Positions 1 to 64,000 of a stretch of 64,000 nucleotides of DNA are shown here, piece after piece. Both the position numbers and the translations under genes were made by a program. Where the stretch lies: assembly GCA_947500435.1 (NCBI GenBank), contig CANMRV010000002.1, positions 186,001 through 250,000 on the forward strand, read 5' to 3'. The notes under the pieces are model-generated. The model was not told where the DNA came from. It did not search any database and was given only the letters and a program-made list of their open reading frames with translations. This DNA comes from an uncultured Flavobacteriaceae bacterium. GTDB taxonomy: Bacteria > Bacteroidota > Bacteroidia > Flavobacteriales > Flavobacteriaceae. Position 1 is the stretch's first letter, and each line of letters opens with the position of its first letter.

Positions 1-1466
1 CCATAAGTGCCAATCCAAATGTTCTGCTCACTATCCGTGCGAAGGGCAAATACACTATAGCTATTGCCCTGAATTGGTTTTATGTTGCCTTCTTTAATTC
101 TTTTGGGGTCTGAAATGTCAAGTTCAAAAAGAGCTGGTGTTCCTTCAGCACCAATGAACAAAGTCTTTTTGCCATTTTGTATAGTTTCGGTTATTGCAAA
201 TGCTTTTGAAATAGTATCAAAGGTTTGAAAGTTATCATATTTTCCCGATTCACTTTTCTTAAGACTCATATTAAGACCACCGCCTTCGGTACCGACCCAT
301 AAAGTGCCATTGCTATCTTCGAAGAGCGATCTGATTTTATCATAACTCAGACTATTGGGTTTCAATGTTTTTCTAATATGGTCAAATCGTTTTCGTTCTG
401 GGTCAAACTTATTTACGCCACCACCATTCGTACCAACCCAAATAATTCCAGTTTTATCTATTGCAAGGGACTTTATAATGTTCTTGCTTATACTATTGCT
501 TTCCAGAGGATTATAGGTGAATGTCTTTGCATATTGTGGTAGAGCCATATGCGAGGCGTTGTTGAAGAGGTGGAGACCAGAATTGGTGCCACACCAAATA
601 TTCTGATTTTTGTCAACGATAATATCATTAAAATAGCCATCGAAAATTTTAACGAACTTATCGTTTTTGCCATTTTTTTCACGTGTATGGAGGCCGTAAA
701 TAGTTCCAACAATCAAACGCCCTTCTTGGTCTTCCGCAATGCTAGTTACCGTAGTATCATTTAATCCGAGTTCATCATTGATACATTTAAAATAAATATC
801 CCCATTTTGATCTCGCGACAATTTAAATAAACCACCGACTCCGCCAACAAGCAGTTGGTTTTTACTATTTTCAAATACGGAATAGATTCGACGTCCGTCC
901 CAGTTAGGTTCAAAAGGCTCTGGTTCAAAATCAAAAGAATGGAATACCAAACTGTCCAAGGGTTTACTAAGGTCTAACATGTTAATACCCCTGTTCGTAC
1001 CTATCCACAAACGATCATTACGATCTTTGAAAATGGTTGATATATGATTATCGCTTAAACTTGATTTGTTCTTGTTTTCATGTTTGAAAGCTCTAAATTT
1101 TTCTGTGGCTCTATCAAAATAGTTTAGTCCGCTACCTGTTGTTGCTATCCACAGATTTCCTTTTTTATCTCCTACAACATCAAAGATGAGGTTGCTGTTG
1201 ATGGTTCCTGGCTTGTTTGGACTCGGGTTGTAAACTGTAAATTCATAACCGTCATATTTGTTGAGGCCATCGTGCGTGGCAAACCACATAAAACCCTGAT
1301 TATCTTGGTATATTGAATTGATATCACTCTGGGAAAGCCCATCCTCAGTTGTCAAATGGTCAAAGAAGATATTATCTTGTCCTAGACCAGCGCCAGGAAT
1401 GCCAATGAATACTAACAGTAGAATTGCTAGTTTATGAATTAAGTTATGTCCGACTATCTCTTTCAT
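1..1466 (-). CDS. Hybrid two-component system sensor, periplasmic N-terminal part (partial)
   Basis: The frame is open from an ATG at 1466 to the window edge (488 codons), so only the N-terminal part is seen. A hydrophobic segment around residues 10-32 ending AGLGQ looks like a signal peptide. About ten repeats of the two-component-regulator propeller type follow, each with a core such as LWIGTNRGIN, IWCGTNSGL, IWVGTNGGGVN or LWVGTEGGGLN. This layout is that of Bacteroidota hybrid two-component sensors, in which a periplasmic propeller binds an oligosaccharide and a cytoplasmic kinase, receiver and AraC-type region activates a polysaccharide locus. The kinase and DNA-binding parts lie outside the window and are inferred. 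Its place next to the GH2, sulfatase and galK genes suggests it senses a galactan fragment. Confidence 0.88.
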   Translation of the reverse strand, partial: MKEIVGHNLIHKLAILLLVFIGIPGAGLGQDNIFFDHLTTEDGLSQSDINSIYQDNQGFMWFATHDGLNKYDGYEFTVYNPSPNKPGTINSNLIFDVVGDKKGNLWIATTGSGLNYFDRATEKFRAFKHENKNKSSLSDNHISTIFKDRNDRLWIGTNRGINMLDLSKPLDSLVFHSFDFEPEPFEPNWDGRRIYSVFENSKNQLLVGGVGGLFKLSRDQNGDIYFKCINDELGLNDTTVTSIAEDQEGRLIVGTIYGLHTREKNGKNDKFVKIFDGYFNDIIVDKNQNIWCGTNSGLHLFNNASHMALPQYAKTFTYNPLESNSISKNIIKSLAIDKTGIIWVGTNGGGVNKFDPERKRFDHIRKTLKPNSLSYDKIRSLFEDSNGTLWVGTEGGGLNMSLKKSESGKYDNFQTFDTISKAFAITETIQNGKKTLFIGAEGTPALFELDISDPKRIKEGNIKPIQGNSYSVFALRTDSEQNIWIGTY

Positions 1467-1549
1467 TCGTATTTTCTCTGAGGGAATTAAATATACCAAA
1501 TTATAATCATCGTTCTTGTTTTCCGAACATTCAAAGGATTTCAAGAATT

Positions 1550-4375
1550 TTATTTTTTGACTTCTGTGATTTTAAATCCATTTAAAACCACGGGGACTGT
1601 ATCATCATCAGAACTTATGGTTATTAAAATGGGAATGTTACCATTAGATTGAATTTCATATTCTTTAGAAGCTGGTTGTGAGTTGCCCAAGCGATTACCT
1701 GAAGTAGGTTTAATTGATGCCATAGTATCCCCTGAACTATCTGTAATATGTATTGTATAATTTGGCGCGTTCTTTTGCTCTTCCATGAGATGATGATAAG
1801 AAGTTATGGTATAGCTTCCTTCCGAAAGATTGGATAGTACTAGGGTGATCTCTTTATCACTTTTAATTCCATCAGCACCAACATAAGCTAAATCAGCGGA
1901 CAAACCCCATCCGTTTTGCCATTCCAATTCCGAACCACTTTCGATTCCAATACTCAGTTTGGGAAAGTCCTTTAGCTTTGGTTTAAGTGTAGGATTCCAT
2001 TCCGTCCATCCAAACTGGACCAAACGCTCTTTGTCTCCTCCAAGGTCAATTTTAGCCTCCTTTAGCTCATAAAATGGGTGTATCTCTGCCTCGCTGCGAT
2101 TTGTATTATAGGGAATAGAATTTATCGTAGCTCTGGAGGCTATCAAACCATCTGCGGAAGCTTCAACGGTTATTTTGCCAGCTGTTGCTATTGATTTAAT
2201 GAATGCTGTGGCGACTCCATGGTATGATTTAAAGGGATTAGCACCCAAAGAAGCATCACCAATTATTTTACTACCTCCTTTTATGGTAAAGGTTACGGTT
2301 GTGGAATCTTTTGTTACATGATTTCCTTCTTTGTCAAGAATGTATGCTTTCACCACTTTGATGTCAGAAGCGTTGGCATTAAAGGGTCTGTTATCACCTT
2401 CAATAAGAACTTTCAAGCGGTATGGGTTTTTGGCTTTTCCCAAGGAATGGGCGGCAATTGTTTTTCCTTCGGAAATGCCTTTAGCGGTTAAATTGCCCTC
2501 TTTCCAGTCATAATTAAATGTAAATGATGGATGTTCAATGTACATACGGTCATTATTCTGGTTAGGAAATTGCCGTGCAATCACTTTTCCATCCTTACTA
2601 AGTTCTATTTCTTCGGAATTACTAAAGACCAGTACTTGTCCATCTTCTGATGCGCGTTCGTCAGCAATATGTACTATCGGCCTTTCAAGCATTTCTGATT
2701 GATACCAATAATACACAGGATTTGGTTCACGATACATCGAAAAAATTCTACGTGGATGTAATCCTCGATTTGGTTTAAATGCCTGGTAATCATGAGCTGT
2801 CCAAACGGCTACACCGATATGATTAGCAGATGCTCTCGCTTTGGAAACCTCAAACTGATTTCTTGATGCATCCGCCGAGCTACCGTGTTCGCAGAGGAAG
2901 GTGAATTCATTGGGATTGATATCCATATTCTGATAATCCATGGGGGTGTATATATCCGTTACTCCCGAGTTTCTAGGTCCACTCCATGGACTTCCATTGG
3001 ATGCCGTCATTCGCGTCGGGTCCTCTTGTTTGCAGGCGTAGTGCAATTGGGGTACAGGTCCTCGATGGTTCAGAGAACCTCCCCACATTAATATTGATGG
3101 GTGATTTCTGTGATTGCGAATCATTCTTCTAGTAGCCTCCTCAAGATTTGAAAACCATGCGCTATCACCGATGCCAATCCAACTTGGTGGTTCTTCGTAT
3201 ACCAAAATACCCAATTCGTCACAGGCTTCTATAAAGGAATTATCATGTGGATAATGTGCCAGTCGCACTACATTAAAACCAGCTTGTTTGAACTGCCAGG
3301 CATCTTTCCAATGCAGGGAATTCGGAACAGCATCTCCAATAAATGGATAGGCCTGATGTCTGTTAGCTCCGATCAATTCTACTTTCTTCCCGTTGAGTAA
3401 GAATCCTTTGTCTCTGACATACTCAAATTTTCGAATCCCTAACTTATTTTCAACTACGTCAACAGGAATTCCATCTACATATACCGTCGTGTTTACGCGG
3501 TACAAATAGGGACTTTCAATCGACCATAATCGTAAATCTTCTGAAATACCACCGATTTGTGAAAAGGTGTTATCGGAATTTGGAAGAATCGATTTATTGG
3601 ATTCCAACTTGCTGACTACTAATCCATTGTTATCAATTATCCGTGTTGTTAGTTTACATTCTTTTATAGAAGATGTTTCATTGCGAATTGTAGTTCTGAC
3701 ATCGATGGTGGCATTTTGAGGGGTAACAGAAGGGGTTGTAATGAATACACCTGCATATTGGTCTTCCCAGGGAAAAGTTACATGAACTTCATTTGTGGTC
3801 ACTAGATAAACATCACGGTACAATCCACCGAACTTGATATAATCATATTGATTTCCATCTGGTGGGACGGAGGCATTCAGACGATTGTCAGCACTTAAAA
3901 GAAGTTCGTTTTCTCTTCCATCTTTGAAAATGAAATCGGTGATGTCAAAATGGAAAGGAGTGTATCCGCCAATGGAATGTTCTCCGACATGTTTTCCATT
4001 GACCCAAAGATTGGTGACCTGATGGACACCCTCAAACTCTATAAATACTTTTTGGTTTGCGCTGACTTTGGTGGAAATCAGTTTTTTATACCACCCGACA
4101 TTACGGTGAAATTTGGTTTGATAGGTGGAATCAAGTCCGCTAACATCTGAAGGAACTAATTCCAACATATGCGGCACTGAAACACGCTCCCATTTGGCAC
4201 GATCCGTATGCAGTTCTAGCTGAGTACCCTGATTTTTCTCCAAGTAGAAATCCCATTCTTGATTGATTTCAAGCTTAACCCTTGTTTTTGCTCCAAAATC
4301 CTGAGAAGATAACGTTTTGGAGGCAAAAAAGAGTAGGGTTACGATAACGGCGAATTTTGTGTAAGAAGTTTTCAA
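1550..4375 (-). CDS. Secreted GH2-family glycosidase (beta-galactosidase-like), 941 aa
   Basis: A signal peptide covers about residues 1-24. A GH2 sugar-binding jelly roll follows (about 40-200, with the VTNLWVNGKHVG and GGLYRDVYL motifs), then an Ig-like domain (about 210-315) and a TIM barrel (about 320-600). A long beta-rich C-terminal region contains a segment near 620-780 like the accessory domains of large GH2 beta-galactosidases. The nucleophile is probably E496 in the FLCEHG motif. The acid/base site, normally WSxGNE, reads SLNHRG at 434-439, so the expected glutamate is absent (His437 is closest). The start codon is TTG; no ATG lies in frame before residue 70 and a TAA sits eight codons upstream. 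It is divergent from the oxidoreductase-sulfatase operon. Galactoside specificity is inferred from galK; beta-glucuronidase is an alternative. Confidence 0.85.
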   Translation of the reverse strand: MKTSYTKFAVIVTLLFFASKTLSSQDFGAKTRVKLEINQEWDFYLEKNQGTQLELHTDRAKWERVSVPHMLELVPSDVSGLDSTYQTKFHRNVGWYKKLISTKVSANQKVFIEFEGVHQVTNLWVNGKHVGEHSIGGYTPFHFDITDFIFKDGRENELLLSADNRLNASVPPDGNQYDYIKFGGLYRDVYLVTTNEVHVTFPWEDQYAGVFITTPSVTPQNATIDVRTTIRNETSSIKECKLTTRIIDNNGLVVSKLESNKSILPNSDNTFSQIGGISEDLRLWSIESPYLYRVNTTVYVDGIPVDVVENKLGIRKFEYVRDKGFLLNGKKVELIGANRHQAYPFIGDAVPNSLHWKDAWQFKQAGFNVVRLAHYPHDNSFIEACDELGILVYEEPPSWIGIGDSAWFSNLEEATRRMIRNHRNHPSILMWGGSLNHRGPVPQLHYACKQEDPTRMTASNGSPWSGPRNSGVTDIYTPMDYQNMDINPNEFTFLCEHGSSADASRNQFEVSKARASANHIGVAVWTAHDYQAFKPNRGLHPRRIFSMYREPNPVYYWYQSEMLERPIVHIADERASEDGQVLVFSNSEEIELSKDGKVIARQFPNQNNDRMYIEHPSFTFNYDWKEGNLTAKGISEGKTIAAHSLGKAKNPYRLKVLIEGDNRPFNANASDIKVVKAYILDKEGNHVTKDSTTVTFTIKGGSKIIGDASLGANPFKSYHGVATAFIKSIATAGKITVEASADGLIASRATINSIPYNTNRSEAEIHPFYELKEAKIDLGGDKERLVQFGWTEWNPTLKPKLKDFPKLSIGIESGSELEWQNGWGLSADLAYVGADGIKSDKEITLVLSNLSEGSYTITSYHHLMEEQKNAPNYTIHITDSSGDTMASIKPTSGNRLGNSQPASKEYEIQSNGNIPILITISSDDDTVPVVLNGFKITEVKK

Positions 4376-4630
4376 AAGATAAGGAGCAGGTTTTGGTTAT
4401 TACTTTAATAAACTTAATTCAAAGTTGAGTTGTTTATGAATGTAAATGGTTTTGAAAGCAGAACAAATGGTTATGACTTCGAGATTGTGGGGATTATTAA
4501 GTAATTTATAGACTCGGTTGTAATTAAACGAAATTTCACAAAAGCGGTATTTACTAAATGATTTTTTCTTTTTAACTTACAAACAACTTCATAATCAGAT
4601 TAATAACCAATACCATATAAATTCACTACG

Positions 4631-5968
4631 ATGAAAAATGATAAAAAAATGAGGGAGTCAAAGAAATCAAGAAGAGACTTCGTGAAAAAATCCGCTTTGT
4701 TTACTGGGGGTGCGATGCTTTTGCCTAACATGCAAATGAGCGGCATGGTAAACGTTTTCAATGATAAAAAATTGAAAATTGCCTTGGTAGGGTGTGGAGG
4801 CCGTGGAACTGGCGCAGCAGTTCAAGCACTAAATGCAGATGATAATGTGGAGTTAGTTGCAATGGCAGACGCCTTTGAAGACAGACTTCAAGGAAGTTTA
4901 GCTAACATTTCGAAAGAAATGGGCGAGACAAAAAAGATAAATGTTCCTGAAAAAAATCGATTTGTTGGTTTTGATGGAGCTCAAAAAGCAATGGATTTGG
5001 CTGATGTGGTAATATTGGCAACACCACCAGGTTTTAGGCCACAGCATTTCGAGTATGCCATAAATAATGGCAAACATGTTTTCATGGAAAAACCTGTGGC
5101 GACTGATGTTCCCGGGGTTCGAAAGGTTTTGGCGGCTGCAAAAAAAGCCAAAGAGAATAAATTAAATGTAGTTGTTGGTTTACAGCGTCACTATCAAGAT
5201 AACTACTTGGCCGCTCTGGATCAGTTGAAACAAGATAAAATTGGAAAGATAGTTTCCGGTCAAGTGTATTGGAATAGTGCAGGGGTATGGGTGCGTGAGC
5301 GACAGGCTGGTCAGACCGAACTGGAATATCAAATGCGAAACTGGTATTATTTCAATTGGTTGTGCGGAGACCATATTTTAGAACAGCATATTCATAATAT
5401 AGATGTAGCAAACTGGTTTATTGGGGAATATCCTATTTCGGCTCAAGGAATGGGCGGGCGACAGGTACGAACAGGTAAAGACCATGGAGAAATATTTGAT
5501 CACCACTTTGTGGAATTCACGTATCCAAGTGGTGCTGTAATTGCCAGTCAATGTAGACACCAACCCGACACAATGCGACGAGTTTCAGAATTTTTCCAAG
5601 GAACCAAAGGAACGGTTTCTACGGCTGGAGACAATGCCACATTGAAAGGTTGGGACGGTAGTACCATTTTTGAACATAGAGGAAAAGATGACCCCAATCC
5701 TTATGAAGTGGAGCACGTCAAACTTTTTGAATCCATTCGAAATGGGGGTGTCATTGCCAATGGGGAAAACGGGGCCAAAAGTACCATGACTGCTATTTTA
5801 GGAAGAATGGCCACCTATTCCGGAAAAGTCGTGAAATGGGATGAGGCAATGCAATCGAATTTAGCATTGGTACCTGATGACTTAACTTGGGATTCTCCTG
5901 CGCCAGTAAATCCAAATGCAGAGGGTTGGTACGATATTCCAACTCCAGGAAAGAGTGTTGTAATATAG
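4631..5968 (+). CDS. Tat-exported Gfo/Idh/MocA family oxidoreductase, 445 aa
   Basis: The N-terminus carries a twin-arginine motif (SRRDFVKK, residues 13-20) followed by a hydrophobic stretch, so the enzyme is probably folded with its nicotinamide cofactor and exported to the periplasm. The Rossmann motif GCGGRG is at 54-59, the family EKP motif at 153-155, and an HIHNID segment at 253-258 lies where the catalytic His/Asp residues of the family occur. Exported members act on sugars, some as NAD-dependent glycosidases (for example GH109). The HGLGP-type motif of GH109 was not seen, so that family is not assigned. It is the first gene of a + strand operon with the sulfatase, FGE homologue and galK, 18 bases before the sulfatase. 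The substrate is probably a galactose-containing saccharide, by inference. Confidence 0.85.
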   Translation: MKNDKKMRESKKSRRDFVKKSALFTGGAMLLPNMQMSGMVNVFNDKKLKIALVGCGGRGTGAAVQALNADDNVELVAMADAFEDRLQGSLANISKEMGETKKINVPEKNRFVGFDGAQKAMDLADVVILATPPGFRPQHFEYAINNGKHVFMEKPVATDVPGVRKVLAAAKKAKENKLNVVVGLQRHYQDNYLAALDQLKQDKIGKIVSGQVYWNSAGVWVRERQAGQTELEYQMRNWYYFNWLCGDHILEQHIHNIDVANWFIGEYPISAQGMGGRQVRTGKDHGEIFDHHFVEFTYPSGAVIASQCRHQPDTMRRVSEFFQGTKGTVSTAGDNATLKGWDGSTIFEHRGKDDPNPYEVEHVKLFESIRNGGVIANGENGAKSTMTAILGRMATYSGKVVKWDEAMQSNLALVPDDLTWDSPAPVNPNAEGWYDIPTPGKSVVI

Positions 5969-5986
5969 TTTCTTAAACTAGAATAT

Positions 5987-7564
5987 ATGTTTTTAAAAAA
6001 ATCAATGTTGTCCCTGCTTTTAGCAGGGACATTCTTTTTGTCATGTAAAGAACAGGCAAAAGAGACCGCCAGCGAAAATCAATCCGTTAAACCGAATATC
6101 ATCTACATACTTGCTGATGATTTGGGCTATGCGGAAGTCGGTGCTTATGGCCAGGAAAAGATAGAAACACCAAATATTGATGCCTTGGCAAAAGGAGGCA
6201 TGCTTTTCACCCAACATTATAGCAGTGCCCCGGTTTGCGCGCCTGCGAGGAATATGTTTTTAACGGGAAAACATGCTGGTCACGCCTATATTCGAAGCAA
6301 TAGTGAGTGGAAAGAACGAGGTGATGTTTGGGACCATTATGCCATGGCAAAAGATTCCACATTAGAAGGACAAGGGCCGATGCCGGCTAATACTATTACA
6401 ATGGGGCATAAGCTAAAAGAAGTCGGCTACAAAACTGGAATAGTTGGTAAATGGGGATTGGGAGCTCCACATACAAAATCTGTCCCGAACGATATGGGAT
6501 TTGATTTTTTCTATGGATACAACTGTCAGCGACAAGCACACACCTACAATCCATTGTTTTTGTATAAGAATAGAAACCGAGTTCATTTTGCCAACGATAC
6601 GGTGCCCCCTGGTACCAAACTGGCTGAGGGAGCCGATCCAAATGACGAAAAGAGCTACGCTCAATTTGACCAGCAATACTATAGTCCTGAACTGATGTTT
6701 AAAGAATTAACGGATTTTGTGGATCGTAGCAAAGAACAACCTTTCTTTTTGTATTGGGCAAGCCCGATACCACACGTGGCCTTGCAAGCTCCTAAAAAAT
6801 GGGTGGATTATTATATCGAGAAATTCGGAGAAGAGGAGCCCTACTTAGGGGATAAGGGCTATTTTCCTCATAAAAACCCCAGAGCCGCATATGCCGCAAT
6901 GGTTTCCTATTTGGATGAGAATATTGGGAAATTGGTTCAGCAGCTGAAAGACGAAGGCATTTACGACAATACCTTAATCGTATTTACTTCGGATAACGGA
7001 CCGAGCTATGCAGGGGGCGCTGACCCTGAATTTTTCGATAGTGCTAAACCCTTCGCTGGAGAATACGGAAGAGGTAAAGGCTATTTGTATGAAGGAGGAA
7101 TTCGAGTACCTATGATTGCTTCATGGCCCAGTAAGATAAAAGCTGGTACAAAGAGCGATCATATTTCTGCGCATTATGATATGCTTGCCACTTTTGGCGA
7201 TGTTACTGGATACGAAAATGCAGAAGCCTCAGATGGTATTAGTATGCTTCAGGCCATGCTTTCGGATGAAAACCAAGAGGTGCATGATTTCATGTACTGG
7301 GAATTTCCAAGCTATGGAGGCCAAGTTGCAATTCGAATGGGCGATTGGAAGGTAGTACGCCAAAACTTGAAAAATGAAAAGGAACCTACTTTGGAACTCT
7401 ATAATTTAAAGGATGACCCGACGGAAACAAAAAATGTTGCAGACTTACACCCCGAGGTATTACAAAAAGCTGCTGAAATATTTAAGGCAGAGCGGGAGAT
7501 TCCTGAATTGGAGAATTTCGAAATTCCTATCCTTCAGAAAGGATTACTTGCCGAAAAAAAGTAA
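5987..7564 (+). CDS. Lipoprotein sulfatase (S1 family, Cys type), 525 aa
   Basis: A lipoprotein signal ends in LSC (Cys20), so the enzyme is probably anchored in the envelope. The metal-binding ADDLGY motif is at 43-48, and the sulfatase signature CAPAR starts at Cys84 and continues to a TG; this Cys would be oxidised to formylglycine. A SDNGPSY motif and a C-terminal subdomain complete an arylsulfatase fold of ordinary length. Such enzymes hydrolyse sulfate esters from algal polysaccharides or oligosaccharides. The gene sits between the exported oxidoreductase and an FGE homologue, in a locus ending in galactokinase, which points to sulfated galactose units. The S1 subfamily cannot be set by eye. 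Confidence 0.93.
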   Translation: MFLKKSMLSLLLAGTFFLSCKEQAKETASENQSVKPNIIYILADDLGYAEVGAYGQEKIETPNIDALAKGGMLFTQHYSSAPVCAPARNMFLTGKHAGHAYIRSNSEWKERGDVWDHYAMAKDSTLEGQGPMPANTITMGHKLKEVGYKTGIVGKWGLGAPHTKSVPNDMGFDFFYGYNCQRQAHTYNPLFLYKNRNRVHFANDTVPPGTKLAEGADPNDEKSYAQFDQQYYSPELMFKELTDFVDRSKEQPFFLYWASPIPHVALQAPKKWVDYYIEKFGEEEPYLGDKGYFPHKNPRAAYAAMVSYLDENIGKLVQQLKDEGIYDNTLIVFTSDNGPSYAGGADPEFFDSAKPFAGEYGRGKGYLYEGGIRVPMIASWPSKIKAGTKSDHISAHYDMLATFGDVTGYENAEASDGISMLQAMLSDENQEVHDFMYWEFPSYGGQVAIRMGDWKVVRQNLKNEKEPTLELYNLKDDPTETKNVADLHPEVLQKAAEIFKAEREIPELENFEIPILQKGLLAEKK

Positions 7565-7598
7565 ATTAGCCGCTTCCAAAATCTCAATTAAATTATAA

Positions 7599-8753
7599 AT
7601 GAGTCACCTGCTTAAATCATTAGCCTGTCTTTTATTTTTTAGTGTACTAATTCAGTGTAAAGAGGATAAAAAGACGAACATCACAACTGGGACTTCTGAA
7701 GAAAAAGAAGTTGTTGTAGACCGTAATATTGAGAAGGTACTAGATATGTTGGTGGAAAAACCAGAAGGGGTAAGCATCCCAGAAGGAATGGTATGGATAC
7801 CCGGAGGTACCATTTTGCAGGGCGCTGTACCCCAAGATGAGATGGCGATGGCGCATGAAAAGCCCGCTCATAAGGTTGCTGTTGATGGATTCTTTATGGA
7901 TATTACAGAAGTCACAAATGCCCAGTTCAAGAAGTTCGTAGCTGCTACAGGATATAAAACTGTAGCGGAAAAAGCAATTGACTGGGAGGAAATGAAAAAA
8001 CAGCTTCCCGCTGGAACGCCGAAACCTCATGATAGCATTATGCAGCCTGGATCACTCACTTTTAAAAAGACCAAAAGTCCTGTGCCCAATCTCTATGATT
8101 TTTCGCAGTGGTGGGAATGGAAAATCGGAGCCAATTGGAAGCAACCCAACGGTCCGGGAAGTTCTATCAAAGGAAAAGACAATCACCCCGTAGTTCATAT
8201 TTCTTATGAAGATGCAGTCGCTTACTGTAAGTGGTCAGAAAGAAGACTTCCAACCGAAGCAGAGTGGGAGCGTGCTGCTCGTGGCAATCAAGAGAATGCC
8301 ATTTTTTCCTGGGGCGATGATATTTCATTACTCCCAAAAATGGCGAATTCTTGGGAAGGTGAATTTCCTGTTAACAATACAAAAGTTGATGGTTTTGAAC
8401 GCCGTGCTGGGGTGAAATCCTATCCTCCGAATGATTTCGGTTTATATGATATGGCCGGTAACGTTTGGGAATGGACTAACGACTGGTACAATACGGGGTA
8501 TTATCAGGAGATGTATCAAAATGGCCAGATGGTTTTGAACCCTCAAGGTGCCAACACTCCCTATAACGAAAGAGATCGTTATGCCCGTGAAAGAATTATT
8601 AAAGGAGGTTCGTTCTTATGCAGTGAATCCTATTGTGCCAGTTATCGCATATCTGCACGTATGGCCAACAGTCTTGATTCAGCTCAAGAACATCTAGGGT
8701 TTCGAACGGTAGCCACGGTAGCAATGATTAAAAATTCCGGAGAAAAGAAATAG
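7599..8753 (+). CDS. Lipoprotein formylglycine-generating enzyme (SUMF1/FGE) homologue, 384 aa
   Basis: A lipobox with Cys20 (LIQC) shows export and lipidation. The FGE-sulfatase domain runs from about residue 60 to the end: MVWIPGGT, then EVTNAQFKKFV, RLPTEAEWERAARG, MAGNVWEW and LGFR. The pair Cys341 and Cys346 (CSESYC) matches the spacing of the catalytic, copper-binding cysteines of aerobic FGE (CHRSYC in the human enzyme, from memory). Many Bacteroidota SUMF1-like proteins lack this pair, so catalytic competence is plausible here. It starts 34 bases after the sulfatase stop and both are predicted lipoproteins, so the sulfatase is the natural partner. Other SUMF1-fold roles (GldJ-like or EgtB-like) are less likely given the cysteines and context. 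Confidence 0.85.
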   Translation: MSHLLKSLACLLFFSVLIQCKEDKKTNITTGTSEEKEVVVDRNIEKVLDMLVEKPEGVSIPEGMVWIPGGTILQGAVPQDEMAMAHEKPAHKVAVDGFFMDITEVTNAQFKKFVAATGYKTVAEKAIDWEEMKKQLPAGTPKPHDSIMQPGSLTFKKTKSPVPNLYDFSQWWEWKIGANWKQPNGPGSSIKGKDNHPVVHISYEDAVAYCKWSERRLPTEAEWERAARGNQENAIFSWGDDISLLPKMANSWEGEFPVNNTKVDGFERRAGVKSYPPNDFGLYDMAGNVWEWTNDWYNTGYYQEMYQNGQMVLNPQGANTPYNERDRYARERIIKGGSFLCSESYCASYRISARMANSLDSAQEHLGFRTVATVAMIKNSGEKK

Positions 8754-8772
8754 TCCCAAATAAATTACTAGA

Positions 8773-9903
8773 ATGCAGTTTTTAGAAAATTTCACACCTG
8801 AACTTACGGTAGCTTCCCCCGGTAGAATCAATTTTATCGGTGAGCATACCGATTATAATATGGGGTATGTGCTTCCCACAGCAATCGGCAATAAGATTAC
8901 GTTCAAACTCCAAAAGAATGGTACTGACAACTTTTGCAACGTATATTCGGTTGGATATAAGGGATTTTCATTGGACCTCAGGAACATTTCAATCAGTGAT
9001 ACGGAATGGGAAAACTACGTTCTAGGAGTTCTAAATGAAATTTCAAAATTGACCGATAGCGTAAAAGGCTTTGATTGCACTATTGAAAGCAATCTTCCTT
9101 TAGGTTCCGGGCTGAGTTCCTCAGCTGCCATGGAATGCGGTTTGGCTTATGGTTTAAATGAATTGTTTGGTTTGGGACTTTCAAAAATAGCAATAGTTGA
9201 ACTTTCCCAACGCGCAGAACATTCCTATGTCGGAACCCAATGCGGAATCATGGATCAATTTGCCTCTGTTATGAGCAAGGAAGGTAATGTGATTCTACTG
9301 GATTGTCAATCCCTTGAATATCAGTATATACCTATTGATATTCATCCGTATAAAATCATTATGTTGAACACCAAGGTTGAGCATACTTTAGCTTCTAGTG
9401 AATACAATACACGCAAGCTAGAATGTGAAGAGGGTGTCTCCATAATGAAAAAGAGTAATCCGGATATAAAATCCCTAAGAGATGCAACTAGGTATATGTT
9501 GGAGAACTCAAAAAACGAAATGACCCAAACAGTTTACAATCGATGTTCTTTCATTATTGATGAGAACAAAAGGGTGCTCAAAATGGTGGACGCCTTTCAG
9601 AGGAAAGACTTGGAGGCTGTGGGTAATCTTTTATATGAAGCACATCAGGGAATTAGCAAACTCTACGAGGTAAGTTGCCCTGAATCTGATTTTTTGGTTG
9701 ATTTTGCTAAGACAAATGCAAAGGTTTTAGGTGCTCGCCAAACGGGGGGAGGTTTTGGTGGTTGTACGCTTAATATCGTTCATGAAAGTGCAGTCGAAGA
9801 CTTTAAGAGGGAAGCTGCAGATGCTTATAAAAAAACTTTTAATATTGACTTAGAAGCCTTTGAAGTAAGACCAAGTGGGGGTACAAAGATTGTTAATTTT
9901 TAA
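8773..9903 (+). CDS. galK: Galactokinase
   Basis: A GHMP kinase of 376 residues that phosphorylates galactose at C1 in the cytoplasm, the first step of the Leloir pathway. The galactokinase signature GRINFIGEHTDYN is at 17-29, the ATP loop LGSGLSSSAAM at 110-120, and the catalytic Asp is probably D161 in CGIMDQFASV. The C-terminal GGGFGG motif is present. It starts 19 bases after the FGE homologue and ends the + strand operon. Its 3' end overlaps the 3' end of the convergent response-regulator gene by 4 bases. galT and galE are not in the window. Its place here is the main reason to read the locus as galactoside catabolism. Confidence 0.96.
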   Translation: MQFLENFTPELTVASPGRINFIGEHTDYNMGYVLPTAIGNKITFKLQKNGTDNFCNVYSVGYKGFSLDLRNISISDTEWENYVLGVLNEISKLTDSVKGFDCTIESNLPLGSGLSSSAAMECGLAYGLNELFGLGLSKIAIVELSQRAEHSYVGTQCGIMDQFASVMSKEGNVILLDCQSLEYQYIPIDIHPYKIIMLNTKVEHTLASSEYNTRKLECEEGVSIMKKSNPDIKSLRDATRYMLENSKNEMTQTVYNRCSFIIDENKRVLKMVDAFQRKDLEAVGNLLYEAHQGISKLYEVSCPESDFLVDFAKTNAKVLGARQTGGGFGGCTLNIVHESAVEDFKREAADAYKKTFNIDLEAFEVRPSGGTKIVNF

Positions 9904-10610
9904 TTATCCTCTGTATTGAGCAAAGCCTCTTCTAGCTGTAGTTTTTTGTATCGGCTTAATGGAATTTGTTGTCCGCCAACTTCAACCTGGGCACTACTGA
10001 ACTTTTCAATTTTCTCGAGATTTACGATGTAGCTCTTATGAATACGTAGGAATTTATCTTGTGGTAATTTTTCAATGAAAGCCTTCATTGTAGACAATAC
10101 AAGTATATTGTTGTCATCAGTAACCAACTTAATGTAATCCCCTAAACCTTCAATCCACTTTATTTCGTTGATAACGACTTTTACTTTCTTCAAGTTACTG
10201 TTTACATAAATATGGGCTTCATCAGCTCTATTTACAGTTCCGTTTTCATTCTTTAAAAGCGCTTTTTTTATTGCAGCAGCGAAACGTGATTTTGTAATAG
10301 GTTTTAAAAGATAATCAGTAACATCGTAATCAAATGCCTTTAGAGCATAGTCAGGTTTACTTGTTATTAAGACAATTTGCGGAATGTTCGATAGAGACTC
10401 AATGAACTCAAAGCCATCAAGTATGGGCATCTCAACGTCAAGAAAAATCAAATCAATTTGATTTTGCTCAACATTCTTATAGGCTTCCATGCCATTGTTG
10501 TACTCAGCAACTAAATCAAGATTGGGGTGATCACTTATTAGTTTACTAACTGCCATTCGCTGAAGTGATGAATCATCTACAACAATTGTTCTTAGTTTGT
10601 TTGTTTTCAT
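9900..10610 (-). CDS. LytTR-family response regulator
   Basis: An N-terminal receiver domain (IVVDD near the start, phospho-acceptor Asp58 in LDVEMP counted from the start used here, switch Lys in the LLKPI motif) is followed by a LytTR DNA-binding domain in the last 100 residues, with the IEGLGDYIKL, FLRIHKSYIVN and IPLSRYKK motifs. The frame opens earlier at a GTG (10634), but the ATG at 10610 gives the standard N-terminus just before the first receiver strand and is preferred. No histidine kinase lies beside it, so its partner is elsewhere. The 3' end overlaps galK by 4 bases in a convergent layout, so a link to galactose use is not implied. Confidence 0.9.
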   Translation of the reverse strand: MKTNKLRTIVVDDSSLQRMAVSKLISDHPNLDLVAEYNNGMEAYKNVEQNQIDLIFLDVEMPILDGFEFIESLSNIPQIVLITSKPDYALKAFDYDVTDYLLKPITKSRFAAAIKKALLKNENGTVNRADEAHIYVNSNLKKVKVVINEIKWIEGLGDYIKLVTDDNNILVLSTMKAFIEKLPQDKFLRIHKSYIVNLEKIEKFSSAQVEVGGQQIPLSRYKKLQLEEALLNTEDN

Positions 10611-10992
10611 TTTCAAAGTCTTTGCAAATAACACCCTTAGATATACTGGGTATTTTCTCTCAACTTTCAGGCCAAAGATAACTGAATTCCTTTTTTTAAA
10701 AGTGTTAAAACCCCTGTTATTATTAGATTTCCACTAAAATACTGGGTTAAAAACCACTCAAAACGAAAAAGTGATTTTACCTCCGCCTGTTTTTTTCAGG
10801 TAACGCCAGCGATACACCGAATTGAGAATTATTATTAAAAAAAGATTAAAAAACTCACCTTTTTTTGCTCAATGAGCACATATCTGACTGTTTTTACTGA
10901 TATTTTTAATGAAAAACTGTTAATAACTTAACTGTAAGGTTTTTATCAAAAAACCTACTTTTGTTCTATAATATTTACAGAAGAATAGGAAT
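10611..10992. other. Intergenic region between divergent response-regulator and trxB genes
   Basis: About 380 bases of AT-rich DNA with no convincing reading frame. It must hold the promoters of both flanking genes. On the + strand an exact TAnnTTTG element lies near its right end, listed separately. A run of poly-A/poly-T segments (10681-10920) may be promoter upstream sequence. No RNA gene or riboswitch was recognised. Confidence 0.6.
10956..10963 (+). promoter_or_regulatory. Putative -7 promoter element of trxB (TACTTTTG)
   Basis: Exact match to the Bacteroidota consensus TAnnTTTG, 29 bases before the trxB ATG. No clear TTG -33 element is seen at the usual distance, so the call rests on the -7 match and position. 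Confidence 0.5.
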
Positions 10993-11961
10993 ATGTCAGA
11001 GCAAATTGAAAGAGTAAAAACATTAATTATTGGTTCGGGACCTGCGGGATATACAGCTGCAATTTATGCAGCAAGAGCAGACCTTAAGCCCCTTTTATAT
11101 ACGGGTATGGAGCCAGGTGGACAATTGACTACAACAACGGAAGTCGATAACTTTCCAGGGTATCCTGACGGTATTGACGGGCCAACAATGATGGTGCAAT
11201 TACAGCAGCAGGCTGAACGATTTGGTACGGAAGTGCGAATAGGTATGGTAACTGCAGTAGAATTGAGCAAGGAAGTTGGTGGAATTCATAAGGCTACTAT
11301 AGATGATTCCGATAAAGTAATTGAAGCAGAAACTATTATTATTTCTACTGGCGCTACCGCTAAATATCTGAATATACCAAGCGAACAAAAGTTACGTGGT
11401 GGAGGAGTGTCTGCATGTGCAGTTTGTGACGGTTTCTTTTATAAAGGCCAAGATGTAGCTATCGTAGGAGCTGGTGATACTGCTGCTGAAGAAGCTTCGT
11501 ATTTGGCGAACATTTGTAATAAAGTGACTATGTTGGTTCGTAAAGATTATATGCGAGCTTCAAAGGCTATGCAGCACCGTGTGAACAGCCTTAAGAACAT
11601 TGAAGTCCGATATAATACTGAAGTTGATGAGGTTTTAGGTGACCAAGTGGTTGAAGGTTTACGAATGGTAAACAACCAGACTGGAGAGAAGGAGGATATC
11701 GCTATTACGGGACTATTTATTGCTATTGGTCACAAGCCGAATACTGATATTTTTAAAGGTCAGTTGGATATGGATGAAACTGGGTATCTAATTACCGAAG
11801 GAAAATCTACGAAAACCAACCTTCCTGGTGTATTTGCAAGTGGTGATGCTCAGGATAAAGAGTACCGACAAGCAGTAACCGCTGCGGGAACAGGTTGTAT
11901 GGCAGCACTAGATGCTGAACGCTATTTGGCTACGGTTGAAACCGCTGAAGAGGTAGCATAA
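10993..11961 (+). CDS. trxB: Thioredoxin-disulfide reductase
   Basis: A flavoprotein of 322 residues, the usual size, that passes electrons from NADPH to thioredoxin in the cytoplasm. The FAD-binding GSGPAG motif is at 14-19, the redox-active CAVC at 142-145 (in SACAVCDGFF) and the NADPH-binding GAGDTA at 159-164. The C-terminal FAD motif GVFASGDAQD is also present. The gene is single, with its own promoter element and a strong terminator downstream. Housekeeping redox role. Confidence 0.97.
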   Translation: MSEQIERVKTLIIGSGPAGYTAAIYAARADLKPLLYTGMEPGGQLTTTTEVDNFPGYPDGIDGPTMMVQLQQQAERFGTEVRIGMVTAVELSKEVGGIHKATIDDSDKVIEAETIIISTGATAKYLNIPSEQKLRGGGVSACAVCDGFFYKGQDVAIVGAGDTAAEEASYLANICNKVTMLVRKDYMRASKAMQHRVNSLKNIEVRYNTEVDEVLGDQVVEGLRMVNNQTGEKEDIAITGLFIAIGHKPNTDIFKGQLDMDETGYLITEGKSTKTNLPGVFASGDAQDKEYRQAVTAAGTGCMAALDAERYLATVETAEEVA

Positions 11962-12008
11962 AAACCTTACCATCTCTAAAGGGATGGTTTCTAAAATGAA
12001 AAGTTATA

Positions 12009-12039
12009 AAAAAGCCGCTATTGAAAATAGCGGCTTTTT
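12009..12039. terminator. Bidirectional rho-independent terminator
   Basis: A perfect 14-bp stem (AAAAAGCCGCTATT with its complement) closes a GAA loop and is flanked by A and T runs, so it can work on both strands. It lies 47 bases after trxB on the + strand and 17 bases beyond the stop of the convergent 149-residue gene. Confidence 0.9.
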
Positions 12040-12056
12040 CGTTGGGACGAATATGG

Positions 12057-12506
12057 TTAGTCTATTCGCTTATAGTTTTCGGAAGACTCAGGAACTCCAT
12101 TTTCATCCAGAGAAATTTGGCTAAAACTATCTTTGTATAGATGAAGCTCAAATTTGAAAACCTGAACCGTATCTTGAATTTTCATCATAGATTCTGACCC
12201 ATATTCTAATCTTTCTTCTAATTCATCAGCTGTATTTGTGTATGAACCATAACCAAACCATTCATTCGGGTCGTCAGGAGAATGTCTTGTCCACATAACT
12301 TTACCTTTACTATAAATTTTGATTTGCCGATATCCATTCAAATTCAAAAGGGTATCCGTGACGTTACCTTGATCGTAATTGAAACGATTAACGAGTTCCC
12401 AAGTTCCTTCTAATGAATTTGCCGTTGTTTGTTGTTTTGAAGATGCGAATTCAGTAAATGATACAAGAATTAACATCAAAAAAACCAATCCGAGTAGTTT
12501 TTTCAT
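12057..12506 (-). CDS. Secreted lipocalin-like hypothetical protein, 149 aa
   Basis: A signal peptide (about residues 1-22, MKKLLGLVFLMLILVSFTEFA) is followed by a small beta-rich domain that opens with LEGTWELVNR and has KIYSKGKVMWTRH. That opening resembles the DUF4488/lipocalin-like families of Bacteroidota, in which GTW marks the first strand of a barrel. No catalytic motif is seen. The gene is single, with the shared terminator at 12009-12039 downstream. Function unknown; a periplasmic ligand-binding role is only a guess from the fold. Confidence 0.75.
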   Translation of the reverse strand: MKKLLGLVFLMLILVSFTEFASSKQQTTANSLEGTWELVNRFNYDQGNVTDTLLNLNGYRQIKIYSKGKVMWTRHSPDDPNEWFGYGSYTNTADELEERLEYGSESMMKIQDTVQVFKFELHLYKDSFSQISLDENGVPESSENYKRID

Positions 12507-12636
12507 TGTAGTAGATTTTAGTGTTATCAGTACTGGGGAACACTAAAAAGTTACGAAAATTTTAACAAATTATCAATATTTATTCGAATAATTAAGAATA
12601 GTGAAATTAAGGGGTGATTATTTTTAGGAAATGATA

Positions 12637-13677
12637 TTAAAGGGAATTTAAAAGTTCAGCTAGAACTGTGATATCTTCCTTGGTATGAGCTGCTGAAAGC
12701 ACGATTCGACTCATTAATGGAGAATCTTCATTCGGATAGTTGAAGTTGGTAATTAAAACATTATTTTTTTCAAGGAAAGAAGCAATTTTCGGATTTGAAA
12801 AATAGAAAGCCGGATAGTTATCTAAATAGTTTAATAATTTCGGATTTTTCAAAGACTTCAGAAATAACTGAATATTTTGTTTCAACAATTTCCGTTTTTC
12901 TTTGAATACGCTTTCTCCCTTGAAAAGAGTAGCTATTGCCGAAGGGGATGCTGGACTCGCTCCACCAAAGAAATCAGTATTCTTGAATTGCTCTACTCGG
13001 CTTTTTGTGCCAAAGATTCCTCCAGCTTGTATGCCATATCCCTTGCCTAAGGAACAACAGACAATTACTTCTTTTGCATTGAGTTGTTTGGCTCTTTCAT
13101 AGGCACCACATCCATTTTTACCCACGATACCTATTCCGTGAGAATCGTCGATAACGAGAATGATTTCTTCCAATGGAAGCTTTCTAAGCACGGCAAAATC
13201 TGGATATCCACCTTCTAAAACTAGAATAGAATCCATAAAGACTACAGGAACTTTTTTACTTGTCTTAGAATGGCTGCTAATGGCAGTACCTAAATCGTCA
13301 AAACTTTGATATGGTTCTTTACTGGGAATATGGACCGCTGAATGCGATTCTGGAGCATAAAATAATTCGTGAGCATCAGAATTTAGACTTTGTGCGACCA
13401 ATTGTCCTGCCAAATACCCAGAGGACATTGTGATACAACTTTCAGTACCCACTAGGCCTGCTAAATACTCCTCAGCCTTCTCAAAAACTAAAATTTGCAC
13501 ATTCGCTTTTCGAGACGCCCCATAGTTCGTGCCGTAATTCTTCAGGTTCTTGAGATATATTTCCTGAAAAGCGACATCCGTTTGTAACCCTAAATAAGAG
13601 GTGCCTCCAAAGTACAAATAGGATTTCCCGTCTACGGAAATTGTTCTTCCAGGAAATGCATCTACAGAATAGGTCAT
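12637..13677 (-). CDS. PLP-dependent alpha-oxoamine synthase-like aminotransferase (class II), 346 aa
   Basis: The fold-type I PLP motifs are clear: YLGL near residue 28, NYGTNYGASR at 47-56, DDSHG at 177-181 (cofactor-ring contacts) and the Schiff-base lysine K212 in SLGKGYG. It resembles 8-amino-7-oxononanoate synthase and 2-amino-3-ketobutyrate ligase but is about 40 residues shorter and has weaker substrate motifs. Its start overlaps the stop of the dipeptide epimerase gene by 4 bases, so the two are translationally coupled. That pairing argues for a role with amino acids or muropeptide-derived dipeptides rather than biotin synthesis. Exact reaction unknown. Confidence 0.82.
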   Translation of the reverse strand: MTYSVDAFPGRTISVDGKSYLYFGGTSYLGLQTDVAFQEIYLKNLKNYGTNYGASRKANVQILVFEKAEEYLAGLVGTESCITMSSGYLAGQLVAQSLNSDAHELFYAPESHSAVHIPSKEPYQSFDDLGTAISSHSKTSKKVPVVFMDSILVLEGGYPDFAVLRKLPLEEIILVIDDSHGIGIVGKNGCGAYERAKQLNAKEVIVCCSLGKGYGIQAGGIFGTKSRVEQFKNTDFFGGASPASPSAIATLFKGESVFKEKRKLLKQNIQLFLKSLKNPKLLNYLDNYPAFYFSNPKIASFLEKNNVLITNFNYPNEDSPLMSRIVLSAAHTKEDITVLAELLNSL

Positions 13678-14687
13678 GAATTCAAAGTTACACCGCTTCC
13701 TCCTAATGCGGGAAAGATTACTTTACCACCTGAAGAAATGATAACACCTTTAGCGATATCGCCATTCAAAAGCATCGCTCCATCCATATCAACATAATCT
13801 AGTTGTGGTAGTAATTGTGCAATTGCAGAAATACCCACGGTAGATTCTGTCATGCAACCTACCATAACTTTAAGTCCCATTTCCTTTCCTTTCTTAATCA
13901 TTCGGAGAGCAGGAGTGAGGCCTCCGCATTTGGTAAGTTTGATGTTGATTCCAGAATAATGGAGTCCGCACTTTTCAACATCAGTCTCAACAATACAACT
14001 CTCATCGGCAATTACCGGAAGTACACTTTGGTGCATCACCTGCTCCATACCTTCCCAGTCATCTGCTTTTAAGGGTTGCTCTAGAAATTCTACTCCCAAA
14101 TCTTTAAGTAAGGGAGCGTTGAAAATAGTTTCTTTTGCCGACCATGCGCAATTCGCATCAATACGAAAGATAGCATCTGTATGTTTTCTGAGCTCTCTTA
14201 CAATCGCGACATCATTATCAGTACCCAGTTTGATTTTATAAATGGGCCAGGGGGTTTCTTTCATTTTGGCGACCATTTCATCAATGGATGCCAAGCCGAT
14301 TGTATAGTTGGTAATAGGGTAGTGGTCTGTGTTTGTTTTCCAAATTTCGTAAAGTGGTTTTCCTAAGCGTTTTCCATATAAATCATGGGCAGCCAAATCA
14401 AGGGCGCAGATAGCGAAATTGCTCAGTCCCTTGGAAATCATAAAGCTGTGTAAGATTTCTGGAGTTGTAAACTCAAAAGTTGCCAAGTCACCTTCAATAG
14501 CTGTAATTTCAGCTATCATACTTTCTATGGAAATTTTATAATAAGGATTAGCAGTTGCTTCGCCATATCCCGTTTTTCCATCAATCGAAAGACCAACTAC
14601 TAGGGTGTCTTGCGTATCATGGGCTTCTCTTGAAATGCGGAAAGTATGTTTGAGACTGAGGGTGTACTTTTTTAATGATAGTTGCAT
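13674..14687 (-). CDS. Dipeptide epimerase (L-Ala-D/L-Glu epimerase type, enolase superfamily), 337 aa
   Basis: The muconate-lactonising-enzyme branch of the enolase superfamily is shown by the KIK motif at 151-153 (catalytic base), metal ligands D177, E203 (FLEQP) and D228 (IADES), and the second base K250 (NIKLTKCGG). Family members racemise the second residue of dipeptides; the Ala-Glu type works in murein peptide recycling in the cytoplasm. The length is normal. It is the first gene of a two-gene operon with the oxoamine-synthase-like gene. The specificity (Ala-Glu against other dipeptides) cannot be decided from sequence alone. Confidence 0.88.
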   Translation of the reverse strand: MQLSLKKYTLSLKHTFRISREAHDTQDTLVVGLSIDGKTGYGEATANPYYKISIESMIAEITAIEGDLATFEFTTPEILHSFMISKGLSNFAICALDLAAHDLYGKRLGKPLYEIWKTNTDHYPITNYTIGLASIDEMVAKMKETPWPIYKIKLGTDNDVAIVRELRKHTDAIFRIDANCAWSAKETIFNAPLLKDLGVEFLEQPLKADDWEGMEQVMHQSVLPVIADESCIVETDVEKCGLHYSGINIKLTKCGGLTPALRMIKKGKEMGLKVMVGCMTESTVGISAIAQLLPQLDYVDMDGAMLLNGDIAKGVIISSGGKVIFPALGGSGVTLNS

Positions 14688-14743
14688 TGGAAAAAATAGA
14701 TTTCCTCTAAGATATAGAAACTATTTTCCATGAAAAAGAAGAA

Positions 14744-14765
14744 GCCCGTCAAAGTTTTGACGAGC
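14744..14765 (-). terminator. Putative terminator of the DUF2807 gene
   Basis: On the minus strand, GCTCGTCAAA pairs with TTTGACGGGC around a 2-base loop (one mismatch) and is followed by a T-rich run. It lies about 25 bases after the stop of the DUF2807 gene. Confidence 0.6.
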
Positions 14766-14788
14766 CCCTTACAACCTAAAAATGTATT

Positions 14789-15520
14789 CTAGTATTTATG
14801 TACACTGCCAGAAACCGATTTCTTTTTTTCGACATTTGGATCGCCTGAATACGAAATGTTTCCGCCACTACTTGCGTCAGCTACAAGGGATTTTGAAACT
14901 TGTATTTTTACATTTCCACCACTACTGGCGTCTGCATTACATGTTCGTGTTTCAAGGTTCTTTGCATTTATGTTGCCTCCGCTACTCACGTCAACCAAAG
15001 CTTCATCTGCGGTACCGGTAATACTAAGATTGGCCCCGCTACTAGCATCGATGTCAATTTCATTGGTGACTACATCTAAATCTAATTGTGCCCCACTGCT
15101 TCCATCTACTTCAAGTTCATTTGTCTTGATGGTGTTTTTTGTTGTCAAATGTGCCCCGCTTGAACTTCTAAGTACGGTAACCTTTGGTAAGGAAACATAA
15201 ATGTTCTTAGTAGCCCTACCAATATTTTGCTCAGCATGAATACGAAGCTTACCATCTCTAATATCAGTTTCAATGAGATCTATCACATTTTCGTCGGCTT
15301 CTACTTCAATGCTGAATTCATCTGCTTGGGTAACATAGACCATTAAGCCCTCTGAGGCTGATACTTTTGTGAAGTCTTCGGAAACTGTGCGTGTGTCGGT
15401 TACTACTACTCCATTTCCTTTTTTACCTGTTCCAAAATTTCCGATTTGAATGTCAAATCCACAGGAGGATAAAAATAAGCTCATTAAGAGAGCAATTGCG
15501 ATTCTTACTAATGTTGTCAT
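14789..15520 (-). CDS. DUF2807 (head GIN domain) lipoprotein, 243 aa
   Basis: A lipobox (LSSC, Cys20) follows a short hydrophobic segment. The rest is a right-handed beta-helix of the DUF2807 type, with repeated turns reading ASSG or SSGA/SSGG about every 20 residues: GSSGAQLDL, ASSGANLSI, SSGGNINAK, ASSGGNVKI and ASSGGNISY. Family members are envelope proteins of unknown function found with PspC and PadR genes, as here. It is the last gene of the minus-strand run that begins with the DUF4870 gene and is followed by a hairpin terminator. No enzymatic motif seen. Confidence 0.88.
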   Translation of the reverse strand: MTTLVRIAIALLMSLFLSSCGFDIQIGNFGTGKKGNGVVVTDTRTVSEDFTKVSASEGLMVYVTQADEFSIEVEADENVIDLIETDIRDGKLRIHAEQNIGRATKNIYVSLPKVTVLRSSSGAHLTTKNTIKTNELEVDGSSGAQLDLDVVTNEIDIDASSGANLSITGTADEALVDVSSGGNINAKNLETRTCNADASSGGNVKIQVSKSLVADASSGGNISYSGDPNVEKKKSVSGSVHKY

Positions 15521-15644
15521 GACTGTTGTTTTTTAAATGATTGTTTTTAGATTGATGTAAAATTGCTATTTGTTTATGATTTGATTTAATTCTTTTAACT
15601 GAATCGTAGTTTTTTAGTACTGAACTGTTGTTTAGCAGAAGCTT

Positions 15645-17462
15645 TTAGTCTTTCGTAATGGTTTTTGTCATTTCTGAATCGCCGTCCTTTGCTTTTATTT
15701 CTACTTTATTGCCTTTACTATCGATATTGATATCAACATTTTCTTCATCATCTTTTGCCTTAATGCGCACACCCTCTTCGTCAATTTTCATTTTGAAAGA
15801 TTCGCCGTCTTCATCATTTATGTTGATGTCAATACCATCCGAATTGATTCGAATGCGATTGTCTTCGTCATCTTCGTCAGTTTCTTTTTCAGGACATTCT
15901 TGACATTTTAGCTCTCCATCAAAACCCATTTTCCAAACAGATTCATCTAGGTCAATGTCTCCTCTATCTCGATCACCTCGAACTACCCAGTTTCGACTGC
16001 TTGACGGATTGTACCTCAAAATCGTACCTTCCGGTAGATATAGATTGACACGTACTTCTTGGCCATTAAATGTACTTTTATCTGCAGTGGTTAAGAAGTC
16101 GTTCAACAGCAAGTTTTTTCCATTCATAGTATAACCATACTCTATTTTTTCTGCTGTACCTCTTGCCTCATCATAAGAAGAACCATTGGCCTCTTTGCGA
16201 ATTGAAATCCGAATTATTGAATCTTGAGATTTTTTTAAATTGAACCGTACATCATCCGACAATAAAATAGGATTTCCTTCATCATTATAGAGCATAACGG
16301 AGTCATCCATTCGCATAAATTCACGTTGCTCCCATAATTCCGTGCTTACCAATTGAATGTTCAAAGTGTCACTAGCATTATCAAGATATAGTTCTTTTTC
16401 TGTTGTTACACTGCCAGTAAAAGCATGTGAGGCCGCTTCACGCACTCCTAAAACAATTAAGGAGATTATTGAAATTAACCATAGTCCTAGTAAAGAAAAC
16501 TTAGCAATGTTGCCAATTGATTTCAAATTATTCACCAGTATTTTTAATCCCAGGTACAACAGGAAGAAAAATGGTATTCCTATAGCAAAGAATAGTAGCA
16601 TAGAGACTACCCATACTGGAGTTCCTGTTATATTTTTAAGTACGCCATCCAAGCCTGGCAGGTGAAACCAATCTAGGGTTCCGAGTGTAAGCATACCAAT
16701 GAACATACCTATTATGGTGGCAGCGCCGACAATAATCAAAATGATGCCTATGAACTTTCCAAAAACTTTAAAAAAGAACATAATGATATCTCCAATGGTA
16801 TCGAAAAACGTTTTTCCACCATTCTTAACTTTATTGCCAACTTCGGAATAGTCGACGCTTTTTACTTTTTCCGCAACATCATCAAAGCCTTCCTTGACCT
16901 TACGCTCTATATTGCTGATGTTGATATCCTCCCCCCGCATATCCAATTTCTGCGAAGTTGTAGTTGCTTCCGGAATTAAAATCCATAGTAAGCCATATAA
17001 CAAGATGAAACCGCCTCCAGAACCAATGGTGAGGACAATCCATAATAAACGAACCCATAATGGGTCTACACCGACATAGTGAGCAAGGCCCGATGAGACA
17101 CCTGCTACATACTTCATTTCAGTATCTCTGTATAGTTTCTTGCTTCTTCTTTGTTCAGACGAGCGTTTTGCTTTTGGTTCATCTTCGAAAATATCCTCGT
17201 CTACCATATAATCTTCAGGTTGCCCCATAATGGTAATGACTTCGTCCACCTCTTTTTCTGTGATAACTTGTCTTTCGTTTTCCAATTTTTCATGGAAGAG
17301 TTCTGCGATACGTGCTTCTATATCCACTAGTATTTCGTCACTACCGGGAGTGTTGGCAAAGGATCGTTTTATCGATTCTAAGTAAAGCCGCATTTTATTG
17401 AATGCCCCTTCATCAATATGGAAGAGTATGTTGGCTAGATTTATATTTACTGTCTTGTTCAT
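15645..17462 (-). CDS. PspC-domain membrane protein, 605 aa
   Basis: The N-terminal 100 residues form a charged cytoplasmic region (NILFHIDEGAF and IEARIAELF). A PspC domain follows at about 108-168 (VAGVSSGLAHYVGVDPLWVRLLW, in part), then further membrane segments between about 230 and 350. The outer part is beta-rich and ends in an unusual strongly acidic tail of DDE and DxNI repeats (about 515-600). PspC proteins are linked to envelope stress responses. The gene lies 61 bases after the PadR gene and 124 before DUF2807, so co-transcription is likely. The acidic tail may bind divalent cations; that is inference. Confidence 0.88.
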   Translation of the reverse strand: MNKTVNINLANILFHIDEGAFNKMRLYLESIKRSFANTPGSDEILVDIEARIAELFHEKLENERQVITEKEVDEVITIMGQPEDYMVDEDIFEDEPKAKRSSEQRRSKKLYRDTEMKYVAGVSSGLAHYVGVDPLWVRLLWIVLTIGSGGGFILLYGLLWILIPEATTTSQKLDMRGEDINISNIERKVKEGFDDVAEKVKSVDYSEVGNKVKNGGKTFFDTIGDIIMFFFKVFGKFIGIILIIVGAATIIGMFIGMLTLGTLDWFHLPGLDGVLKNITGTPVWVVSMLLFFAIGIPFFFLLYLGLKILVNNLKSIGNIAKFSLLGLWLISIISLIVLGVREAASHAFTGSVTTEKELYLDNASDTLNIQLVSTELWEQREFMRMDDSVMLYNDEGNPILLSDDVRFNLKKSQDSIIRISIRKEANGSSYDEARGTAEKIEYGYTMNGKNLLLNDFLTTADKSTFNGQEVRVNLYLPEGTILRYNPSSSRNWVVRGDRDRGDIDLDESVWKMGFDGELKCQECPEKETDEDDEDNRIRINSDGIDININDEDGESFKMKIDEEGVRIKAKDDEENVDINIDSKGNKVEIKAKDGDSEMTKTITKD

Positions 17463-17476
17463 TTTTTGATTTTTTC

Positions 17477-17497
17477 ACCCTGAACTTGATTCAGGGT
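17477..17497. repeat. Inverted repeat ACCCTGAA-N5-TTCAGGGT, copy 1
   Basis: Perfect 8-bp arms around a 5-base spacer (CTTGA), in the short gap between the PadR and PspC genes. The same arms with the same spacer length occur at 43668-43688. It looks like a dispersed palindromic unit of the genome rather than a terminator, since it lies between two co-directional genes. Confidence 0.75.
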
Positions 17498-17523
17498 CTA
17501 GTTATTTAACTGCTAGTTTTAAA

Positions 17524-17853
17524 CTATTTATTTTTAGTTACCAGATTTGTTGCGCTTCGTAATTCATCCCAGGTGGAATCTAATTCCTTTAGAAAAAGTT
17601 TGCCTGTTTCGGTCAAAGTATAATATTTCCGAGGTGGTCCTGAGGTTGATTCTTCCCAGCGGTAATTGAGTAACCCCGCATTTTTTAACCTTGTTAATAG
17701 CGGATAAATGGTGCCCTCTACCACAAGCATTTTTGCGTCTTTGAGGGTACTAAGAATCTCAGAGGCGTACTTGTCATGTCCGTTAAGGATAGATAGTATG
17801 CAGTACTCCAACACTCCTTTGCGCATTTGTGCTTTTGTGTTTTCTACGTTCAT
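17524..17853 (-). CDS. PadR-family transcriptional regulator
   Basis: A winged-helix repressor: LEYCILSILN opens helix 1, followed by YASEILSTLK, the recognition region EGTIYPLLTRLKNAGLL, and the wing PRKYYTLTETGK. These are standard PadR positions. The start used here is ATG at 17853 (MNVENTKAQMRKG); an earlier in-frame ATG at 17913 would add 20 Lys/Thr-rich residues and is less likely. It sits upstream of PspC and DUF2807 genes, a frequent arrangement in Bacteroidota in which the regulator controls its own operon. A perfect palindrome at the operon promoter (19230-19250) is a candidate operator. Confidence 0.92.
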   Translation of the reverse strand: MNVENTKAQMRKGVLEYCILSILNGHDKYASEILSTLKDAKMLVVEGTIYPLLTRLKNAGLLNYRWEESTSGPPRKYYTLTETGKLFLKELDSTWDELRSATNLVTKNK

Positions 17854-18033
17854 AACTTCTTTTTGCTTTTTATGCCGAGACTTCCCTTTTGTGTTTGATG
17901 TGATTGTCTGCATAGATTAACTGTTCGTTTTTTGAATGATAAATAAACATCCTGATTAATTTTTGATTGATGATGAAAAACTCTTGTTTTTGATTGATGA
18001 ATAAACTCTTAATGGTATGATTAGCACCTTGTT

Positions 18034-18552
18034 TTATTCTGGTTTATATTGATGGTCGTAACTTAATTCACGTTTTACTTTCCATATGTTGTTTTCTTTT
18101 ATCCACACATGAGTGAATTTAGCAACATCCCCTTTTTGGTAATCCTTGTTCTGGTTTAGTGATTCAAAACGGTGGATACCATGTTGAATTGCTCCATAAA
18201 GCTCTCCGTTTTTATATAGCGGAAATACTTTCAAACTGTTGGAAATCAGAATTCTTTTAGATGGTTGTGGCTCTTCGGAATTCCAATTTGCACAATTCTC
18301 CTTCATTGGGTTAAGAAAAGCATCTCTCCCTTCACTAAGTCCACCTTTATCGTGGTAAAATTCAAAATCTTCTGTAAAAATACCTTCCAATGTATTCGTG
18401 TCGCAGGTATTGAATGCCGCATTGAATAAAATACTATCCTGCTTTTTTAGCACCTGGTACAACTCAGAGCTTTCTGCTACCTGAGCCGAGGCAGTAATGA
18501 TTGTTAATAGCATTATTACTATTATGGTGACGATGTGTTTTAGTAGTAACAT
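18034..18552 (-). CDS. Secreted SnoaL/NTF2-like protein (DUF4440 type), 172 aa
   Basis: A signal peptide (about residues 1-23, ending ASAQ) precedes a cystatin-like alpha+beta domain with the DUF4440 pattern: LKKQDSILFNAAFNTCD, then LEGIFTEDFEFYHD, and near the end FTHVWIKENNIWKVKRELSYDH. Such domains are small enzymes or ligand-binding modules; no catalytic residue can be assigned. The ATG overlaps the stop codon of the DUF4870 gene by one base, so the two are coupled. Exported, probably periplasmic. Confidence 0.8.
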   Translation of the reverse strand: MLLLKHIVTIIVIMLLTIITASAQVAESSELYQVLKKQDSILFNAAFNTCDTNTLEGIFTEDFEFYHDKGGLSEGRDAFLNPMKENCANWNSEEPQPSKRILISNSLKVFPLYKNGELYGAIQHGIHRFESLNQNKDYQKGDVAKFTHVWIKENNIWKVKRELSYDHQYKPE

Positions 18553-19025
18553 TACTTTATAAATTTTATGGTGATAGGGTACTCAAAAGTTTGCCCCTCG
18601 TTTGTTCTTATGGTTGCTAAAATGGTATATACAATGTTGACGATAAACAAAGCTCCTTGTAACAATCCCGCTATGCCTACTGGCAATAACCAAGAGCCAA
18701 ATCGAAAATCATCGCTGTCAAAACTTACGTTAAAATCGTGGAGATGATTAAAACCAAAAGGGTCAAAATCAAATATGTCTGGAAAAAACCCTACGAAAAA
18801 CGGAATGCTAATAATACCCAATACAATAGAGTAGAGGAGCAGGCTTATTTGAAAGTTCAACGCCTGTTTTCCGTTATAGTCAACAAATTTATTTTCCTTT
18901 TTATTGGCCGTCCATAGTATTAACGGGAGAATAAAATTACCAAAGGGAAAAAAGAACTTAGAAAAAGTAGAGGCATGTATTACCGCCGATAATGTTTTTT
19001 CATGTTTGGTTAATGTATCTGTCAT
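18552..19025 (-). CDS. DUF4870 (Tic20-like) membrane protein, 157 aa
   Basis: Four membrane segments can be seen, with the family motifs HASTFSKFFFPFGNFILPLILWTAN (in part) and VDYNGKQALNFQISLLLY, in which the NGKQALNFQ stretch is diagnostic of DUF4870. A loop rich in Asp and Phe at about 86-108 (IFDFDPFGFNHLHDF) is longer than usual. First gene of the minus-strand operon leading to PadR, PspC and DUF2807. The transcript probably starts near 19200, giving a leader of about 180 bases containing a perfect hairpin. Function unknown. Confidence 0.85.
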   Translation of the reverse strand: MTDTLTKHEKTLSAVIHASTFSKFFFPFGNFILPLILWTANKKENKFVDYNGKQALNFQISLLLYSIVLGIISIPFFVGFFPDIFDFDPFGFNHLHDFNVSFDSDDFRFGSWLLPVGIAGLLQGALFIVNIVYTILATIRTNEGQTFEYPITIKFIK

Positions 19026-19100
19026 GGCTTAGAAGTTTCGTGTTGAGATTCGATTTTGAAAATAACCGAAATAGTTTCTCGGATTGATTTTTTCGAAGCC

Positions 19101-19133
19101 TCCTTCGGTAGATATGTCTAATCTACCGAAGGA
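19101..19133. repeat. Perfect 13-bp inverted repeat in the leader of the DUF4870 operon
   Basis: TCCTTCGGTAGAT and its exact complement flank a 7-base spacer, 76 bases before the DUF4870 ATG. With the promoter assigned at 19209-19216 it lies in the transcribed leader and would form a strong RNA hairpin without a T-run. It may be an attenuating or stabilising element, or a dispersed repeat. Confidence 0.7.
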
Positions 19134-19208
19134 AGTATCGAGTTGATTGATATGATTGATTGATGAATTTTGCATGATGGTTTATAGATTACATATTATC
19201 TTCTTATG

Positions 19209-19216
19209 CAAATATA
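19209..19216 (-). promoter_or_regulatory. Putative -7 element of the DUF4870-PadR-PspC operon (TATATTTG)
   Basis: On the minus strand an exact TAnnTTTG match, with a TTG at 19240-19238 forming a -33 element 21 bases upstream. Both elements face the DUF4870 gene, whose start is 184 bases downstream. Confidence 0.55.
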
Positions 19217-19229
19217 TATCTAAAGGATG

Positions 19230-19250
19230 GTACTATGCAACACATAGTAC
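19230..19250. promoter_or_regulatory. Palindromic operator candidate GTACTATG-N5-CATAGTAC
   Basis: Perfect 8-bp arms with a 5-base centre that contains the assigned -33 TTG of the DUF4870 operon promoter. A dimeric repressor bound here would block the promoter. The operon encodes a PadR regulator, which commonly controls its own operon, so PadR is the natural candidate; this is inference. Confidence 0.5.
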
Positions 19251-19322
19251 TAATATTTAACATAAAATTAACAAATTCATTCTTGTTTATTTTGAGTATT
19301 TTTAGCTTCTAAATATTTGAAA

Positions 19323-19778
19323 ATGGCAGTATCTGCGGGCAAAGTCAATACTTTTATGTTCTTTAAATTACCCTCTGCATGGTGGAGTGGGGTTCGCCTT
19401 AAATATATGGATGATACGAAAGCAATCGCCAGTGTGAAGTATGGATGGCGGAATCAAAATCCGTTTAATTCCATGTTTTGGGCCGTTCAAGGTATGGCTG
19501 CTGAACTGGCAACAGGAGCGATGGTAAGTAGTCAAATAGCAGAAAGCGGGAGGAAAATTTCAATGCTTGTACAAAACAACACGGCAAACTTTACGAAAAA
19601 AGCGGTTGGCAGAATAACCTTCACCTGTGAAGACGGTCATTTGATAAAAGAAGCCTTAGCAAACACTATTGAAACAGGAGAGGGACAAACGATCTGGATG
19701 AAATCTGTTGGGGTGAATACTGATGGGGTAGTAGTTTCTACTTTTAAATTTGAGTGGACGGTTAGGTTGAAAAAGTAA
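19323..19778 (+). CDS. DUF4442 hotdog-fold protein, 151 aa
   Basis: The sequence follows the DUF4442 pattern: FFKLPSAWWSGVRL, RNQNPFNSMFWAVQGMAAELATG, then KAVGRITFTCEDG near the end. This is a hotdog-fold family related to acyl-CoA thioesterases, here without a membrane segment. The frame can be opened at a TTG at 19317, but the ATG six bases later is preferred. It is a single gene facing away from the PadR operon. The substrate is unknown; a role on acyl thioesters is a family-level inference. Confidence 0.8.
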   Translation: MAVSAGKVNTFMFFKLPSAWWSGVRLKYMDDTKAIASVKYGWRNQNPFNSMFWAVQGMAAELATGAMVSSQIAESGRKISMLVQNNTANFTKKAVGRITFTCEDGHLIKEALANTIETGEGQTIWMKSVGVNTDGVVVSTFKFEWTVRLKK

Positions 19779-19953
19779 TCCGTTGGCAGCTACCGTAATT
19801 AGGAATAGAAATTTAAGTTATTCTTAAAATTTTATTTAAGGGGGTGTAACATTTCTCTTTAGGATACTACAAACATTTGACTAGTAATTATAATTATCAA
19901 TCAAAAATAATCAGATTCCCGACTTCTAGGGAATAACACTAAAAAGCTTACTT

Positions 19954-20751
19954 ATGAACGCACACGAAATAGACTACGAGATTTACGGAGAAGAAATGCA
20001 GTATGTTGAAATAGAACTCGACCCGCAAGAGGCTGTAGTTGCTGAAGCCGGAAGTTTTATGATGATGGATACCGATATTAAGATGGATACCATTTTTGGA
20101 GATGGGTCCAATCAAGAAAAAGGTGTATTGGGAAAGATTTTTTCTGCTGGAAAACGCATGCTAACGGGAGAGAGTTTGTTTATGACCGCTTTCCTGAATA
20201 TTGGACAAGGAAAAAAGAAAGTGAGCTTTGCTTCTCCATATCCCGGAAAGATTCTAGCTATTGATTTATCTGAAAAGCAAGGCAAGTTCATCTGCCAAAA
20301 AGACGCCTTCCTATGCGCTGCTAAAGGTGTTCAAGTAGGCATCGAGTTCTCCAAAAAGCTTGGGAGGGGTTTGTTTGGTGGTGAAGGTTTTATCATGCAA
20401 AAATTAGAAGGTGACGGAATGGCTTTTGTTCACGCTGGTGGAACCATGGCTAAAAAAGAACTAAAAGCTGGAGAAGTTTTAAAAGTAGATACAGGTTGCA
20501 TTGTAGGATTTAGTCAAACTGTAGATTATGATATCGAATTTGTTGGAGGAATTAAAAATACGGTCTTTGGTGGAGAAGGTTTATTCTTTGCCACACTTCG
20601 AGGTCCTGGAACCGTCTACATTCAATCTTTACCCTTCAGTAGATTGGCCGGTAGGGTACTGGCTTCTATTCCAAGAGGTGGAAAAGATAAGGGAGAAGGA
20701 AGTATTTTAGGAACGCTTGGTGATATTGTTGGGGGGGATAGAGGATTTTAA
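19954..20751 (+). CDS. AIM24/TIGR00266 family protein, 265 aa
   Basis: Motifs of the TIGR00266 (AIM24-like) family are clear: [22 protein letters not shown] near the start, [11 protein letters not shown], and [23 protein letters not shown] towards the end, in part. It is a Gly-rich double-stranded beta-helix protein with no signal peptide, so cytoplasmic. The function of the bacterial members is unknown. It has its own gap of 175 bases upstream and is followed by a palindromic repeat rather than by an operon partner. Confidence 0.9.
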
Positions 20752-20769
20752 ACTGCTTTTAAGCCCCAC

Positions 20770-20850
20770 CGTCAGTTCGAGAGTCCCGAAGTCTCGGGAG
20801 AGAACGAACTAAGGAACACCGACGCATCTCGACTCCGCTCGATGTGACAG
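20770..20850. repeat. Palindromic intergenic repeat (REP-like)
   Basis: The gap after the TIGR00266 gene has two nested palindromes: AGTTCG (20774-20779) pairing with CGAACT (20805-20810) around TCCCGA/TCGGGA, and an imperfect palindrome CATCTCGACTCCGCTCGATG at 20825-20844. The second resembles a GC-rich unit often seen between genes in Flavobacteriaceae (from memory). Base composition is clearly above the surrounding DNA. Confidence 0.65.
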
Positions 20851-20862
20851 TTATTCTTTATT

Positions 20863-20870
20863 TAACTTTG
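20863..20870 (+). promoter_or_regulatory. Putative -7 element (TAACTTTG) of the DUF2461 gene
   Basis: Exact TAnnTTTG match 34 bases before the ATG of the DUF2461 gene, just after the palindromic repeat. No clear -33 TTG is visible. Confidence 0.45.
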
Positions 20871-20904
20871 TACTTCTAACCTCGTATTTCGTACTTTTTA
20901 ACTT

Positions 20905-21558
20905 ATGAATTTCCAAAACCAAATCAACTTCCTCAAAGCCCTTCAAAAAAACAACAATAAAGAATGGATGGATGCCAATCGGAAATGGTATAAACAAGTC
21001 CGAGATGATTTTATTGGCTGGTTAGATACCATGAACGCGAAATTAGCAGATATTGACGATGGGTATTTTGATACTCCTGGAAAGAAAGGCATCAACCGCA
21101 TCAACAATAACCTGATGTTTCATCCGAATAAACCGATTTACAAAGACCATTTTGGTGCTGGATTGGACAAACGACCTGGCACCGGAGATTTCTATATTGA
21201 AATCGGAATCGAACGTTGTACGTATGCTGGCGGACTATGGCGCCCAGACCCCAAACGACTGCGAAGTATTCGTGATGCGATTGATTACGATGGAGAAGAG
21301 TTGCAGAAAATCCTGAATAAAAAATCCTTCAAACAAAGCTTTGGCGGACTTTGGGAAGATGTAAAGCTTACAAACTCACCTAAAGGTTTTTCAAATGACC
21401 ATCCGCATATTGATTTATTGCGAAATAAAACCTTTGCTGTCGCTACTGAATTTTCTACCAAGGAGATTTTTAAAAAGGATTTTGAAAAACAGGTCATCAA
21501 AGTGTATAAAGAAATGCTTCCGTTTCGAAGGTATTTGAATCAGGCGGTTACCGTGTAA
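20905..21558 (+). CDS. DUF2461 / TIGR02453 family protein, 217 aa
   Basis: The family opening (FLKALQKNNNKEWMDANRKWY, in part) is followed by RINNNLMFHPNKPIYKDHFG, FYIEIG and a C-terminal FFRYL-type end (LPFRRYLNQAV). This conserved family in bacteria and fungi has no known function. No signal peptide or metal motif. Monocistronic, with a promoter element 34 bases upstream and convergent with the serine hydrolase gene, 26 bases away. Confidence 0.9.
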   Translation: MNFQNQINFLKALQKNNNKEWMDANRKWYKQVRDDFIGWLDTMNAKLADIDDGYFDTPGKKGINRINNNLMFHPNKPIYKDHFGAGLDKRPGTGDFYIEIGIERCTYAGGLWRPDPKRLRSIRDAIDYDGEELQKILNKKSFKQSFGGLWEDVKLTNSPKGFSNDHPHIDLLRNKTFAVATEFSTKEIFKKDFEKQVIKVYKEMLPFRRYLNQAVTV

Positions 21559-21584
21559 CGCGATAAACCCCTTTTGCTCAAAAT

Positions 21585-22667
21585 CTATTCGGTGTCAACT
21601 ACTTTTTCCGAAGCCAACTTCAGTAATTGACTTGCCGCCGGGCCAACCTCTACTCTTGATGTATTTGTCAGTACTGCAACAACAATTTCTTTTTCAGGTA
21701 CAATAAACAAAAGTGACGAACAACCCATTTGAGCCCCTGAATGCCCTATGACAGCACCTTCATTTGGTTTTGGATTATAAAGAAACCAACCGAATCCGTA
21801 GGAGTTCCTTTCTTTTTCAAGACTATGATGTTGTCGCATAAGGTCAAGGGTTTCCCGAGAAACAAAAACGTCGTTTAATACCGCTTTACCAAACTTCAAA
21901 ATATCTTCAATAGTAGTGTATAAGCCCCCTCCCGGGATACGATTACTCAAATTGTTTTCTGTACCTTCCTTAGGTTTACCCTTACCTCTTTTGCGATGAT
22001 AAAGTTTAGATTCATTTTCCAATTGAACTCCATATTGGTCTACTCCTGTATCCCTCATTTCCGCTTTGTCCCAAATATTTTTCTGCATATATGCTTCAAA
22101 AGTCAGTCCGGATACTTTTTCAATGATAACGCCTAGCACAGTATATCCGTAAGTGGTATAGGTATATTTAGTTCCGGGCTCAAACAATAAGTCACGGTCT
22201 TTAAATATACCTGTTGCTACATAAAGGCTCGGGTATTCAGTTTGAGTTCTTGTCTCCTTCACGTCCCTATAGCCGGCAATCCCTGAGGTATGCGAGAGTA
22301 AATGACGTGTTGTAATTTGCGTTTTTTGGTGTTTTGGATAATCAGGAATGTAGGTTTGTATAGGGGTATCTAAATCCAGCAAGCCTTTTTCCACTAGCTG
22401 CATTGCAGCCAGTGCGGTCATGGATTTCGCTATTGATGCCATTCTTAGTTTCGTATGGGTTTCAAACGGCCGTTGCGATTTTTTGTCGGAATATCCCCTA
22501 ACCGAATTCCATAGAATAGAATCGCCAATGGAGTAACCGATGGCGCCTCCAACGGCCATATTTTCGTTAACCAAACTTTCAAGTATGACGCTAGCTTCTG
22601 CAGTACTTTCTTGGGCCGCAGTCATTAAAGAGGATAAAAAGAGTATTCCAATTACAAAGTGTCTCAT
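21585..22667 (-). CDS. Secreted serine hydrolase, class C beta-lactamase family, 360 aa
   Basis: A signal peptide (about residues 1-18, ending TAAQ) is followed by the class C fold. The nucleophile motif SxxK is SIAK in RMASIAKSMTALA. The second motif is YTT in YTYTTYGYTVLG, so the usual Asn of YxN is Thr, as in LACTB-type hydrolases. HSGAQMG near the end replaces the KTG motif with HSG, common in this family. These enzymes are D-aminopeptidases, esterases or peptidoglycan carboxypeptidases rather than antibiotic resistance factors. Periplasmic. Physiological substrate unknown. Confidence 0.9.
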   Translation of the reverse strand: MRHFVIGILFLSSLMTAAQESTAEASVILESLVNENMAVGGAIGYSIGDSILWNSVRGYSDKKSQRPFETHTKLRMASIAKSMTALAAMQLVEKGLLDLDTPIQTYIPDYPKHQKTQITTRHLLSHTSGIAGYRDVKETRTQTEYPSLYVATGIFKDRDLLFEPGTKYTYTTYGYTVLGVIIEKVSGLTFEAYMQKNIWDKAEMRDTGVDQYGVQLENESKLYHRKRGKGKPKEGTENNLSNRIPGGGLYTTIEDILKFGKAVLNDVFVSRETLDLMRQHHSLEKERNSYGFGWFLYNPKPNEGAVIGHSGAQMGCSSLLFIVPEKEIVVAVLTNTSRVEVGPAASQLLKLASEKVVDTE

Positions 22668-22692
22668 GATTTTTTTCGCTTTTGATTTAGGT

Positions 22693-22700
22693 CAAAAATA
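22693..22700 (-). promoter_or_regulatory. Putative -7 element (TATTTTTG) of the serine hydrolase gene
   Basis: Exact TAnnTTTG match on the minus strand, 26 bases before the ATG at 22667. No clear -33 TTG at the usual distance. Confidence 0.4.
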
Positions 22701-22728
22701 GAAACATAGCCTTGTGTAATATTCTATT

Positions 22729-23520
22729 CTAAAGGGTTTGGGACGAAGTACTGGGTTTTAGGGGTGAATTTTCTAAAGCCAAAATCTCTTTTTTATTGGT
22801 CTTAGAAATTGGGACCTCCATTTGGGTCAAAAGTAAGATGTTGGAATTCTTCCATGCTATAAAATGTAATGGATTGATAAGGTGAGAGCGGTGTACTTTT
22901 ATCAAACTAGGTTCTTGTGGTTGTATCTCTTTCAGTGTAATTCGTAATAGTTTTTTCCGTAAGGCACCATTTTCCAAATAGGATACTTCCACATAATTAT
23001 CTGCACTTGAAATACAGACTAAATCTTTCAAATGGATATTCAGCACATCCAATTTATTGGCTCCTCTGAGCACAACTTTACTAGGGTTTTCCAATGTTGC
23101 CTTCTTGTTCAACCACCAACGTAAAAAGAGGAGAATAGGAAGAATAATAAAAAATATGGGATAGTATACTTGAAAGGTAAACTTTGTGAAACTATAATTA
23201 CCGTTGATGATATCTGTCTTGTAGTAGGCGAAACTGCCTAGAAGTACTATAACATTGAAAAGAAGGATGAAGATTATTTCATAGGTAAGATTCCAATGGT
23301 TCTTCTTCTTGAAAAACCAATTTTGTACAAGAACTAAAACCGTATAACCCACAAATGCGATGAAGCCGTAAGGAGGTAGTATCTGAAGCCGGATTGGAAA
23401 AGAAAGGTCCGATGTGTCAAAAGGTGCAATAAGCACAAGGAACAGATATAGCCATATAGCAATGACAACGGCAACAATAATATGATGTTTAAAGGAGGTG
23501 TTCAGGTTTAGATTCCTCAT
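22729..23520 (-). CDS. Membrane-anchored LytTR-domain regulator, 263 aa
   Basis: Four hydrophobic helices cover about residues 15-135 (for example HIIVAVVIAIWLYLFLVL and IFFIILPILLFLRWW). A LytTR DNA-binding domain follows at about 155-255, with CISSADNYVEVSYLENG and KVHRSHLINPLHF. There is no receiver domain, so the signal probably comes through the membrane part or a partner. It lies 30 bases downstream of the bestrophin gene, and co-transcription is possible. Proteins of this type are frequent in Bacteroidota; target genes unknown. Confidence 0.88.
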   Translation of the reverse strand: MRNLNLNTSFKHHIIVAVVIAIWLYLFLVLIAPFDTSDLSFPIRLQILPPYGFIAFVGYTVLVLVQNWFFKKKNHWNLTYEIIFILLFNVIVLLGSFAYYKTDIINGNYSFTKFTFQVYYPIFFIILPILLFLRWWLNKKATLENPSKVVLRGANKLDVLNIHLKDLVCISSADNYVEVSYLENGALRKKLLRITLKEIQPQEPSLIKVHRSHLINPLHFIAWKNSNILLLTQMEVPISKTNKKEILALENSPLKPSTSSQTL

Positions 23521-23550
23521 AAAAGCACTTGTTTCATTCAGAAGAATAAA

Positions 23551-24591
23551 TTACATCAAGACATCATTTTTAGCCTTAATAGGCTCTGGTAACTCAGTTT
23601 CACCCAGCATTTCTCGTAAATCGATTTCAATGGTCCTGCATAGGGAGAGCATAGGAATATCATTTCCTAGACCTTCGAAAGGATTTTCAGAATAGTCCCC
23701 CACCAATTCCATCATGACATAAACCCAGCCTACCAAAACGGTAAAAGGAATAGAGAGCCAAACCCCAAACTCGCCAAGTTTTGCAAATTCAGAAACCATC
23801 CCTAAGGGCAGCAGGAAAATAAAGATTCCGACGAAAACCAGACTCATACTTCCGTATTGTCTTGGTAGGGGAAACTTCTTGATGCGTTCACATTGCCCTT
23901 GAAAGGTGTAGAAGTCGGAAAGTAATTTTTGCAGTTCCATATGGCGGAAATCATCTATAATGTCAGCTTCACGCAGTTGTTTCAAATCTTGACTTTGCTG
24001 GTCTATGATTTGAGTTGCGGTATTTTTGTAATTGATTAGTCTTTCATATTCATTATGGGGTAGAAATTTTTTCAACTCTAGTTCACTAACTTCATCACCT
24101 AACAAACCAACACCGAAATCTTTCATTCGTTTTTCTATCATGCGCTTATAGTGTCTACCTTGATTAACATGTTCCCAAGATGTAGGTATCAATAATTGAC
24201 TACGCAATGCATACAGCCATCCGATATGGCGATAAATAAGCTTTTTTCGATACGTATTTAGTTCGGTTTCACTATGATTTATTGAACTAAACTGATTGCT
24301 CAAAAATGCCTTAGAACTTGCCCCCCATGAACGACTACCATTGACAATAGCTCCCCATATTTTACGAGCTTCCCACAAACGGTCATAGGCACTATTGTTT
24401 TTGAATCCTACATAAAAAGCTACCGCAGTACCAATGACAGATAAAGGTAACCATGGAATTACCAGCCAAGCCTTTAAGGACGTATACTGGTAAACAAGAG
24501 CCACAAGTGCAGCCCAAAGCGAAATCCATATGATATGCACCCCACTGAATCTTAAAATTGACTTTAAGCCGAAGTTCTTTTTTACGTACAT
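23551..24591 (-). CDS. Bestrophin-family (UPF0187) ion channel protein, 346 aa
   Basis: Family motifs are seen near the N-terminus: a membrane segment, then FYVGFKNNSAYDRLWEARKIWG (in part) with the conserved NxxYDRxWEAR core, and near the C-terminus GDYSENPFEG, a hallmark of bacterial bestrophins (PFEG..NDIP). Hydrophobic helices lie at about 20-65 and 230-295. Bestrophins form pentameric ion channels in the inner membrane. It lies 3 bases downstream of fabV, so they are probably co-transcribed. Physiological role in this organism unknown. Confidence 0.9.
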   Translation of the reverse strand: MYVKKNFGLKSILRFSGVHIIWISLWAALVALVYQYTSLKAWLVIPWLPLSVIGTAVAFYVGFKNNSAYDRLWEARKIWGAIVNGSRSWGASSKAFLSNQFSSINHSETELNTYRKKLIYRHIGWLYALRSQLLIPTSWEHVNQGRHYKRMIEKRMKDFGVGLLGDEVSELELKKFLPHNEYERLINYKNTATQIIDQQSQDLKQLREADIIDDFRHMELQKLLSDFYTFQGQCERIKKFPLPRQYGSMSLVFVGIFIFLLPLGMVSEFAKLGEFGVWLSIPFTVLVGWVYVMMELVGDYSENPFEGLGNDIPMLSLCRTIEIDLREMLGETELPEPIKAKNDVLM

Positions 24592-24594
24592 GGG

Positions 24595-25785
24595 CTATTC
24601 GATTAATCCGGGAATTGCTACTATCTCATTGGTGTCTTTCAGGTAGTCAACTCCTTCAATATGGAAACCAAATAAGTTGAAAAAATCGGTTCGATAGCCT
24701 TCTAAATCTCCGATTTCAGAGAGATTCTCGGTAGTGGCTTCTTGCCATAGTTTAGCTACTTTTTCTTGTACGTCAGCTCTCATCTCCCAATCATCGATTC
24801 GTATTCTTCCCTGCTCATCGGTTGGAATAGTATCCAGAAATAAACGTTCTTTATAAAGTCGGTGAATTTGCTCAATACATCCTTCATGAATCTCCTCTTT
24901 CTTCATTATTTTATACAATAATGAAATATATAAAGGGATAACAGGAATAGCAGAACTGGACTGTGTTACGAGAGCCTTATTTACTGAAATATAAGCCTTT
25001 CCATTGATCGATTTTAAGGAATCAGTGATGGTAAAAGCTGTTTCTTCCAAATGGTCTTTCGCCATCCCAATAGTTCCTTTTCGATAAACCGGCTCAGTTA
25101 GTTTTGGACCTATATACGAGTAAGCAACTGTTTTAAAATTTTCGGAAAGTAAATCAGCATCCTTCAAAGCATTTATCCACATTTGCCAATCTTCACCGCC
25201 CATAACGGTAACGGTATTTGCAATATCATCACCCACAGCAGGTTCAATTGTGATTTCTTTTACTTCCCCTGTATGGAAATCCACTGTTTTATTCGTGTAT
25301 GAGTTCCCGATAGGTTTTAAAGTTGATTTGTAACGAACACCAGTCTCCGGGTGTGTTCGGACAGGAGAAGCAAGACTATAGACCACCATGTCTATTTTTC
25401 CTAAGTCCGCTTTAATTAGCGCTAAGGTTTTTTCTTTGATTTCATTTGAAAAGGCATCACCATTAATGCTTTTAGCATAGAGGCCTTCTTTATGAGCTTC
25501 CGTTTCAAAGGCGGCTGTGTTATACCAGCCCGTGGATGCCGTTCTTCCTTCTGAAGGTGGTTTTTCAAAAAATACCCCAATGGTAGAAGCATTCGAACCA
25601 AAAGCACTCGTTATCCTTGATGCCAGACCAAAGCCCGTTGAAGCACCAATTACCAGTACTTTTTTGGGACCTTCATTTTGACCTTTCGATTTTATATATT
25701 CAATTTGTGTTTTTACATTTTTTGCGCAACCCGTTGGGTGTGCTGTGGTGCAGATAAATCCGCGGGTCCGAGGTTCTATAATCAT
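24595..25785 (-). CDS. fabV: Trans-2-enoyl-CoA/ACP reductase (NADH), FabV
   Basis: At 396 residues this is the full length of FabV enzymes, which reduce the enoyl thioester in fatty acid synthesis and are an alternative to FabI. The start (IIEPRTRGFICTTAHPTGC) is diagnostic. The cofactor-binding glycine motif GASTGFG is at 47-53, and the catalytic Y-x8-K pair is Y234 and K243. Substrate-loop residues NSYTNKTVDF follow the family. Cytoplasmic. First gene of a probable operon with bestrophin and the membrane LytTR protein. Confidence 0.95.
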   Translation of the reverse strand: MIIEPRTRGFICTTAHPTGCAKNVKTQIEYIKSKGQNEGPKKVLVIGASTGFGLASRITSAFGSNASTIGVFFEKPPSEGRTASTGWYNTAAFETEAHKEGLYAKSINGDAFSNEIKEKTLALIKADLGKIDMVVYSLASPVRTHPETGVRYKSTLKPIGNSYTNKTVDFHTGEVKEITIEPAVGDDIANTVTVMGGEDWQMWINALKDADLLSENFKTVAYSYIGPKLTEPVYRKGTIGMAKDHLEETAFTITDSLKSINGKAYISVNKALVTQSSSAIPVIPLYISLLYKIMKKEEIHEGCIEQIHRLYKERLFLDTIPTDEQGRIRIDDWEMRADVQEKVAKLWQEATTENLSEIGDLEGYRTDFFNLFGFHIEGVDYLKDTNEIVAIPGLIE

Positions 25786-25819
25786 CTACTATTAAATTTT
25801 GTTTAATTTTTTATTTGTT

Positions 25820-27388
25820 CTATTTCAGAGCATTTGATGCTCTTAGTAATATTGCATTCAAATCAGGACCTTGTATATCCTTATCTAAAGGAAACATCGG
25901 TCTCTTGATATTCTTGTAGCCCAAACGTTCTAAATCTTGATCTACACCTCCTGGAGTCAGCGCCATAATCCATCCTTTCCGTATATCATAGAGTTCAGGT
26001 ACCAAATAACCTATTTTGACCACTAAGATATCTGATTCACGGGGATTCAATTCTAAATCCGTAAAGTCTTCTTCTTTATGATAGGGTTTCCGTTTTTTGG
26101 TGACGATGACATTGATGCTTCCTACCTTTACAACAACTTCAACTTCGGCGTCTCGGTCGCCTTTTTTGATGCTGGTTACAATTCCTTCTAATTTTAAGGG
26201 AGGTGCGAAACGGTCATCTACTTGTGCTCCAGCCATAGCCGATACTTTTCCACCAATACCTACTTTCAAAGCTTCTTCAATTAATTCTGGACCGGGAATG
26301 GAAGCATAAATCAAAGATGGTCCGTTTTCGGATTTGAATTCAGGTCTAGCTAAAATTTGCTGTAAAGTCCAAGTGACATCTCCAGCTCCGCCTGCCGTGG
26401 GATTATCCCCCATGTCGCTTATAATGAAGGGTTGTTCTTTATGCTCCAATGCCATTTTTAAGCTTTCATTCAATGTGGCAACAGGAGCTACAAATTCAAA
26501 CTCGTTTCGAACATCCCAGAAAGCATTGGCCAACTTTTCTGCTCCGATAGTAACTTGTTCTATATCATCGCCAGTGACCATAACTACAGCATGATTACGA
26601 GCTTCATCGGCCCACGCATAACCAATCCATATGGCGGCATCGATAACACCTTCTTGATTTTCAACCGAAGGTATTTGAGCATAAAGACTCTTTCCGGGTT
26701 CAATACGTGTGCTTGTTTTTTCTCCAGGTAAAAGTATAGGAACCGGAATCCATGCTTTGTATTTGGGCTTACCTTTCCCACTTTGAAGGCGGTCTAACAT
26801 ATTCGTTATAGCCCTAGCTTTTGATTCCAAGGCATCTTCATGGGGTGCCATACGGTAGCAGGTGATTAAATCCGAATGTTCAGCCAAACGTTTGGATACA
26901 TTGCCATGTAAATCCATAGATGTAGAAATCAAAACTTCTGTACCGATAACTTCCCGAATACGTTTAATTAAATCACCCTCGGCATCTTCCAAGCCGACCA
27001 CGCTCATTGCGCCGTGTATGTCAAAGAACAACCCGTCATAAGGACCGTTTTCTTTAAGCATTTTCAATGTTTTGTTGACCATTGATTCGTAAGCTTCGCG
27101 AGTAACAATTCCTCCGGGCAATGATTTTCCTAATAAAGTGGGGACCCACTCAGCTCGTTTTCGAATATCCGCATCTTCAGCAAAGAAGGGATAACGATTA
27201 AAAATAGAATCACCAATTCTGGCATGAAACGCCTCTTCATGGGTTTGAGCAGGGGAGAAGGTGCTTGATTCAATGCCTATGCCTGCAATGGCGATACGCG
27301 GTAGTTCTTTTTTAACTTCTTTATTTTCTGATTTGCAGCTTAAAATTAAGATTGTTGCAATGGCTAAGAGGAGTACTTTTTTTTTCAC
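25820..27388 (-). CDS. M81 family metallopeptidase (MlrC-like), lipoprotein, 522 aa
   Basis: Members of M81, such as MlrC, are zinc-type hydrolases first known from microcystin degradation, though most family members have other substrates. Here a lipobox (LILSC, about residue 18) indicates export. The MlrC N-terminal domain carries FFDIHGAMSVVG and SMDLHGNVSKR, with the probable metal His residues, and YRMAPHEDALE. The C-terminal domain has SDMGDNPTAGGAGD. The start is GTG at 27388; no ATG precedes the signal sequence in frame. Divergent from the GMC gene. Substrate unknown. Confidence 0.9.
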   Translation of the reverse strand: MKKKVLLLAIATILILSCKSENKEVKKELPRIAIAGIGIESSTFSPAQTHEEAFHARIGDSIFNRYPFFAEDADIRKRAEWVPTLLGKSLPGGIVTREAYESMVNKTLKMLKENGPYDGLFFDIHGAMSVVGLEDAEGDLIKRIREVIGTEVLISTSMDLHGNVSKRLAEHSDLITCYRMAPHEDALESKARAITNMLDRLQSGKGKPKYKAWIPVPILLPGEKTSTRIEPGKSLYAQIPSVENQEGVIDAAIWIGYAWADEARNHAVVMVTGDDIEQVTIGAEKLANAFWDVRNEFEFVAPVATLNESLKMALEHKEQPFIISDMGDNPTAGGAGDVTWTLQQILARPEFKSENGPSLIYASIPGPELIEEALKVGIGGKVSAMAGAQVDDRFAPPLKLEGIVTSIKKGDRDAEVEVVVKVGSINVIVTKKRKPYHKEEDFTDLELNPRESDILVVKIGYLVPELYDIRKGWIMALTPGGVDQDLERLGYKNIKRPMFPLDKDIQGPDLNAILLRASNALK

Positions 27389-27525
27389 TTCGAAATCTAT
27401 TTGGTTGGATGTTGATACAATTAAGGAATATGTTTAAAGATAGTCCAATTTTTATTTTTTGGAAGCTCCCATTTTTTGCCTTCAAGATTTTTAATTCCTA
27501 TCTTCAAAAACCAATACCGATTCAT

Positions 27526-29226
27526 ATGGCCAACTACAATATAGACGCAAAAAAAGAACTTACTTATGACGCTATAGTTATCGGTTCAGGTATCAGCGGT
27601 GGATGGGCCGCAAAAGAACTTTGCGAAAAGGGACTCAAAACCCTAGTTCTCGAACGCGGAAGAATCGTTGAGCATGTCAAAGATTATCCCACAATGAATT
27701 TAGATCCATGGGATACCGAACTCAGGGGTGGACTGACTCCTGAACAAAAAAAGAAACATCAAGTAAGTATGCGTTCGAATTGGGTGGGTACTGATACGGC
27801 CCATTTCTGGGCGGATGACGAGGCGAATCCTTATACCGAAGTGAAACCCTTTTTATGGCTGCGTGGACATCAAATGGGAGGACGGTCTTTACTTTGGGGA
27901 AAGCAAACTTACAGATGGAGTGATTTGGATTTTGAGGCAAATGCCAAAGATGGTCACGGAGTCGATTGGCCCATGCGATACAAGGATATTGAGCCTTGGT
28001 ACACCCATGTCGAGAAATTTGCAGGTATTAGCGGAGAACCTCTGGGACTTCCTCAATTACCAGACAGTCATTTTTTACCACCAATGGAACTCAATTGCGT
28101 AGAGAAACATGTAAAAAGTAGAATTGAGAAAGAATTTGATGGGAGACATTTAATTATAGGAAGGTGCGCCCATCTCACGGTACCGCATAACGGAAGGGGA
28201 CAATGTCAAAATCGAAATCGCTGTAGTCGAGGCTGCCCTTATGGAGCTTACTTCAGCAGTAATTCGGTTACCCTTCCTGCAGCACACGCCACAGGTAATT
28301 TAACGATACGACCATTTTCGATTGTACAGTCGATTATTTACGATGATACTAAAGGAAAAGCTACTGGCGTTCGTATTATCGATGCAGAGACTAATGAAGA
28401 CATCGAATATTCTGCAAAAGTTATTTTCTGTAATGCTTCAACTTTGAGTACGACGCAGATTTTACTGAATTCAAAATCAAATCGATTCGAAAACGGACTT
28501 GGAAATGATAGTGGCGAACTTGGCCACAACCTTATGGACCATACATATCGGGTGGGAGCAATGGGAAAAGTAGAAGGGTTTGAGGATAAATATTATAAAG
28601 GGAGACGTCCTAACGGGATTTATATTCCAAGATATTGGAATATAGATGAAAAATCTAAAAACGATAAGTTTTTGCGCGGATTTGGGTATCAAGGAGGTGG
28701 TTACCGTGGAGGAAATGCCGCCAACATTGAGGATTTTGGAGCAGATTACAAAGACAGTATTCTAAAACCTGGTCCATGGGAATTCTTTATTACGGGCTTT
28801 GCCGAATGTTTGCCTTATCATGATAATCAAGTTAGTTTGAATGCTGATGTTTTGGATAAATGGGGACAACCTACTTTAGCCATCGATGCGGAATTCAAGG
28901 AAAACGAAAAAGCGGCTAACAAACAAATTCAGGAAGATGGAGTAGAAATGCTCGAAAAATCAGGATTAAAGGATATTATCGGCTTTGATAACGAACACCC
29001 ACCTGGTTATGGAGTACATGAAATGGGTACGGCTCGAATGGGTCTAGACCCTAAGACTTCTGTGTTGAACGGTTTTAACCAAGTTCATGCTGCCAAGAAT
29101 GTTTTCGTTACCGATGGCGCTTGTATGACTTCATCTTCTTGTGTGAATCCGTCATTGACCTATATGGCTATTACAGCTAGAGCTGCAAATCATGCGGTAG
29201 CTGAATTAAAAAAAATGAATCTTTAA
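27526..29226 (+). CDS. GMC family oxidoreductase (catalytic flavoprotein), 566 aa
   Basis: The FAD-binding motif GSGISGGWAAKELC opens the protein a few residues in, and the C-terminal GMC domain has HEMGTARMG and SSCVNPSLTYMAI, with the catalytic His/Asn pair. A cysteine-rich segment (GQCQNRNRCSRGCPYGA) is typical of the branch linked to gluconate 2-dehydrogenase. The ATG at 27526 is chosen: an ATG at 27352 would add 58 residues and overlap the divergent M81 gene by 37 bases. It has no signal peptide of its own; the partner gene 3 bases downstream supplies a Tat signal. The substrate is probably a sugar or sugar alcohol, by family. Confidence 0.92.
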   Translation: MANYNIDAKKELTYDAIVIGSGISGGWAAKELCEKGLKTLVLERGRIVEHVKDYPTMNLDPWDTELRGGLTPEQKKKHQVSMRSNWVGTDTAHFWADDEANPYTEVKPFLWLRGHQMGGRSLLWGKQTYRWSDLDFEANAKDGHGVDWPMRYKDIEPWYTHVEKFAGISGEPLGLPQLPDSHFLPPMELNCVEKHVKSRIEKEFDGRHLIIGRCAHLTVPHNGRGQCQNRNRCSRGCPYGAYFSSNSVTLPAAHATGNLTIRPFSIVQSIIYDDTKGKATGVRIIDAETNEDIEYSAKVIFCNASTLSTTQILLNSKSNRFENGLGNDSGELGHNLMDHTYRVGAMGKVEGFEDKYYKGRRPNGIYIPRYWNIDEKSKNDKFLRGFGYQGGGYRGGNAANIEDFGADYKDSILKPGPWEFFITGFAECLPYHDNQVSLNADVLDKWGQPTLAIDAEFKENEKAANKQIQEDGVEMLEKSGLKDIIGFDNEHPPGYGVHEMGTARMGLDPKTSVLNGFNQVHAAKNVFVTDGACMTSSSCVNPSLTYMAITARAANHAVAELKKMNL

Positions 29227-29229
29227 ACG

Positions 29230-29826
29230 ATGGATAGAAGAAAAGCACTTAAGAAAACCGGATTGTTAGCAGGGGCAGCTCTTGCTACGCCATCAATTCT
29301 TTCATTATTACAAGCTTGCAAGAGTGAGCCAAGATTGACTTGGAAGCCTGAATTCTTTACCCATGATGAAGCAAGCACAATAGGTACTTTGGTCGATATG
29401 ATTTTACCACGAACGGATACACCAGGAGCCTTGGATGTAAAAGTGGATGTCTTCATCGATAAGGTCATTGCTCAGACCTATGATGAGATAGGCCAGCAAA
29501 ACATACGGAATGAAATTGCTATTTTCAATAAACGCTGTGCGGAGAATTTCGGTGCTGCCTTTGCAAGCCTTGATGAATCCAAAAAAGTTGAGGTTTTAAG
29601 AGCTGAAGAAAAATCGTCAGGAAAATTTAATCCCGGAGTTTGGGGTACAACTATTGGAACACAAGAACCAATTGGTTTTTATCGTTCGATGAAATCAATG
29701 GCCATATGGGCTTATTTTACTTCAGGAGAAATAGGGGAGAAGGTTTTGAATTATGACCCGATTCCAGGGGAATATGACGGATGCAAACCACTTTCTGAAG
29801 TAGGGAATAGATGGAGTTTAGGATAA
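29230..29826 (+). CDS. Gluconate 2-dehydrogenase subunit 3 family protein, 198 aa
   Basis: The N-terminus has a twin-arginine motif (DRRKALKKTG) and a hydrophobic core ending in LLQACKS, so it is a predicted Tat-exported lipoprotein. The gluconate-2-dehydrogenase subunit 3 domain follows, with EASTIGTLVDMILPRTDTPGALD (in part) and VEVLRAEEKSSG. It starts 3 bases after the GMC stop. Such small subunits pair with GMC flavoproteins as membrane-bound dehydrogenases and are thought to carry the folded large subunit out. No haem c-binding CxxCH is seen, and no cytochrome c gene adjoins. Confidence 0.9.
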   Translation: MDRRKALKKTGLLAGAALATPSILSLLQACKSEPRLTWKPEFFTHDEASTIGTLVDMILPRTDTPGALDVKVDVFIDKVIAQTYDEIGQQNIRNEIAIFNKRCAENFGAAFASLDESKKVEVLRAEEKSSGKFNPGVWGTTIGTQEPIGFYRSMKSMAIWAYFTSGEIGEKVLNYDPIPGEYDGCKPLSEVGNRWSLG

Positions 29827-29837
29827 TGAAGCAAGCT

Positions 29838-30197
29838 CTATTTGTGCTTTTCCCATTTCACAGGACTCACATCATCATGATTTAAAACGCGGAGTTCATC
29901 ACGGTCAATGCGCATAACAAGTTTGCATTCCGGGTCCGGGCAGACCACTCGGGCATCAGTTTCCATCCAATCTGCAGGATGATTTTTACGTTGTTTGGTA
30001 GGCAATAGCGGCAAGGTTGATTGTAAGGCATACAAGCAGAAATCTGATTTTTCTGGTATAGAGAGTTTTCCACCTTTGAGGTGAAACTTATCACCAACGG
30101 TCATATTACAGGTACAATTGCCTTCAATTTTTTCAACTACGATCGTTAAATCGTAAAGTTCAAATTGGTCATCCCTGAGTTCTTTTTCTTTATCCAT
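29838..30197 (-). CDS. TIGR04076 family protein, 119 aa
   Basis: A small cytoplasmic protein matching the TIGR04076 pattern: YDLTIVVEKIEGNCTCNMTVGD, in part, GKLSIPEKSDFCLYALQSTLPLL, in part, and a DARVVCPDPEC segment. It has seven cysteines, several of which could bind a metal; function unknown. It starts inside the end of the NhaC-family gene (8-base overlap), so it is probably translated from the same transcript. Convergent with the GMC operon, 11 bases away. Confidence 0.85.
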   Translation of the reverse strand: MDKEKELRDDQFELYDLTIVVEKIEGNCTCNMTVGDKFHLKGGKLSIPEKSDFCLYALQSTLPLLPTKQRKNHPADWMETDARVVCPDPECKLVMRIDRDELRVLNHDDVSPVKWEKHK

Positions 30198-31596
30198 TGT
30201 CTTTTATCTTTTTAGTCCTTCCCCATCCAAAGAGCAAGGTAATTAATGCCATGAGAAGTAAGCCCCAAGACATAAAATTATACAGTCCTACCTCTAATGG
30301 ACTTACCTGAGGAATGTCAAATTCTTGTCCGGTGTTGGTCATATTCGCCATTAGAATTACCGGAATAAAATAGGGCAAAACAAAAGGAAATATGCAGGCA
30401 ATCAGGCTCAGTAAATTAGCTCGCCTGATTTTTGATACGCCAAGTTGCGTTCCTGTTTTTTTTGTAAAATCGGTGACCATTAAAATAGCAACTATGCTAT
30501 GCGTTGTCAATAAAACTGCAATACTCATCACTGTCGCAATCCAACCTTCTGCATGTTTTTTGGTTTTTGCTCTTGCTGCGGCAAAATCTACCAAACGATT
30601 CATAAGTCCGCTTGCCTTTAACGTCGCTACCAATCCCATTAAAAGGATAGTGAAAAAACTTAAGCCAACAGCTCTATTGATTCCATCGATAACAAAACTT
30701 TTGGCTGCAAAATTTTTCAAGTCCAATGATATGATTTGATCTAGCGGAAGTAGTCCTAAAGCAAAACCTAAAATTGTTCCGAATAATAACCCAAATAAGA
30801 GTCCGTGCAATAGATGTTTCCCTTTCAGGAAGAGGTATATGATAAACGCAGGTACCAGCAACATAGGTAGGCCCTTCGGACTGCCCAGCGTTTCTGTCTC
30901 ACTAATTTTCATTTCAGCACCGTTGCCAAAAGCAACAATTGAATAACATACCAAAGCAAATATTGCTGCCGGAAGCACATATTTCAATCTACTTTTAATA
31001 GTAGCTCCAATTTCGGCATCTTGGCTTAAAGCACTAGCAATAGTGGTATCAGAAATCGGAGCGATAAAATCGCCAAAGGTTGCTCCACCAATTATAGCTC
31101 CGGCAAGTGCTGGTAAATGCGCGCCCAGAATTCCTCCCGTAGGATAGAGCAGGGGACTGCAAATTAAAATTGTAGCAAAACTTGACCCAGTGGAGAGCGA
31201 AACAATACAGCAGATAATAAATGTAGCAATTATAAAACCTGTACCTGAAAGGTTTATTTGGTCAGATATCCAAATAAGAGCTTCTACAAAACCTGTTAGT
31301 GTCATTAGTATACCTATGATGGAGGCCAAAATCCAGGCAGTAATCATAATCATCACTATTTTCTGGGACATACCAGAAATAACAACTTCTGAAAAAGCAG
31401 AACGGTCTTTACATAGCATAAGACCTAAGCCTAAAGCTAAAATAAGAACAGGCCAAAACCCACGTTCATCAGGAGCACCAGAAAGCGCAATGGTTATTAC
31501 CCCAGTTACGAAAACCAAAAAAGGCAGCAATGCGCCAAAGGCACCACCGTAGAATTGGATTTGTGGGAGTTTTTCTTGTGTAGCTTCCAGTTTCAA
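30190..31596 (-). CDS. NhaC-family Na+/H+ antiporter-like transporter, 468 aa
   Basis: About 11-12 hydrophobic helices across the whole length, with the family segments GGATFGDFIAPISDTTIASA and LSTGSSFATILICSPLLYP (in part). NhaC-type proteins exchange protons for sodium or for small anionic substrates such as malate. The start is TTG at 31596, two bases after the stop of the aldo/keto reductase gene; no in-frame ATG occurs before the first helix. It lies in an operon AKR, NhaC-like, TIGR04076. The context of small-metabolite enzymes suggests an organic-acid/ion exchanger, which is inference. Confidence 0.9.
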   Translation of the reverse strand: MKLEATQEKLPQIQFYGGAFGALLPFLVFVTGVITIALSGAPDERGFWPVLILALGLGLMLCKDRSAFSEVVISGMSQKIVMIMITAWILASIIGILMTLTGFVEALIWISDQINLSGTGFIIATFIICCIVSLSTGSSFATILICSPLLYPTGGILGAHLPALAGAIIGGATFGDFIAPISDTTIASALSQDAEIGATIKSRLKYVLPAAIFALVCYSIVAFGNGAEMKISETETLGSPKGLPMLLVPAFIIYLFLKGKHLLHGLLFGLLFGTILGFALGLLPLDQIISLDLKNFAAKSFVIDGINRAVGLSFFTILLMGLVATLKASGLMNRLVDFAAARAKTKKHAEGWIATVMSIAVLLTTHSIVAILMVTDFTKKTGTQLGVSKIRRANLLSLIACIFPFVLPYFIPVILMANMTNTGQEFDIPQVSPLEVGLYNFMSWGLLLMALITLLFGWGRTKKIKDNG

Positions 31597-31598
31597 GA

Positions 31599-32642
31599 TT
31601 AATCTTCGTTAAGGTTGTATTTCATTATTGAACCATGTTTACCAGTCTTATCGCGTTCCAATTCGTAAAAAGTCCCATTAGGGCCTTGACTTTGCACGAC
31701 GATAGTTTCTATTTTGTTTAAGTCATTTTCATCCAAAGAAAATCCATTTAACTTTTGTAAACTTTCCAAATGATTCCGGTTACGGGCACCGACAATAATA
31801 CCGCCTACCATAGGTTTTTGAAGAATGTATTTACAGGCTACTTCTGCAATACCGACCTCATATCGATTTGCGATATCGCAAAGTGTTTCCAATGCTTTTT
31901 GAAATAACTTATAACCACCAAACTCATCGATAATTAATCTGTATTTGGTTAACGAACGGTTCTCGAATGGAGGAATGGGGTCGGGAGCTCCCAAATAACG
32001 GTCACTAAGAAATCCGCCTGCTACAGTTCCGTAACAGAGGTAAGGCATATTATATTTTTCAGCAACGGCGGTCATGTTGTTTTCTACACGCCGGTCGAGA
32101 ACTGAATATTGAACTTGATTCGAAGCGATATTGACTCCTGCGTCAATCATTTCCTTTATACGTTGTGTGTCGAAATTCGTAATACCTAAGAATCGGATTT
32201 TGCCGGCTTTCTGTAATTCAGATAAGTGTACCGCCGTTTCTAAATACTTCGGAAATTGATAATCCCACCAAGCGAATTGGACCAAATCAAGTTGTTCAAC
32301 ACCCAAACGTTTTAGGGAACGGTCGATAATACAGGTAGTTTCATCTTTTGTAAGTGTTGCCAAAGCTCCATAGTCAGGTACATATTTCGTATGGACTTGA
32401 ATCGGAGAAAGTTCTCCAGCACGGAATTCATCTTGATGCTTCTTTCGAAACTTACCAATAAGTTCTTCCACACCCGTATAAATATCCGCACAGTCGAAGG
32501 TGGTGATTCCGGCTTTTACAAAATGAAGCATATCTTCTAATGCTTGCTCCACAGTAATGTTTCCATGACCTCCTGCCAAATGCCATCCTCCTTTTACAAC
32601 TCTGGAAATAGAATAGCCAGGTTGTAGTTCTATTCGCTCCAT
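31599..32642 (-). CDS. Aldo/keto reductase, 347 aa
   Basis: An NAD(P)-dependent (alpha/beta)8 barrel enzyme. The AKR residues are seen as DCADIYTGVEELIGKF (Asp and Tyr) and HTKYVPDYG (Lys), followed by IDRSLKRLGVEQLDLVQFAWWDY (in part), NFDTQRIKEM and GIIVGARNRNHLESL. Lower conservation than in standard AKRs suggests the L-fucose-dehydrogenase-like branch. First gene of an operon with an NhaC-like transporter and a TIGR04076 protein, two bases apart. The substrate is not set by sequence. Confidence 0.9.
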   Translation of the reverse strand: MERIELQPGYSISRVVKGGWHLAGGHGNITVEQALEDMLHFVKAGITTFDCADIYTGVEELIGKFRKKHQDEFRAGELSPIQVHTKYVPDYGALATLTKDETTCIIDRSLKRLGVEQLDLVQFAWWDYQFPKYLETAVHLSELQKAGKIRFLGITNFDTQRIKEMIDAGVNIASNQVQYSVLDRRVENNMTAVAEKYNMPYLCYGTVAGGFLSDRYLGAPDPIPPFENRSLTKYRLIIDEFGGYKLFQKALETLCDIANRYEVGIAEVACKYILQKPMVGGIIVGARNRNHLESLQKLNGFSLDENDLNKIETIVVQSQGPNGTFYELERDKTGKHGSIMKYNLNED

Positions 32643-32738
32643 AAATAATTTTAAATTGAAATTATCGACTGACCTTCAGGCTCTGGTCTTTGGCAAGAAA
32701 GATAGGAATTTAGAAGGAGATTGTATCTTCGGAGTTCT

Positions 32739-32746
32739 TAACTTTG
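32739..32746 (+). promoter_or_regulatory. Putative -7 element (TAACTTTG) very close to the nudK GTG start
   Basis: Exact TAnnTTTG match only 4 bases before the GTG start of nudK, with a TTG at 32721-32723 (15 bases upstream, short for the spacing). If it is used, the transcript would begin at or near the start codon (leaderless). Confidence 0.35.
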
Positions 32747-32750
32747 TAAT

Positions 32751-33335
32751 GTGAAAAACGGAAAAATCAAAAACATTGAAAAAATCCTCTTGTCCGACAA
32801 CTGGTATACTCTGAACAAATTCAAGTTCGACTATCAAAAAGAAGACGGCACGTGGGAAACCCAGGAACGGGAAGCTTATGATCGCGGGAATGGAGCAACA
32901 ATATTGCTCTACAATAAGGAAAAAGGCTCGGTTATTTTAACAAAGCAGTTTCGGATGACAACTTATGTAAATGGAAATGAAGATGGAATGCTTATTGAGA
33001 CCTGTGCTGGTCTAATGGATAATGATACTCCTGAAGAAGCGATTAGGCGTGAGGCTGAAGAAGAGACAGGTTATCGGGTTCACGACGTACAGAAAATTTT
33101 TGAATGCTACATGTCTCCAGGGTCGGTTACTGAAATTGTACATTTCTTTTTAGGCGAGTACGATGACCGAATGAAAGTTGGTGAAGGTGGAGGTGCTGAT
33201 AATGAAACCGAAAATATTGAAGTATTGGAATATCCTTTTGAAACAGCAATACAAATGATGACAACTGGTGAAATACGGGATGCCAAAACCATTATGTTGC
33301 TACAGTACGCCCAAATTCATGGGATAGTTTCTTAA
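32751..33335 (+). CDS. nudK: NUDIX hydrolase, GDP-mannose pyrophosphatase type
   Basis: Homologous to NudK, which splits GDP-mannose and related nucleotide sugars. The motifs match: [25 protein letters not shown], the Nudix box [23 protein letters not shown] in shortened form, in which the NudK-type start LxDND replaces the usual Gly/Glu positions, and [19 protein letters not shown] (in part). Start codon GTG at 32751; alignment with NudK from memory places IEKILLSDN just where the enzyme begins, and no upstream ATG is in frame. It is followed by msrA 22 bases later. A hydrolase for sugar nucleotides in the cytoplasm. Confidence 0.92.
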
Positions 33336-33357
33336 GGGGTTTGCGACTATATCTTAT

Positions 33358-33861
33358 ATGGAATCATTACATAAAATTGGCTTGGGTGGTGGCTGCCATT
33401 GGTGTACTGAAGCTGTTTTTCAATCTCTAAAAGGAGTTCACAAGGTAGAACAAGGTTTTGTAGCGTCTGAGAAAGAGAATTCTAGCTTTTCTGAGGCTGT
33501 AATTGTCCATTTTGATAATAGTAAAATTTCTTTGAAGGATTTGATTGCTATCCATTTGCACACCCATAAAAGTACTTCTGAACATTCGATGCGGAGCAAA
33601 TATCGTTCGGCGATTTATATTTTCAGTGAAAAGGATGAGACACTTACAACTAAAATTTTATCAGATTTAGAAGATGATTTTGAAAGGAAGCTAATTACGC
33701 AAGTACTTCCCTTTAAGGCTTTCAAACCTTCGGATGAAATGTTTCAGAACTATTACTATTCAAATAAGCAAAAGCCCTTTTGTGAAACGTACATTAACCC
33801 AAAATTGAAGTTGCTTTTAGACCGGTTTTCTAAGCATGTAGATTCAAAGAAGCTTGTTTAA
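33358..33861 (+). CDS. msrA: Divergent peptide-methionine (S)-S-oxide reductase (MsrA-like), 167 aa
   Basis: The catalytic motif GCHWCTEAVF (Cys13, Cys16, Glu18) matches MsrA GCFWCTEAVF with His for Phe. Downstream, the standard GYxGG, PTY and TGHAE segments are not recognisable: residues 34-53 read GFVASEKENSSFSEAVIVHF. The HDPT segment is replaced by HTHKST, while KYRSAIY is kept. It is shorter than many MsrA (about 180). Family repairs oxidised methionine using thioredoxin. The catalytic Cys and Glu argue for activity; loss of the Asp/Tyr substrate motifs is odd. Follows nudK by 22 bases and overlaps the convergent dacB-type gene by 4 bases. Confidence 0.8.
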   Translation: MESLHKIGLGGGCHWCTEAVFQSLKGVHKVEQGFVASEKENSSFSEAVIVHFDNSKISLKDLIAIHLHTHKSTSEHSMRSKYRSAIYIFSEKDETLTTKILSDLEDDFERKLITQVLPFKAFKPSDEMFQNYYYSNKQKPFCETYINPKLKLLLDRFSKHVDSKKLV

Positions 33862-35123
33862 TAGTTATCTCGAATATCCTCAAAAATCTGTTCCATGCGT
33901 TTTTTTACCTCTGATGAAGGTTCTCTAAAATGATTGTTCATAAAGCTGAAAATCAAGGTTTTGTCCGACTTTGTGATGAGGTATCCACTTATATTATGGT
34001 TGTTACCCACACTTCCCGTTTTTGCAAATAGATAGGGTTCTGGATTTCCCGGATACCAATCTTTTAAAGTTCCTTGACCTCCTGTAGGGAAAAAACTCAA
34101 CAAACGTTCCTTTGGAATATCTTGATACATTTTACTCAAAACATGCACCATGGATTCAGGTGTAAATAGATTATATCTTGAGAGTCCCGAACCATCAACC
34201 CATCTTGGTTGCTGTTTTAAATCTGCCAATTCATTTTCCAAAATATATTCACGGACTTTAGAGCTATTCAGTGTATCGGAAAGTGTTGATGAACATAGTA
34301 GCAGCAATTGTTCCGCCAAAAAATTGTCGCTTTCAATCATCATACGTTTATACACAGAATCCACTGGGACACTATATTTGATTCTTTTTTCTCCCTCTGG
34401 CAGTTTCGTAGCGATTTTCACAATCTTACCCAGGACCTTTGCAAGTAATTTTTTGGTTAAAGCGGTGTCAGCTTTAAATGGAACTTCTAAAGTTTCTTTT
34501 CGTGAAGGTCCGTAGTAGAAAGTATTCTTTTGCAATTCCCGATTTCGGCTAAAATTAATCCGAATAACACTGTCTTGAAAGTATGAAGGAGTCACTTTCA
34601 CGGGACTTGAAGCCTTAATTGTAGTTACATTTCCATAGAGTGGGAAAGGTCCTTTTTCAGGTTGAAAATAGTACTGGTAATCTTCCCAAGCCCAACCTGG
34701 ACCGAACTTTTCATCTTGAAAATTGTTGAGATGTATGGATATGTTGTCATATTTCTTTAAAAAATCAAGTGTTTTATTATGCTCGAAATACGAATGTAAA
34801 AGGGTGGGGTCTCCCGTACCTTCTATATAAAGTGTATCGTTTTGTTGAATATATTTCAAGGCGGGAATGCTGTCAGATAAATGTTGTAATGCGGTAAAGA
34901 GCGTAAAAATTTTGGTATTGCTGGCTGGGGTAAAGTACTTTTCACCGTTAAAATTCAACAATGTGTCTTTATTTTGTGGATTTACCACTAGAAACCCAGT
35001 AAATTGATTGTCATAAAATTCTGAGTTAAAGACCTTTTGAGTACTTTTTTGAATGCCACGTTTTGTACTCGAACACCCTATTATAAGGGAGGAAAATAGA
35101 AAGTACAGGATTAGCCTTTTCAT
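33858..35123 (-). CDS. dacB: D-alanyl-D-alanine carboxypeptidase/endopeptidase (PBP4, S13 family), lipoprotein, 421 aa
   Basis: A lipobox (LIIGC, Cys17) anchors it in the envelope. The penicillin-binding motifs are SxxK with Ser68 (ASNTK), SxN as SDN in MIESDNFLAEQL, and KTG in FAKTGSVGN. The long insert between the first two motifs is typical of S13. It cuts the terminal D-Ala from peptidoglycan peptides or their cross-links. Single gene, divergent from a small 65-residue gene. The call to family is firm; the physiological role (growth or recycling) is not decided. Confidence 0.93.
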   Translation of the reverse strand: MKRLILYFLFSSLIIGCSSTKRGIQKSTQKVFNSEFYDNQFTGFLVVNPQNKDTLLNFNGEKYFTPASNTKIFTLFTALQHLSDSIPALKYIQQNDTLYIEGTGDPTLLHSYFEHNKTLDFLKKYDNISIHLNNFQDEKFGPGWAWEDYQYYFQPEKGPFPLYGNVTTIKASSPVKVTPSYFQDSVIRINFSRNRELQKNTFYYGPSRKETLEVPFKADTALTKKLLAKVLGKIVKIATKLPEGEKRIKYSVPVDSVYKRMMIESDNFLAEQLLLLCSSTLSDTLNSSKVREYILENELADLKQQPRWVDGSGLSRYNLFTPESMVHVLSKMYQDIPKERLLSFFPTGGQGTLKDWYPGNPEPYLFAKTGSVGNNHNISGYLITKSDKTLIFSFMNNHFREPSSEVKKRMEQIFEDIRDNY

Positions 35124-35287
35124 GAAGTTAAAAGTAAGAAAATAAGTGCCTTAGCAGGACTGAATTAGTTTAACGTGAATTTATCTAATTTTTAACAAAA
35201 TCGTAGCAATAACATATATACTTTTCTGTTTAACTTTAGGGAGGTTAAATGCCCAAAGAACTACTAATTAATTAAACATTTTGAAAT

Positions 35288-35485
35288 ATGGCTAGAGCAA
35301 TGCTTGAGTACACGAAAACCGTACTCAAAAAAGTGAGCTTCGATACGAAGCTTTTTTGCAAAGAATTAAAAAAAGCAATTTCAAACTTACTCCCCGAAGA
35401 AATTGAGGAACTCAAACTCTGGATACAGCAGTTTATAACGGATAAACCAGAATTACAGGAAAGTCTAATTTATTTAAAAGTATAA
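35288..35485 (+). CDS. Small hypothetical protein, 65 aa
   Basis: An independent short gene with ATG start, spaced by 165 bases from the divergent dacB-type gene and ended by a strong hairpin terminator 3 bases after its stop. The protein is basic at the N-terminal half (YTKTVLKKVSFDTKLFCKELKK) and then has an acidic helix (LPEEIEELKLWIQQFI), with no signal or membrane segment. It is probably helical. It looks like a conserved Flavobacteriia small protein, but no family name is assigned. The isolated gene and firm terminator argue that it is real. Confidence 0.65.
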   Translation: MARAMLEYTKTVLKKVSFDTKLFCKELKKAISNLLPEEIEELKLWIQQFITDKPELQESLIYLKV

Positions 35486-35488
35486 ACT

Positions 35489-35518
35489 AAAAAACCCAGC
35501 CAGACAGCTGGGTTTTTT
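35489..35518. terminator. Bidirectional rho-independent terminator
   Basis: A perfect 12-bp stem (AAAAAACCCAGC with GCTGGGTTTTTT) closes a 6-base loop (CAGACA). It serves the small + strand gene and, on the other strand, its T-run lies at the oxyR stop codon (35517-35519). Confidence 0.9.
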
Positions 35519-36458
35519 AGTTCTTATTTATAGGGCTTATTATTTTCACATCCTGAAATGCAATCGCTCCTCTTACAATTCCTGAAATTACATCGCGCAA
35601 GGCTTCAGTAATTTGAATCTTCAATTCACTCTTGTGATAAATCAGGCTTACCTCACGCGCAGGCGAAGGATTATTAAAATACTTTAGATTTTTCTTCTTG
35701 ACATCATCCAATTCCAAGGTATTTAAATAAGGGAGTAGTGTCATTCCCATGTCCTCATCTGCAAGATTCACCAAGGTTTCAAAACTTCCACTTTGTAGTT
35801 GAAAATGTTCTTTTGATAAGTCCTTTGGAGCTTTACAGATATTTATTACTCCGTCTCTAAAACAATGTCCGTCTTGTAAAAGAAGTACGTCGGAAACATC
35901 TAAATCTTCTGGTTTCAAATTTTCGTATGCCCCGAGCCTATGATTTCGAGGCACATAACCCACAAAAGGTTCATAGTATAATGGTCTTTCTTTGATAAAT
36001 TCAATTTCCAAAGGTGTCGCTGCAATGGCCGCATCTATATGTCCATCTTGTATATTTCGAATTAGGCTTTCAGTACTTTGTTCCTTAATGATGAGATTTA
36101 CTTTGGGATACTTCTTAATAAAGGTTTTTAAAAACATAGGAAGCAAAGTGGGCATCACGGTAGGAATAATTCCCAAAATGAAATCGCCACCAATAAATCC
36201 TTTATCCTGATCAACGATATCGGTAATCCTAGAAGCCTCATTGACAATGTTCTTGGCCTGTGCCACTATTTTTTCACCTACTTCCGTAATTCCGATAGGT
36301 TTTTTGCTTCTATCGAAAATGAGTACGTCTAATTCATCCTCTAGCTTCTGTACCTGCATGCTCAAAGTAGGTTGAGTAACGAAGCTCTTTTGCGCCGCAA
36401 GAGTGAAATTCCTGTATTCAGCAACCGCTAAAACATACTGTAATTGGGTAATTGTCAT
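35517..36458 (-). CDS. oxyR: Hydrogen-peroxide-sensing LysR-family regulator OxyR
   Basis: An N-terminal LysR helix-turn-helix (MTITQLQYVLAVAEYRNFTLAAQ, in part; QPTLSMQVQKLEDEL) precedes a regulatory domain. The cysteine pair Cys199 and Cys208 lies in QDGHCFRDGVINIC, at the same residue numbers and spacing as the peroxide-sensing pair of E. coli OxyR. The N-terminus matches Bacteroidota OxyR (LIFDRSKKP). It activates peroxide defence genes after disulfide formation. Single gene; its target genes (katA, ahpC, dps) are not in the window. The stop codon sits within the T-run of the shared terminator. Confidence 0.93.
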   Translation of the reverse strand: MTITQLQYVLAVAEYRNFTLAAQKSFVTQPTLSMQVQKLEDELDVLIFDRSKKPIGITEVGEKIVAQAKNIVNEASRITDIVDQDKGFIGGDFILGIIPTVMPTLLPMFLKTFIKKYPKVNLIIKEQSTESLIRNIQDGHIDAAIAATPLEIEFIKERPLYYEPFVGYVPRNHRLGAYENLKPEDLDVSDVLLLQDGHCFRDGVINICKAPKDLSKEHFQLQSGSFETLVNLADEDMGMTLLPYLNTLELDDVKKKNLKYFNNPSPAREVSLIYHKSELKIQITEALRDVISGIVRGAIAFQDVKIISPINKN

Positions 36459-36677
36459 TATGATAGTTTTGAAAGATAAAAATACAAAAAACTATCAATA
36501 AAATTTATGGCCCACTGTCTAATATTCATAATTTTAAATTAGGTCTATGTCTGAATTTTTATGGTCGATTGTTCATTAATTCTACGCATATCGTTGACAG
36601 CAATCTTACTATCTAAGTTTTAGAAGAAGAATGGTGGAATTGTTGTAAATTGATGTGAATATTAACTTTATTACCGA

Positions 36678-38042
36678 ATGAAAGATTCTAGGGTTCTTTT
36701 TGTATTTATGATTGCTTTGATGATGGCCTGCAACTCAAGTACAAAACAAAAAAAAGAAGAAATTAAAGAACTTCTCAGCGAGAATATTCCAAAGGTAGTC
36801 ACCGCTGATATAGAGGCAGGTATTAAAGCCAATATCGCAAAAAGGGTTGAAGAGGGGGGTGGATATTTTCACATGAGTTCTAAAGGGAAAGAACTACGCC
36901 TAGAACTAGTGCGTGTACATACGGAATACCTTTCAAATTTAGGGCCTAGACGTCATTTTGCCTGTGTTGATCTTGCAGATATAAGTGGTGATGTTTACGA
37001 TGTGGATTTTTTCTTGGAAGGAGACCCAGGTAAGATGAATGTTACGGAAACGACCCTGCATAAACTGAACGGTAAACCTTTATACACCTGGAAACAACGT
37101 AAAAACAAGACATGGTATAGGGTGCCTGTCCAAAACGCTTCATCAGATTTACTGGGGGTCATTGAGGGAAAAGATAAATTTGAATTTCAGTACGAGGTTA
37201 CTCTACCGGAAATAAAAGAATCAGCAAAAATTTGGATTCCCGTTCCGCAGAGCGACCGATTTCAAAATGTTGAATTGCTAAGATTTGAAACTCCTGTTGA
37301 ACATCAAATGCTCGAAGAGAAGACCAATGGTAATAAAATATTATATATGAAACTTTTCCCAGAGCATAGTGGAAAAAAATTAGAATTTATTTATGAAGTT
37401 GAAAGGCAGGAAAAGAAGCCCTATGAGGAAGATGCGTCCCCCGAAAGATATCTAAATGCTAGTTTACTTATGCCTGTTGGCGATCGATTTCAAGTACTGG
37501 CCGATTCCATCATTGGAGATAAACGCAGCGGAGGTACCATTATGAAGGCGAGAGCCTTATATGATTATATAATAGATAATATGCGCTATATAAAGGCTGG
37601 AAAGTATGGAACAGGTGATGCCGTTTATGCCTGTGATGCCCTGACCGGGAATTGTACTGAGTTCCACTCACTTTTCATTTCTTTAGCAAGATCTGCGGGA
37701 ATACCATCGAGGTTTGCCGTAGGAGCTTCCATTCCATCAGACCGAGATGAAGGAGGAATCGATGGCTATCATTGTTGGGCAGAATTTTACGCAGAGGGAA
37801 AATGGTGGCCCGTGGATATTAGTGAAGCTAATAAGTATACAGCACTCGCGACCTACTATTTTGGTAGACACCCAGCAAATCGAATCGAATTCACTCGTGG
37901 GCGAGATTTACTAATAGAACCCGGACCGAAGTCCGGATCGATTAACTTTCTGGCCTACCCAGTTATGGAAATAGGAGATACACCTGCCTTTCCAAAAACA
38001 TTTTTTTCCTTTAACAGGAAACGCGAGAAAGAGGTCTTGTAA
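36678..38042 (+). CDS. Transglutaminase-like domain lipoprotein, 454 aa
   Basis: Lipobox LMMAC near residue 18 marks an exported lipoprotein. The central part (about 40-240) is a beta-rich region of unknown family. The C-terminal part holds a transglutaminase-like core: Cys in GNCTEFHSLFISLARSAGIPSR (in part), His in DGYHCWAEFY and Asp in WWPVDISEA, which form the Cys-His-Asp triad. Such domains act as proteases or cross-linking enzymes in the envelope. Single gene, after an intergenic gap with oxyR and before a convergent small lipoprotein gene, 12 bases apart. Exact substrate unknown. Confidence 0.88.
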   Translation: MKDSRVLFVFMIALMMACNSSTKQKKEEIKELLSENIPKVVTADIEAGIKANIAKRVEEGGGYFHMSSKGKELRLELVRVHTEYLSNLGPRRHFACVDLADISGDVYDVDFFLEGDPGKMNVTETTLHKLNGKPLYTWKQRKNKTWYRVPVQNASSDLLGVIEGKDKFEFQYEVTLPEIKESAKIWIPVPQSDRFQNVELLRFETPVEHQMLEEKTNGNKILYMKLFPEHSGKKLEFIYEVERQEKKPYEEDASPERYLNASLLMPVGDRFQVLADSIIGDKRSGGTIMKARALYDYIIDNMRYIKAGKYGTGDAVYACDALTGNCTEFHSLFISLARSAGIPSRFAVGASIPSDRDEGGIDGYHCWAEFYAEGKWWPVDISEANKYTALATYYFGRHPANRIEFTRGRDLLIEPGPKSGSINFLAYPVMEIGDTPAFPKTFFSFNRKREKEVL

Positions 38043-38054
38043 TACCAATCAGGT

Positions 38055-38318
38055 CTAGCCCGACACGGAATCTTTAGCTGGATGCTCCTCTCCTTCAGGA
38101 TGTTCCTGCCCTTCAGGATGTTCCTCTCCTTCAGGATGCTCTCCCTTGGCGGCTTCTCCTTCTTCCGTAGGGTGTTCTTCGCCTTCAGGATGCTCTCCCT
38201 TCGCCTCAGTGTTTTCTTCTTTTTTTTGTTCTCTGCAAGAGCTTAAAGATCCGGCTGCAACGAAGCTAAAAAGCAATAGTACTAGAGTAAAGTATTTAAG
38301 TCCTTTTATTCGGCTCAT
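38055..38318 (-). CDS. Small lipoprotein with EGEEHP repeats, 87 aa
   Basis: A signal sequence ends in a lipobox (LSSCREQ, about Cys27). The mature part is almost only Glu, His, Gly, Pro and Lys in imperfect repeats of 6-9 residues: EHPEGEEHP, GEHPEGEEHPEGQEHP. The coding DNA shows 18-bp tandem units (CCTTCAGGATG core) between about 38085 and 38205. A soluble, unstructured acidic His-rich tail at the membrane suggests metal-ion binding (Zn, Cu, Ni) or an envelope spacer; neither is shown. Not cleared to a known family. Confidence 0.75.
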   Translation of the reverse strand: MSRIKGLKYFTLVLLLFSFVAAGSLSSCREQKKEENTEAKGEHPEGEEHPTEEGEAAKGEHPEGEEHPEGQEHPEGEEHPAKDSVSG

Positions 38319-38720
38319 GATATAGTTGTTTTATGAATTAAAATATTAAGTAATTGGTTTTGAAACAATTAAATATAGCAAATTTTGTCCCAACCCTATT
38401 AATTAAGACAATAATTAATTCAACTGAACACTCTGTTAAAACTTTAGTCAACCTCTTCTTTTATGATTCATGAAAGGTCATTCTGCGGCTAGGCAAGCTT
38501 ATTTTAAAAAGGCAAAGTTGTTTTCGTATTTTTTCAAGCTGATTCGAAAGACGTCGGAAGTTTTTGTATCCTGTACCACAATGGAAGTATACCCATTAAT
38601 ATCACTAAATATGATAGCAGCGAATTACCTATTCCGGGGCATATTTATTAAAGAAAAATGACATTCTCTTGATAAACTTTTCTCTTAAGAATCTGTATCC
38701 TCAACTTGAAGGATGTCGCT
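38319..38720. other. AT-rich intergenic region, no convincing gene
   Basis: About 400 bases between the small lipoprotein gene and the TolC gene. A 63-codon + strand frame at 38470-38661 has no homology to anything recognised and no clear leader signal. Contains the promoter of the small lipoprotein gene. No RNA gene or hairpin of note was seen. Confidence 0.5.
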
Positions 38721-40181
38721 TTAATCAAAAATAATATCCTCAATTGCTATTTTTTGGTCAGCCGCAAAATCATAAAGTGTCAACCTTCTCAAGGTGTAGT
38801 AATCAACCCAAAACTTTTCTAAAGAATTGAGATAATCAACTACGGCCTTATCTTTTTCTTCTTGGGCTATGTTTAAATCGGTTATCGTAATTTTACCAAG
38901 CACATATCTCTTTTTGGTGATTTCGTAACGTTTTAAAGCAATTTCTTGGGCTTTTTCTGCTGTTGCCAAGAAATCCCGTTGACTTGACCAGTTTAGTGTA
39001 TGCAAGTATATTTCCTGCTCAAACTCTTGCTTTTCTTGACTGATATCATTTTCTATTAAACTCAAATTGGCTTCCGCCATTTTACGTCTTGATTTTGAAA
39101 CGCCCCAATCAAAAATCGGAATTCCAAGTCGTAGTGTGACATTTTGTTGTTGGTCATAGTCTTGAAAAAGGGCATCGTACTCGTCGGCACGTCTATTCAA
39201 ACCAAAATTTGCACTTAAATTCATTTGCAATCGATTGCTGCCTTTAACCTCGGCCAACTCTTGCTCGGCTTCTAACCGTCTTCTTCTAAATTCAATCACG
39301 GATTTCCTATTGTTTTCTGCTTCCGACAAAGCCTTGGTGACTTCAACACCAAATTCTTTCAGTTTTTCTGGTACCTCCAATTCAATGGATTCTGTATCCA
39401 GCTCTAAAAAACGAGCTAGATCTTGTGAAGTCTTTTTTAACAAAATCGTGTTTGTAGTTACATTGTTTTTTGAGATTAAATGACTCAATTCTATTTGCAA
39501 CAATTCATTTTCAGCAATCTTCCCTATTTTGTATCGACCTTTAGTTATTTGCAGCAAGGTATCTTGATTAGATAGATTTTTCTTTGCTATGTCTAAACTC
39601 ACCTGCGCTTTTAAAAGACCAAAATATCGCATACAAGTGCTCAAAGAGATACGTTCCATATTCTCAATAATAGTACGTTTCGATTCTTCATATCGGAGGG
39701 GCTCAATTTTCCTATTCCATTTATACGGATTGTAAAACAATGAATTTTGAAAATAGTTAACGGAGAATGGAATCAAAGAATAATTCGTAGCTGAGTCATC
39801 TCCAAAGCGATCAACACGTTCCAATTGACTGCTAACAAAAAATTGCCCCCCCGTAAAAGGTACTTTTTGGTTTATTGATAGTCCAGCTTCAATACGCGAT
39901 TGATTTTGCCTTACAAAAATATCTTGCCCAATGTCGTTGGTGATTCGTCGAGTCAAATTGGAGTACTGCGGTAATACAGCATCTAACCTTACTTGCGGTA
40001 AAAAATCAGCCTTAAAATTTCTATACCTCCAATAACCACTTTGGTACGTATTTACGGCTCTCACGTATTCTGGTGATTTTTTTTGAGCAATCTTAATAGC
40101 TTCGCTTAATTTTATTTTTTGTGATTGCGCATGGGTTATTGTATGCGATATTAGAATTAGGAAAAACAGAACTCTTCTCAT
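38721..40181 (-). CDS. TolC-family outer membrane efflux protein, 486 aa
   Basis: The signal peptide (LFFLILISHTITHAQ) begins at ATG 40181; the frame could open earlier at a TTG (40199). The mature part has two TolC-type repeats with alternating helices and strands: ALSEAENNRKSVIEFRRRRLEAEQELAEVKGSNRLQ in the second half, in part, and PIFDWGVSKSRRKMAEANL. It forms the outer membrane channel of a tripartite exporter. The gene is last in an operon: HlyD-type adaptor, MacB-like permease, TolC. Substrate unknown. Confidence 0.9.
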   Translation of the reverse strand: MRRVLFFLILISHTITHAQSQKIKLSEAIKIAQKKSPEYVRAVNTYQSGYWRYRNFKADFLPQVRLDAVLPQYSNLTRRITNDIGQDIFVRQNQSRIEAGLSINQKVPFTGGQFFVSSQLERVDRFGDDSATNYSLIPFSVNYFQNSLFYNPYKWNRKIEPLRYEESKRTIIENMERISLSTCMRYFGLLKAQVSLDIAKKNLSNQDTLLQITKGRYKIGKIAENELLQIELSHLISKNNVTTNTILLKKTSQDLARFLELDTESIELEVPEKLKEFGVEVTKALSEAENNRKSVIEFRRRRLEAEQELAEVKGSNRLQMNLSANFGLNRRADEYDALFQDYDQQQNVTLRLGIPIFDWGVSKSRRKMAEANLSLIENDISQEKQEFEQEIYLHTLNWSSQRDFLATAEKAQEIALKRYEITKKRYVLGKITITDLNIAQEEKDKAVVDYLNSLEKFWVDYYTLRRLTLYDFAADQKIAIEDIIFD

Positions 40182-40240
40182 TTGGTTTGTTTTGATCAAT
40201 ATAAAATTGCAGGTCCTTTTTTGATTGTACCAACAGCGAA

Positions 40241-41608
40241 CTACTCATGCCTTATGGCCTCGATAGGATTCTTATTGGCAGCGGATTTGGCCGGTAAAAC
40301 ACCAAAAATGAGTCCGATAAATGTGGCAACCAAAAATGACAATAGAATAGAACCCATAGATACAATGGTTTCGATGTCAGTGGCAAGTTCAAGTATATAG
40401 GAAGCTATTACCCCCAAAATGCAACCGATGATTCCACCACTTAAACTGATTAAAATAGATTCAGATAAAAATTGTAAAATAATATCTTGCTTAGTAGCGC
40501 CTATGGCTTTCATAATCCCAATTTCTTTGGTTCGCTCTAAAATGGAAGCCAACATAATATTCATAATTCCTATACCACCAATTAGTAAGGAGATGCCAGC
40601 AATTATACTTAGTACTATATTGAAAATCTGCTTTGTCTTTTGTTGCTGTTTCAATAAATTAATGGGAATGGTTATCTCAAAATCGAGCATTCCATTATGC
40701 TTTCGTTTGAGCATTTTACTAATTACCTCTGCCGTTGCCTTAAGCTCGTTTGAATTGTTTACTTGGACCGTTAGCTTATCAATTTGATGATAGTTGCCAC
40801 GAGGTGTTCTTTTTTTTGGACCATTATCACCGCCAAAAATCATAAAGTTACCTTGAGGCAAAGGCTGATCAACAATAATTTTTCGGTCTTTGTAGCGGAC
40901 CAGAAAGGTTTTTATCGGAATGTATATGTCTTGATTTAAATCTCGTATTCCTAAATTCTCTTGTGCAGTTTGAGAAATTAATTTTTCTTCTATTATACCA
41001 ACTACTTTAAGCCAAACATCTTTCACCTTTATTTGTTTGCCCAAAGCACTTTCTCCTGTAAAAAGTTTTTTCTCTACTTTTTCACCAATAATGCATACGG
41101 GCAAGGCATTCACAGCTTGTATTTCTGTGAAGTTTTTTCCTTGTCCTATATGGACATTGGAAGTTTCGAAAAAGGAGTTGGTAACTCCAATCAATTTAAC
41201 AGGGCTTTGTCTTCCCTTTTTAATCATATAGGTTTCCAGAATGATTTCCGGACTTAGCTGTTTTATGGTAGGAATATTATCTCGAATACTTTGAACATCT
41301 AATAAATCCAGTCCCTTCGAAAATCGCACCGTTTCAGTTGCACCTCCTTCTTCCTCATCCTCTGAGGCATTTTCATCAGCTTCGTCTGGTATTGGGGTTA
41401 CTACGATGTTATTTACACCCACCAATTCTAGTTGGGATAGAATTTCTCGTTCCGCTCCTTTTCCAATAGCTAACATGGTAATTACCGCGGCTACTCCAAA
41501 AATGATTCCTAAAGCGGTTAAAAATGTTCGCACTTTATTTGCCAATATCACACGAATTGCCTCGGCAAGATTAGATTTTAAGGTCTCTAAAAGTATTTTG
41601 TCGATCAT
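40241..41608 (-). CDS. MacB-like ABC transporter permease, 455 aa
   Basis: The N-terminal helix (KVRTFLTALGIIFGVAAVITMLAIG, in part) precedes a MacB-type periplasmic core domain (about 60-300). The C-terminal FtsX domain has three helices with NIMLASILERTKEIGIMKAIGAT (in part), the standard contact to an ATPase. It has no nucleotide-binding domain and no ATPase gene lies in the operon (5 bases to the HlyD gene, 42 to the TolC gene). An acidic stretch (EDEEEGGATE, about residue 85) is unusual. Probably a component of a tripartite exporter using an ATPase encoded elsewhere. Confidence 0.9.
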   Translation of the reverse strand: MIDKILLETLKSNLAEAIRVILANKVRTFLTALGIIFGVAAVITMLAIGKGAEREILSQLELVGVNNIVVTPIPDEADENASEDEEEGGATETVRFSKGLDLLDVQSIRDNIPTIKQLSPEIILETYMIKKGRQSPVKLIGVTNSFFETSNVHIGQGKNFTEIQAVNALPVCIIGEKVEKKLFTGESALGKQIKVKDVWLKVVGIIEEKLISQTAQENLGIRDLNQDIYIPIKTFLVRYKDRKIIVDQPLPQGNFMIFGGDNGPKKRTPRGNYHQIDKLTVQVNNSNELKATAEVISKMLKRKHNGMLDFEITIPINLLKQQQKTKQIFNIVLSIIAGISLLIGGIGIMNIMLASILERTKEIGIMKAIGATKQDIILQFLSESILISLSGGIIGCILGVIASYILELATDIETIVSMGSILLSFLVATFIGLIFGVLPAKSAANKNPIEAIRHE

Positions 41609-41612
41609 GGGA

Positions 41613-42857
41613 CTACTTTATCTGAGCAATACTTTTTTCTTCTAGTCCTTCGGGTTTACTCAGATAAACCACATCTTTTTCATTTAACCCTTTTGTTACA
41701 ATGACAACATCTTCATTTGAATCACCTAACTCCACTTGTTTTTTATTAATGGAGAACCCGGAATCCAAATAAACATAACTCAAGGAGTCTTTTGAGAATA
41801 CCGCCTCTAGGGGAATCATTAAAACATCTTCTTCTTTTTGAATTAAAATTCGATTTGAAGTAGTCATGCCCGGTCTGATATTTTCATTTGAATCTTTCAG
41901 TTTTATCAACACTTGAAAAAGCTTAATATCAGAACCTCTTTTATTCTCACCAACATTGGCAACACTGGTTACAACCCCATCCATAGTGATATCAGGGAAA
42001 GCATCGAAACCAACTGCAACCGTTTGGTCTTTCTTTAGCTTTCGGATATCCACCTCGTTAGAATAGGTTTTGGACTCCATTTTGGTTAAATCTGGTAAGG
42101 TAGCAATGGTGAGGTCCCAAGGGTTGATATCTGATCCAACCTTCTTTTTACTGCCATCCCAGTTCTTGGCATAAGTAACCATGCCGCTTGCATCAGAGTG
42201 AATTGTGAAGGAAGCTTGAAGAGCAACTAGGTCCGCTAGCTTGGTGCGTATTTTAGATACCTCCGTGCCAACTTCGACCATTTTAGCAATGGCTTTTCTC
42301 TTTTTTATTGAATAGTCTTCTTTTTTCTCTTTTAAATCCCGCTCGGCTCTTTCAATTTTAATCTCTAATTGCTTAATAGTTACAGGCGACTCATAGATTG
42401 ATTGCTCTAGTTCTAGCTTGTCTTCTTGCATATTGAACTGAATATCTTTAATGGCAGTTCGTTCTTGTTTTAGAGTTAAAGTCGTATCAAGCTGTTCTTG
42501 TAAGTATTTAGATTCGGCACTTTCTAAACTTAGGCGGGCGTCTATAATTTGCTCATTAACTGAAGATGGGTCTAGCCTTCCAACATAATCCCCTTTATTT
42601 ATTACCGTACCTTCAGGAATCAAATCTTGTATTTTGATATTGTTCAATCTAAATTTGCGGAGATTGGCGGGACCATCAATATTCTTAAGGCTTGTGGACT
42701 GCGCCTCGCCAGATATGATGACTTCATTTAAAAATTCCCCTTTCACCACTTCAGCGGTGATGGCGGTATCTTCTTCTGTGTCAGAGCTAAAAAATGTATA
42801 ACCAAGGATAAGGAGTAAAATAGGAATTCCTATGAGAAGGAGTCTCTTTTTGTTCAT
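41613..42857 (-). CDS. HlyD/MacA-type periplasmic adaptor protein, 414 aa
   Basis: A single N-terminal membrane segment (LLLIGIPILLLILGYTFF) is followed by a biotinyl-lipoyl half motif (LRKFRLNNIKIQDLIPEGTVINKGDYVGRL, in part), a coiled-coil hairpin (about 110-210) and a beta-barrel with VRPGMT-type end (NIRPGMTTSNRILI). First gene of the operon with the MacB-like permease and TolC. It links inner and outer membrane parts of a tripartite exporter. Substrate unknown. Confidence 0.9.
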   Translation of the reverse strand: MNKKRLLLIGIPILLLILGYTFFSSDTEEDTAITAEVVKGEFLNEVIISGEAQSTSLKNIDGPANLRKFRLNNIKIQDLIPEGTVINKGDYVGRLDPSSVNEQIIDARLSLESAESKYLQEQLDTTLTLKQERTAIKDIQFNMQEDKLELEQSIYESPVTIKQLEIKIERAERDLKEKKEDYSIKKRKAIAKMVEVGTEVSKIRTKLADLVALQASFTIHSDASGMVTYAKNWDGSKKKVGSDINPWDLTIATLPDLTKMESKTYSNEVDIRKLKKDQTVAVGFDAFPDITMDGVVTSVANVGENKRGSDIKLFQVLIKLKDSNENIRPGMTTSNRILIQKEEDVLMIPLEAVFSKDSLSYVYLDSGFSINKKQVELGDSNEDVVIVTKGLNEKDVVYLSKPEGLEEKSIAQIK

Positions 42858-42981
42858 GGCGGTTTGGTTTTTATTGTGTCTAAATCTACTTAATATGTAG
42901 TATCAAAAATTATACCCTATGTTATTTTTTTCTTAATATTTGAGAGAAAAAAGATACAGATAGCAGTTCATGACACAAACT

Positions 42982-43013
42982 AAAAGAGGCTTACCGAAAG
43001 GTAAGCCTCTTTT
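42982..43013 (-). terminator. Rho-independent terminator of the DUF2141 gene
   Basis: A perfect 14-bp stem (AAAAGAGGCTTACC with its complement) around the stable tetraloop GAAA on the + strand (TTTC on the transcript). On the minus strand it follows the DUF2141 stop codon by 23 bases and ends in a T-run. Confidence 0.9.
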
Positions 43014-43036
43014 CTTCTTGATTGATGAATTCTGTT

Positions 43037-43456
43037 TTAAAATCGTATTGTAATTTCTTGGTCCTCGTCAGTTACTTCGAACTTCGAAGTTTCAAAGCTT
43101 GGAGGGCCGAACATATTCATTTCTCCTGAAGTACCATAGTTTTCCTTTGGCATTCCATTCGCATCCATATCCATTTGTTTGTTGTCATTTTTGTCATGCA
43201 TGACCATAACGGCAAAAGTTCCTGGTTCGACGTTTTCAAAGCTCACTGTAACTTCGCCCGCTTTAGCAGGAGCCTCTGCATTTAAGATGCCATTACCTTT
43301 CATAAAGGTGTCTGCAGTATGCAGCCCAGCTATAATACTGCCCCCATCTGCAAGTACATTTTCAACAGTTACAGTTACTGTAACTCCTTTTTTGTCTTGT
43401 GCGATTGCTGTGAAACTGATAAATAATGCTCCGATAATAAGTCCTAATTTTTTCAT
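43037..43456 (-). CDS. Secreted DUF2141 protein, 139 aa
   Basis: A signal peptide (about residues 1-19, ending AIAQ) and a beta-sandwich of the DUF2141 type: GGSIIAGLHTADTFM, then FENVEPGTFAVMVMHDKNDNKQMD (in part) with the Asp/Asn-rich DxNxDxxxDxNG-like loop, and PKENYGTSGEM. That loop resembles a calcium-binding turn. Single gene with its own terminator, in the gap between the exporter operon and the TonB receptor. Exported; function unknown. Confidence 0.88.
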   Translation of the reverse strand: MKKLGLIIGALFISFTAIAQDKKGVTVTVTVENVLADGGSIIAGLHTADTFMKGNGILNAEAPAKAGEVTVSFENVEPGTFAVMVMHDKNDNKQMDMDANGMPKENYGTSGEMNMFGPPSFETSKFEVTDEDQEITIRF

Positions 43457-43667
43457 GATATGCTGTTTTAGTTGTTAATGATGACCCAAAGATGCATTGC
43501 TCTTCTCGACTTTTTAAATGCATGTTACTGAGTTGTCGAATTTTGTAGCTGAATTGTAATTTGATTATTCGATTGCAATTCAGTCCTGAAAAATTACAGT
43601 TCGGTCATTCAGTTTTCTCTTCGCTCTTTAATGTTCGCATTTTTGCTTCATCAAACAAAACAAACGG

Positions 43668-43688
43668 ACCCTGAAATGAATTCAGGGT
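43668..43688. repeat. Inverted repeat ACCCTGAA-N5-TTCAGGGT, copy 2
   Basis: Perfect 8-bp arms with the 5-base spacer ATGAA, lying 17 bases before the ATG of the TonB-dependent receptor gene and thus possibly in its leader. The arms are identical to those at 17477-17497. Confidence 0.75.
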
Positions 43689-43704
43689 TGCTAACGCAAC
43701 AGTC

Positions 43705-45867
43705 ATGAGAAAACTAACCTTAACAATCACATACCTATTTTATTCCTTAGTCATGTTAGCCCAGACTACGATTTCCGGTACAGTAACCGATGGAAAGAAC
43801 ATTCCCATAGAAGGAGCAAACATCTATTTAGAGGGAACCTATGATGGAGCATCTTCCGATGCAAATGGGAAATTCAGTTTTGAGACTTCGGAAACAGGAA
43901 CTCAGAACCTTGTCATTTCTATGATTTCATTTGACACCTACATGCAAGCGGGAGATGTTTCTTATTTGAAGGATTTGAATATTCAATTGCTGGAAGCTAT
44001 CAATCAACTGACGGGAGTAACGCTAACCGCTGGAAGCTTTCAGGCGGGAGATAATTCCAAAGTATCTGTTCTAAAACCATTAGATATTGTAACCACAGCA
44101 GGTGCGGCAGGAGATTTCGTTGGAGCTTTACAAACACTACCTGGAACTTCTTATGTTAGTGAAGATGGTCGTTTATTCGTTCGTGGAGGTCAAGCAGGAG
44201 AGACACAGGTTTTTATTGACGGGCTTCGGGTCTTTCAACCCTTCAATGCCACGGCAAATAATATTCCAACCAGAGGGCGTTTTTCTCCTTTTTTATTTAA
44301 GGGAATTACGTTCAGTACAGGTGGCTACTCCGCTGAATACGGACAAGCACTTTCAAGTGTTTTACTCTTAAATACCACAGATGAACCCGATCAAGAGAAG
44401 ACGGATATTTCTATATTGTCTGTAGGAGCTGGACTTGGGAAGACTGAAATCTGGGGAAATCAATCCCTTAGCGTCAATGCGCAATATATCAATTTAGCAC
44501 CTTATCAATGGCTTATTCCGAATGAACAAGGCGCCCGATGGAATAAACCTTACGAATCAATATCTGGGGAAGCGGTTTTTAGAAGCAAGTCCGATAAAGG
44601 TATGTTCAAGTTCTATACAGGGTTCAACCAAGCCAATCTTGATTTAGACCAAGAGGATATCAATTTTGATGATTTTGTCAACTTCCGATTAAAAAATAGC
44701 AACCTATATGCCAATACCTCTTACAAACATTTTTTCGATAAGGAATGGACTATGACCGCCGGAGCAAGTATTTCCTCTGATAGAAATGATATTGGTTTTG
44801 CAACCAATACTATAGATGCCAATGAAACGGCAGGTCATTTAAAATTAAAAGTCAAAAAAGCGCTTAGTAGTCGATTTCAATTGAATTTTGGTGCAGAACA
44901 TTTTATAACGGATTATCAAGAAAATTTTCTTGCTCCCGATGGATTTACATTCGATTCCGGCTTTAGAGATAATCTTAGCGCAGGTTTTGCGGAAGCGGAT
45001 ATCTTCTTTAGCAATAAATTTGCAATGAAGCTGGGGGTAAGAGGTGAGCACTCAAGTTTTTTGGAAGATTCCAACATGGCACCGCGAGTTTCTTTAGCTT
45101 ACAAGAGTAGTGATAAAGGCCAATTCTCTTTAGCCTATGGCGATTTCTACCAAAACCCTTTGAGTGAATCTTTAAAGTTTGATAGGAGTCTTGATTTTGA
45201 AAAAACCTCCCACTATATTTTCAATTATCAGTATTTATCCGATGGGAAAACTTTTCGGGCGGAGGCATTCTATAAAGATTATGACAAACTTGTAAAGTTC
45301 GATTCGCAAATGCCCCAATTCAATTCGCAATTCAATAATCTTGGAAGCGGGTATGCCACAGGTATTGACCTCTTTTGGAGGGACAATAAAAGCATCAAAA
45401 ATCTCGATTATTGGGCATCGTACTCCTATTTGAACACAGAAAGGGATTTTCGCAACTTCCCTGAAAGGGCAACTCCCAATTTTGCCCCAACGCATGGTCT
45501 TTCATTAGTGACCAAGTATTGGGTGGAAGACTGGCGTTCGCAGATTGGGGTGTCGTACAACTATAGTTCAGGTAGACCTTATGACAATCCGAATACTCTG
45601 GAGTTCTTAGCCGAGAAAACCAAATCATTTAACAGTTTAAATGTGAACTGGGCCTATTTAATATCCCAACAAAAAATACTGTTTTTCTCTGTGAGTAATA
45701 TTACAGGATTTAAAAATGTGAATGGATATCAATATGCCAATATTCCCAATATGGATGGTATTTTTGAACGACGCGCTATACGACCAACCGCTGATGCTTT
45801 CTTCGTAGTAGGTTTCTTCTGGACTATCAGCGATGATAAGAGCAGTAACCAATTGGATAATTTATAG
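43705..45867 (+). CDS. TonB-dependent outer membrane receptor with CarboxypepD-reg-like domain, 720 aa
   Basis: Signal peptide (about 1-19), then a carboxypeptidase-regulatory-like domain (TTISGTVTDGKNIPIEGANIYL, in part) as in Bacteroidota receptors, a plug domain (VFIDGLRVFQPFN, about 165-180) and a barrel. With 720 residues it is shorter than SusC proteins (about 1000) and no SusD gene is beside it, so it is a general TonB receptor, perhaps for siderophores, metals or peptides. The C-terminus ends FFWTISDD. Monocistronic. Confidence 0.9.
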   Translation: MRKLTLTITYLFYSLVMLAQTTISGTVTDGKNIPIEGANIYLEGTYDGASSDANGKFSFETSETGTQNLVISMISFDTYMQAGDVSYLKDLNIQLLEAINQLTGVTLTAGSFQAGDNSKVSVLKPLDIVTTAGAAGDFVGALQTLPGTSYVSEDGRLFVRGGQAGETQVFIDGLRVFQPFNATANNIPTRGRFSPFLFKGITFSTGGYSAEYGQALSSVLLLNTTDEPDQEKTDISILSVGAGLGKTEIWGNQSLSVNAQYINLAPYQWLIPNEQGARWNKPYESISGEAVFRSKSDKGMFKFYTGFNQANLDLDQEDINFDDFVNFRLKNSNLYANTSYKHFFDKEWTMTAGASISSDRNDIGFATNTIDANETAGHLKLKVKKALSSRFQLNFGAEHFITDYQENFLAPDGFTFDSGFRDNLSAGFAEADIFFSNKFAMKLGVRGEHSSFLEDSNMAPRVSLAYKSSDKGQFSLAYGDFYQNPLSESLKFDRSLDFEKTSHYIFNYQYLSDGKTFRAEAFYKDYDKLVKFDSQMPQFNSQFNNLGSGYATGIDLFWRDNKSIKNLDYWASYSYLNTERDFRNFPERATPNFAPTHGLSLVTKYWVEDWRSQIGVSYNYSSGRPYDNPNTLEFLAEKTKSFNSLNVNWAYLISQQKILFFSVSNITGFKNVNGYQYANIPNMDGIFERRAIRPTADAFFVVGFFWTISDDKSSNQLDNL

Positions 45868-45874
45868 AATGGAT

Positions 45875-46480
45875 TTATGAATGGCCCCAATTATCGGGGT
45901 CATTATTCTGGTTGGGGGAGAGTCCTAAAATATCTCCCTTCGTACTAGCACCCAATCCAATAACACTTCGATTCACATAATTGAAATAGCTTACGACTTG
46001 ATTGATTTCAAGTATTTCGCCTTCTGAGAATCCTGATTTTTTGAGAGCAGTAAAGTCCTCCTCAATGATACTTTGAATATTCATGGTCAACTTTTTGGCA
46101 TAAGTAGCTCCACTAGTAAATTTTGCATCCAGGAAGGAATCCAATGTATCATTCTTTAGAGCCTCTAAAAATTGGCTTGACTTCGCATCATTATTTAATA
46201 GACGTTGAAATCCTGCAAAATGATGTTCCAAGCAATACTCACAATTGTTGAGGTGACTTACATGACATCCTAAAGCTTCCAAATACCATTTTGGCAAGGT
46301 GTTTCCTGAATGATGCAAAACAGCTTTGTATAAAACCATATGTCCTTCGAGCGTATGCGGACGTAGACTATGGATTTTCAAAACATTATCCACATTATTA
46401 TCAGGACCTTTTACTCTTTTGTAAAGGCTTTTGAGTTTGCCTTCTGCTTTATCGTAATCTATGGTTTCTATCCAACTCAT
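45875..46480 (-). CDS. AhpD/carboxymuconolactone decarboxylase-like protein (peroxidase-related), 201 aa
   Basis: A helical protein with the CMD motif LNNCEYCLEHHFAG (CxxC, with the downstream His). This is the uncharacterised peroxidase-related branch, known for alkylhydroperoxidase-like redox centres. No signal peptide, so cytoplasmic. Start ATG at 46480. Convergent with the TonB receptor gene, 7 bases apart, and divergent from the cox cluster. Substrate unknown; a thiol peroxidase or redox partner function is inference. Confidence 0.87.
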   Translation of the reverse strand: MSWIETIDYDKAEGKLKSLYKRVKGPDNNVDNVLKIHSLRPHTLEGHMVLYKAVLHHSGNTLPKWYLEALGCHVSHLNNCEYCLEHHFAGFQRLLNNDAKSSQFLEALKNDTLDSFLDAKFTSGATYAKKLTMNIQSIIEEDFTALKKSGFSEGEILEINQVVSYFNYVNRSVIGLGASTKGDILGLSPNQNNDPDNWGHS

Positions 46481-46593
46481 ATATTCAGATTTACTGGGAA
46501 TTGTATTCTAAGGAAATATACCAATTTAGAAAACAAAACTTGTCACAGCAGTCGAATTTAGGTATCTTAAACCCTTAGGACTAATTTATATTT

Positions 46594-47487
46594 ATGAAGA
46601 GTGAGGAACTTTCCCAAATCAAAAAAATGCTTCAAGAGCAAGGCTATATTGATGACGGCGCAATTGCCATGTCTGTGTTTTTGGCAATGAAGCTTGAGAA
46701 GCCTTTATTGGTTGAAGGTCCAGCCGGCGTGGGGAAAACAGAAATCGCTAAAGTGATGGCGAAGTCGATGAAGACAGAATTAATTCGACTGCAATGTTAT
46801 GAAGGCTTGGATAGTACACACGCCCTATACGAATGGAATTACCAGCATCAACTCTTGTATCTAAAAATGCAAGAGAGTAAAGGCCAAGATGTGAAAGCTC
46901 TGGAAGAAACAATTTTCTCTGATAAATTTCTTTTGAAGCGGCCTGTTTTGAATGCCATTACCCATTCTGAAAAAACTGTTTTGCTCATCGATGAAATTGA
47001 CCGAGCCGATGAAGAATTTGAAAGTTTTCTTTTGGAAGTACTTTCCGATTGGCAAGTGACAATTCCAGAAATAGGAACGATAAAAGCAACGAACAAACCC
47101 CAAATCATTCTAACTGGAAATCGAACCAGAGAACTTTCAGAAGCTTTGCGAAGAAGGTGTTTATATCTATGGATTGACTACCCAACTTTTGAAAAAGAAT
47201 TGGCGATTGTGAAGTCCAAAGTCCCAGAGATTGACCAAAAATTGGGCGTTCAAATCTGTTCTTTTATGAAGGAGTTACGCGAAATGAAACTCGAAAAGAC
47301 GCCTGGTATTTCTGAAACTATTGATTGGGCTAGAGCATTGGCTAGCATGCACTTAACTCATTTGGATAAACAAATAGTTGAAGACACTTTGGGGGTTGTT
47401 CTGAAAGACTGGCAAGATATGCGACATACGGTGGATTCACTTTCAGAGTTATTGGAGAGAACTGGGGTTACTTCTAGAATAGGGTAG
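46594..47487 (+). CDS. MoxR-type AAA+ ATPase (CoxD-like), 297 aa
   Basis: Walker A GPAGVGKT at 42-49, Walker B LLIDEIDRAD at 130-139, and the sensor segment ILTGNRTRELSEALRRRC (in part). It is similar to CoxD, the ATPase needed to assemble the molybdenum-copper centre of CO dehydrogenase in Oligotropha. It is followed 2 bases later by a VWA protein and then by the molybdenum hydroxylase subunits, which is the CoxD-CoxE arrangement. It probably remodels the large subunit in the cytoplasm. Name by position and family; not proved. Confidence 0.9.
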   Translation: MKSEELSQIKKMLQEQGYIDDGAIAMSVFLAMKLEKPLLVEGPAGVGKTEIAKVMAKSMKTELIRLQCYEGLDSTHALYEWNYQHQLLYLKMQESKGQDVKALEETIFSDKFLLKRPVLNAITHSEKTVLLIDEIDRADEEFESFLLEVLSDWQVTIPEIGTIKATNKPQIILTGNRTRELSEALRRRCLYLWIDYPTFEKELAIVKSKVPEIDQKLGVQICSFMKELREMKLEKTPGISETIDWARALASMHLTHLDKQIVEDTLGVVLKDWQDMRHTVDSLSELLERTGVTSRIG

Positions 47488-47489
47488 TA

Positions 47490-48659
47490 GTGAAAACCAC
47501 GACAGCACATCAAACCGAACTCTCCGCAAACGTAGTTTTGCTCTGTCGTTTTCTGCGCAAAAAGAGTTTCAATTTGACCGCTACGGAAGAGGCCGATGCG
47601 CTAACAGCAATTTCTTACCTACCAATTAATTCGGAAGACTATTTCCGGGAAGCACTGCGTTCAGTTTTAACGAAGAGCCAATTTCAACAAACAAAGTTCA
47701 ATGAGTACTATCACGAATTCAAAGACCAATTAAAAAAAGCTTCAGATTCCAAGGTCAAAGAACTTCCCGAAGAAAAACCACAACCTGAAAAGAAAACGAA
47801 AGAAGCTAAATTTGAAGCTCTGAAAGATTGGCTGAACTTGAGTCCATCCGAAGAAGAAAAAGAAATCGCTGCCTTTAGTGATTTAGAGGTTCTTACACGA
47901 AAGGACTTCCTCGATTTAAGTGAAGATGAAATGCTACTGATGATGCGGGTTTTGAAGAAACTAGCACGTAAGATGGCGCATCAAAAAAGCAGGCTTCGAA
48001 AGAAATCGAAAAGAAGGCAACAACTGGACTTAAAACAAACCATCCGTCAGAACATGCGCAAAGGAGGAGAGATTCAGCAATTGGTTTTTTCCGAAAAGAA
48101 AAACCGAAAACTAAAGCTGGTACTCCTATGTGACGTAAGCCGTTCTATGGATTTATACAGTCGCTTTTTCATTCACCTTATTTATGCTTTTCAAAATGCC
48201 TATGATAAAATAGAAACCTTGGTTTTCAGTACTGCCTTACATAAGGTTAGTGAAATATTGGATAATAATGAGTTTGACAAAGCATTCCGTACGATTTCAG
48301 AGCGCGTTCCTCATTGGTCGGGAGGCACAACGATTGGCTCATGTCTTCATGATTTCACTCAGAACTATGGTCATGGTATGTTGGACAAGAAAACAATCGT
48401 TTTGATTTTATCCGATGGATGGGATACGGGTGAACCAGAGGTCATGAAAGAAGCCATGAAAACGATTTACAAAAAATCGAAAAAAGTAATTTGGCTGAAC
48501 CCCTTGGCGGGGAGTCCTGATTTTTCGCCTGAGGCTATCGGAATGAAAACGGCCCTTCCTTACATTGATGTTTTCGCATCAGCGCATAATTTGGAAAGTC
48601 TAAAACAAGTTTTGCAGCAACTTCGAAGGAAAAGAAGTTTGCTGAACAAACAACTTTAA
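47490..48659 (+). CDS. VWA-domain protein (CoxE-like), 389 aa
   Basis: The start is GTG at 47490, 2 bases after the MoxR gene. A charged N-terminal half (about 1-195) is followed by a von Willebrand type A domain with the MIDAS motif DVSRSM at 215-220 and DGWDTG near residue 310. It matches CoxE-type VWA proteins that work with MoxR ATPases (CoxD) in maturation of molybdenum hydroxylases. Many basic residues (KSRLRKKSKRRQQ) near 165-185. No signal peptide; cytoplasmic. Partner of the preceding gene. Confidence 0.9.
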   Translation: MKTTTAHQTELSANVVLLCRFLRKKSFNLTATEEADALTAISYLPINSEDYFREALRSVLTKSQFQQTKFNEYYHEFKDQLKKASDSKVKELPEEKPQPEKKTKEAKFEALKDWLNLSPSEEEKEIAAFSDLEVLTRKDFLDLSEDEMLLMMRVLKKLARKMAHQKSRLRKKSKRRQQLDLKQTIRQNMRKGGEIQQLVFSEKKNRKLKLVLLCDVSRSMDLYSRFFIHLIYAFQNAYDKIETLVFSTALHKVSEILDNNEFDKAFRTISERVPHWSGGTTIGSCLHDFTQNYGHGMLDKKTIVLILSDGWDTGEPEVMKEAMKTIYKKSKKVIWLNPLAGSPDFSPEAIGMKTALPYIDVFASAHNLESLKQVLQQLRRKRSLLNKQL

Positions 48660-48834
48660 TAGCCCTCATTTATGAAGTAATTAAACAAATTCCCAATTAA
48701 TTAGGAAATAGTTAAAATTCTTCTCGAAATAATTGCAAATAACCAACTCTTCTTTTTATCTTGATAGTCCGACTTTCTGTGAGAATAAAAGTCGCTACAA
48801 CAATTTTCGAGAAACACTTTAAATCTTATTACAT

Positions 48835-49299
48835 ATGCAAATTTCAGTTAAGATCAATGGTAAGACGTATGACCATGATATAGAGCCGCGCATTAGTTTG
48901 GCCCAATATTTAAGGGAAACGTTGAACCTTACCGGTACACATATCGGATGTGATACCAGTGGATGTGGCGCGTGTACCGTTCACGTAGATGGTGCCGCCG
49001 CCAAAGCGTGCACGCTTTTAGCAGTTCAAGTCGATGGTTGTGATATCAAAACCATTGAAGGAATGGCCAACGGAAATGAAATGCATCCCATTCAGGAGGC
49101 TTTTAAAGATAACCACGGATTGCAATGTGGATTCTGTACACCCGGGATGGTGATGACCGCAGCCGATATCCTAAAGAATAATCCGAATCCATCCGAAGAA
49201 GAAATACGGCACGGACTCGAAGGTAACTTCTGCCGATGCACAGGGTATCACAATATTGTTAAATCGATACAGCAAGCCGCTGAAAAAATAAATGCATAA
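48835..49299 (+). CDS. [2Fe-2S] small subunit of a molybdenum hydroxylase (CoxS-like), 154 aa
   Basis: Two [2Fe-2S] clusters are shown by the ferredoxin-type cysteines C39, C44, C47 and C59 and the helical-domain cysteines C98, C101, C133 and C135 ([15 protein letters not shown]). It carries electrons between molybdenum and FAD in the three-subunit enzyme. Full length for the family. The gene follows an AT-rich gap of 175 bases, so a promoter may lie before it, and stops 3 bases before the large-subunit gene. Confidence 0.95.
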
Positions 49300-49302
49300 G
49301 CT

Positions 49303-51663
49303 ATGGAAACGTATATAGGAAAACCTGTAAAAAGAAGAGAAGACGCTCGATTTCTAAAAGGAGCTGGAAAATATACTGACGATATCAAACTGCAAGGAAT
49401 GACGCATTCGGCTTTTGTTCGGAGTCCGTATGCCCATGCAAAGATATTGAGTGTTGATACTTCAGCTGCCGAAAAGGCTGAAGGTGTTGTCGCTGTGTAC
49501 ACAGGAAGTGATGCATGCGGAACATTTGGAGTGCCCTGTGGATGGCAGGTCGATTTCAAAAATGGTGAAACGATGCGTGAACCGCTGCATCCACTTTTAG
49601 CGAAAGATAAAATACTACATCTCGGGGAAGCAGTTGCTATCGTTATTGCAGAAACTTTGGAGTTGGCGCGTGACGCTGCCGAATTGGTGCAAGTGAATTA
49701 CGAAGCTTTACCGGCAGTCACTTGCCCTAAAAAAGCAATGGAACCTAGTGCGCCGAAAGTCCATGACCAGTGGGAAGATAATGCGGCCTTCGATTGGTGT
49801 ATAGGTAATGATAGGGCAGAGGTAGAAGCGGCTTTAGCGAATGCCCATCATGTTACTGAAATGACGTACAAGAACCATCGTGTGGCACCAAATGCTATCG
49901 AACCACGAAGCTATATTTCGGATTATGATGTCAACGCAGATAAATGGACTTTATATACAAGTACTCAGAATCCGCATTTGGTGCGCTTGCTACTTTGTGC
50001 TTTTGCCTTGGGAATTCCTGAGCATAAAGTGCGTGTGGTTTCCTATGACGTTGGTGGCGGATTTGGAAGTAAAATATATCATTATACGGAAGAAGCACTA
50101 TTAACTTGGGCATCTAAGGAAATCGGAAGACCTATCAAATGGACATCCGATAGAACGGAAGCTTTTTTGACCGATGCGCATGGGCGTGACCATATTGTAC
50201 ATTCTAAAATGGGATTTGATGCGGACGGAAAAATTGTCGCGCACTTGACGGATGAGTATTGTGCCATGGGCGCCTACCTTTCGACATTTGCACCGGCAGT
50301 TCCAACCTATTTACACGGAACACTTTTTCAGGGCGTGTATACGACGCCATTGATTCATTTGAATGTAGTAGCGCCGTTCACCCATACCGTTGCGGTTGAT
50401 GCGTACCGCGGTGCGGGACGACCAGAAGCGACCTATTTGCTAGAACGAATCATTTCGAAGGCAGCAAAGGAAATGAATATGGACCCTGCCGAATTACGTT
50501 ATAAAAACTTCATTCCTCCCTTTAACGGAACAACAGAACCTGGTTATCAAACCCAAGTTGCTTTGCAATATGATAGTGGAAATTACCACGGAGTTCTCAA
50601 AAGAGGATTGGAAATGTTGGGCTATGAAGATTTTAGGAAAGAACAAGCGGAAGCCCGCAAGAATGGAAAATTATTGGGAGTTGGAATATCTACCTATATA
50701 GAAGGTTGCGGAATTGCACCTTCAGCAGTAGTGGGGTCTTTAGGGGCAAGAGCCGGACTATACGAAGTCGGTCACGTTCGTGTGCAGCCGACAGGCAAAG
50801 TATCTGTATTTACGGGAGCACATTCCCACGGACAAGGTCATGAAACCGTGTTTGCGCAGTTTGTAGCTGATAAATTAGGAATTCCTATGGATGACATTGA
50901 TATCGTACATGGGGATACCGACCAAGTCGCCTTCGGAATGGGAACCTATGGCTCTCGGAGTTTGGCAGTAGGGGGAAGTGCAATTATCAAAAGTGTAGAA
51001 AAAGTGCTGGAAAAAGGAGCCAAAATTGCCGCCCACAAACTGGAAGCAGCCGAAGAAGATTTGGAATACGCAGAAGGCAAATGGACAGTTAAAGGAACTG
51101 ACAAATCCATTTCCTTTGGAGATGTTTCGTTGACAGCTTATGTCCCACACGACTATCCAGAAGGAGTTGAACCCGGACTCGATTTTTCAAGCTTCTACGA
51201 CCCAACAAATTTCACCTATCCCTTCGGAACACATATCGCGGTAGTTGAGGTGGATGCAGATACGGGAAAAGTAGACTTACAACGTTTCGTCGCTTGCGAT
51301 GATGTGGGTAATGTAATGAATCCGATGATTGTAGATGGTCAAATTCACGGTGGTGTAGTGCAAGGTGTAGGCCAAGCGTTATTAGAGGAAGTCGTTTATG
51401 ATGGCGAAGGCCAAATGGTAACCGGTTCCTACATGGACTATGCGATGCCAAGAGCCGATGATGTTCCCATGATAGAAACCGACAGAACAACAACACCTTG
51501 TCCACATAATCCTTTAGGCGTAAAAGGAGCAGGCGAGGCCGGAGCTATTGGTTCCACACCAGCTGTTGTAAATGCCGTAGTAGATGCCTTAGCGCATTTA
51601 GGAGTTACGGATATTCAAATGCCTGTGACACCACAGCGCGTTTGGAAAGCGATGCAGAATTGA
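49303..51663 (+). CDS. Molybdopterin-binding large subunit, xanthine oxidase family, CO dehydrogenase form II (CoxL-like), 786 aa
   Basis: The molybdenum cofactor-binding subunit of a three-subunit hydroxylase. The active-site loop reads AYRGAGR at 367-373, the signature of form II (putative) CO dehydrogenases; the form I loop AYxCSFR with the copper-ligand Cys is absent. The catalytic Glu lies in GAGEAGAIGS (E745). GGGFGSK (about 250) also fits. Form II enzymes probably oxidise other small substrates as well or instead. 4th gene of the cluster; the FAD subunit gene begins 145 bases later. Confidence 0.93.
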   Translation: METYIGKPVKRREDARFLKGAGKYTDDIKLQGMTHSAFVRSPYAHAKILSVDTSAAEKAEGVVAVYTGSDACGTFGVPCGWQVDFKNGETMREPLHPLLAKDKILHLGEAVAIVIAETLELARDAAELVQVNYEALPAVTCPKKAMEPSAPKVHDQWEDNAAFDWCIGNDRAEVEAALANAHHVTEMTYKNHRVAPNAIEPRSYISDYDVNADKWTLYTSTQNPHLVRLLLCAFALGIPEHKVRVVSYDVGGGFGSKIYHYTEEALLTWASKEIGRPIKWTSDRTEAFLTDAHGRDHIVHSKMGFDADGKIVAHLTDEYCAMGAYLSTFAPAVPTYLHGTLFQGVYTTPLIHLNVVAPFTHTVAVDAYRGAGRPEATYLLERIISKAAKEMNMDPAELRYKNFIPPFNGTTEPGYQTQVALQYDSGNYHGVLKRGLEMLGYEDFRKEQAEARKNGKLLGVGISTYIEGCGIAPSAVVGSLGARAGLYEVGHVRVQPTGKVSVFTGAHSHGQGHETVFAQFVADKLGIPMDDIDIVHGDTDQVAFGMGTYGSRSLAVGGSAIIKSVEKVLEKGAKIAAHKLEAAEEDLEYAEGKWTVKGTDKSISFGDVSLTAYVPHDYPEGVEPGLDFSSFYDPTNFTYPFGTHIAVVEVDADTGKVDLQRFVACDDVGNVMNPMIVDGQIHGGVVQGVGQALLEEVVYDGEGQMVTGSYMDYAMPRADDVPMIETDRTTTPCPHNPLGVKGAGEAGAIGSTPAVVNAVVDALAHLGVTDIQMPVTPQRVWKAMQN

Positions 51664-51675
51664 TGAAAAATGTCA

Positions 51676-51735
51676 GAAGTCGGAAGACGGAAGACGGAAA
51701 TTTCAATTTTTTGAACTTGACACTTGAACTTGAAC
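51676..51735. repeat. Short tandem repeats between the large- and medium-subunit genes
   Basis: Three 7-bp units GAAGTCG, GAAGACG, GAAGACG (51676-51696), and further on three units of ACTTGA separated by one base (51715-51733). Such purine-rich tandem arrays are found between genes in Flavobacteriaceae. They interrupt the cox-type operon in a 145-base gap. Confidence 0.55.
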
Positions 51736-51808
51736 TTTTTCCATTAATAGCATAAAGGAAGTCGTTTCGAGATTGTAGTTAAAAAAACGAAAATTTAATA
51801 CTAAGAAA

Positions 51809-52615
51809 ATGATACCAGCAAAATTTGATTATATAAAAGCATCTTCCATAAGTGAAGCGATTAGTTTGCTTGATAAGCACGGAGATGACGCAAAATTACT
51901 TTCTGGGGGACATAGTTTGATTCCCGCTATGAAGTTGCGATTAAGTCGACCAGAAGTGCTCATAGATATCAGCGGAATTTCAGGAATGAATTCTATTACA
52001 GAAGATGGCAATGAAATCGTTATCGGTGCGAATTGTACCCATGCGGATATTGTAAACTCCGATTTGATAAATTCGGATTTAAATATTCTGGCACAAACGG
52101 CCAAGCATATCGGTGATATACAAGTCCGTAATCGAGGAACGATTGGTGGAAGCCTGGCCCATGCAGACCCAGCAGCAGATTACCCTGCGGTAGTTTTAGC
52201 CTGTGATGCGAAAATCGTAGTAGAAGGAAAAAACGGTGGCAGAACAATTGCCGCAACCGATTTCTTCTTAGGAATTTTCACCACGGCTATAGCAGAAGAT
52301 GAAATCATCACATCGATTCGTTTTCCCAAAGTAGCGAATGGTAATTATCAAAAATTCTTTCAGTCCGCTTCTCGCTTTGCCGTAGTCGGCGTAGCTGCTG
52401 TTAAAGAAGGAAACTCCGTCAAAGTTGGGGTAACCGGAGTAGCAGGAACACCCTATCGCGCAACGGCCGTAGAAAATGCCTATTCAGGTAGTTCAGATGC
52501 CGCATTACATGCTGTGGATGGCGTAGAAGATGAGTTGATGAGTGACCATTTTGCGGATGAGGAATATAGAGCGCATCTAGCTAAGGTAATGGTGAAGAAG
52601 GCTTTGGAGGCGTAA
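51809..52615 (+). CDS. FAD-binding medium subunit (CoxM-like), 268 aa
   Basis: Flavin-binding motifs of the molybdopterin dehydrogenase family are present: LSGGHSL at 31-37 and TIGGSLAHADPAADYP at 111-126. It accepts electrons from the iron-sulfur subunit and passes them on. Its C-terminal CO-dehydrogenase flavoprotein domain covers about 165-268. With the genes at 48835 and 49303 it completes a three-subunit molybdenum hydroxylase. Gene order is small-large-medium, unlike the medium-small-large order of classical coxMSL operons. Confidence 0.93.
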   Translation: MIPAKFDYIKASSISEAISLLDKHGDDAKLLSGGHSLIPAMKLRLSRPEVLIDISGISGMNSITEDGNEIVIGANCTHADIVNSDLINSDLNILAQTAKHIGDIQVRNRGTIGGSLAHADPAADYPAVVLACDAKIVVEGKNGGRTIAATDFFLGIFTTAIAEDEIITSIRFPKVANGNYQKFFQSASRFAVVGVAAVKEGNSVKVGVTGVAGTPYRATAVENAYSGSSDAALHAVDGVEDELMSDHFADEEYRAHLAKVMVKKALEA

Positions 52616-52698
52616 GACAGGCAATAGAACTTAGAATTGTTTTAGCCCTGATGTTCGCATTGGGGTTATTTAGTTAGAGACTCGACAAACCAATCAGA

Positions 52699-53862
52699 AT
52701 GAAAAAATTATATATCTATTTTATTTTCTTGATAATGAGTGCAGTCACATTTGGGCAAGATTCTTTGCTTTGTGTAGGTGGCCATTGGTCAGAAGATCAG
52801 GCTAACTTAATAATGAAAGAGTTCGCTACCGAATGGAATGATTTGGCGAGTTGGGAAAAACGCCGAGTCCGAATAAAAAAGGGAATCATCGAGGGAATGC
52901 AACTCGAGAAAATGCCAAAGATTTCAGGAAACTTCAAGACCATAATTCATAGCAAACGCGAAATGGATGGATACAATGTCGAAAACATTGCCATTGAGAG
53001 TTTTCCAGGATTTTATGTAACCGGCAATCTGTACACGCCAACATTAGAAAAGGAAAAATATGCGGCGATATTGAGTCCCCATGGACATTTGGCTAACAAG
53101 CGATTTACGGATTTCATGCAATACCGCTGTGCTGTTCTCGCTAGAATGGGAGCCGTGGTCTTTGCATATGATATGGTTGGTTATGGTGAAAACGAGCAAG
53201 TTGAGCATAAGATGCCCATTGCCTTGCTCTTACAAACTTACAATAGTCAACGTGTACTTGAATATCTGCTCTCGCGCCCTGATGTTGATTCCGAAAGAAT
53301 TGGCATGACAGGGGGTTCAGGTGGCGGTACCCAAACCTTCATGCTAACCGCGATTGACAACAGAATAAAAGTTTCGGTGCCAGCTGTGCAGGTTTCCGCA
53401 CACTTTTTCGGTGGTTGTGTTTGCGAAAGCGGAATGCCAGTGCACAGAAGTGCTGACCATCAAACAAACAATGTGGAAATTGCCGCTCTATGTGCTCCCC
53501 GTCCCTTACTAATGATTTCAAATGGTGGGGACTGGACACGAAATACCCCAAGAGTTGAATACCCGTATGTTCAAAAAGTATATTCTCTTTATGACGCCGA
53601 GCACAAAGTCGAAAATGTACATTTACCGATGGAAAGACACGATTATGATTTTTCAAAGCGAGCCGCGGCCTATAATTTCTTTCAACACCATCTCGGACTT
53701 AGTTTTAATGTTCCCTATTTTAATGGATATTCAGAAGATTTTGTCACTATTTTACCCCCCGAAGATTTAAAAGTATTTAATATGGAAAATCCAAAGCCTA
53801 AAAATTTATTACGCGGGAACCAGGCGGTTATGGAGTATCTTAAAATAGAACCTATGCAATAG
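52699..53862 (+). CDS. Secreted alpha/beta-hydrolase, acetyl xylan esterase-like, 387 aa
   Basis: A signal peptide (about 1-20, ending TFGQD) precedes an alpha/beta-hydrolase fold. The nucleophile is Ser207 in TGGSGGGTQT, with Asp and His candidates in NGGDWTRNTPR and MERHDYDFSK. FYVTGNLYTP near residue 110 and AYDMVGYGENE resemble acetyl xylan esterase-like and related carbohydrate esterases. It may remove acyl groups from plant or algal polysaccharides; the context (mannan genes further on) is only suggestive. Starts 84 bases after the cox-type operon; separate transcription is likely. Confidence 0.82.
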   Translation: MKKLYIYFIFLIMSAVTFGQDSLLCVGGHWSEDQANLIMKEFATEWNDLASWEKRRVRIKKGIIEGMQLEKMPKISGNFKTIIHSKREMDGYNVENIAIESFPGFYVTGNLYTPTLEKEKYAAILSPHGHLANKRFTDFMQYRCAVLARMGAVVFAYDMVGYGENEQVEHKMPIALLLQTYNSQRVLEYLLSRPDVDSERIGMTGGSGGGTQTFMLTAIDNRIKVSVPAVQVSAHFFGGCVCESGMPVHRSADHQTNNVEIAALCAPRPLLMISNGGDWTRNTPRVEYPYVQKVYSLYDAEHKVENVHLPMERHDYDFSKRAAAYNFFQHHLGLSFNVPYFNGYSEDFVTILPPEDLKVFNMENPKPKNLLRGNQAVMEYLKIEPMQ

Positions 53863-53966
53863 GTTTGGGTGCCTTGTCCTATAATTGGTTTGCATAATTA
53901 AACCATATTTGCAATTCAAAAAAGTGTTTAACTAGGTATTATAATTAGCACAAATTTTCAAAATAT

Positions 53967-55025
53967 ATGATACAGAAAGTTATCCTTAAAGGAATCACAG
54001 TTCTATTCATTTCTTTGTGCATTCCATCTGTTATGGCGCAAAGTGCTTTTCAAAAGGCTTGGGATAAAACCAGTCGTCCATCCATAGAAAACCTTCGTGT
54101 AGACATAGCTGATGACCAAGGCAACACCACTTTTTTACCCATTTCAATTATCAAGGGTAAAAAAGAAGGTCCTGTTTTTACGATGGTTGCGGGAGTGCAT
54201 GGATATGAATATCCCCCTATAATGGGGGTTCAGGAGTTATTGCAAGAAATCAAAGCAGAAGTATTGACTGGGACTTTAATCGTGATTCCCATTGCGAGTA
54301 CCAACTCCTTTTTTACACGGACGCCTTTTAAGAATGCTAACGACGGGGTCAATTTGAATGGCGCCTTTCCTGGAAATTCAGAAGGCACGGTAACCCAACA
54401 AATTGCACACCTCATTACCACGGAGATTATTCCGAAAACTGACGTGTTTTTAGATATTCATGGGGGAGATGCTAGTGAAGATTTGTTACCCTTTATTTGT
54501 TATTACAATAATGAGGGAAAACCTAAGCAAACCCAATTGGCAAAAGAACTTTCGGAAGTTAGTGGTTTTGAGTATATCGTTTCCTACCCCTACACTTTAA
54601 AAGACGGCGACCCAGCCAAATATGTTTTTAAACAAGCCGTGCAAGATGGAAAAACCGGAATTAGCATCGAAGCGGGCAAGTTGGGTAATGTACAGCAAGA
54701 TATGGTCGATTTGATAAAAGCCGGAGTGTACAATATGCTCAACAAGATGGGTATGTACGCCAATGCTACTGAAATTGATACAGCGCGAATTCGGCTGAAT
54801 AGCCAAGACTATATAAGTTCGCCAGAGGAAGGTATTTTTTACAGTGATTACAAAGCCGGAGATAAAGTTGAAGATGGCGCTCTAGTTGGCGTGATTAAAG
54901 ACCTATTTGGTAAAGTAACGGCTGAAATAAAGGCACCAAAGTCCGGTATCATTTTATATAAAATTGGAACACCACCAGTCAACAAGGACGATACGCTAAT
55001 GTGTATTAGTAGTTTTGATGAATAG
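53967..55025 (+). CDS. Secreted succinylglutamate desuccinylase/aspartoacylase-family zinc hydrolase, 352 aa
   Basis: A signal peptide (about 1-24, ending VMAQS) is followed by the M14-like zinc-hydrolase core: AGVHGYEYPPIMG with the first His/Glu, VNLNGAFPG, and DIHGGD with the third ligand. The C-terminal barrel-like end (GIFYSDYKAGDKVEDGALVG, in part) is as in AstE/AspA families. These enzymes deacylate N-acyl amino acids. It overlaps the next gene, an M20 amidohydrolase, by a few bases, so the two are coupled, and both cleave amide bonds. Exact substrate unknown. Confidence 0.88.
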   Translation: MIQKVILKGITVLFISLCIPSVMAQSAFQKAWDKTSRPSIENLRVDIADDQGNTTFLPISIIKGKKEGPVFTMVAGVHGYEYPPIMGVQELLQEIKAEVLTGTLIVIPIASTNSFFTRTPFKNANDGVNLNGAFPGNSEGTVTQQIAHLITTEIIPKTDVFLDIHGGDASEDLLPFICYYNNEGKPKQTQLAKELSEVSGFEYIVSYPYTLKDGDPAKYVFKQAVQDGKTGISIEAGKLGNVQQDMVDLIKAGVYNMLNKMGMYANATEIDTARIRLNSQDYISSPEEGIFYSDYKAGDKVEDGALVGVIKDLFGKVTAEIKAPKSGIILYKIGTPPVNKDDTLMCISSFDE

Positions 55026-56166
55026 CTTTTTGATGAATTCTGAAATAGTACACTTACGAAAGACGCTTCATGAAAATCCTGAATTATCGGGATTTGAATA
55101 TGAAACCGCTAAACGGATTCGGAGTTTTATTGAGAAACACCATACCACGGAAATACTCGAAAATTTAGGAGGTACAGGTATAGCAGCTATTTATAAATTC
55201 CCTAAAAAAGGTCCATCGATTACCATTCGCTGTGAATTAGATGCCTTACCCATTCAAGAAGAGAATCAATTTGAACATCAATCAAAGATTAAAGGGGTTT
55301 CCCATAAATGCGGGCATGATGGTCATATGGCTATCGTTTCCGGATTGATTTTTTGGTTAAAGGAACAAGCTTTTAATTCGGGAGAAGTGATTCTATTATT
55401 TCAACCTGCCGAAGAAAACGGAGAAGGGGCACATCGGGTACTGCAAGATGAGCGTTTTAAAAACCTAAAAACGGATTATGTATTTGCCCTTCACAACATC
55501 CCTAAAGAGCCACTCCACAGTATCATTCTGATGGAAAAAGGATTTTCGGCTGAGGTCCAAAGTTTTATCATACGTCTAAAAGGAAAAGAATCACATGCGG
55601 CGGAGCCTGAGAATGGGGTAAATCCCGCGTTAGGGCTTTCCGAGATTATAAGAGCTTTTTCAAAACTTGAAGTAGCAAAACCTGAAGACGAAAACTTCAC
55701 TTTGATAACACCTGTACACGTCAATATGGGACAAAAAGCCTATGGTATTTCCCCTGCAAATGGAGAGTTGCATTATACCATGCGAATATGGAGCGGGGAG
55801 CGTATGTCCGCTTTAAAGTCTCAAATACATGCGACTGTGCGAGAGATATCCGAAGACCATCAACTAGCTTTTGAAATCGAATGGCTTGAATATTTCCCTG
55901 CGGCGGCTAATGATAAAGACAGCAATGCTTACGTTGTGAAAGCAGCGAAAGAAAACAATTTTCAAATCATAGAAAGGCCTTACCCCTTTAAATTCGGTGA
56001 AGATTTTGGATGGTTTTCACGGAAATACAAAACAGCAATGTTTGGATTGGGAGCAGGCTTAGATACTCAAGCGCTGCATAATGCTGATTACGATTTTCCT
56101 GATGAGATATTGGAAACTGGGATTTCGATGTTCAAGGCAATAATCAAGAAAATAATTCATGAATAG
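55018..56166 (+). CDS. M20 family amidohydrolase (IAA-amino acid hydrolase type), 382 aa
   Basis: Metal-site motifs of the amidohydrolase (ama/HipO/HyuC) type: RCELDALPIQEE, HKCGHDGHMAIV, PAEENGEGAHRVL and ALHNIPK. The ATG at 55018 is in frame and overlaps the previous stop codon by 8 bases; an alternative ATG lies at 55033 and a TTG at 55015. No signal peptide, so it works in the cytoplasm on N-acyl amino acids or peptides. Follows the secreted aspartoacylase-like enzyme: the pair may degrade acylated amino compounds in two places. Confidence 0.9.
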   Translation: MNSFLMNSEIVHLRKTLHENPELSGFEYETAKRIRSFIEKHHTTEILENLGGTGIAAIYKFPKKGPSITIRCELDALPIQEENQFEHQSKIKGVSHKCGHDGHMAIVSGLIFWLKEQAFNSGEVILLFQPAEENGEGAHRVLQDERFKNLKTDYVFALHNIPKEPLHSIILMEKGFSAEVQSFIIRLKGKESHAAEPENGVNPALGLSEIIRAFSKLEVAKPEDENFTLITPVHVNMGQKAYGISPANGELHYTMRIWSGERMSALKSQIHATVREISEDHQLAFEIEWLEYFPAAANDKDSNAYVVKAAKENNFQIIERPYPFKFGEDFGWFSRKYKTAMFGLGAGLDTQALHNADYDFPDEILETGISMFKAIIKKIIHE

Positions 56167-56182
56167 TTTAGGTAAGTATTCG

Positions 56183-56863
56183 TTAATCGCTCAAAACGGA
56201 TTTTAACTCCCCTAAATTTGATATTACGGCAGTAGGTTGGATACTTTCCCAAGGGTCAAAAACAGTTTTTGAAGAACGCCTTACCCAAATACTTTTCATT
56301 CCATAATTGATGGCGCCCATCACATCAAAGGGATTCCCAGAAATCAACCAAGAGTTTTCTTTTATAGAGTTTGTACTGTCATTAAAGTGTTGGTAAACTT
56401 TAGGACTTGGTTTGAACATTTCAGTCTTTTCCACACTCACAACTCCATCAAATAAATTGGTGATGTTTGCATTTTCCAATAGGGTAGAAACTGCTAGGGC
56501 ACTTCCATTCGAAAAGGCATATGTAGAAAAGTCCTTTTGCTGCAATTCTTGTAAAGCGGACTGAACATCATCAAAAGCGGGCAGGACTTTGTAAACACCC
56601 ATTAAATTTTCTATCTGCTCTTCTTTAAACTTTCGGTTGAAGAGTAAGCAGCAGTATTCCAAAGCTTCATGCGTAACTACTGAAAAATCTACAAAGGCAC
56701 CCATCAATCCTCTGCGGAAAGAATATTCGAGTTGTTTGTTGCGCCAGACTTCCATAAAAGCCTGAGTGTCCTTTCCAATTAGTCCTTCCAAAGTATTATA
56801 CACTCCCGAAGTATCTATGAGTGTTCCGTAGACATCAAAGGCTAGGGCTTTTTTCATTATCAT
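56183..56863 (-). CDS. Haloacid dehalogenase type II (HAD superfamily), 226 aa
   Basis: The HAD nucleophile Asp lies in AFDVYGTLID (about residue 10), with the second motif YAFSNGSALAV and Lys/Asp segment MFKPSPKVYQHF; SGNPFDVMGA near residue 173 gives the last acidic residue. Type II L-2-haloacid dehalogenases have this pattern, but actual substrates of homologues vary. It starts from an ATGA overlap with the upstream small membrane protein gene, so both are coupled. Cytoplasmic. Confidence 0.88.
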   Translation of the reverse strand: MIMKKALAFDVYGTLIDTSGVYNTLEGLIGKDTQAFMEVWRNKQLEYSFRRGLMGAFVDFSVVTHEALEYCCLLFNRKFKEEQIENLMGVYKVLPAFDDVQSALQELQQKDFSTYAFSNGSALAVSTLLENANITNLFDGVVSVEKTEMFKPSPKVYQHFNDSTNSIKENSWLISGNPFDVMGAINYGMKSIWVRRSSKTVFDPWESIQPTAVISNLGELKSVLSD

Positions 56864-57246
56864 GAGCCTTCCGTAATAGTATCATTTCGTTTTCCAAGAA
56901 TCTCTATTATCCAATAGATAAGTTTTCCTATTCCACCAACAAACACAAATAAGAGAATCCATACTACCAGCGTATTGCCTTGTTTTAAATTTGGGTTTTG
57001 AACCGCATGCACGATATAGAAAATAAGACTACCAAGGCTTGTAAATAGCATTAAAAGAATGAATAAAAAGAAAATACCCATACCCGCGAACATAGAGGTT
57101 GGCGGCATTCCGTTATTTGAATTTTCAAATTCAGGAATTTGACTTACCATCGCAAAAATGAAAAAGAAATAAGCGATAAAAAAGAGAATAAACATGACAA
57201 TAGGGCCAATCGCGAAAAAGCCTTGCCAATATTTGTTGTGTAACAT
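56860..57246 (-). CDS. Small membrane protein with PLDc_N-like region, 128 aa
   Basis: Three hydrophobic helices: about residues 10-35, 50-80 and 92-115. The last part, with YIVHAVQNPNLKQGNTLVVWILLFVFVGGIGKLIYW (in part), resembles PLDc_N-like segments of membrane proteins. No catalytic motif and no signal peptide cleavage. The start overlaps by ATGA with the stop of the downstream HAD gene. Function unknown. Confidence 0.75.
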   Translation of the reverse strand: MLHNKYWQGFFAIGPIVMFILFFIAYFFFIFAMVSQIPEFENSNNGMPPTSMFAGMGIFFLFILLMLFTSLGSLIFYIVHAVQNPNLKQGNTLVVWILLFVFVGGIGKLIYWIIEILGKRNDTITEGS

Positions 57247-57288
57247 GATTTTGATTTTTTACATAACGTTAATGAGGACTATGGTATT

Positions 57289-57819
57289 TTAAAGAAGTTC
57301 AATATAATCTATTTCCAAAGCAAAACTTTCTTCCTTTTTATTTCCGATTAAAAAGGCAATCTCTGTCATTTCCATTCCTGAATAATTTGGAAGGTCCAAT
57401 AAACGGCCACGGAAAGCAGGATACATTTCTGAGAAATCAATGGTGAGGATTTCCCAATCTCCAGAAGTTTTGATATTTGTTATATAAGAGTATCGCTGTG
57501 AAGAATCGGCTTTTATTCGAAACTGATACGGTTTGCCGTCACCTTTTAAATGGATTTGAATTTTGCAGAATTCCGAAGTGTCTCTTGTTTCGAAGCAATA
57601 CCGTACAGATGAAAATCCACCATTGTTGGCCAAAGAAACAGTTCCCCTAAAAAATCCATGTCCTTCTGAATTGACTGAAAATGTTCCTTGTGATAAACCG
57701 CCCATCACACCATCGTTAACCACGCGCCAGTCTTCAATATTTACGGTATCATTAAAATCAAACAGGGTAGTACCTTTCATAAGGGCGAGAATACATATAA
57801 TTTTAATATCTAAATGCAT
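57289..57819 (-). CDS. CIA30-family protein (complex I intermediate-associated protein 30 type)
   Basis: The CIA30 galactose-binding-like fold is shown by DFNDTVNIEDWRVVNDGVMGGLSQG (in part) near the start, FSSVRYCFETRD, and the end TEIAFLIGNKKEESFALEIDYIEL (in part). A TTG start at 57909 would overlap the divergent GH26 gene; the ATG at 57819 (MHLDIKIICILALMKG) gives a natural N-terminus and is used here. Bacterial CIA30 proteins are of unknown function, and often lie in carbohydrate-linked loci. No signal sequence beyond a weak hydrophobic start. Confidence 0.83.
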   Translation of the reverse strand: MHLDIKIICILALMKGTTLFDFNDTVNIEDWRVVNDGVMGGLSQGTFSVNSEGHGFFRGTVSLANNGGFSSVRYCFETRDTSEFCKIQIHLKGDGKPYQFRIKADSSQRYSYITNIKTSGDWEILTIDFSEMYPAFRGRLLDLPNYSGMEMTEIAFLIGNKKEESFALEIDYIELL

Positions 57820-57903
57820 TGTATTTGAAAGATACGACATATTCGTTTTAACTTTCGGAATGATTCTTGTAACTAGAAAATAAGACCACAAAATCCCATC
57901 AAG

Positions 57904-59016
57904 ATGCAAAGATTACTTCCTTTATTTGGGCTGCTCTTGGTTTTTGCCTGCAGCCCTGAAGACAACATAAATGGCATTGAAACTATCGCGAATACTGATA
58001 TAATGGAGGAAACCGAATCTTCAAATACTACCGAAGGTCCTGTTTTTGATGGCCGAAATAAAGGAACCATACTGACCTATTTTGAATCGCTTATTGCAAA
58101 TAAGCAACTCGTTGTAGGGCAACAATGTGGTGATGCTCCCGATTCTACTTGGTGGTACTACAATACCTATGTGGACCAATTGGCCGATGAAACCGGCAGA
58201 CATGTTGGTTTGATTGGAGCTGATTTTGGCTGGTTTAACGGTGATAATTACCCGGTTCAAACCTTAATCGACCATTGGCACGAAGGAGGTTTGGTTACGG
58301 TGAGTTGGCATGCGGATAATCCCTTTGTGGATAAGGTAGATGTATATTGGGATACCGTAAATGATAGCGACCAAATCAATTTAAAGTCCTTGTTTAAAGG
58401 GCAACCGCAAACAAAAGCATGGACCAGCTATCGCACAGAACTCGATAAAGTTGCCGGTGCCTTGCAAAAACTCAGGGATGCAGGAGTAACCGTAATATGG
58501 AGACCTTTTCATGAGATGAATGGGGATTTCTTTTGGTGGGGAACGAATGCGAACGGAAATCAACAGACCAATGTGGAAGATTACAAAGCGCTTTGGACTG
58601 ATTTGTATAATACCTTAAGATGGGACTATGGGCTAGACAATCTAATTTGGACCTACTCTGTGGTGCCGAGCGAAACTTGGTATGCCGCGGTAACGGCATA
58701 CTACCCTGGAGATGATTATGTAGACTTGGTAGGAATGGATTACTATGGAAATCAACCCGATTTTCCTCATTATGAGGAATTAAAAGCGTTGGGCAAACCA
58801 CTTGTAATGTCAGAATCTGGCCCACGAGAAGCAGGATATGGCAATTGGGATATGATGGAATTTGCAAACTTGCTCAAAGGCAAGGCTGCTTATTTTCTGC
58901 AGTGGCATAGCTGGAGGGGAGCCAAAGTCGCTATCAAAGACAACAAGAATTTCATTGAAATGATGGATAGTGATTTTGTGATTACCCGCGATGAACTGCT
59001 ACCTACTTCTTTTTAG
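57904..59016 (+). CDS. GH26 beta-mannanase, lipoprotein, 370 aa
   Basis: A lipobox (VFAC, Cys16) indicates a surface or outer membrane lipoprotein. The GH26 catalytic pair is visible: acid/base Glu204 in WRPFHEMNGDFFWW and nucleophile Glu304 in VMSESGPRE, with VSWHADNPF as a subsite segment. GH26 enzymes cleave internal beta-1,4-mannosidic links in mannan and glucomannan. The mature linker (about 17-45) is Thr/Glu-rich. It is the first + strand gene of the mannan-linked region; the membrane glycosidase and Tat isomerase lie nearby on the other strand. No SusCD pair. Confidence 0.94.
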   Translation: MQRLLPLFGLLLVFACSPEDNINGIETIANTDIMEETESSNTTEGPVFDGRNKGTILTYFESLIANKQLVVGQQCGDAPDSTWWYYNTYVDQLADETGRHVGLIGADFGWFNGDNYPVQTLIDHWHEGGLVTVSWHADNPFVDKVDVYWDTVNDSDQINLKSLFKGQPQTKAWTSYRTELDKVAGALQKLRDAGVTVIWRPFHEMNGDFFWWGTNANGNQQTNVEDYKALWTDLYNTLRWDYGLDNLIWTYSVVPSETWYAAVTAYYPGDDYVDLVGMDYYGNQPDFPHYEELKALGKPLVMSESGPREAGYGNWDMMEFANLLKGKAAYFLQWHSWRGAKVAIKDNKNFIEMMDSDFVITRDELLPTSF

Positions 59017-59377
59017 GCTTTCGTTTCTTACTGGCTTTGGCGAAGGGATTAAAATCCAAACACATTTGTATCCAGTAGTTCAGATCATCATCTAGATCAA
59101 TACCATCCTCAGTAACGAAAACATATCCTTTCATTGCTCGGCCGGTAAAATTCATTTCAGTACAATGTTCTTTCGCTAAAGCTTTTTCATAGTTGTCTAT
59201 TCCCACTCGAGCCATTAGTAAGGATGAATTCGTGCCTTTGTCAATGTGCATTCCAAAACACATTTTATCATCTACCATGAAACAGAGTCCGCCCATCATC
59301 TTTTTTTCAGAGAAAGAAATGGATTTCTCTTTCAATATTTGTCTAGCTCTATCCGCTAAAAATTCATCATATGCCAT
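59003..59377 (-). CDS. TfoX/Sxy N-terminal-domain protein, 124 aa
   Basis: TfoX_N-type features: the opening AYDEFLADRARQIL, EKKMMGGLCFMVDDKMCFGM and a tail rich in Lys (KASKKRKPKKK). Proteins of this type relate to competence regulation in some bacteria, but small stand-alone TfoX_N proteins have unknown function. The 3' end overlaps the GH26 gene end by 14 bases in convergent orientation. Cytoplasmic, basic C-terminus. Confidence 0.85.
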   Translation of the reverse strand: MAYDEFLADRARQILKEKSISFSEKKMMGGLCFMVDDKMCFGMHIDKGTNSSLLMARVGIDNYEKALAKEHCTEMNFTGRAMKGYVFVTEDGIDLDDDLNYWIQMCLDFNPFAKASKKRKPKKK

Positions 59378-59436
59378 ATGCTTACTTTTTCCAGTTTATA
59401 TTAAGACGACCTGTTCCTCGAAGAAAGGACATTTTA

Positions 59437-60378
59437 TCAATCTAAACTTGACAAAACCCTCTCTATCAAAGCTTTGGTAGCTTTAATACCCTGAGGCTCA
59501 CTCATATTTTCGCCTTCGAATTCAATACCGATATGTCCGTCAAACTCGGAGTCTTTCACCAATTTCAACAGTTTTGGATATTCAATTACAGTTTCATTTC
59601 CGTTAGCATCGAAGGTATAGGACTTGGCACTGACTCCTTTGGCATAGGGTAGAAATTTTTTAAGCCCTTCTTCTGGAGGATATATTTCACCACAGTTTTT
59701 ACTCGGTTGTATACTACCCCATTCAGCATTCAAACACCAATTTCCAAAATCGGGTAGGGTACCCAAGAAAGGATTACCAACTCCTTTGATAACATCAACT
59801 ATAAAGTTGGCATTTGAAGTGTGCAGTCCGTGGTTTTCTATGATTACGTTTATCTTTTCCTTTGCTGCGTATTCGGTCAATTGGCCAAGTCCGTCGGTCA
59901 AGGAAGTTTTTAATTCCTCCAGACCTCCTTCTCCAAAAGCATTTACGCGTATGGAATGACAGCCCAATATTTTTGCTGCATTCACCCATTTATAATGGTC
60001 TTCGACTGCTTTTTTTCTTTTTACATCATCCAAATCTCCAAGTTTTTCTTCTTCATCTACCATCATGATTAAACTTTGAACACCTACATCTGAAGCTCTT
60101 GTCGTCATTTCATTCCAAAATTTTTCATCCGTTGCGGTATCAATATAAAATTGATTTACATATTCGATTGCTGATATACCATAGTCGTTTTTGGCAAGAT
60201 TAGCGAATTGCACGGGATTTAGTTCTTTTGAGAAAAATGCACGATTTAAAGACCATTGGGCTAAAGATATTTTAGGCATATTGTTTTCTAGTTTATTTTT
60301 GAAGGCATAAAAAGAGGGCATTGAAATAGCCGCTGCTGCCAGCGTGGTTTTCTTGATAAATGTTCGTCTACTTTTCAT
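59437..60378 (-). CDS. Tat-exported sugar isomerase/epimerase-like TIM barrel protein (hydroxypyruvate isomerase family)
   Basis: A twin-arginine signal (MKSRRTFIKKTTLAAAAIS) begins at ATG 60378; an earlier frame start would overlap the neighbouring gene. The AP-endonuclease-2-like TIM barrel (xylose-isomerase-like) holds metal ligands in VIIENHGLH, LPDFGNWC and GIEFEGE-type motifs near the end. Members act on sugars, keto-sugars or hydroxypyruvate. The gene follows the GH113-like glycosidase gene by 11 bases and is probably in its operon. Export with a metal-dependent isomerase fold is common in Bacteroidota loci; the substrate is unknown. Confidence 0.88.
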   Translation of the reverse strand: MKSRRTFIKKTTLAAAAISMPSFYAFKNKLENNMPKISLAQWSLNRAFFSKELNPVQFANLAKNDYGISAIEYVNQFYIDTATDEKFWNEMTTRASDVGVQSLIMMVDEEEKLGDLDDVKRKKAVEDHYKWVNAAKILGCHSIRVNAFGEGGLEELKTSLTDGLGQLTEYAAKEKINVIIENHGLHTSNANFIVDVIKGVGNPFLGTLPDFGNWCLNAEWGSIQPSKNCGEIYPPEEGLKKFLPYAKGVSAKSYTFDANGNETVIEYPKLLKLVKDSEFDGHIGIEFEGENMSEPQGIKATKALIERVLSSLD

Positions 60379-60389
60379 AAGACTGGTTG

Positions 60390-61760
60390 TTAACGTGGAG
60401 TGTTTGAATTTTTTCCAAACCATTTTGCCATAGTATTTTCAGCAGGCTTGAAACGGGGTGAAAAATTGATATCAGTTTTGGCACTTTCTTCTGTTGTCCG
60501 AGTATTCCATTCCCAAAAATAAATTCCAGCAAGCCAAGGTTTATCCCAAGTCTGTTTGAACAAAGCTTCATAGGCCAATTGCTGTGTTCTGTCCGATTTC
60601 TTTTTGGTAATACCACTTAAAAACGGACTCCATTCCCACGGTTTTATAGTGGCATCTGCGTCGCTTTTGTAACCTGCTTCGGTAAATAGAATGGGCTTTT
60701 CGTGTTTTTCATGGAAAGCTTCTAAAGCGGTTAGATGTTTCGCCCAACCTTTTTCAATGGTTTCTAAATCAGGGTTTTCAACAGTTGTAAGGGGGAAATA
60801 AGCCTGTATTCCGATATAATCTAGCTTGTGCCAGAATGTAATATGTTCATACTCATCATACCAATTGGCGGCATAGGTAAGCTCTCCCTTATAAATTTGC
60901 CGTATTTCGTCAATTAGACTTTTCCATTTTTCTGGTTGTTTTTTGATTGAGGTCTTTAGTTCGGTTCCAACACAGAACAATTCGGTATTTGTTTCGGCCG
61001 CAATTCTGGCATAGCGCAACATATTAGTGCGATAGGATTCAAACCATGCATCCCATTCTTTAGCAGAATCTAAGGTGATATTGGAACGCCATCCGTCGTG
61101 CATCCATAAATGAGGTTTTAGTTGTACTCGAATTCCCTTTTCATGCAAATCGCGAATAGCCCTGATATGACTGGAATCTCTTCTTGTATAAATTTTTGGA
61201 TTCTCTGGAATATCAACCAGTTTGGTCGTTTCATCTTTTTGAAACAAAAATGGAATGACCGCTACCCATTCTACATTTGTGCGAACAAGGTCTTCAATAG
61301 CCTCAGTATTATCCTCAGACCAGCCAAAAACACTCATGCCGCGGTGTTTTTTATCTACTTCATGCAGATTATTCACTATTCCGTTTTTGTTCATGACGGA
61401 AGTATCCCATTGATAGGTGAAGCCTTCATGGGCATTGGCAAACACAAGGGTTTTGTAACCCAGGAAAATCAATAGGAGGGGAAGAGCAAACCGATAGGAA
61501 ATTTGTCTGAAGAATACTTTTCTTCCTTTGGAACGGTAGATTTTTATAAAATATCTAATACTTAAGAAAAGCGCATAGCATAATAGAAATATGATGTGAA
61601 AACCCATTTGGAAATTTCTATTGTCAGCGATTTCGAAAAAGAACTTTGCGCTATCAGAAAGACTCCGGTCTCCACGACTTAAAAGTATGGTAAACACAAC
61701 AAAGCTTAGCATCCAAAGAATGACATAGACACCTATGAAATGTTTGATTTTAGTCTTCAT
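60390..61760 (-). CDS. Membrane-anchored GH113-like glycosidase (beta-mannanase family), 456 aa
   Basis: Three N-terminal membrane helices (about residues 8-28, 53-73, 90-108) precede a TIM barrel. The catalytic residues match clan GH-A with GH113: acid/base Glu267 in FCVGTELKT and nucleophile Glu361 in ILFTEAGYK. QLKPHLWMHDGWR and GIQAYFPL also fit GH113 mannanases. The helices are unusual: most secreted mannanases have a signal peptide. The barrel is probably outside the inner membrane, so acting in the periplasm on short mannan fragments. 5' of the Tat isomerase gene. Confidence 0.87.
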   Translation of the reverse strand: MKTKIKHFIGVYVILWMLSFVVFTILLSRGDRSLSDSAKFFFEIADNRNFQMGFHIIFLLCYALFLSIRYFIKIYRSKGRKVFFRQISYRFALPLLLIFLGYKTLVFANAHEGFTYQWDTSVMNKNGIVNNLHEVDKKHRGMSVFGWSEDNTEAIEDLVRTNVEWVAVIPFLFQKDETTKLVDIPENPKIYTRRDSSHIRAIRDLHEKGIRVQLKPHLWMHDGWRSNITLDSAKEWDAWFESYRTNMLRYARIAAETNTELFCVGTELKTSIKKQPEKWKSLIDEIRQIYKGELTYAANWYDEYEHITFWHKLDYIGIQAYFPLTTVENPDLETIEKGWAKHLTALEAFHEKHEKPILFTEAGYKSDADATIKPWEWSPFLSGITKKKSDRTQQLAYEALFKQTWDKPWLAGIYFWEWNTRTTEESAKTDINFSPRFKPAENTMAKWFGKNSNTPR

Positions 61761-61761
61761 T

Positions 61762-62373
61762 TCAATCTGTATTGTTTTTTTTCATTGCCTGGGCTACTGC
61801 TACTGAACTAGCATCACGCTCTTCAAGTTCAGAAATTATTTTTGGGTGGTCATGTTCTCTTCCTTGTGAAAGTTTATAGGTCGCCTGAATATCTTCTACT
61901 TTAATCTCAAAACCAACCACGCCTTTTACTTGCCGCATTGTCTTGGGCGACATAGTCCGTGATGAAACCGGTTCTTTTGAATACGCTTCATACTTGTCTA
62001 CCAGCTTATGCAATGAGGCCAACAAAGCTTCCTCCGTTTGAATTTTTAACGTCCCGTAGACATGTACCGCGATGTAATTCCAAGTAGGAACCTCTTCTTC
62101 CTTGTACCATGATGAGGAAACATAACTATGTGGGCCATTGAAAATGCAGAGGACTTGGGTGCCTTCTTTAAAATGTTTCCATTGCGGATTGGCTTTGGCA
62201 ATATGACCGACGAGAATATCTTTTCCTTCCAAATCTATATCCAATTCCAAAGGAATATGAGTTGCCCATGGTTTCCCATCAACTTGATTTACCAGAATTC
62301 CAAAGCTATTATTGACCAAGAAATCTTTTATTTCGTTGATGTCTTCGTTTTTATAGTGAGTGGGAGTGAACAT
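61762..62373 (-). CDS. PaiB-type FMN-binding protein, 203 aa
   Basis: The PaiB family pattern begins with MFTPTHYKNED, followed by ATHIPLELD, HIAKANPQWKHF, VLCIFNGPHSYVSSSWYKEEEVPTWNY (in part) and VHVYGTLKI. PaiB proteins bind FMN in a split-barrel fold and were first seen as sporulation regulators in Bacillus; roles elsewhere are unclear. The start ATG is at 62373; the 3' end is 2 bases before the GH113-like gene, so they may share a transcript. Cytoplasmic. Confidence 0.9.
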   Translation of the reverse strand: MFTPTHYKNEDINEIKDFLVNNSFGILVNQVDGKPWATHIPLELDIDLEGKDILVGHIAKANPQWKHFKEGTQVLCIFNGPHSYVSSSWYKEEEVPTWNYIAVHVYGTLKIQTEEALLASLHKLVDKYEAYSKEPVSSRTMSPKTMRQVKGVVGFEIKVEDIQATYKLSQGREHDHPKIISELEERDASSVAVAQAMKKNNTD

Positions 62374-62376
62374 AAA

Positions 62377-63222
62377 TTACTTTTTAATGATGGAGGTTAA
62401 TACAGACAAATGGTCCGAGATATGTTTTCCACTTTTTAAGCGCTCATCAATATGTATATAGCTTTCTACATTGAATCCTTTAGTGAAAATATAATCAATA
62501 CGTCTCTCCATGAGGGCGTTGATATCAAAACCATTGAAAGTACCCTTCGGACCTTTCAAAGATGCTTTGGAAATATGTTGGGCATCGTCCATTTTCTTTT
62601 GAATTAACCGAATGGGTTTTTCTTCAGGCATCAGATTAAAATCGCCCATAAGAATAACAGGCAACTTTTCTGTATTGAGTTGTCGTATTTTTTTAAGGAT
62701 GAGTTTAGCGGAATTCTTCCGGGCTTTTATTCCAATATGGTCAAAATGGGTGTTAAAGACCCATGTTTTTTCATCAGATGTTTTACTTTGAAACAGTCCG
62801 TAAGTGCAGATGCGTTCCATAGCAGCATCCCAACCTACGGATATTTTATCGGGAGTTTTTGAAAGCCAAAAGGTACCTGTTACGAGGATTTTGTATTTTT
62901 TAGTGTTATAGAGAATCGGGGAGAACTCACCTTTTTGTTTCCCATCATCACGCCCCACACCAATATAATCGTAATCTGCTAAAGACTCATTTAAGTAACT
63001 GAGTTGCCTATAGAGTACTTCTTGCATTCCGATGAACTCAGGCTGGTATTTTTTTAGAAGTCCAACCATTTCCGTTTTGCGGTCATTCCAATTGTTTACG
63101 GTATCATTTACATTGTCGTATTTTATATTATAAGACATTACACTTATGGTTTGACCCATGCCGAGATAAGAGAACATGAAAATCAAAATAAGGCAAGAAG
63201 GGTTGCACTTTTTTAGTTTCAT
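62377..63222 (-). CDS. Secreted endonuclease/exonuclease/phosphatase-family protein
   Basis: The EEP motifs are in order: SYNIKYDN, GMQEV, FNTHFDHIG, LMGDFNLMP and SDHLSV near the C-terminus, with the metal and catalytic His/Asp residues. A signal peptide (about 1-22, ending GMGQ) begins at ATG 63222; the frame extends to a TTG at 63276 but the ATG start is better. It overlaps the NTF2-like gene by ATGA, so they are coupled. Secreted EEP proteins act on nucleic acids, lipids (sphingomyelinase type) or phosphate esters; substrate not decided. Confidence 0.88.
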   Translation of the reverse strand: MKLKKCNPSCLILIFMFSYLGMGQTISVMSYNIKYDNVNDTVNNWNDRKTEMVGLLKKYQPEFIGMQEVLYRQLSYLNESLADYDYIGVGRDDGKQKGEFSPILYNTKKYKILVTGTFWLSKTPDKISVGWDAAMERICTYGLFQSKTSDEKTWVFNTHFDHIGIKARKNSAKLILKKIRQLNTEKLPVILMGDFNLMPEEKPIRLIQKKMDDAQHISKASLKGPKGTFNGFDINALMERRIDYIFTKGFNVESYIHIDERLKSGKHISDHLSVLTSIIKK

Positions 63223-63722
63223 TCTAAGTCCGTGGATTTTTGGATTGATGCCATATGATCTTTGATAACGTACCAATTCCCATTTATTTTTTGAAGGTCA
63301 TAGCTGACGGCCATTCTATTAAAATAAGGTTTGCTATTTCTTTCCGGTTCCTTATAAATTGATTCAACCACTACCATGGCCATAGTTTCGCCCACTTCAG
63401 AATTCAATATTTTCGAATCTAGAGTCCAGTTGTCCGTTTTGAACCATTCCCGGTGATACTCCATAAAACCACTAGTTTTCTCAATGGTTTCAGTTCCAGG
63501 TAAAATAAGTTGCATATTCCCTTCCGGGGAAAGCGTGCTTTCAAGGGTTTCTAAATCGCGATTAGAAATGGCATCTAGATGTTTTTGCATAACTCCCAAA
63601 GCCATTTCTCTGTTCAGCGTTTTATTTTGAACAACTGCATTGGGTTTTTCAACTTCTCCGTTGCAGGAAGTAAAAAGAAAGATAAATACAAAGAGATGTA
63701 GAACTAGAAAAAGTCTTTTCAT
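63219..63722 (-). CDS. NTF2-like (SnoaL/YybH type) lipoprotein
   Basis: A lipobox (FTSC, about Cys19) follows ATG at 63722 (a TTG at 63749 is an alternative). The cystatin-like domain (MALGVMQKHLDAISNRDLETLESTLS, in part, and YEPERNSKPYFNRMAVSYDLQKINGNWYVIKD, in part) has the SnoaL/DUF4440-type pattern with no conserved catalytic residues. First gene of a coupled pair with the EEP-family gene. Envelope anchored; function unknown. Confidence 0.82.
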   Translation of the reverse strand: MKRLFLVLHLFVFIFLFTSCNGEVEKPNAVVQNKTLNREMALGVMQKHLDAISNRDLETLESTLSPEGNMQLILPGTETIEKTSGFMEYHREWFKTDNWTLDSKILNSEVGETMAMVVVESIYKEPERNSKPYFNRMAVSYDLQKINGNWYVIKDHMASIQKSTDLE

Positions 63723-63776
63723 TCTTTTCAAGATTAATTGCAATAACAAGTTAACTAGAATACTTTAAATTTAAGC

Positions 63777-64000
63777 ATGGAAACAAAAGGATATCTACAC
63801 CAAATCCATCCGGTATTACCTGTAAAGGATGTTGTTGAAGCTTTGGACTTTTATGTCAACCGATTAGGATTTAGAATTGGCTTTGCCGATGATTCGAAAA
63901 AACCCACCTATGCAGTAGTTTTACGAGATGGAATAGAAATACACTTGCAGTGGCATGATGCCAAAGAATGGGATGTTGAAGTAGATAGACCGATGCTTAG
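63777..64000 (+). CDS. Glyoxalase/bleomycin-resistance (VOC) superfamily protein (partial)
   Basis: An ATG at 63777 opens a frame that runs off the window (74 codons seen). The protein begins IHPVLPVKDVVEALDFYVNRLGF and continues FRIGFADD, YAVVLRDGIEIHLQWH, which is the first VOC half with a probable metal His in HLQW. VOC members are glyoxalases, dioxygenases or antibiotic-binding proteins. The right side is missing, so the function cannot be given. Confidence 0.8.
   Translation, partial: METKGYLHQIHPVLPVKDVVEALDFYVNRLGFRIGFADDSKKPTYAVVLRDGIEIHLQWHDAKEWDVEVDRPML

Follow-up and report, generated by a model that had tools for sequence, protein, structure and literature searches.

Family 2 glycoside hydrolases with histidine fixed at the acid/base position form a distinct and widespread clade

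Introduction

Glutamate serves as proton donor in textbook accounts of glycoside hydrolase family 2 (GH2) and clan GH-A. A GH2-family gene in an uncultured Flavobacteriaceae bacterium (GenBank assembly GCA_947500435.1) raises the question of how, and on which substrate, such a protein might act when histidine stands in that place. The gene lies in the window, the stretch of 64,000 nucleotides of contig CANMRV010000002.1 that was analyzed here. A preliminary description of this DNA reported an otherwise ordinary GH2 protein with a plausible nucleophile (E496) and His437 in place of the acid/base glutamate, and it proposed that an exported oxidoreductase encoded across the divergent promoter could assist cleavage by redox chemistry.

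Results

The window encodes an exported protein of GH2 architecture

Rereading of the sequence agreed with the preliminary description in the open reading frame, the residue numbering, and the motifs, with SLNHRG at residues 434 to 439 and E496 within LCEHG (Table 1). A signal peptide is followed by the GH2 N-terminal, immunoglobulin-like, TIM barrel, DUF4982, and C5 domains and by an extra C-terminal beta domain. Pfam searches returned Glyco_hydro_2_N, Glyco_hydro_2, Glyco_hydro_2_C, DUF4982, and Glyco_hydro2_C5; the domains that define GH2 membership (PF02837, PF00703, and PF02836) were above cutoff and in order. The AlphaFold model had a mean pLDDT of 90.4 and a pTM of 0.90. The solved structures closest to it in fold all belonged to GH2; these beta-galactosidases and beta-glucuronidases included BuGH2A and a lambda-carrageenan GH2. 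Many PDB and NCBIfam sequence matches ended just short of the acid/base residue, as is expected if this region is unusual. By its domains, its fold, and its position in the tree described below, the protein belongs to the GH2 sequence family, an assignment that makes no claim to a normal GH2 catalytic pair.

Table 1. Coordinates of the GH2 gene, its catalytic codons, and adjacent features in the window
Feature	Position	Strand	Basis
Hybrid two-component regulator, N-terminal (sensor) part; rest left of window (L034:15196-18999)	3..1544	-	
GH2-family protein, 941 aa, exported	1550..4375	-	ORF reading, Pfam, predicted model, fold search
E496 codon, catalytic nucleophile (LacZ E537)	2888..2890	-	Sequence reading, alignment
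N436-H437-R438 codons (aac-cat-cga), acid/base position	3062..3070	-	Sequence reading, alignment
E394-E395 codons, end of barrel strand 3; candidate His partners	3191..3196	-	Conservation, model strands
Putative start codon TTG	4375	-	ORF reading
Intergenic region between divergent GH2 and oxidoreductase genes	4376..4630	.	
Gfo/Idh/MocA oxidoreductase, Tat-type signal (SRRDFVK)	4631..5968	+	Domain search
S1-type sulfatase, CAPAR motif	5987..7564	+	Domain search
FGE/SUMF1-domain protein, lipoprotein-type signal, adjoins sulfatase	7599..8753	+	Domain search
Galactokinase, use of released D-galactose	8773..9903	+	TIGR00131 above cutoff

Histidine replaces the acid/base glutamate while the rest of the catalytic core is kept

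In an alignment with Escherichia coli LacZ and UidA, H437 fell on LacZ E461 and N436 on N460. The same alignment paired E496 with E537, Y481 with Y503, W525 with W568, H340 with H357, and H374 with H391. One extra residue separates W431 from N436 relative to LacZ, as is also the case in some Glu-bearing GH2 proteins (WEASLNES). Conservation was compared between 81 members of the clade described below, which are the window protein and 80 others with identities as low as about 38%, and 53 other GH2s, which included LacZ, UidA, paralogues from the same genome, and the flavobacterial GH2s of greatest similarity. All 53 proteins outside the clade had Glu in column 437, and N436, H437, R438, E496, and E395 were each present in 81/81 members. 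A histidine in every member rules out a sequencing or frame error, or chance, as the source of H437. Another conserved glutamate at the acid/base place, named beforehand as the outcome that would tell against the substitution, could not be found in the alignment with the 53 nonclade GH2s, LacZ and UidA among them.

E496 occupies the position of the GH2 nucleophile glutamate, where barrel strand 7 ends. Where barrel strand 4 ends, GH2 enzymes have Glu after Asn, but the clade has H437 throughout. R371, H374, N436, E496, and W525 were invariant in the clade and nearly invariant outside it, and H340 behaved similarly. Residues peculiar to the clade were D348, E394, W407, N421, H437, R438, G439, M479, W557, and E561. 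D348 was present in 81/81 members and missing from the 53 other GH2s, and E394, found in 80/81, was nearly clade specific as Glu; E395 was also common in Glu-type GH2s. In the predicted model, barrel strand 3 ends at residues 391 to 394 and strand 4 at 428 to 432, which puts E394 and E395 on a strand adjacent to the one bearing H437 and makes a His-carboxylate pair plausible. D348 falls in the loop that follows barrel strand 1.

The histidine-bearing proteins form one clade across six phyla

Near full-length matches above 700 bits were found in 19 of 299 Flavobacteriaceae genomes, that of the window included, and the next gene scored about 310 bits. With each species represented by a single genome, a scan yielded 80 loci of this group, here named HR-GH2. 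In six genomes outside the Flavobacteriaceae, clade matches scored at least 1156 bits and the next GH2 about 350, a gap that leaves no continuum between HR-GH2 and other GH2s. Members came from Bacteroidota, Planctomycetota, Verrucomicrobiota, Kiritimatiellota, Calditrichota, and Pseudomonadota. In a tree built without columns 437 to 439, all of them fell on one side of a single branch (SH-aLRT 100), nested among Glu-type GH2s; the nearest sister of HR-GH2 is not settled by this quick tree, some of whose branches outside the clade are long. HR-GH2 is thus a distinct and widespread GH2 clade with histidine fixed at the acid/base position, and its monophyly and invariance are consistent with a single Glu-to-His event followed by strict conservation.

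By sequence, no PDB structure belongs to HR-GH2, and a literature search returned no description of a His-bearing GH2 clade or of a GH2 with His at the acid/base place. Clade members occur mostly in gene sets that degrade seaweed sugars, mainly in marine bacteria. Pelagicoccus mobilis (genome G307) has 19 GH2 matches at E <= 1e-60, including a pair of HR-GH2 members on different contigs (L096 and L123).

The gene neighborhood fits a sulfated galactan containing L-galactose

The window GH2 gene sits between a regulator and two sulfatases on one side and the divergent oxidoreductase, sulfatase, FGE-like lipoprotein, and galactokinase genes on the other. Hybrid two-component regulators of this sort are typical of polysaccharide utilization loci. 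The FGE/SUMF1 lipoprotein is exported and related either to a sulfatase-maturing enzyme or to GldK. At L197:550-9471 (G000:C2:162550-171471), about 24 kb left of the GH2 gene, a GH29 gene is followed by a catabolic operon encoding a Zn-dehydrogenase, an altronate/galactarate-dehydratase-type protein (GD_AH), a tagaturonate reductase, a fuconolactonase-type lactonase, a fucose-dehydrogenase-type SDR, and FucP. As judged from its genes, the operon looks like a complete catabolic route for L-galactose (or L-fucose). Elsewhere in the window, the products of 57904-59016 (+) and 60390-61760 (-), which lie near each other, resemble by eye GH26 (IWRPFHEMNG) and GH113 beta-mannanases.

The known intermediates of L-galactose catabolism are L-galactonate, D-tagaturonate, and D-altronate (PMC12632266). 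Porphyran loci use GH29 as an alpha-L-galactosidase and GH2 as a beta-D-galactosidase (PMC12316285). The operon matches the former route, and together with the latter roles the gene set agrees with a polymer built from D-galactose and L-galactose(-6-sulfate). Fucoidan, first suggested by the GH29 and fucose-type genes, was set aside, as the tagaturonate/altronate genes and the porphyranase link given below favor L-galactose; fucose-containing galactans may still be a substrate. Of the porphyran/agaran locus set, the window's genome has the sulfatases, the GH29, the L-sugar operon, and the galactokinase, while the GH86 porphyranase domain (PF18206) is absent from it; five GH16 genes, of a specificity unassigned by sequence, lie elsewhere in this genome.

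The surroundings of 71 clade loci of at least 18 kb were compared with those of 20 loci around Flavobacteriaceae Glu-type GH2s. GH29 genes were found near 31/71 clade loci and 1/20 controls, GH16 near 21/71 and 0/20, and GH86 near 18/71 and 0/20. At least one of these three families was present at 48/71 clade loci compared with 1/20 controls (P = 3e-7), although the P values are optimistic because the loci are not mutually independent. Sulfatases showed no significant excess (42/71 clade loci versus 9/20 control GH2 loci), and L-sugar catabolism genes stood near few clade loci only. Beside the clade members of Flammeovirga, the adjoining GH86 has porphyranase domains. Among the 299 Flavobacteriaceae genomes, the PF18206 porphyranase was present in 13/19 carriers of HR-GH2 compared with 4/280 noncarriers (P = 3e-15).

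The clade has a member in Zobellia

Genome G301, which we take to be that of Zobellia galactanivorans DsijT, has one HR-GH2 at 4,191,770-4,194,682, which by gene count would be approximately ZGAL_3614. The surrounding region (G301:C1:4166960-4227400; L190-L193) holds four GH2 genes, three of the Glu type and this one, along with several GH29, sulfatase, GH16, and GH28 genes. A literature search for ZGAL_3612-3618 found nothing. ZGAL_3633, suspected from its locus to be a clade member, was rejected, as the gene at that place has WSIGNEI. Two GH2s that act on algal carrageenan oligosaccharides, identified here by synteny (ZGAL_3633) and by position (ZGAL_4655), have Glu as usual; thus, such substrates do not require His.

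Ficko-Blean et al. (2017) cloned ten Z. galactanivorans GH2 constructs and reported that all were active on pNP-beta-galactoside (PMC5698469). The HR-GH2 orthologue may already be among the ten. The same motif with normal activity, which the preliminary description had held to speak against an unusual enzyme, may thus already exist; if the orthologue is one of the ten, its activity has been shown with its unusual active site unremarked.

Discussion

A histidine as the probable acid/base

The reading we favor, with confidence a little better than even, is that the window protein is an exported, retaining exo-beta-galactosidase (or close beta-glycosidase) of GH2 that acts on sulfated red-algal galactans containing L-galactose, of the porphyran/agaran type, with H437 as its acid/base. 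In the double displacement of retaining GH2 enzymes, E496 would be the nucleophile at C1 of the beta-galactosyl residue, and H437 would first, as imidazolium, donate a proton to the leaving sugar and then, as imidazole, activate water. Since the nucleophile, its surroundings, and the -1 subsite are kept, the economical reading is an ordinary double displacement in which H437 both donates and accepts a proton. At the mouth of the barrel, E395, E394, or D348 would probably provide a carboxylate that holds and tunes H437, as in the His/Asp dyads of NagZ and GH117, and R438 would probably read a sulfate near the scissile bond. Replacement of Glu by His and Arg would spare an anionic substrate from repulsion. 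Sulfated-galactan pathways also use Glu-type GH2s after desulfation (PMC12549532); because such enzymes (PMC12549532; ZGAL_3633) serve these pathways as well, sulfate reading by R438 is put forward only as a proposal. A broader suggestion, that His (in a His-Glu/Asp dyad) and Arg were selected throughout the clade to accept a sulfate beside the scissile beta-galactosyl bond and so bypass a sulfatase step, is tentative, and we regard it as rather doubtful.

HR-GH2 shares its domain order, fold, and nucleophile Glu with the GH2 beta-galactosidases (LacZ; BuGH2A and BuGH2C; ZGAL_3633; the lambda-carrageenan GH2 9BEY), as well as the Asn before the acid/base and the histidines and tryptophan of the -1 subsite. 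However, those enzymes have Glu as the acid/base, whereas HR-GH2 has His with an invariant Arg and an extra C-terminal beta domain. CsxA, a GH2 exo-glucosaminidase, is said to use Asp as its acid/base, so a GH2 with a residue other than Glu in this role is not unprecedented. In NagZ, which belongs to another family, GH3, the histidine sits on a flexible loop, whereas that of HR-GH2 is at the end of barrel strand 4, and the GH117 fold differs from that of GH2. Histidine with a carboxylate partner serves as the acid/base in the retaining GH3 NagZ and in the inverting GH117 and GH156 (PMC11574756). NagZ (Asp-His dyad), a retaining enzyme in which His stands where a carboxylic acid/base is usual, would share both traits with HR-GH2, and the GH117 3,6-anhydro-L-galactosidases (His302/Asp320) would resemble it in having a His general acid and in being exo-enzymes, in their case of agar degradation (PMC11574756). 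The GH117 enzymes are inverting, act on an alpha-linkage, and share no homology with HR-GH2. By sequence, HR-GH2 has a His at the proton-donor position and invariant or nearly invariant candidate partners in E395, E394, and D348. The porphyran locus of Phocaeicola plebeius (GH86/GH16, S1_11, GH29, and GH2C), where GH2 is the beta-D-galactosidase step, shares the enzyme set around the GH2, a likeness in gene content (PMC12316285).

Alternative explanations

Redox-assisted cleavage via a 3-keto intermediate, with the neighboring oxidoreductase as partner, drew on the Tat signal of that enzyme and on a DUF1080 3-keto-disaccharide hydrolase gene and two more Gfo/Idh/MocA genes to the left of the GH2. 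However, the oxidoreductase adjoins the GH2 only in the window and in two close relatives (L054 and L055), whereas H437 is universal and is kept without oxidoreductase or DUF1080 neighbors; the histidine therefore cannot depend on that neighbor. Gfo/Idh/MocA genes were not enriched (8/71 clade loci versus 2/20 control GH2 loci). DUF1080 occurred near 1/71 clade loci and, being present in 199/299 Flavobacteriaceae genomes anyway, was uninformative as a clue to HR-GH2 function. A partner dehydrogenase kept alongside the hydrolase, as NAD-dependent (3-keto) cleavage systems would have it, is thus seen only in these two relatives. The oxidoreductase is a distant match, far below cutoff, to a glycoside 3-dehydrogenase model. 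Keto-elimination would not need the retained nucleophile E496. We find this chemistry hardly credible. The preliminary description stands in its histidine and its nucleophile but not in its redox proposal. The DUF1080 gene (PF06439; L034:3570-4391 [+], about 171.6-172.4 kb in G000:C2) lies left of the window near two Gfo/Idh/MocA oxidoreductases, a DUF1501 gene, and a PSD1/PSCyt cytochrome protein gene. To judge from these genes, this region may well be a 3-keto glycoside route of the bacterium's own, and we prefer to regard the GH2 and the 3-keto genes as two independent systems that share a region.

Alternatively, H437 and R438 might only bind an anion (sulfate) in an active retaining enzyme whose proton comes from D348, E394, or E395, or whose good leaving group needs none, as in myrosinase. 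The clade-wide D348, absent elsewhere, the nearly clade-specific E394, and the anion site suggested by R438 beside H437 speak for this, but H437 falls exactly on the acid/base position, and neither E395, common in Glu-type GH2s, nor D348, in a loop, is an obvious substitute; we consider it unlikely. That the clade consists of retaining phosphorylases or transglycosidases, in which His would allow phosphate, as an anionic acceptor, to attack the glycosyl-enzyme, appears quite improbable. It would share its Glu-to-His logic with GH3, for which Macdonald 2015, as cited in PMC11574756, made the phosphorylase argument for the His of NagZ-type enzymes, and the invariant Arg next to the His also speaks for it. 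On the other hand, phosphorolysis gains little in the probable periplasmic location given by the signal peptide, and the clade loci show no conspicuously conserved sugar-1-phosphate genes. The GH3 phosphorylase claim itself was reportedly reexamined in later work, by Ducatti in 2016. Loss of the canonical acid/base Glu could also mark an inactive relative whose sole role is binding, which is very improbable; the nucleophile and the -1 subsite residues are invariant in 81/81 members from six phyla, and with the rest of that subsite intact, decay of HR-GH2 is unlikely.

Significance

HR-GH2 is, as far as the literature search goes, a previously unremarked branch of GH2. Its sequences suggest that it most likely still cuts sugars by the usual two-step route, with His doing the job of Glu. 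A fixed His in a monophyletic clade of six phyla whose catalytic core is intact is a natural experiment on which residues can serve as an acid/base. The ordinary beta-galactosidase annotation of these genes hides a different active site, and HR-GH2 is a concrete candidate for the exo step of porphyran/agaran breakdown.
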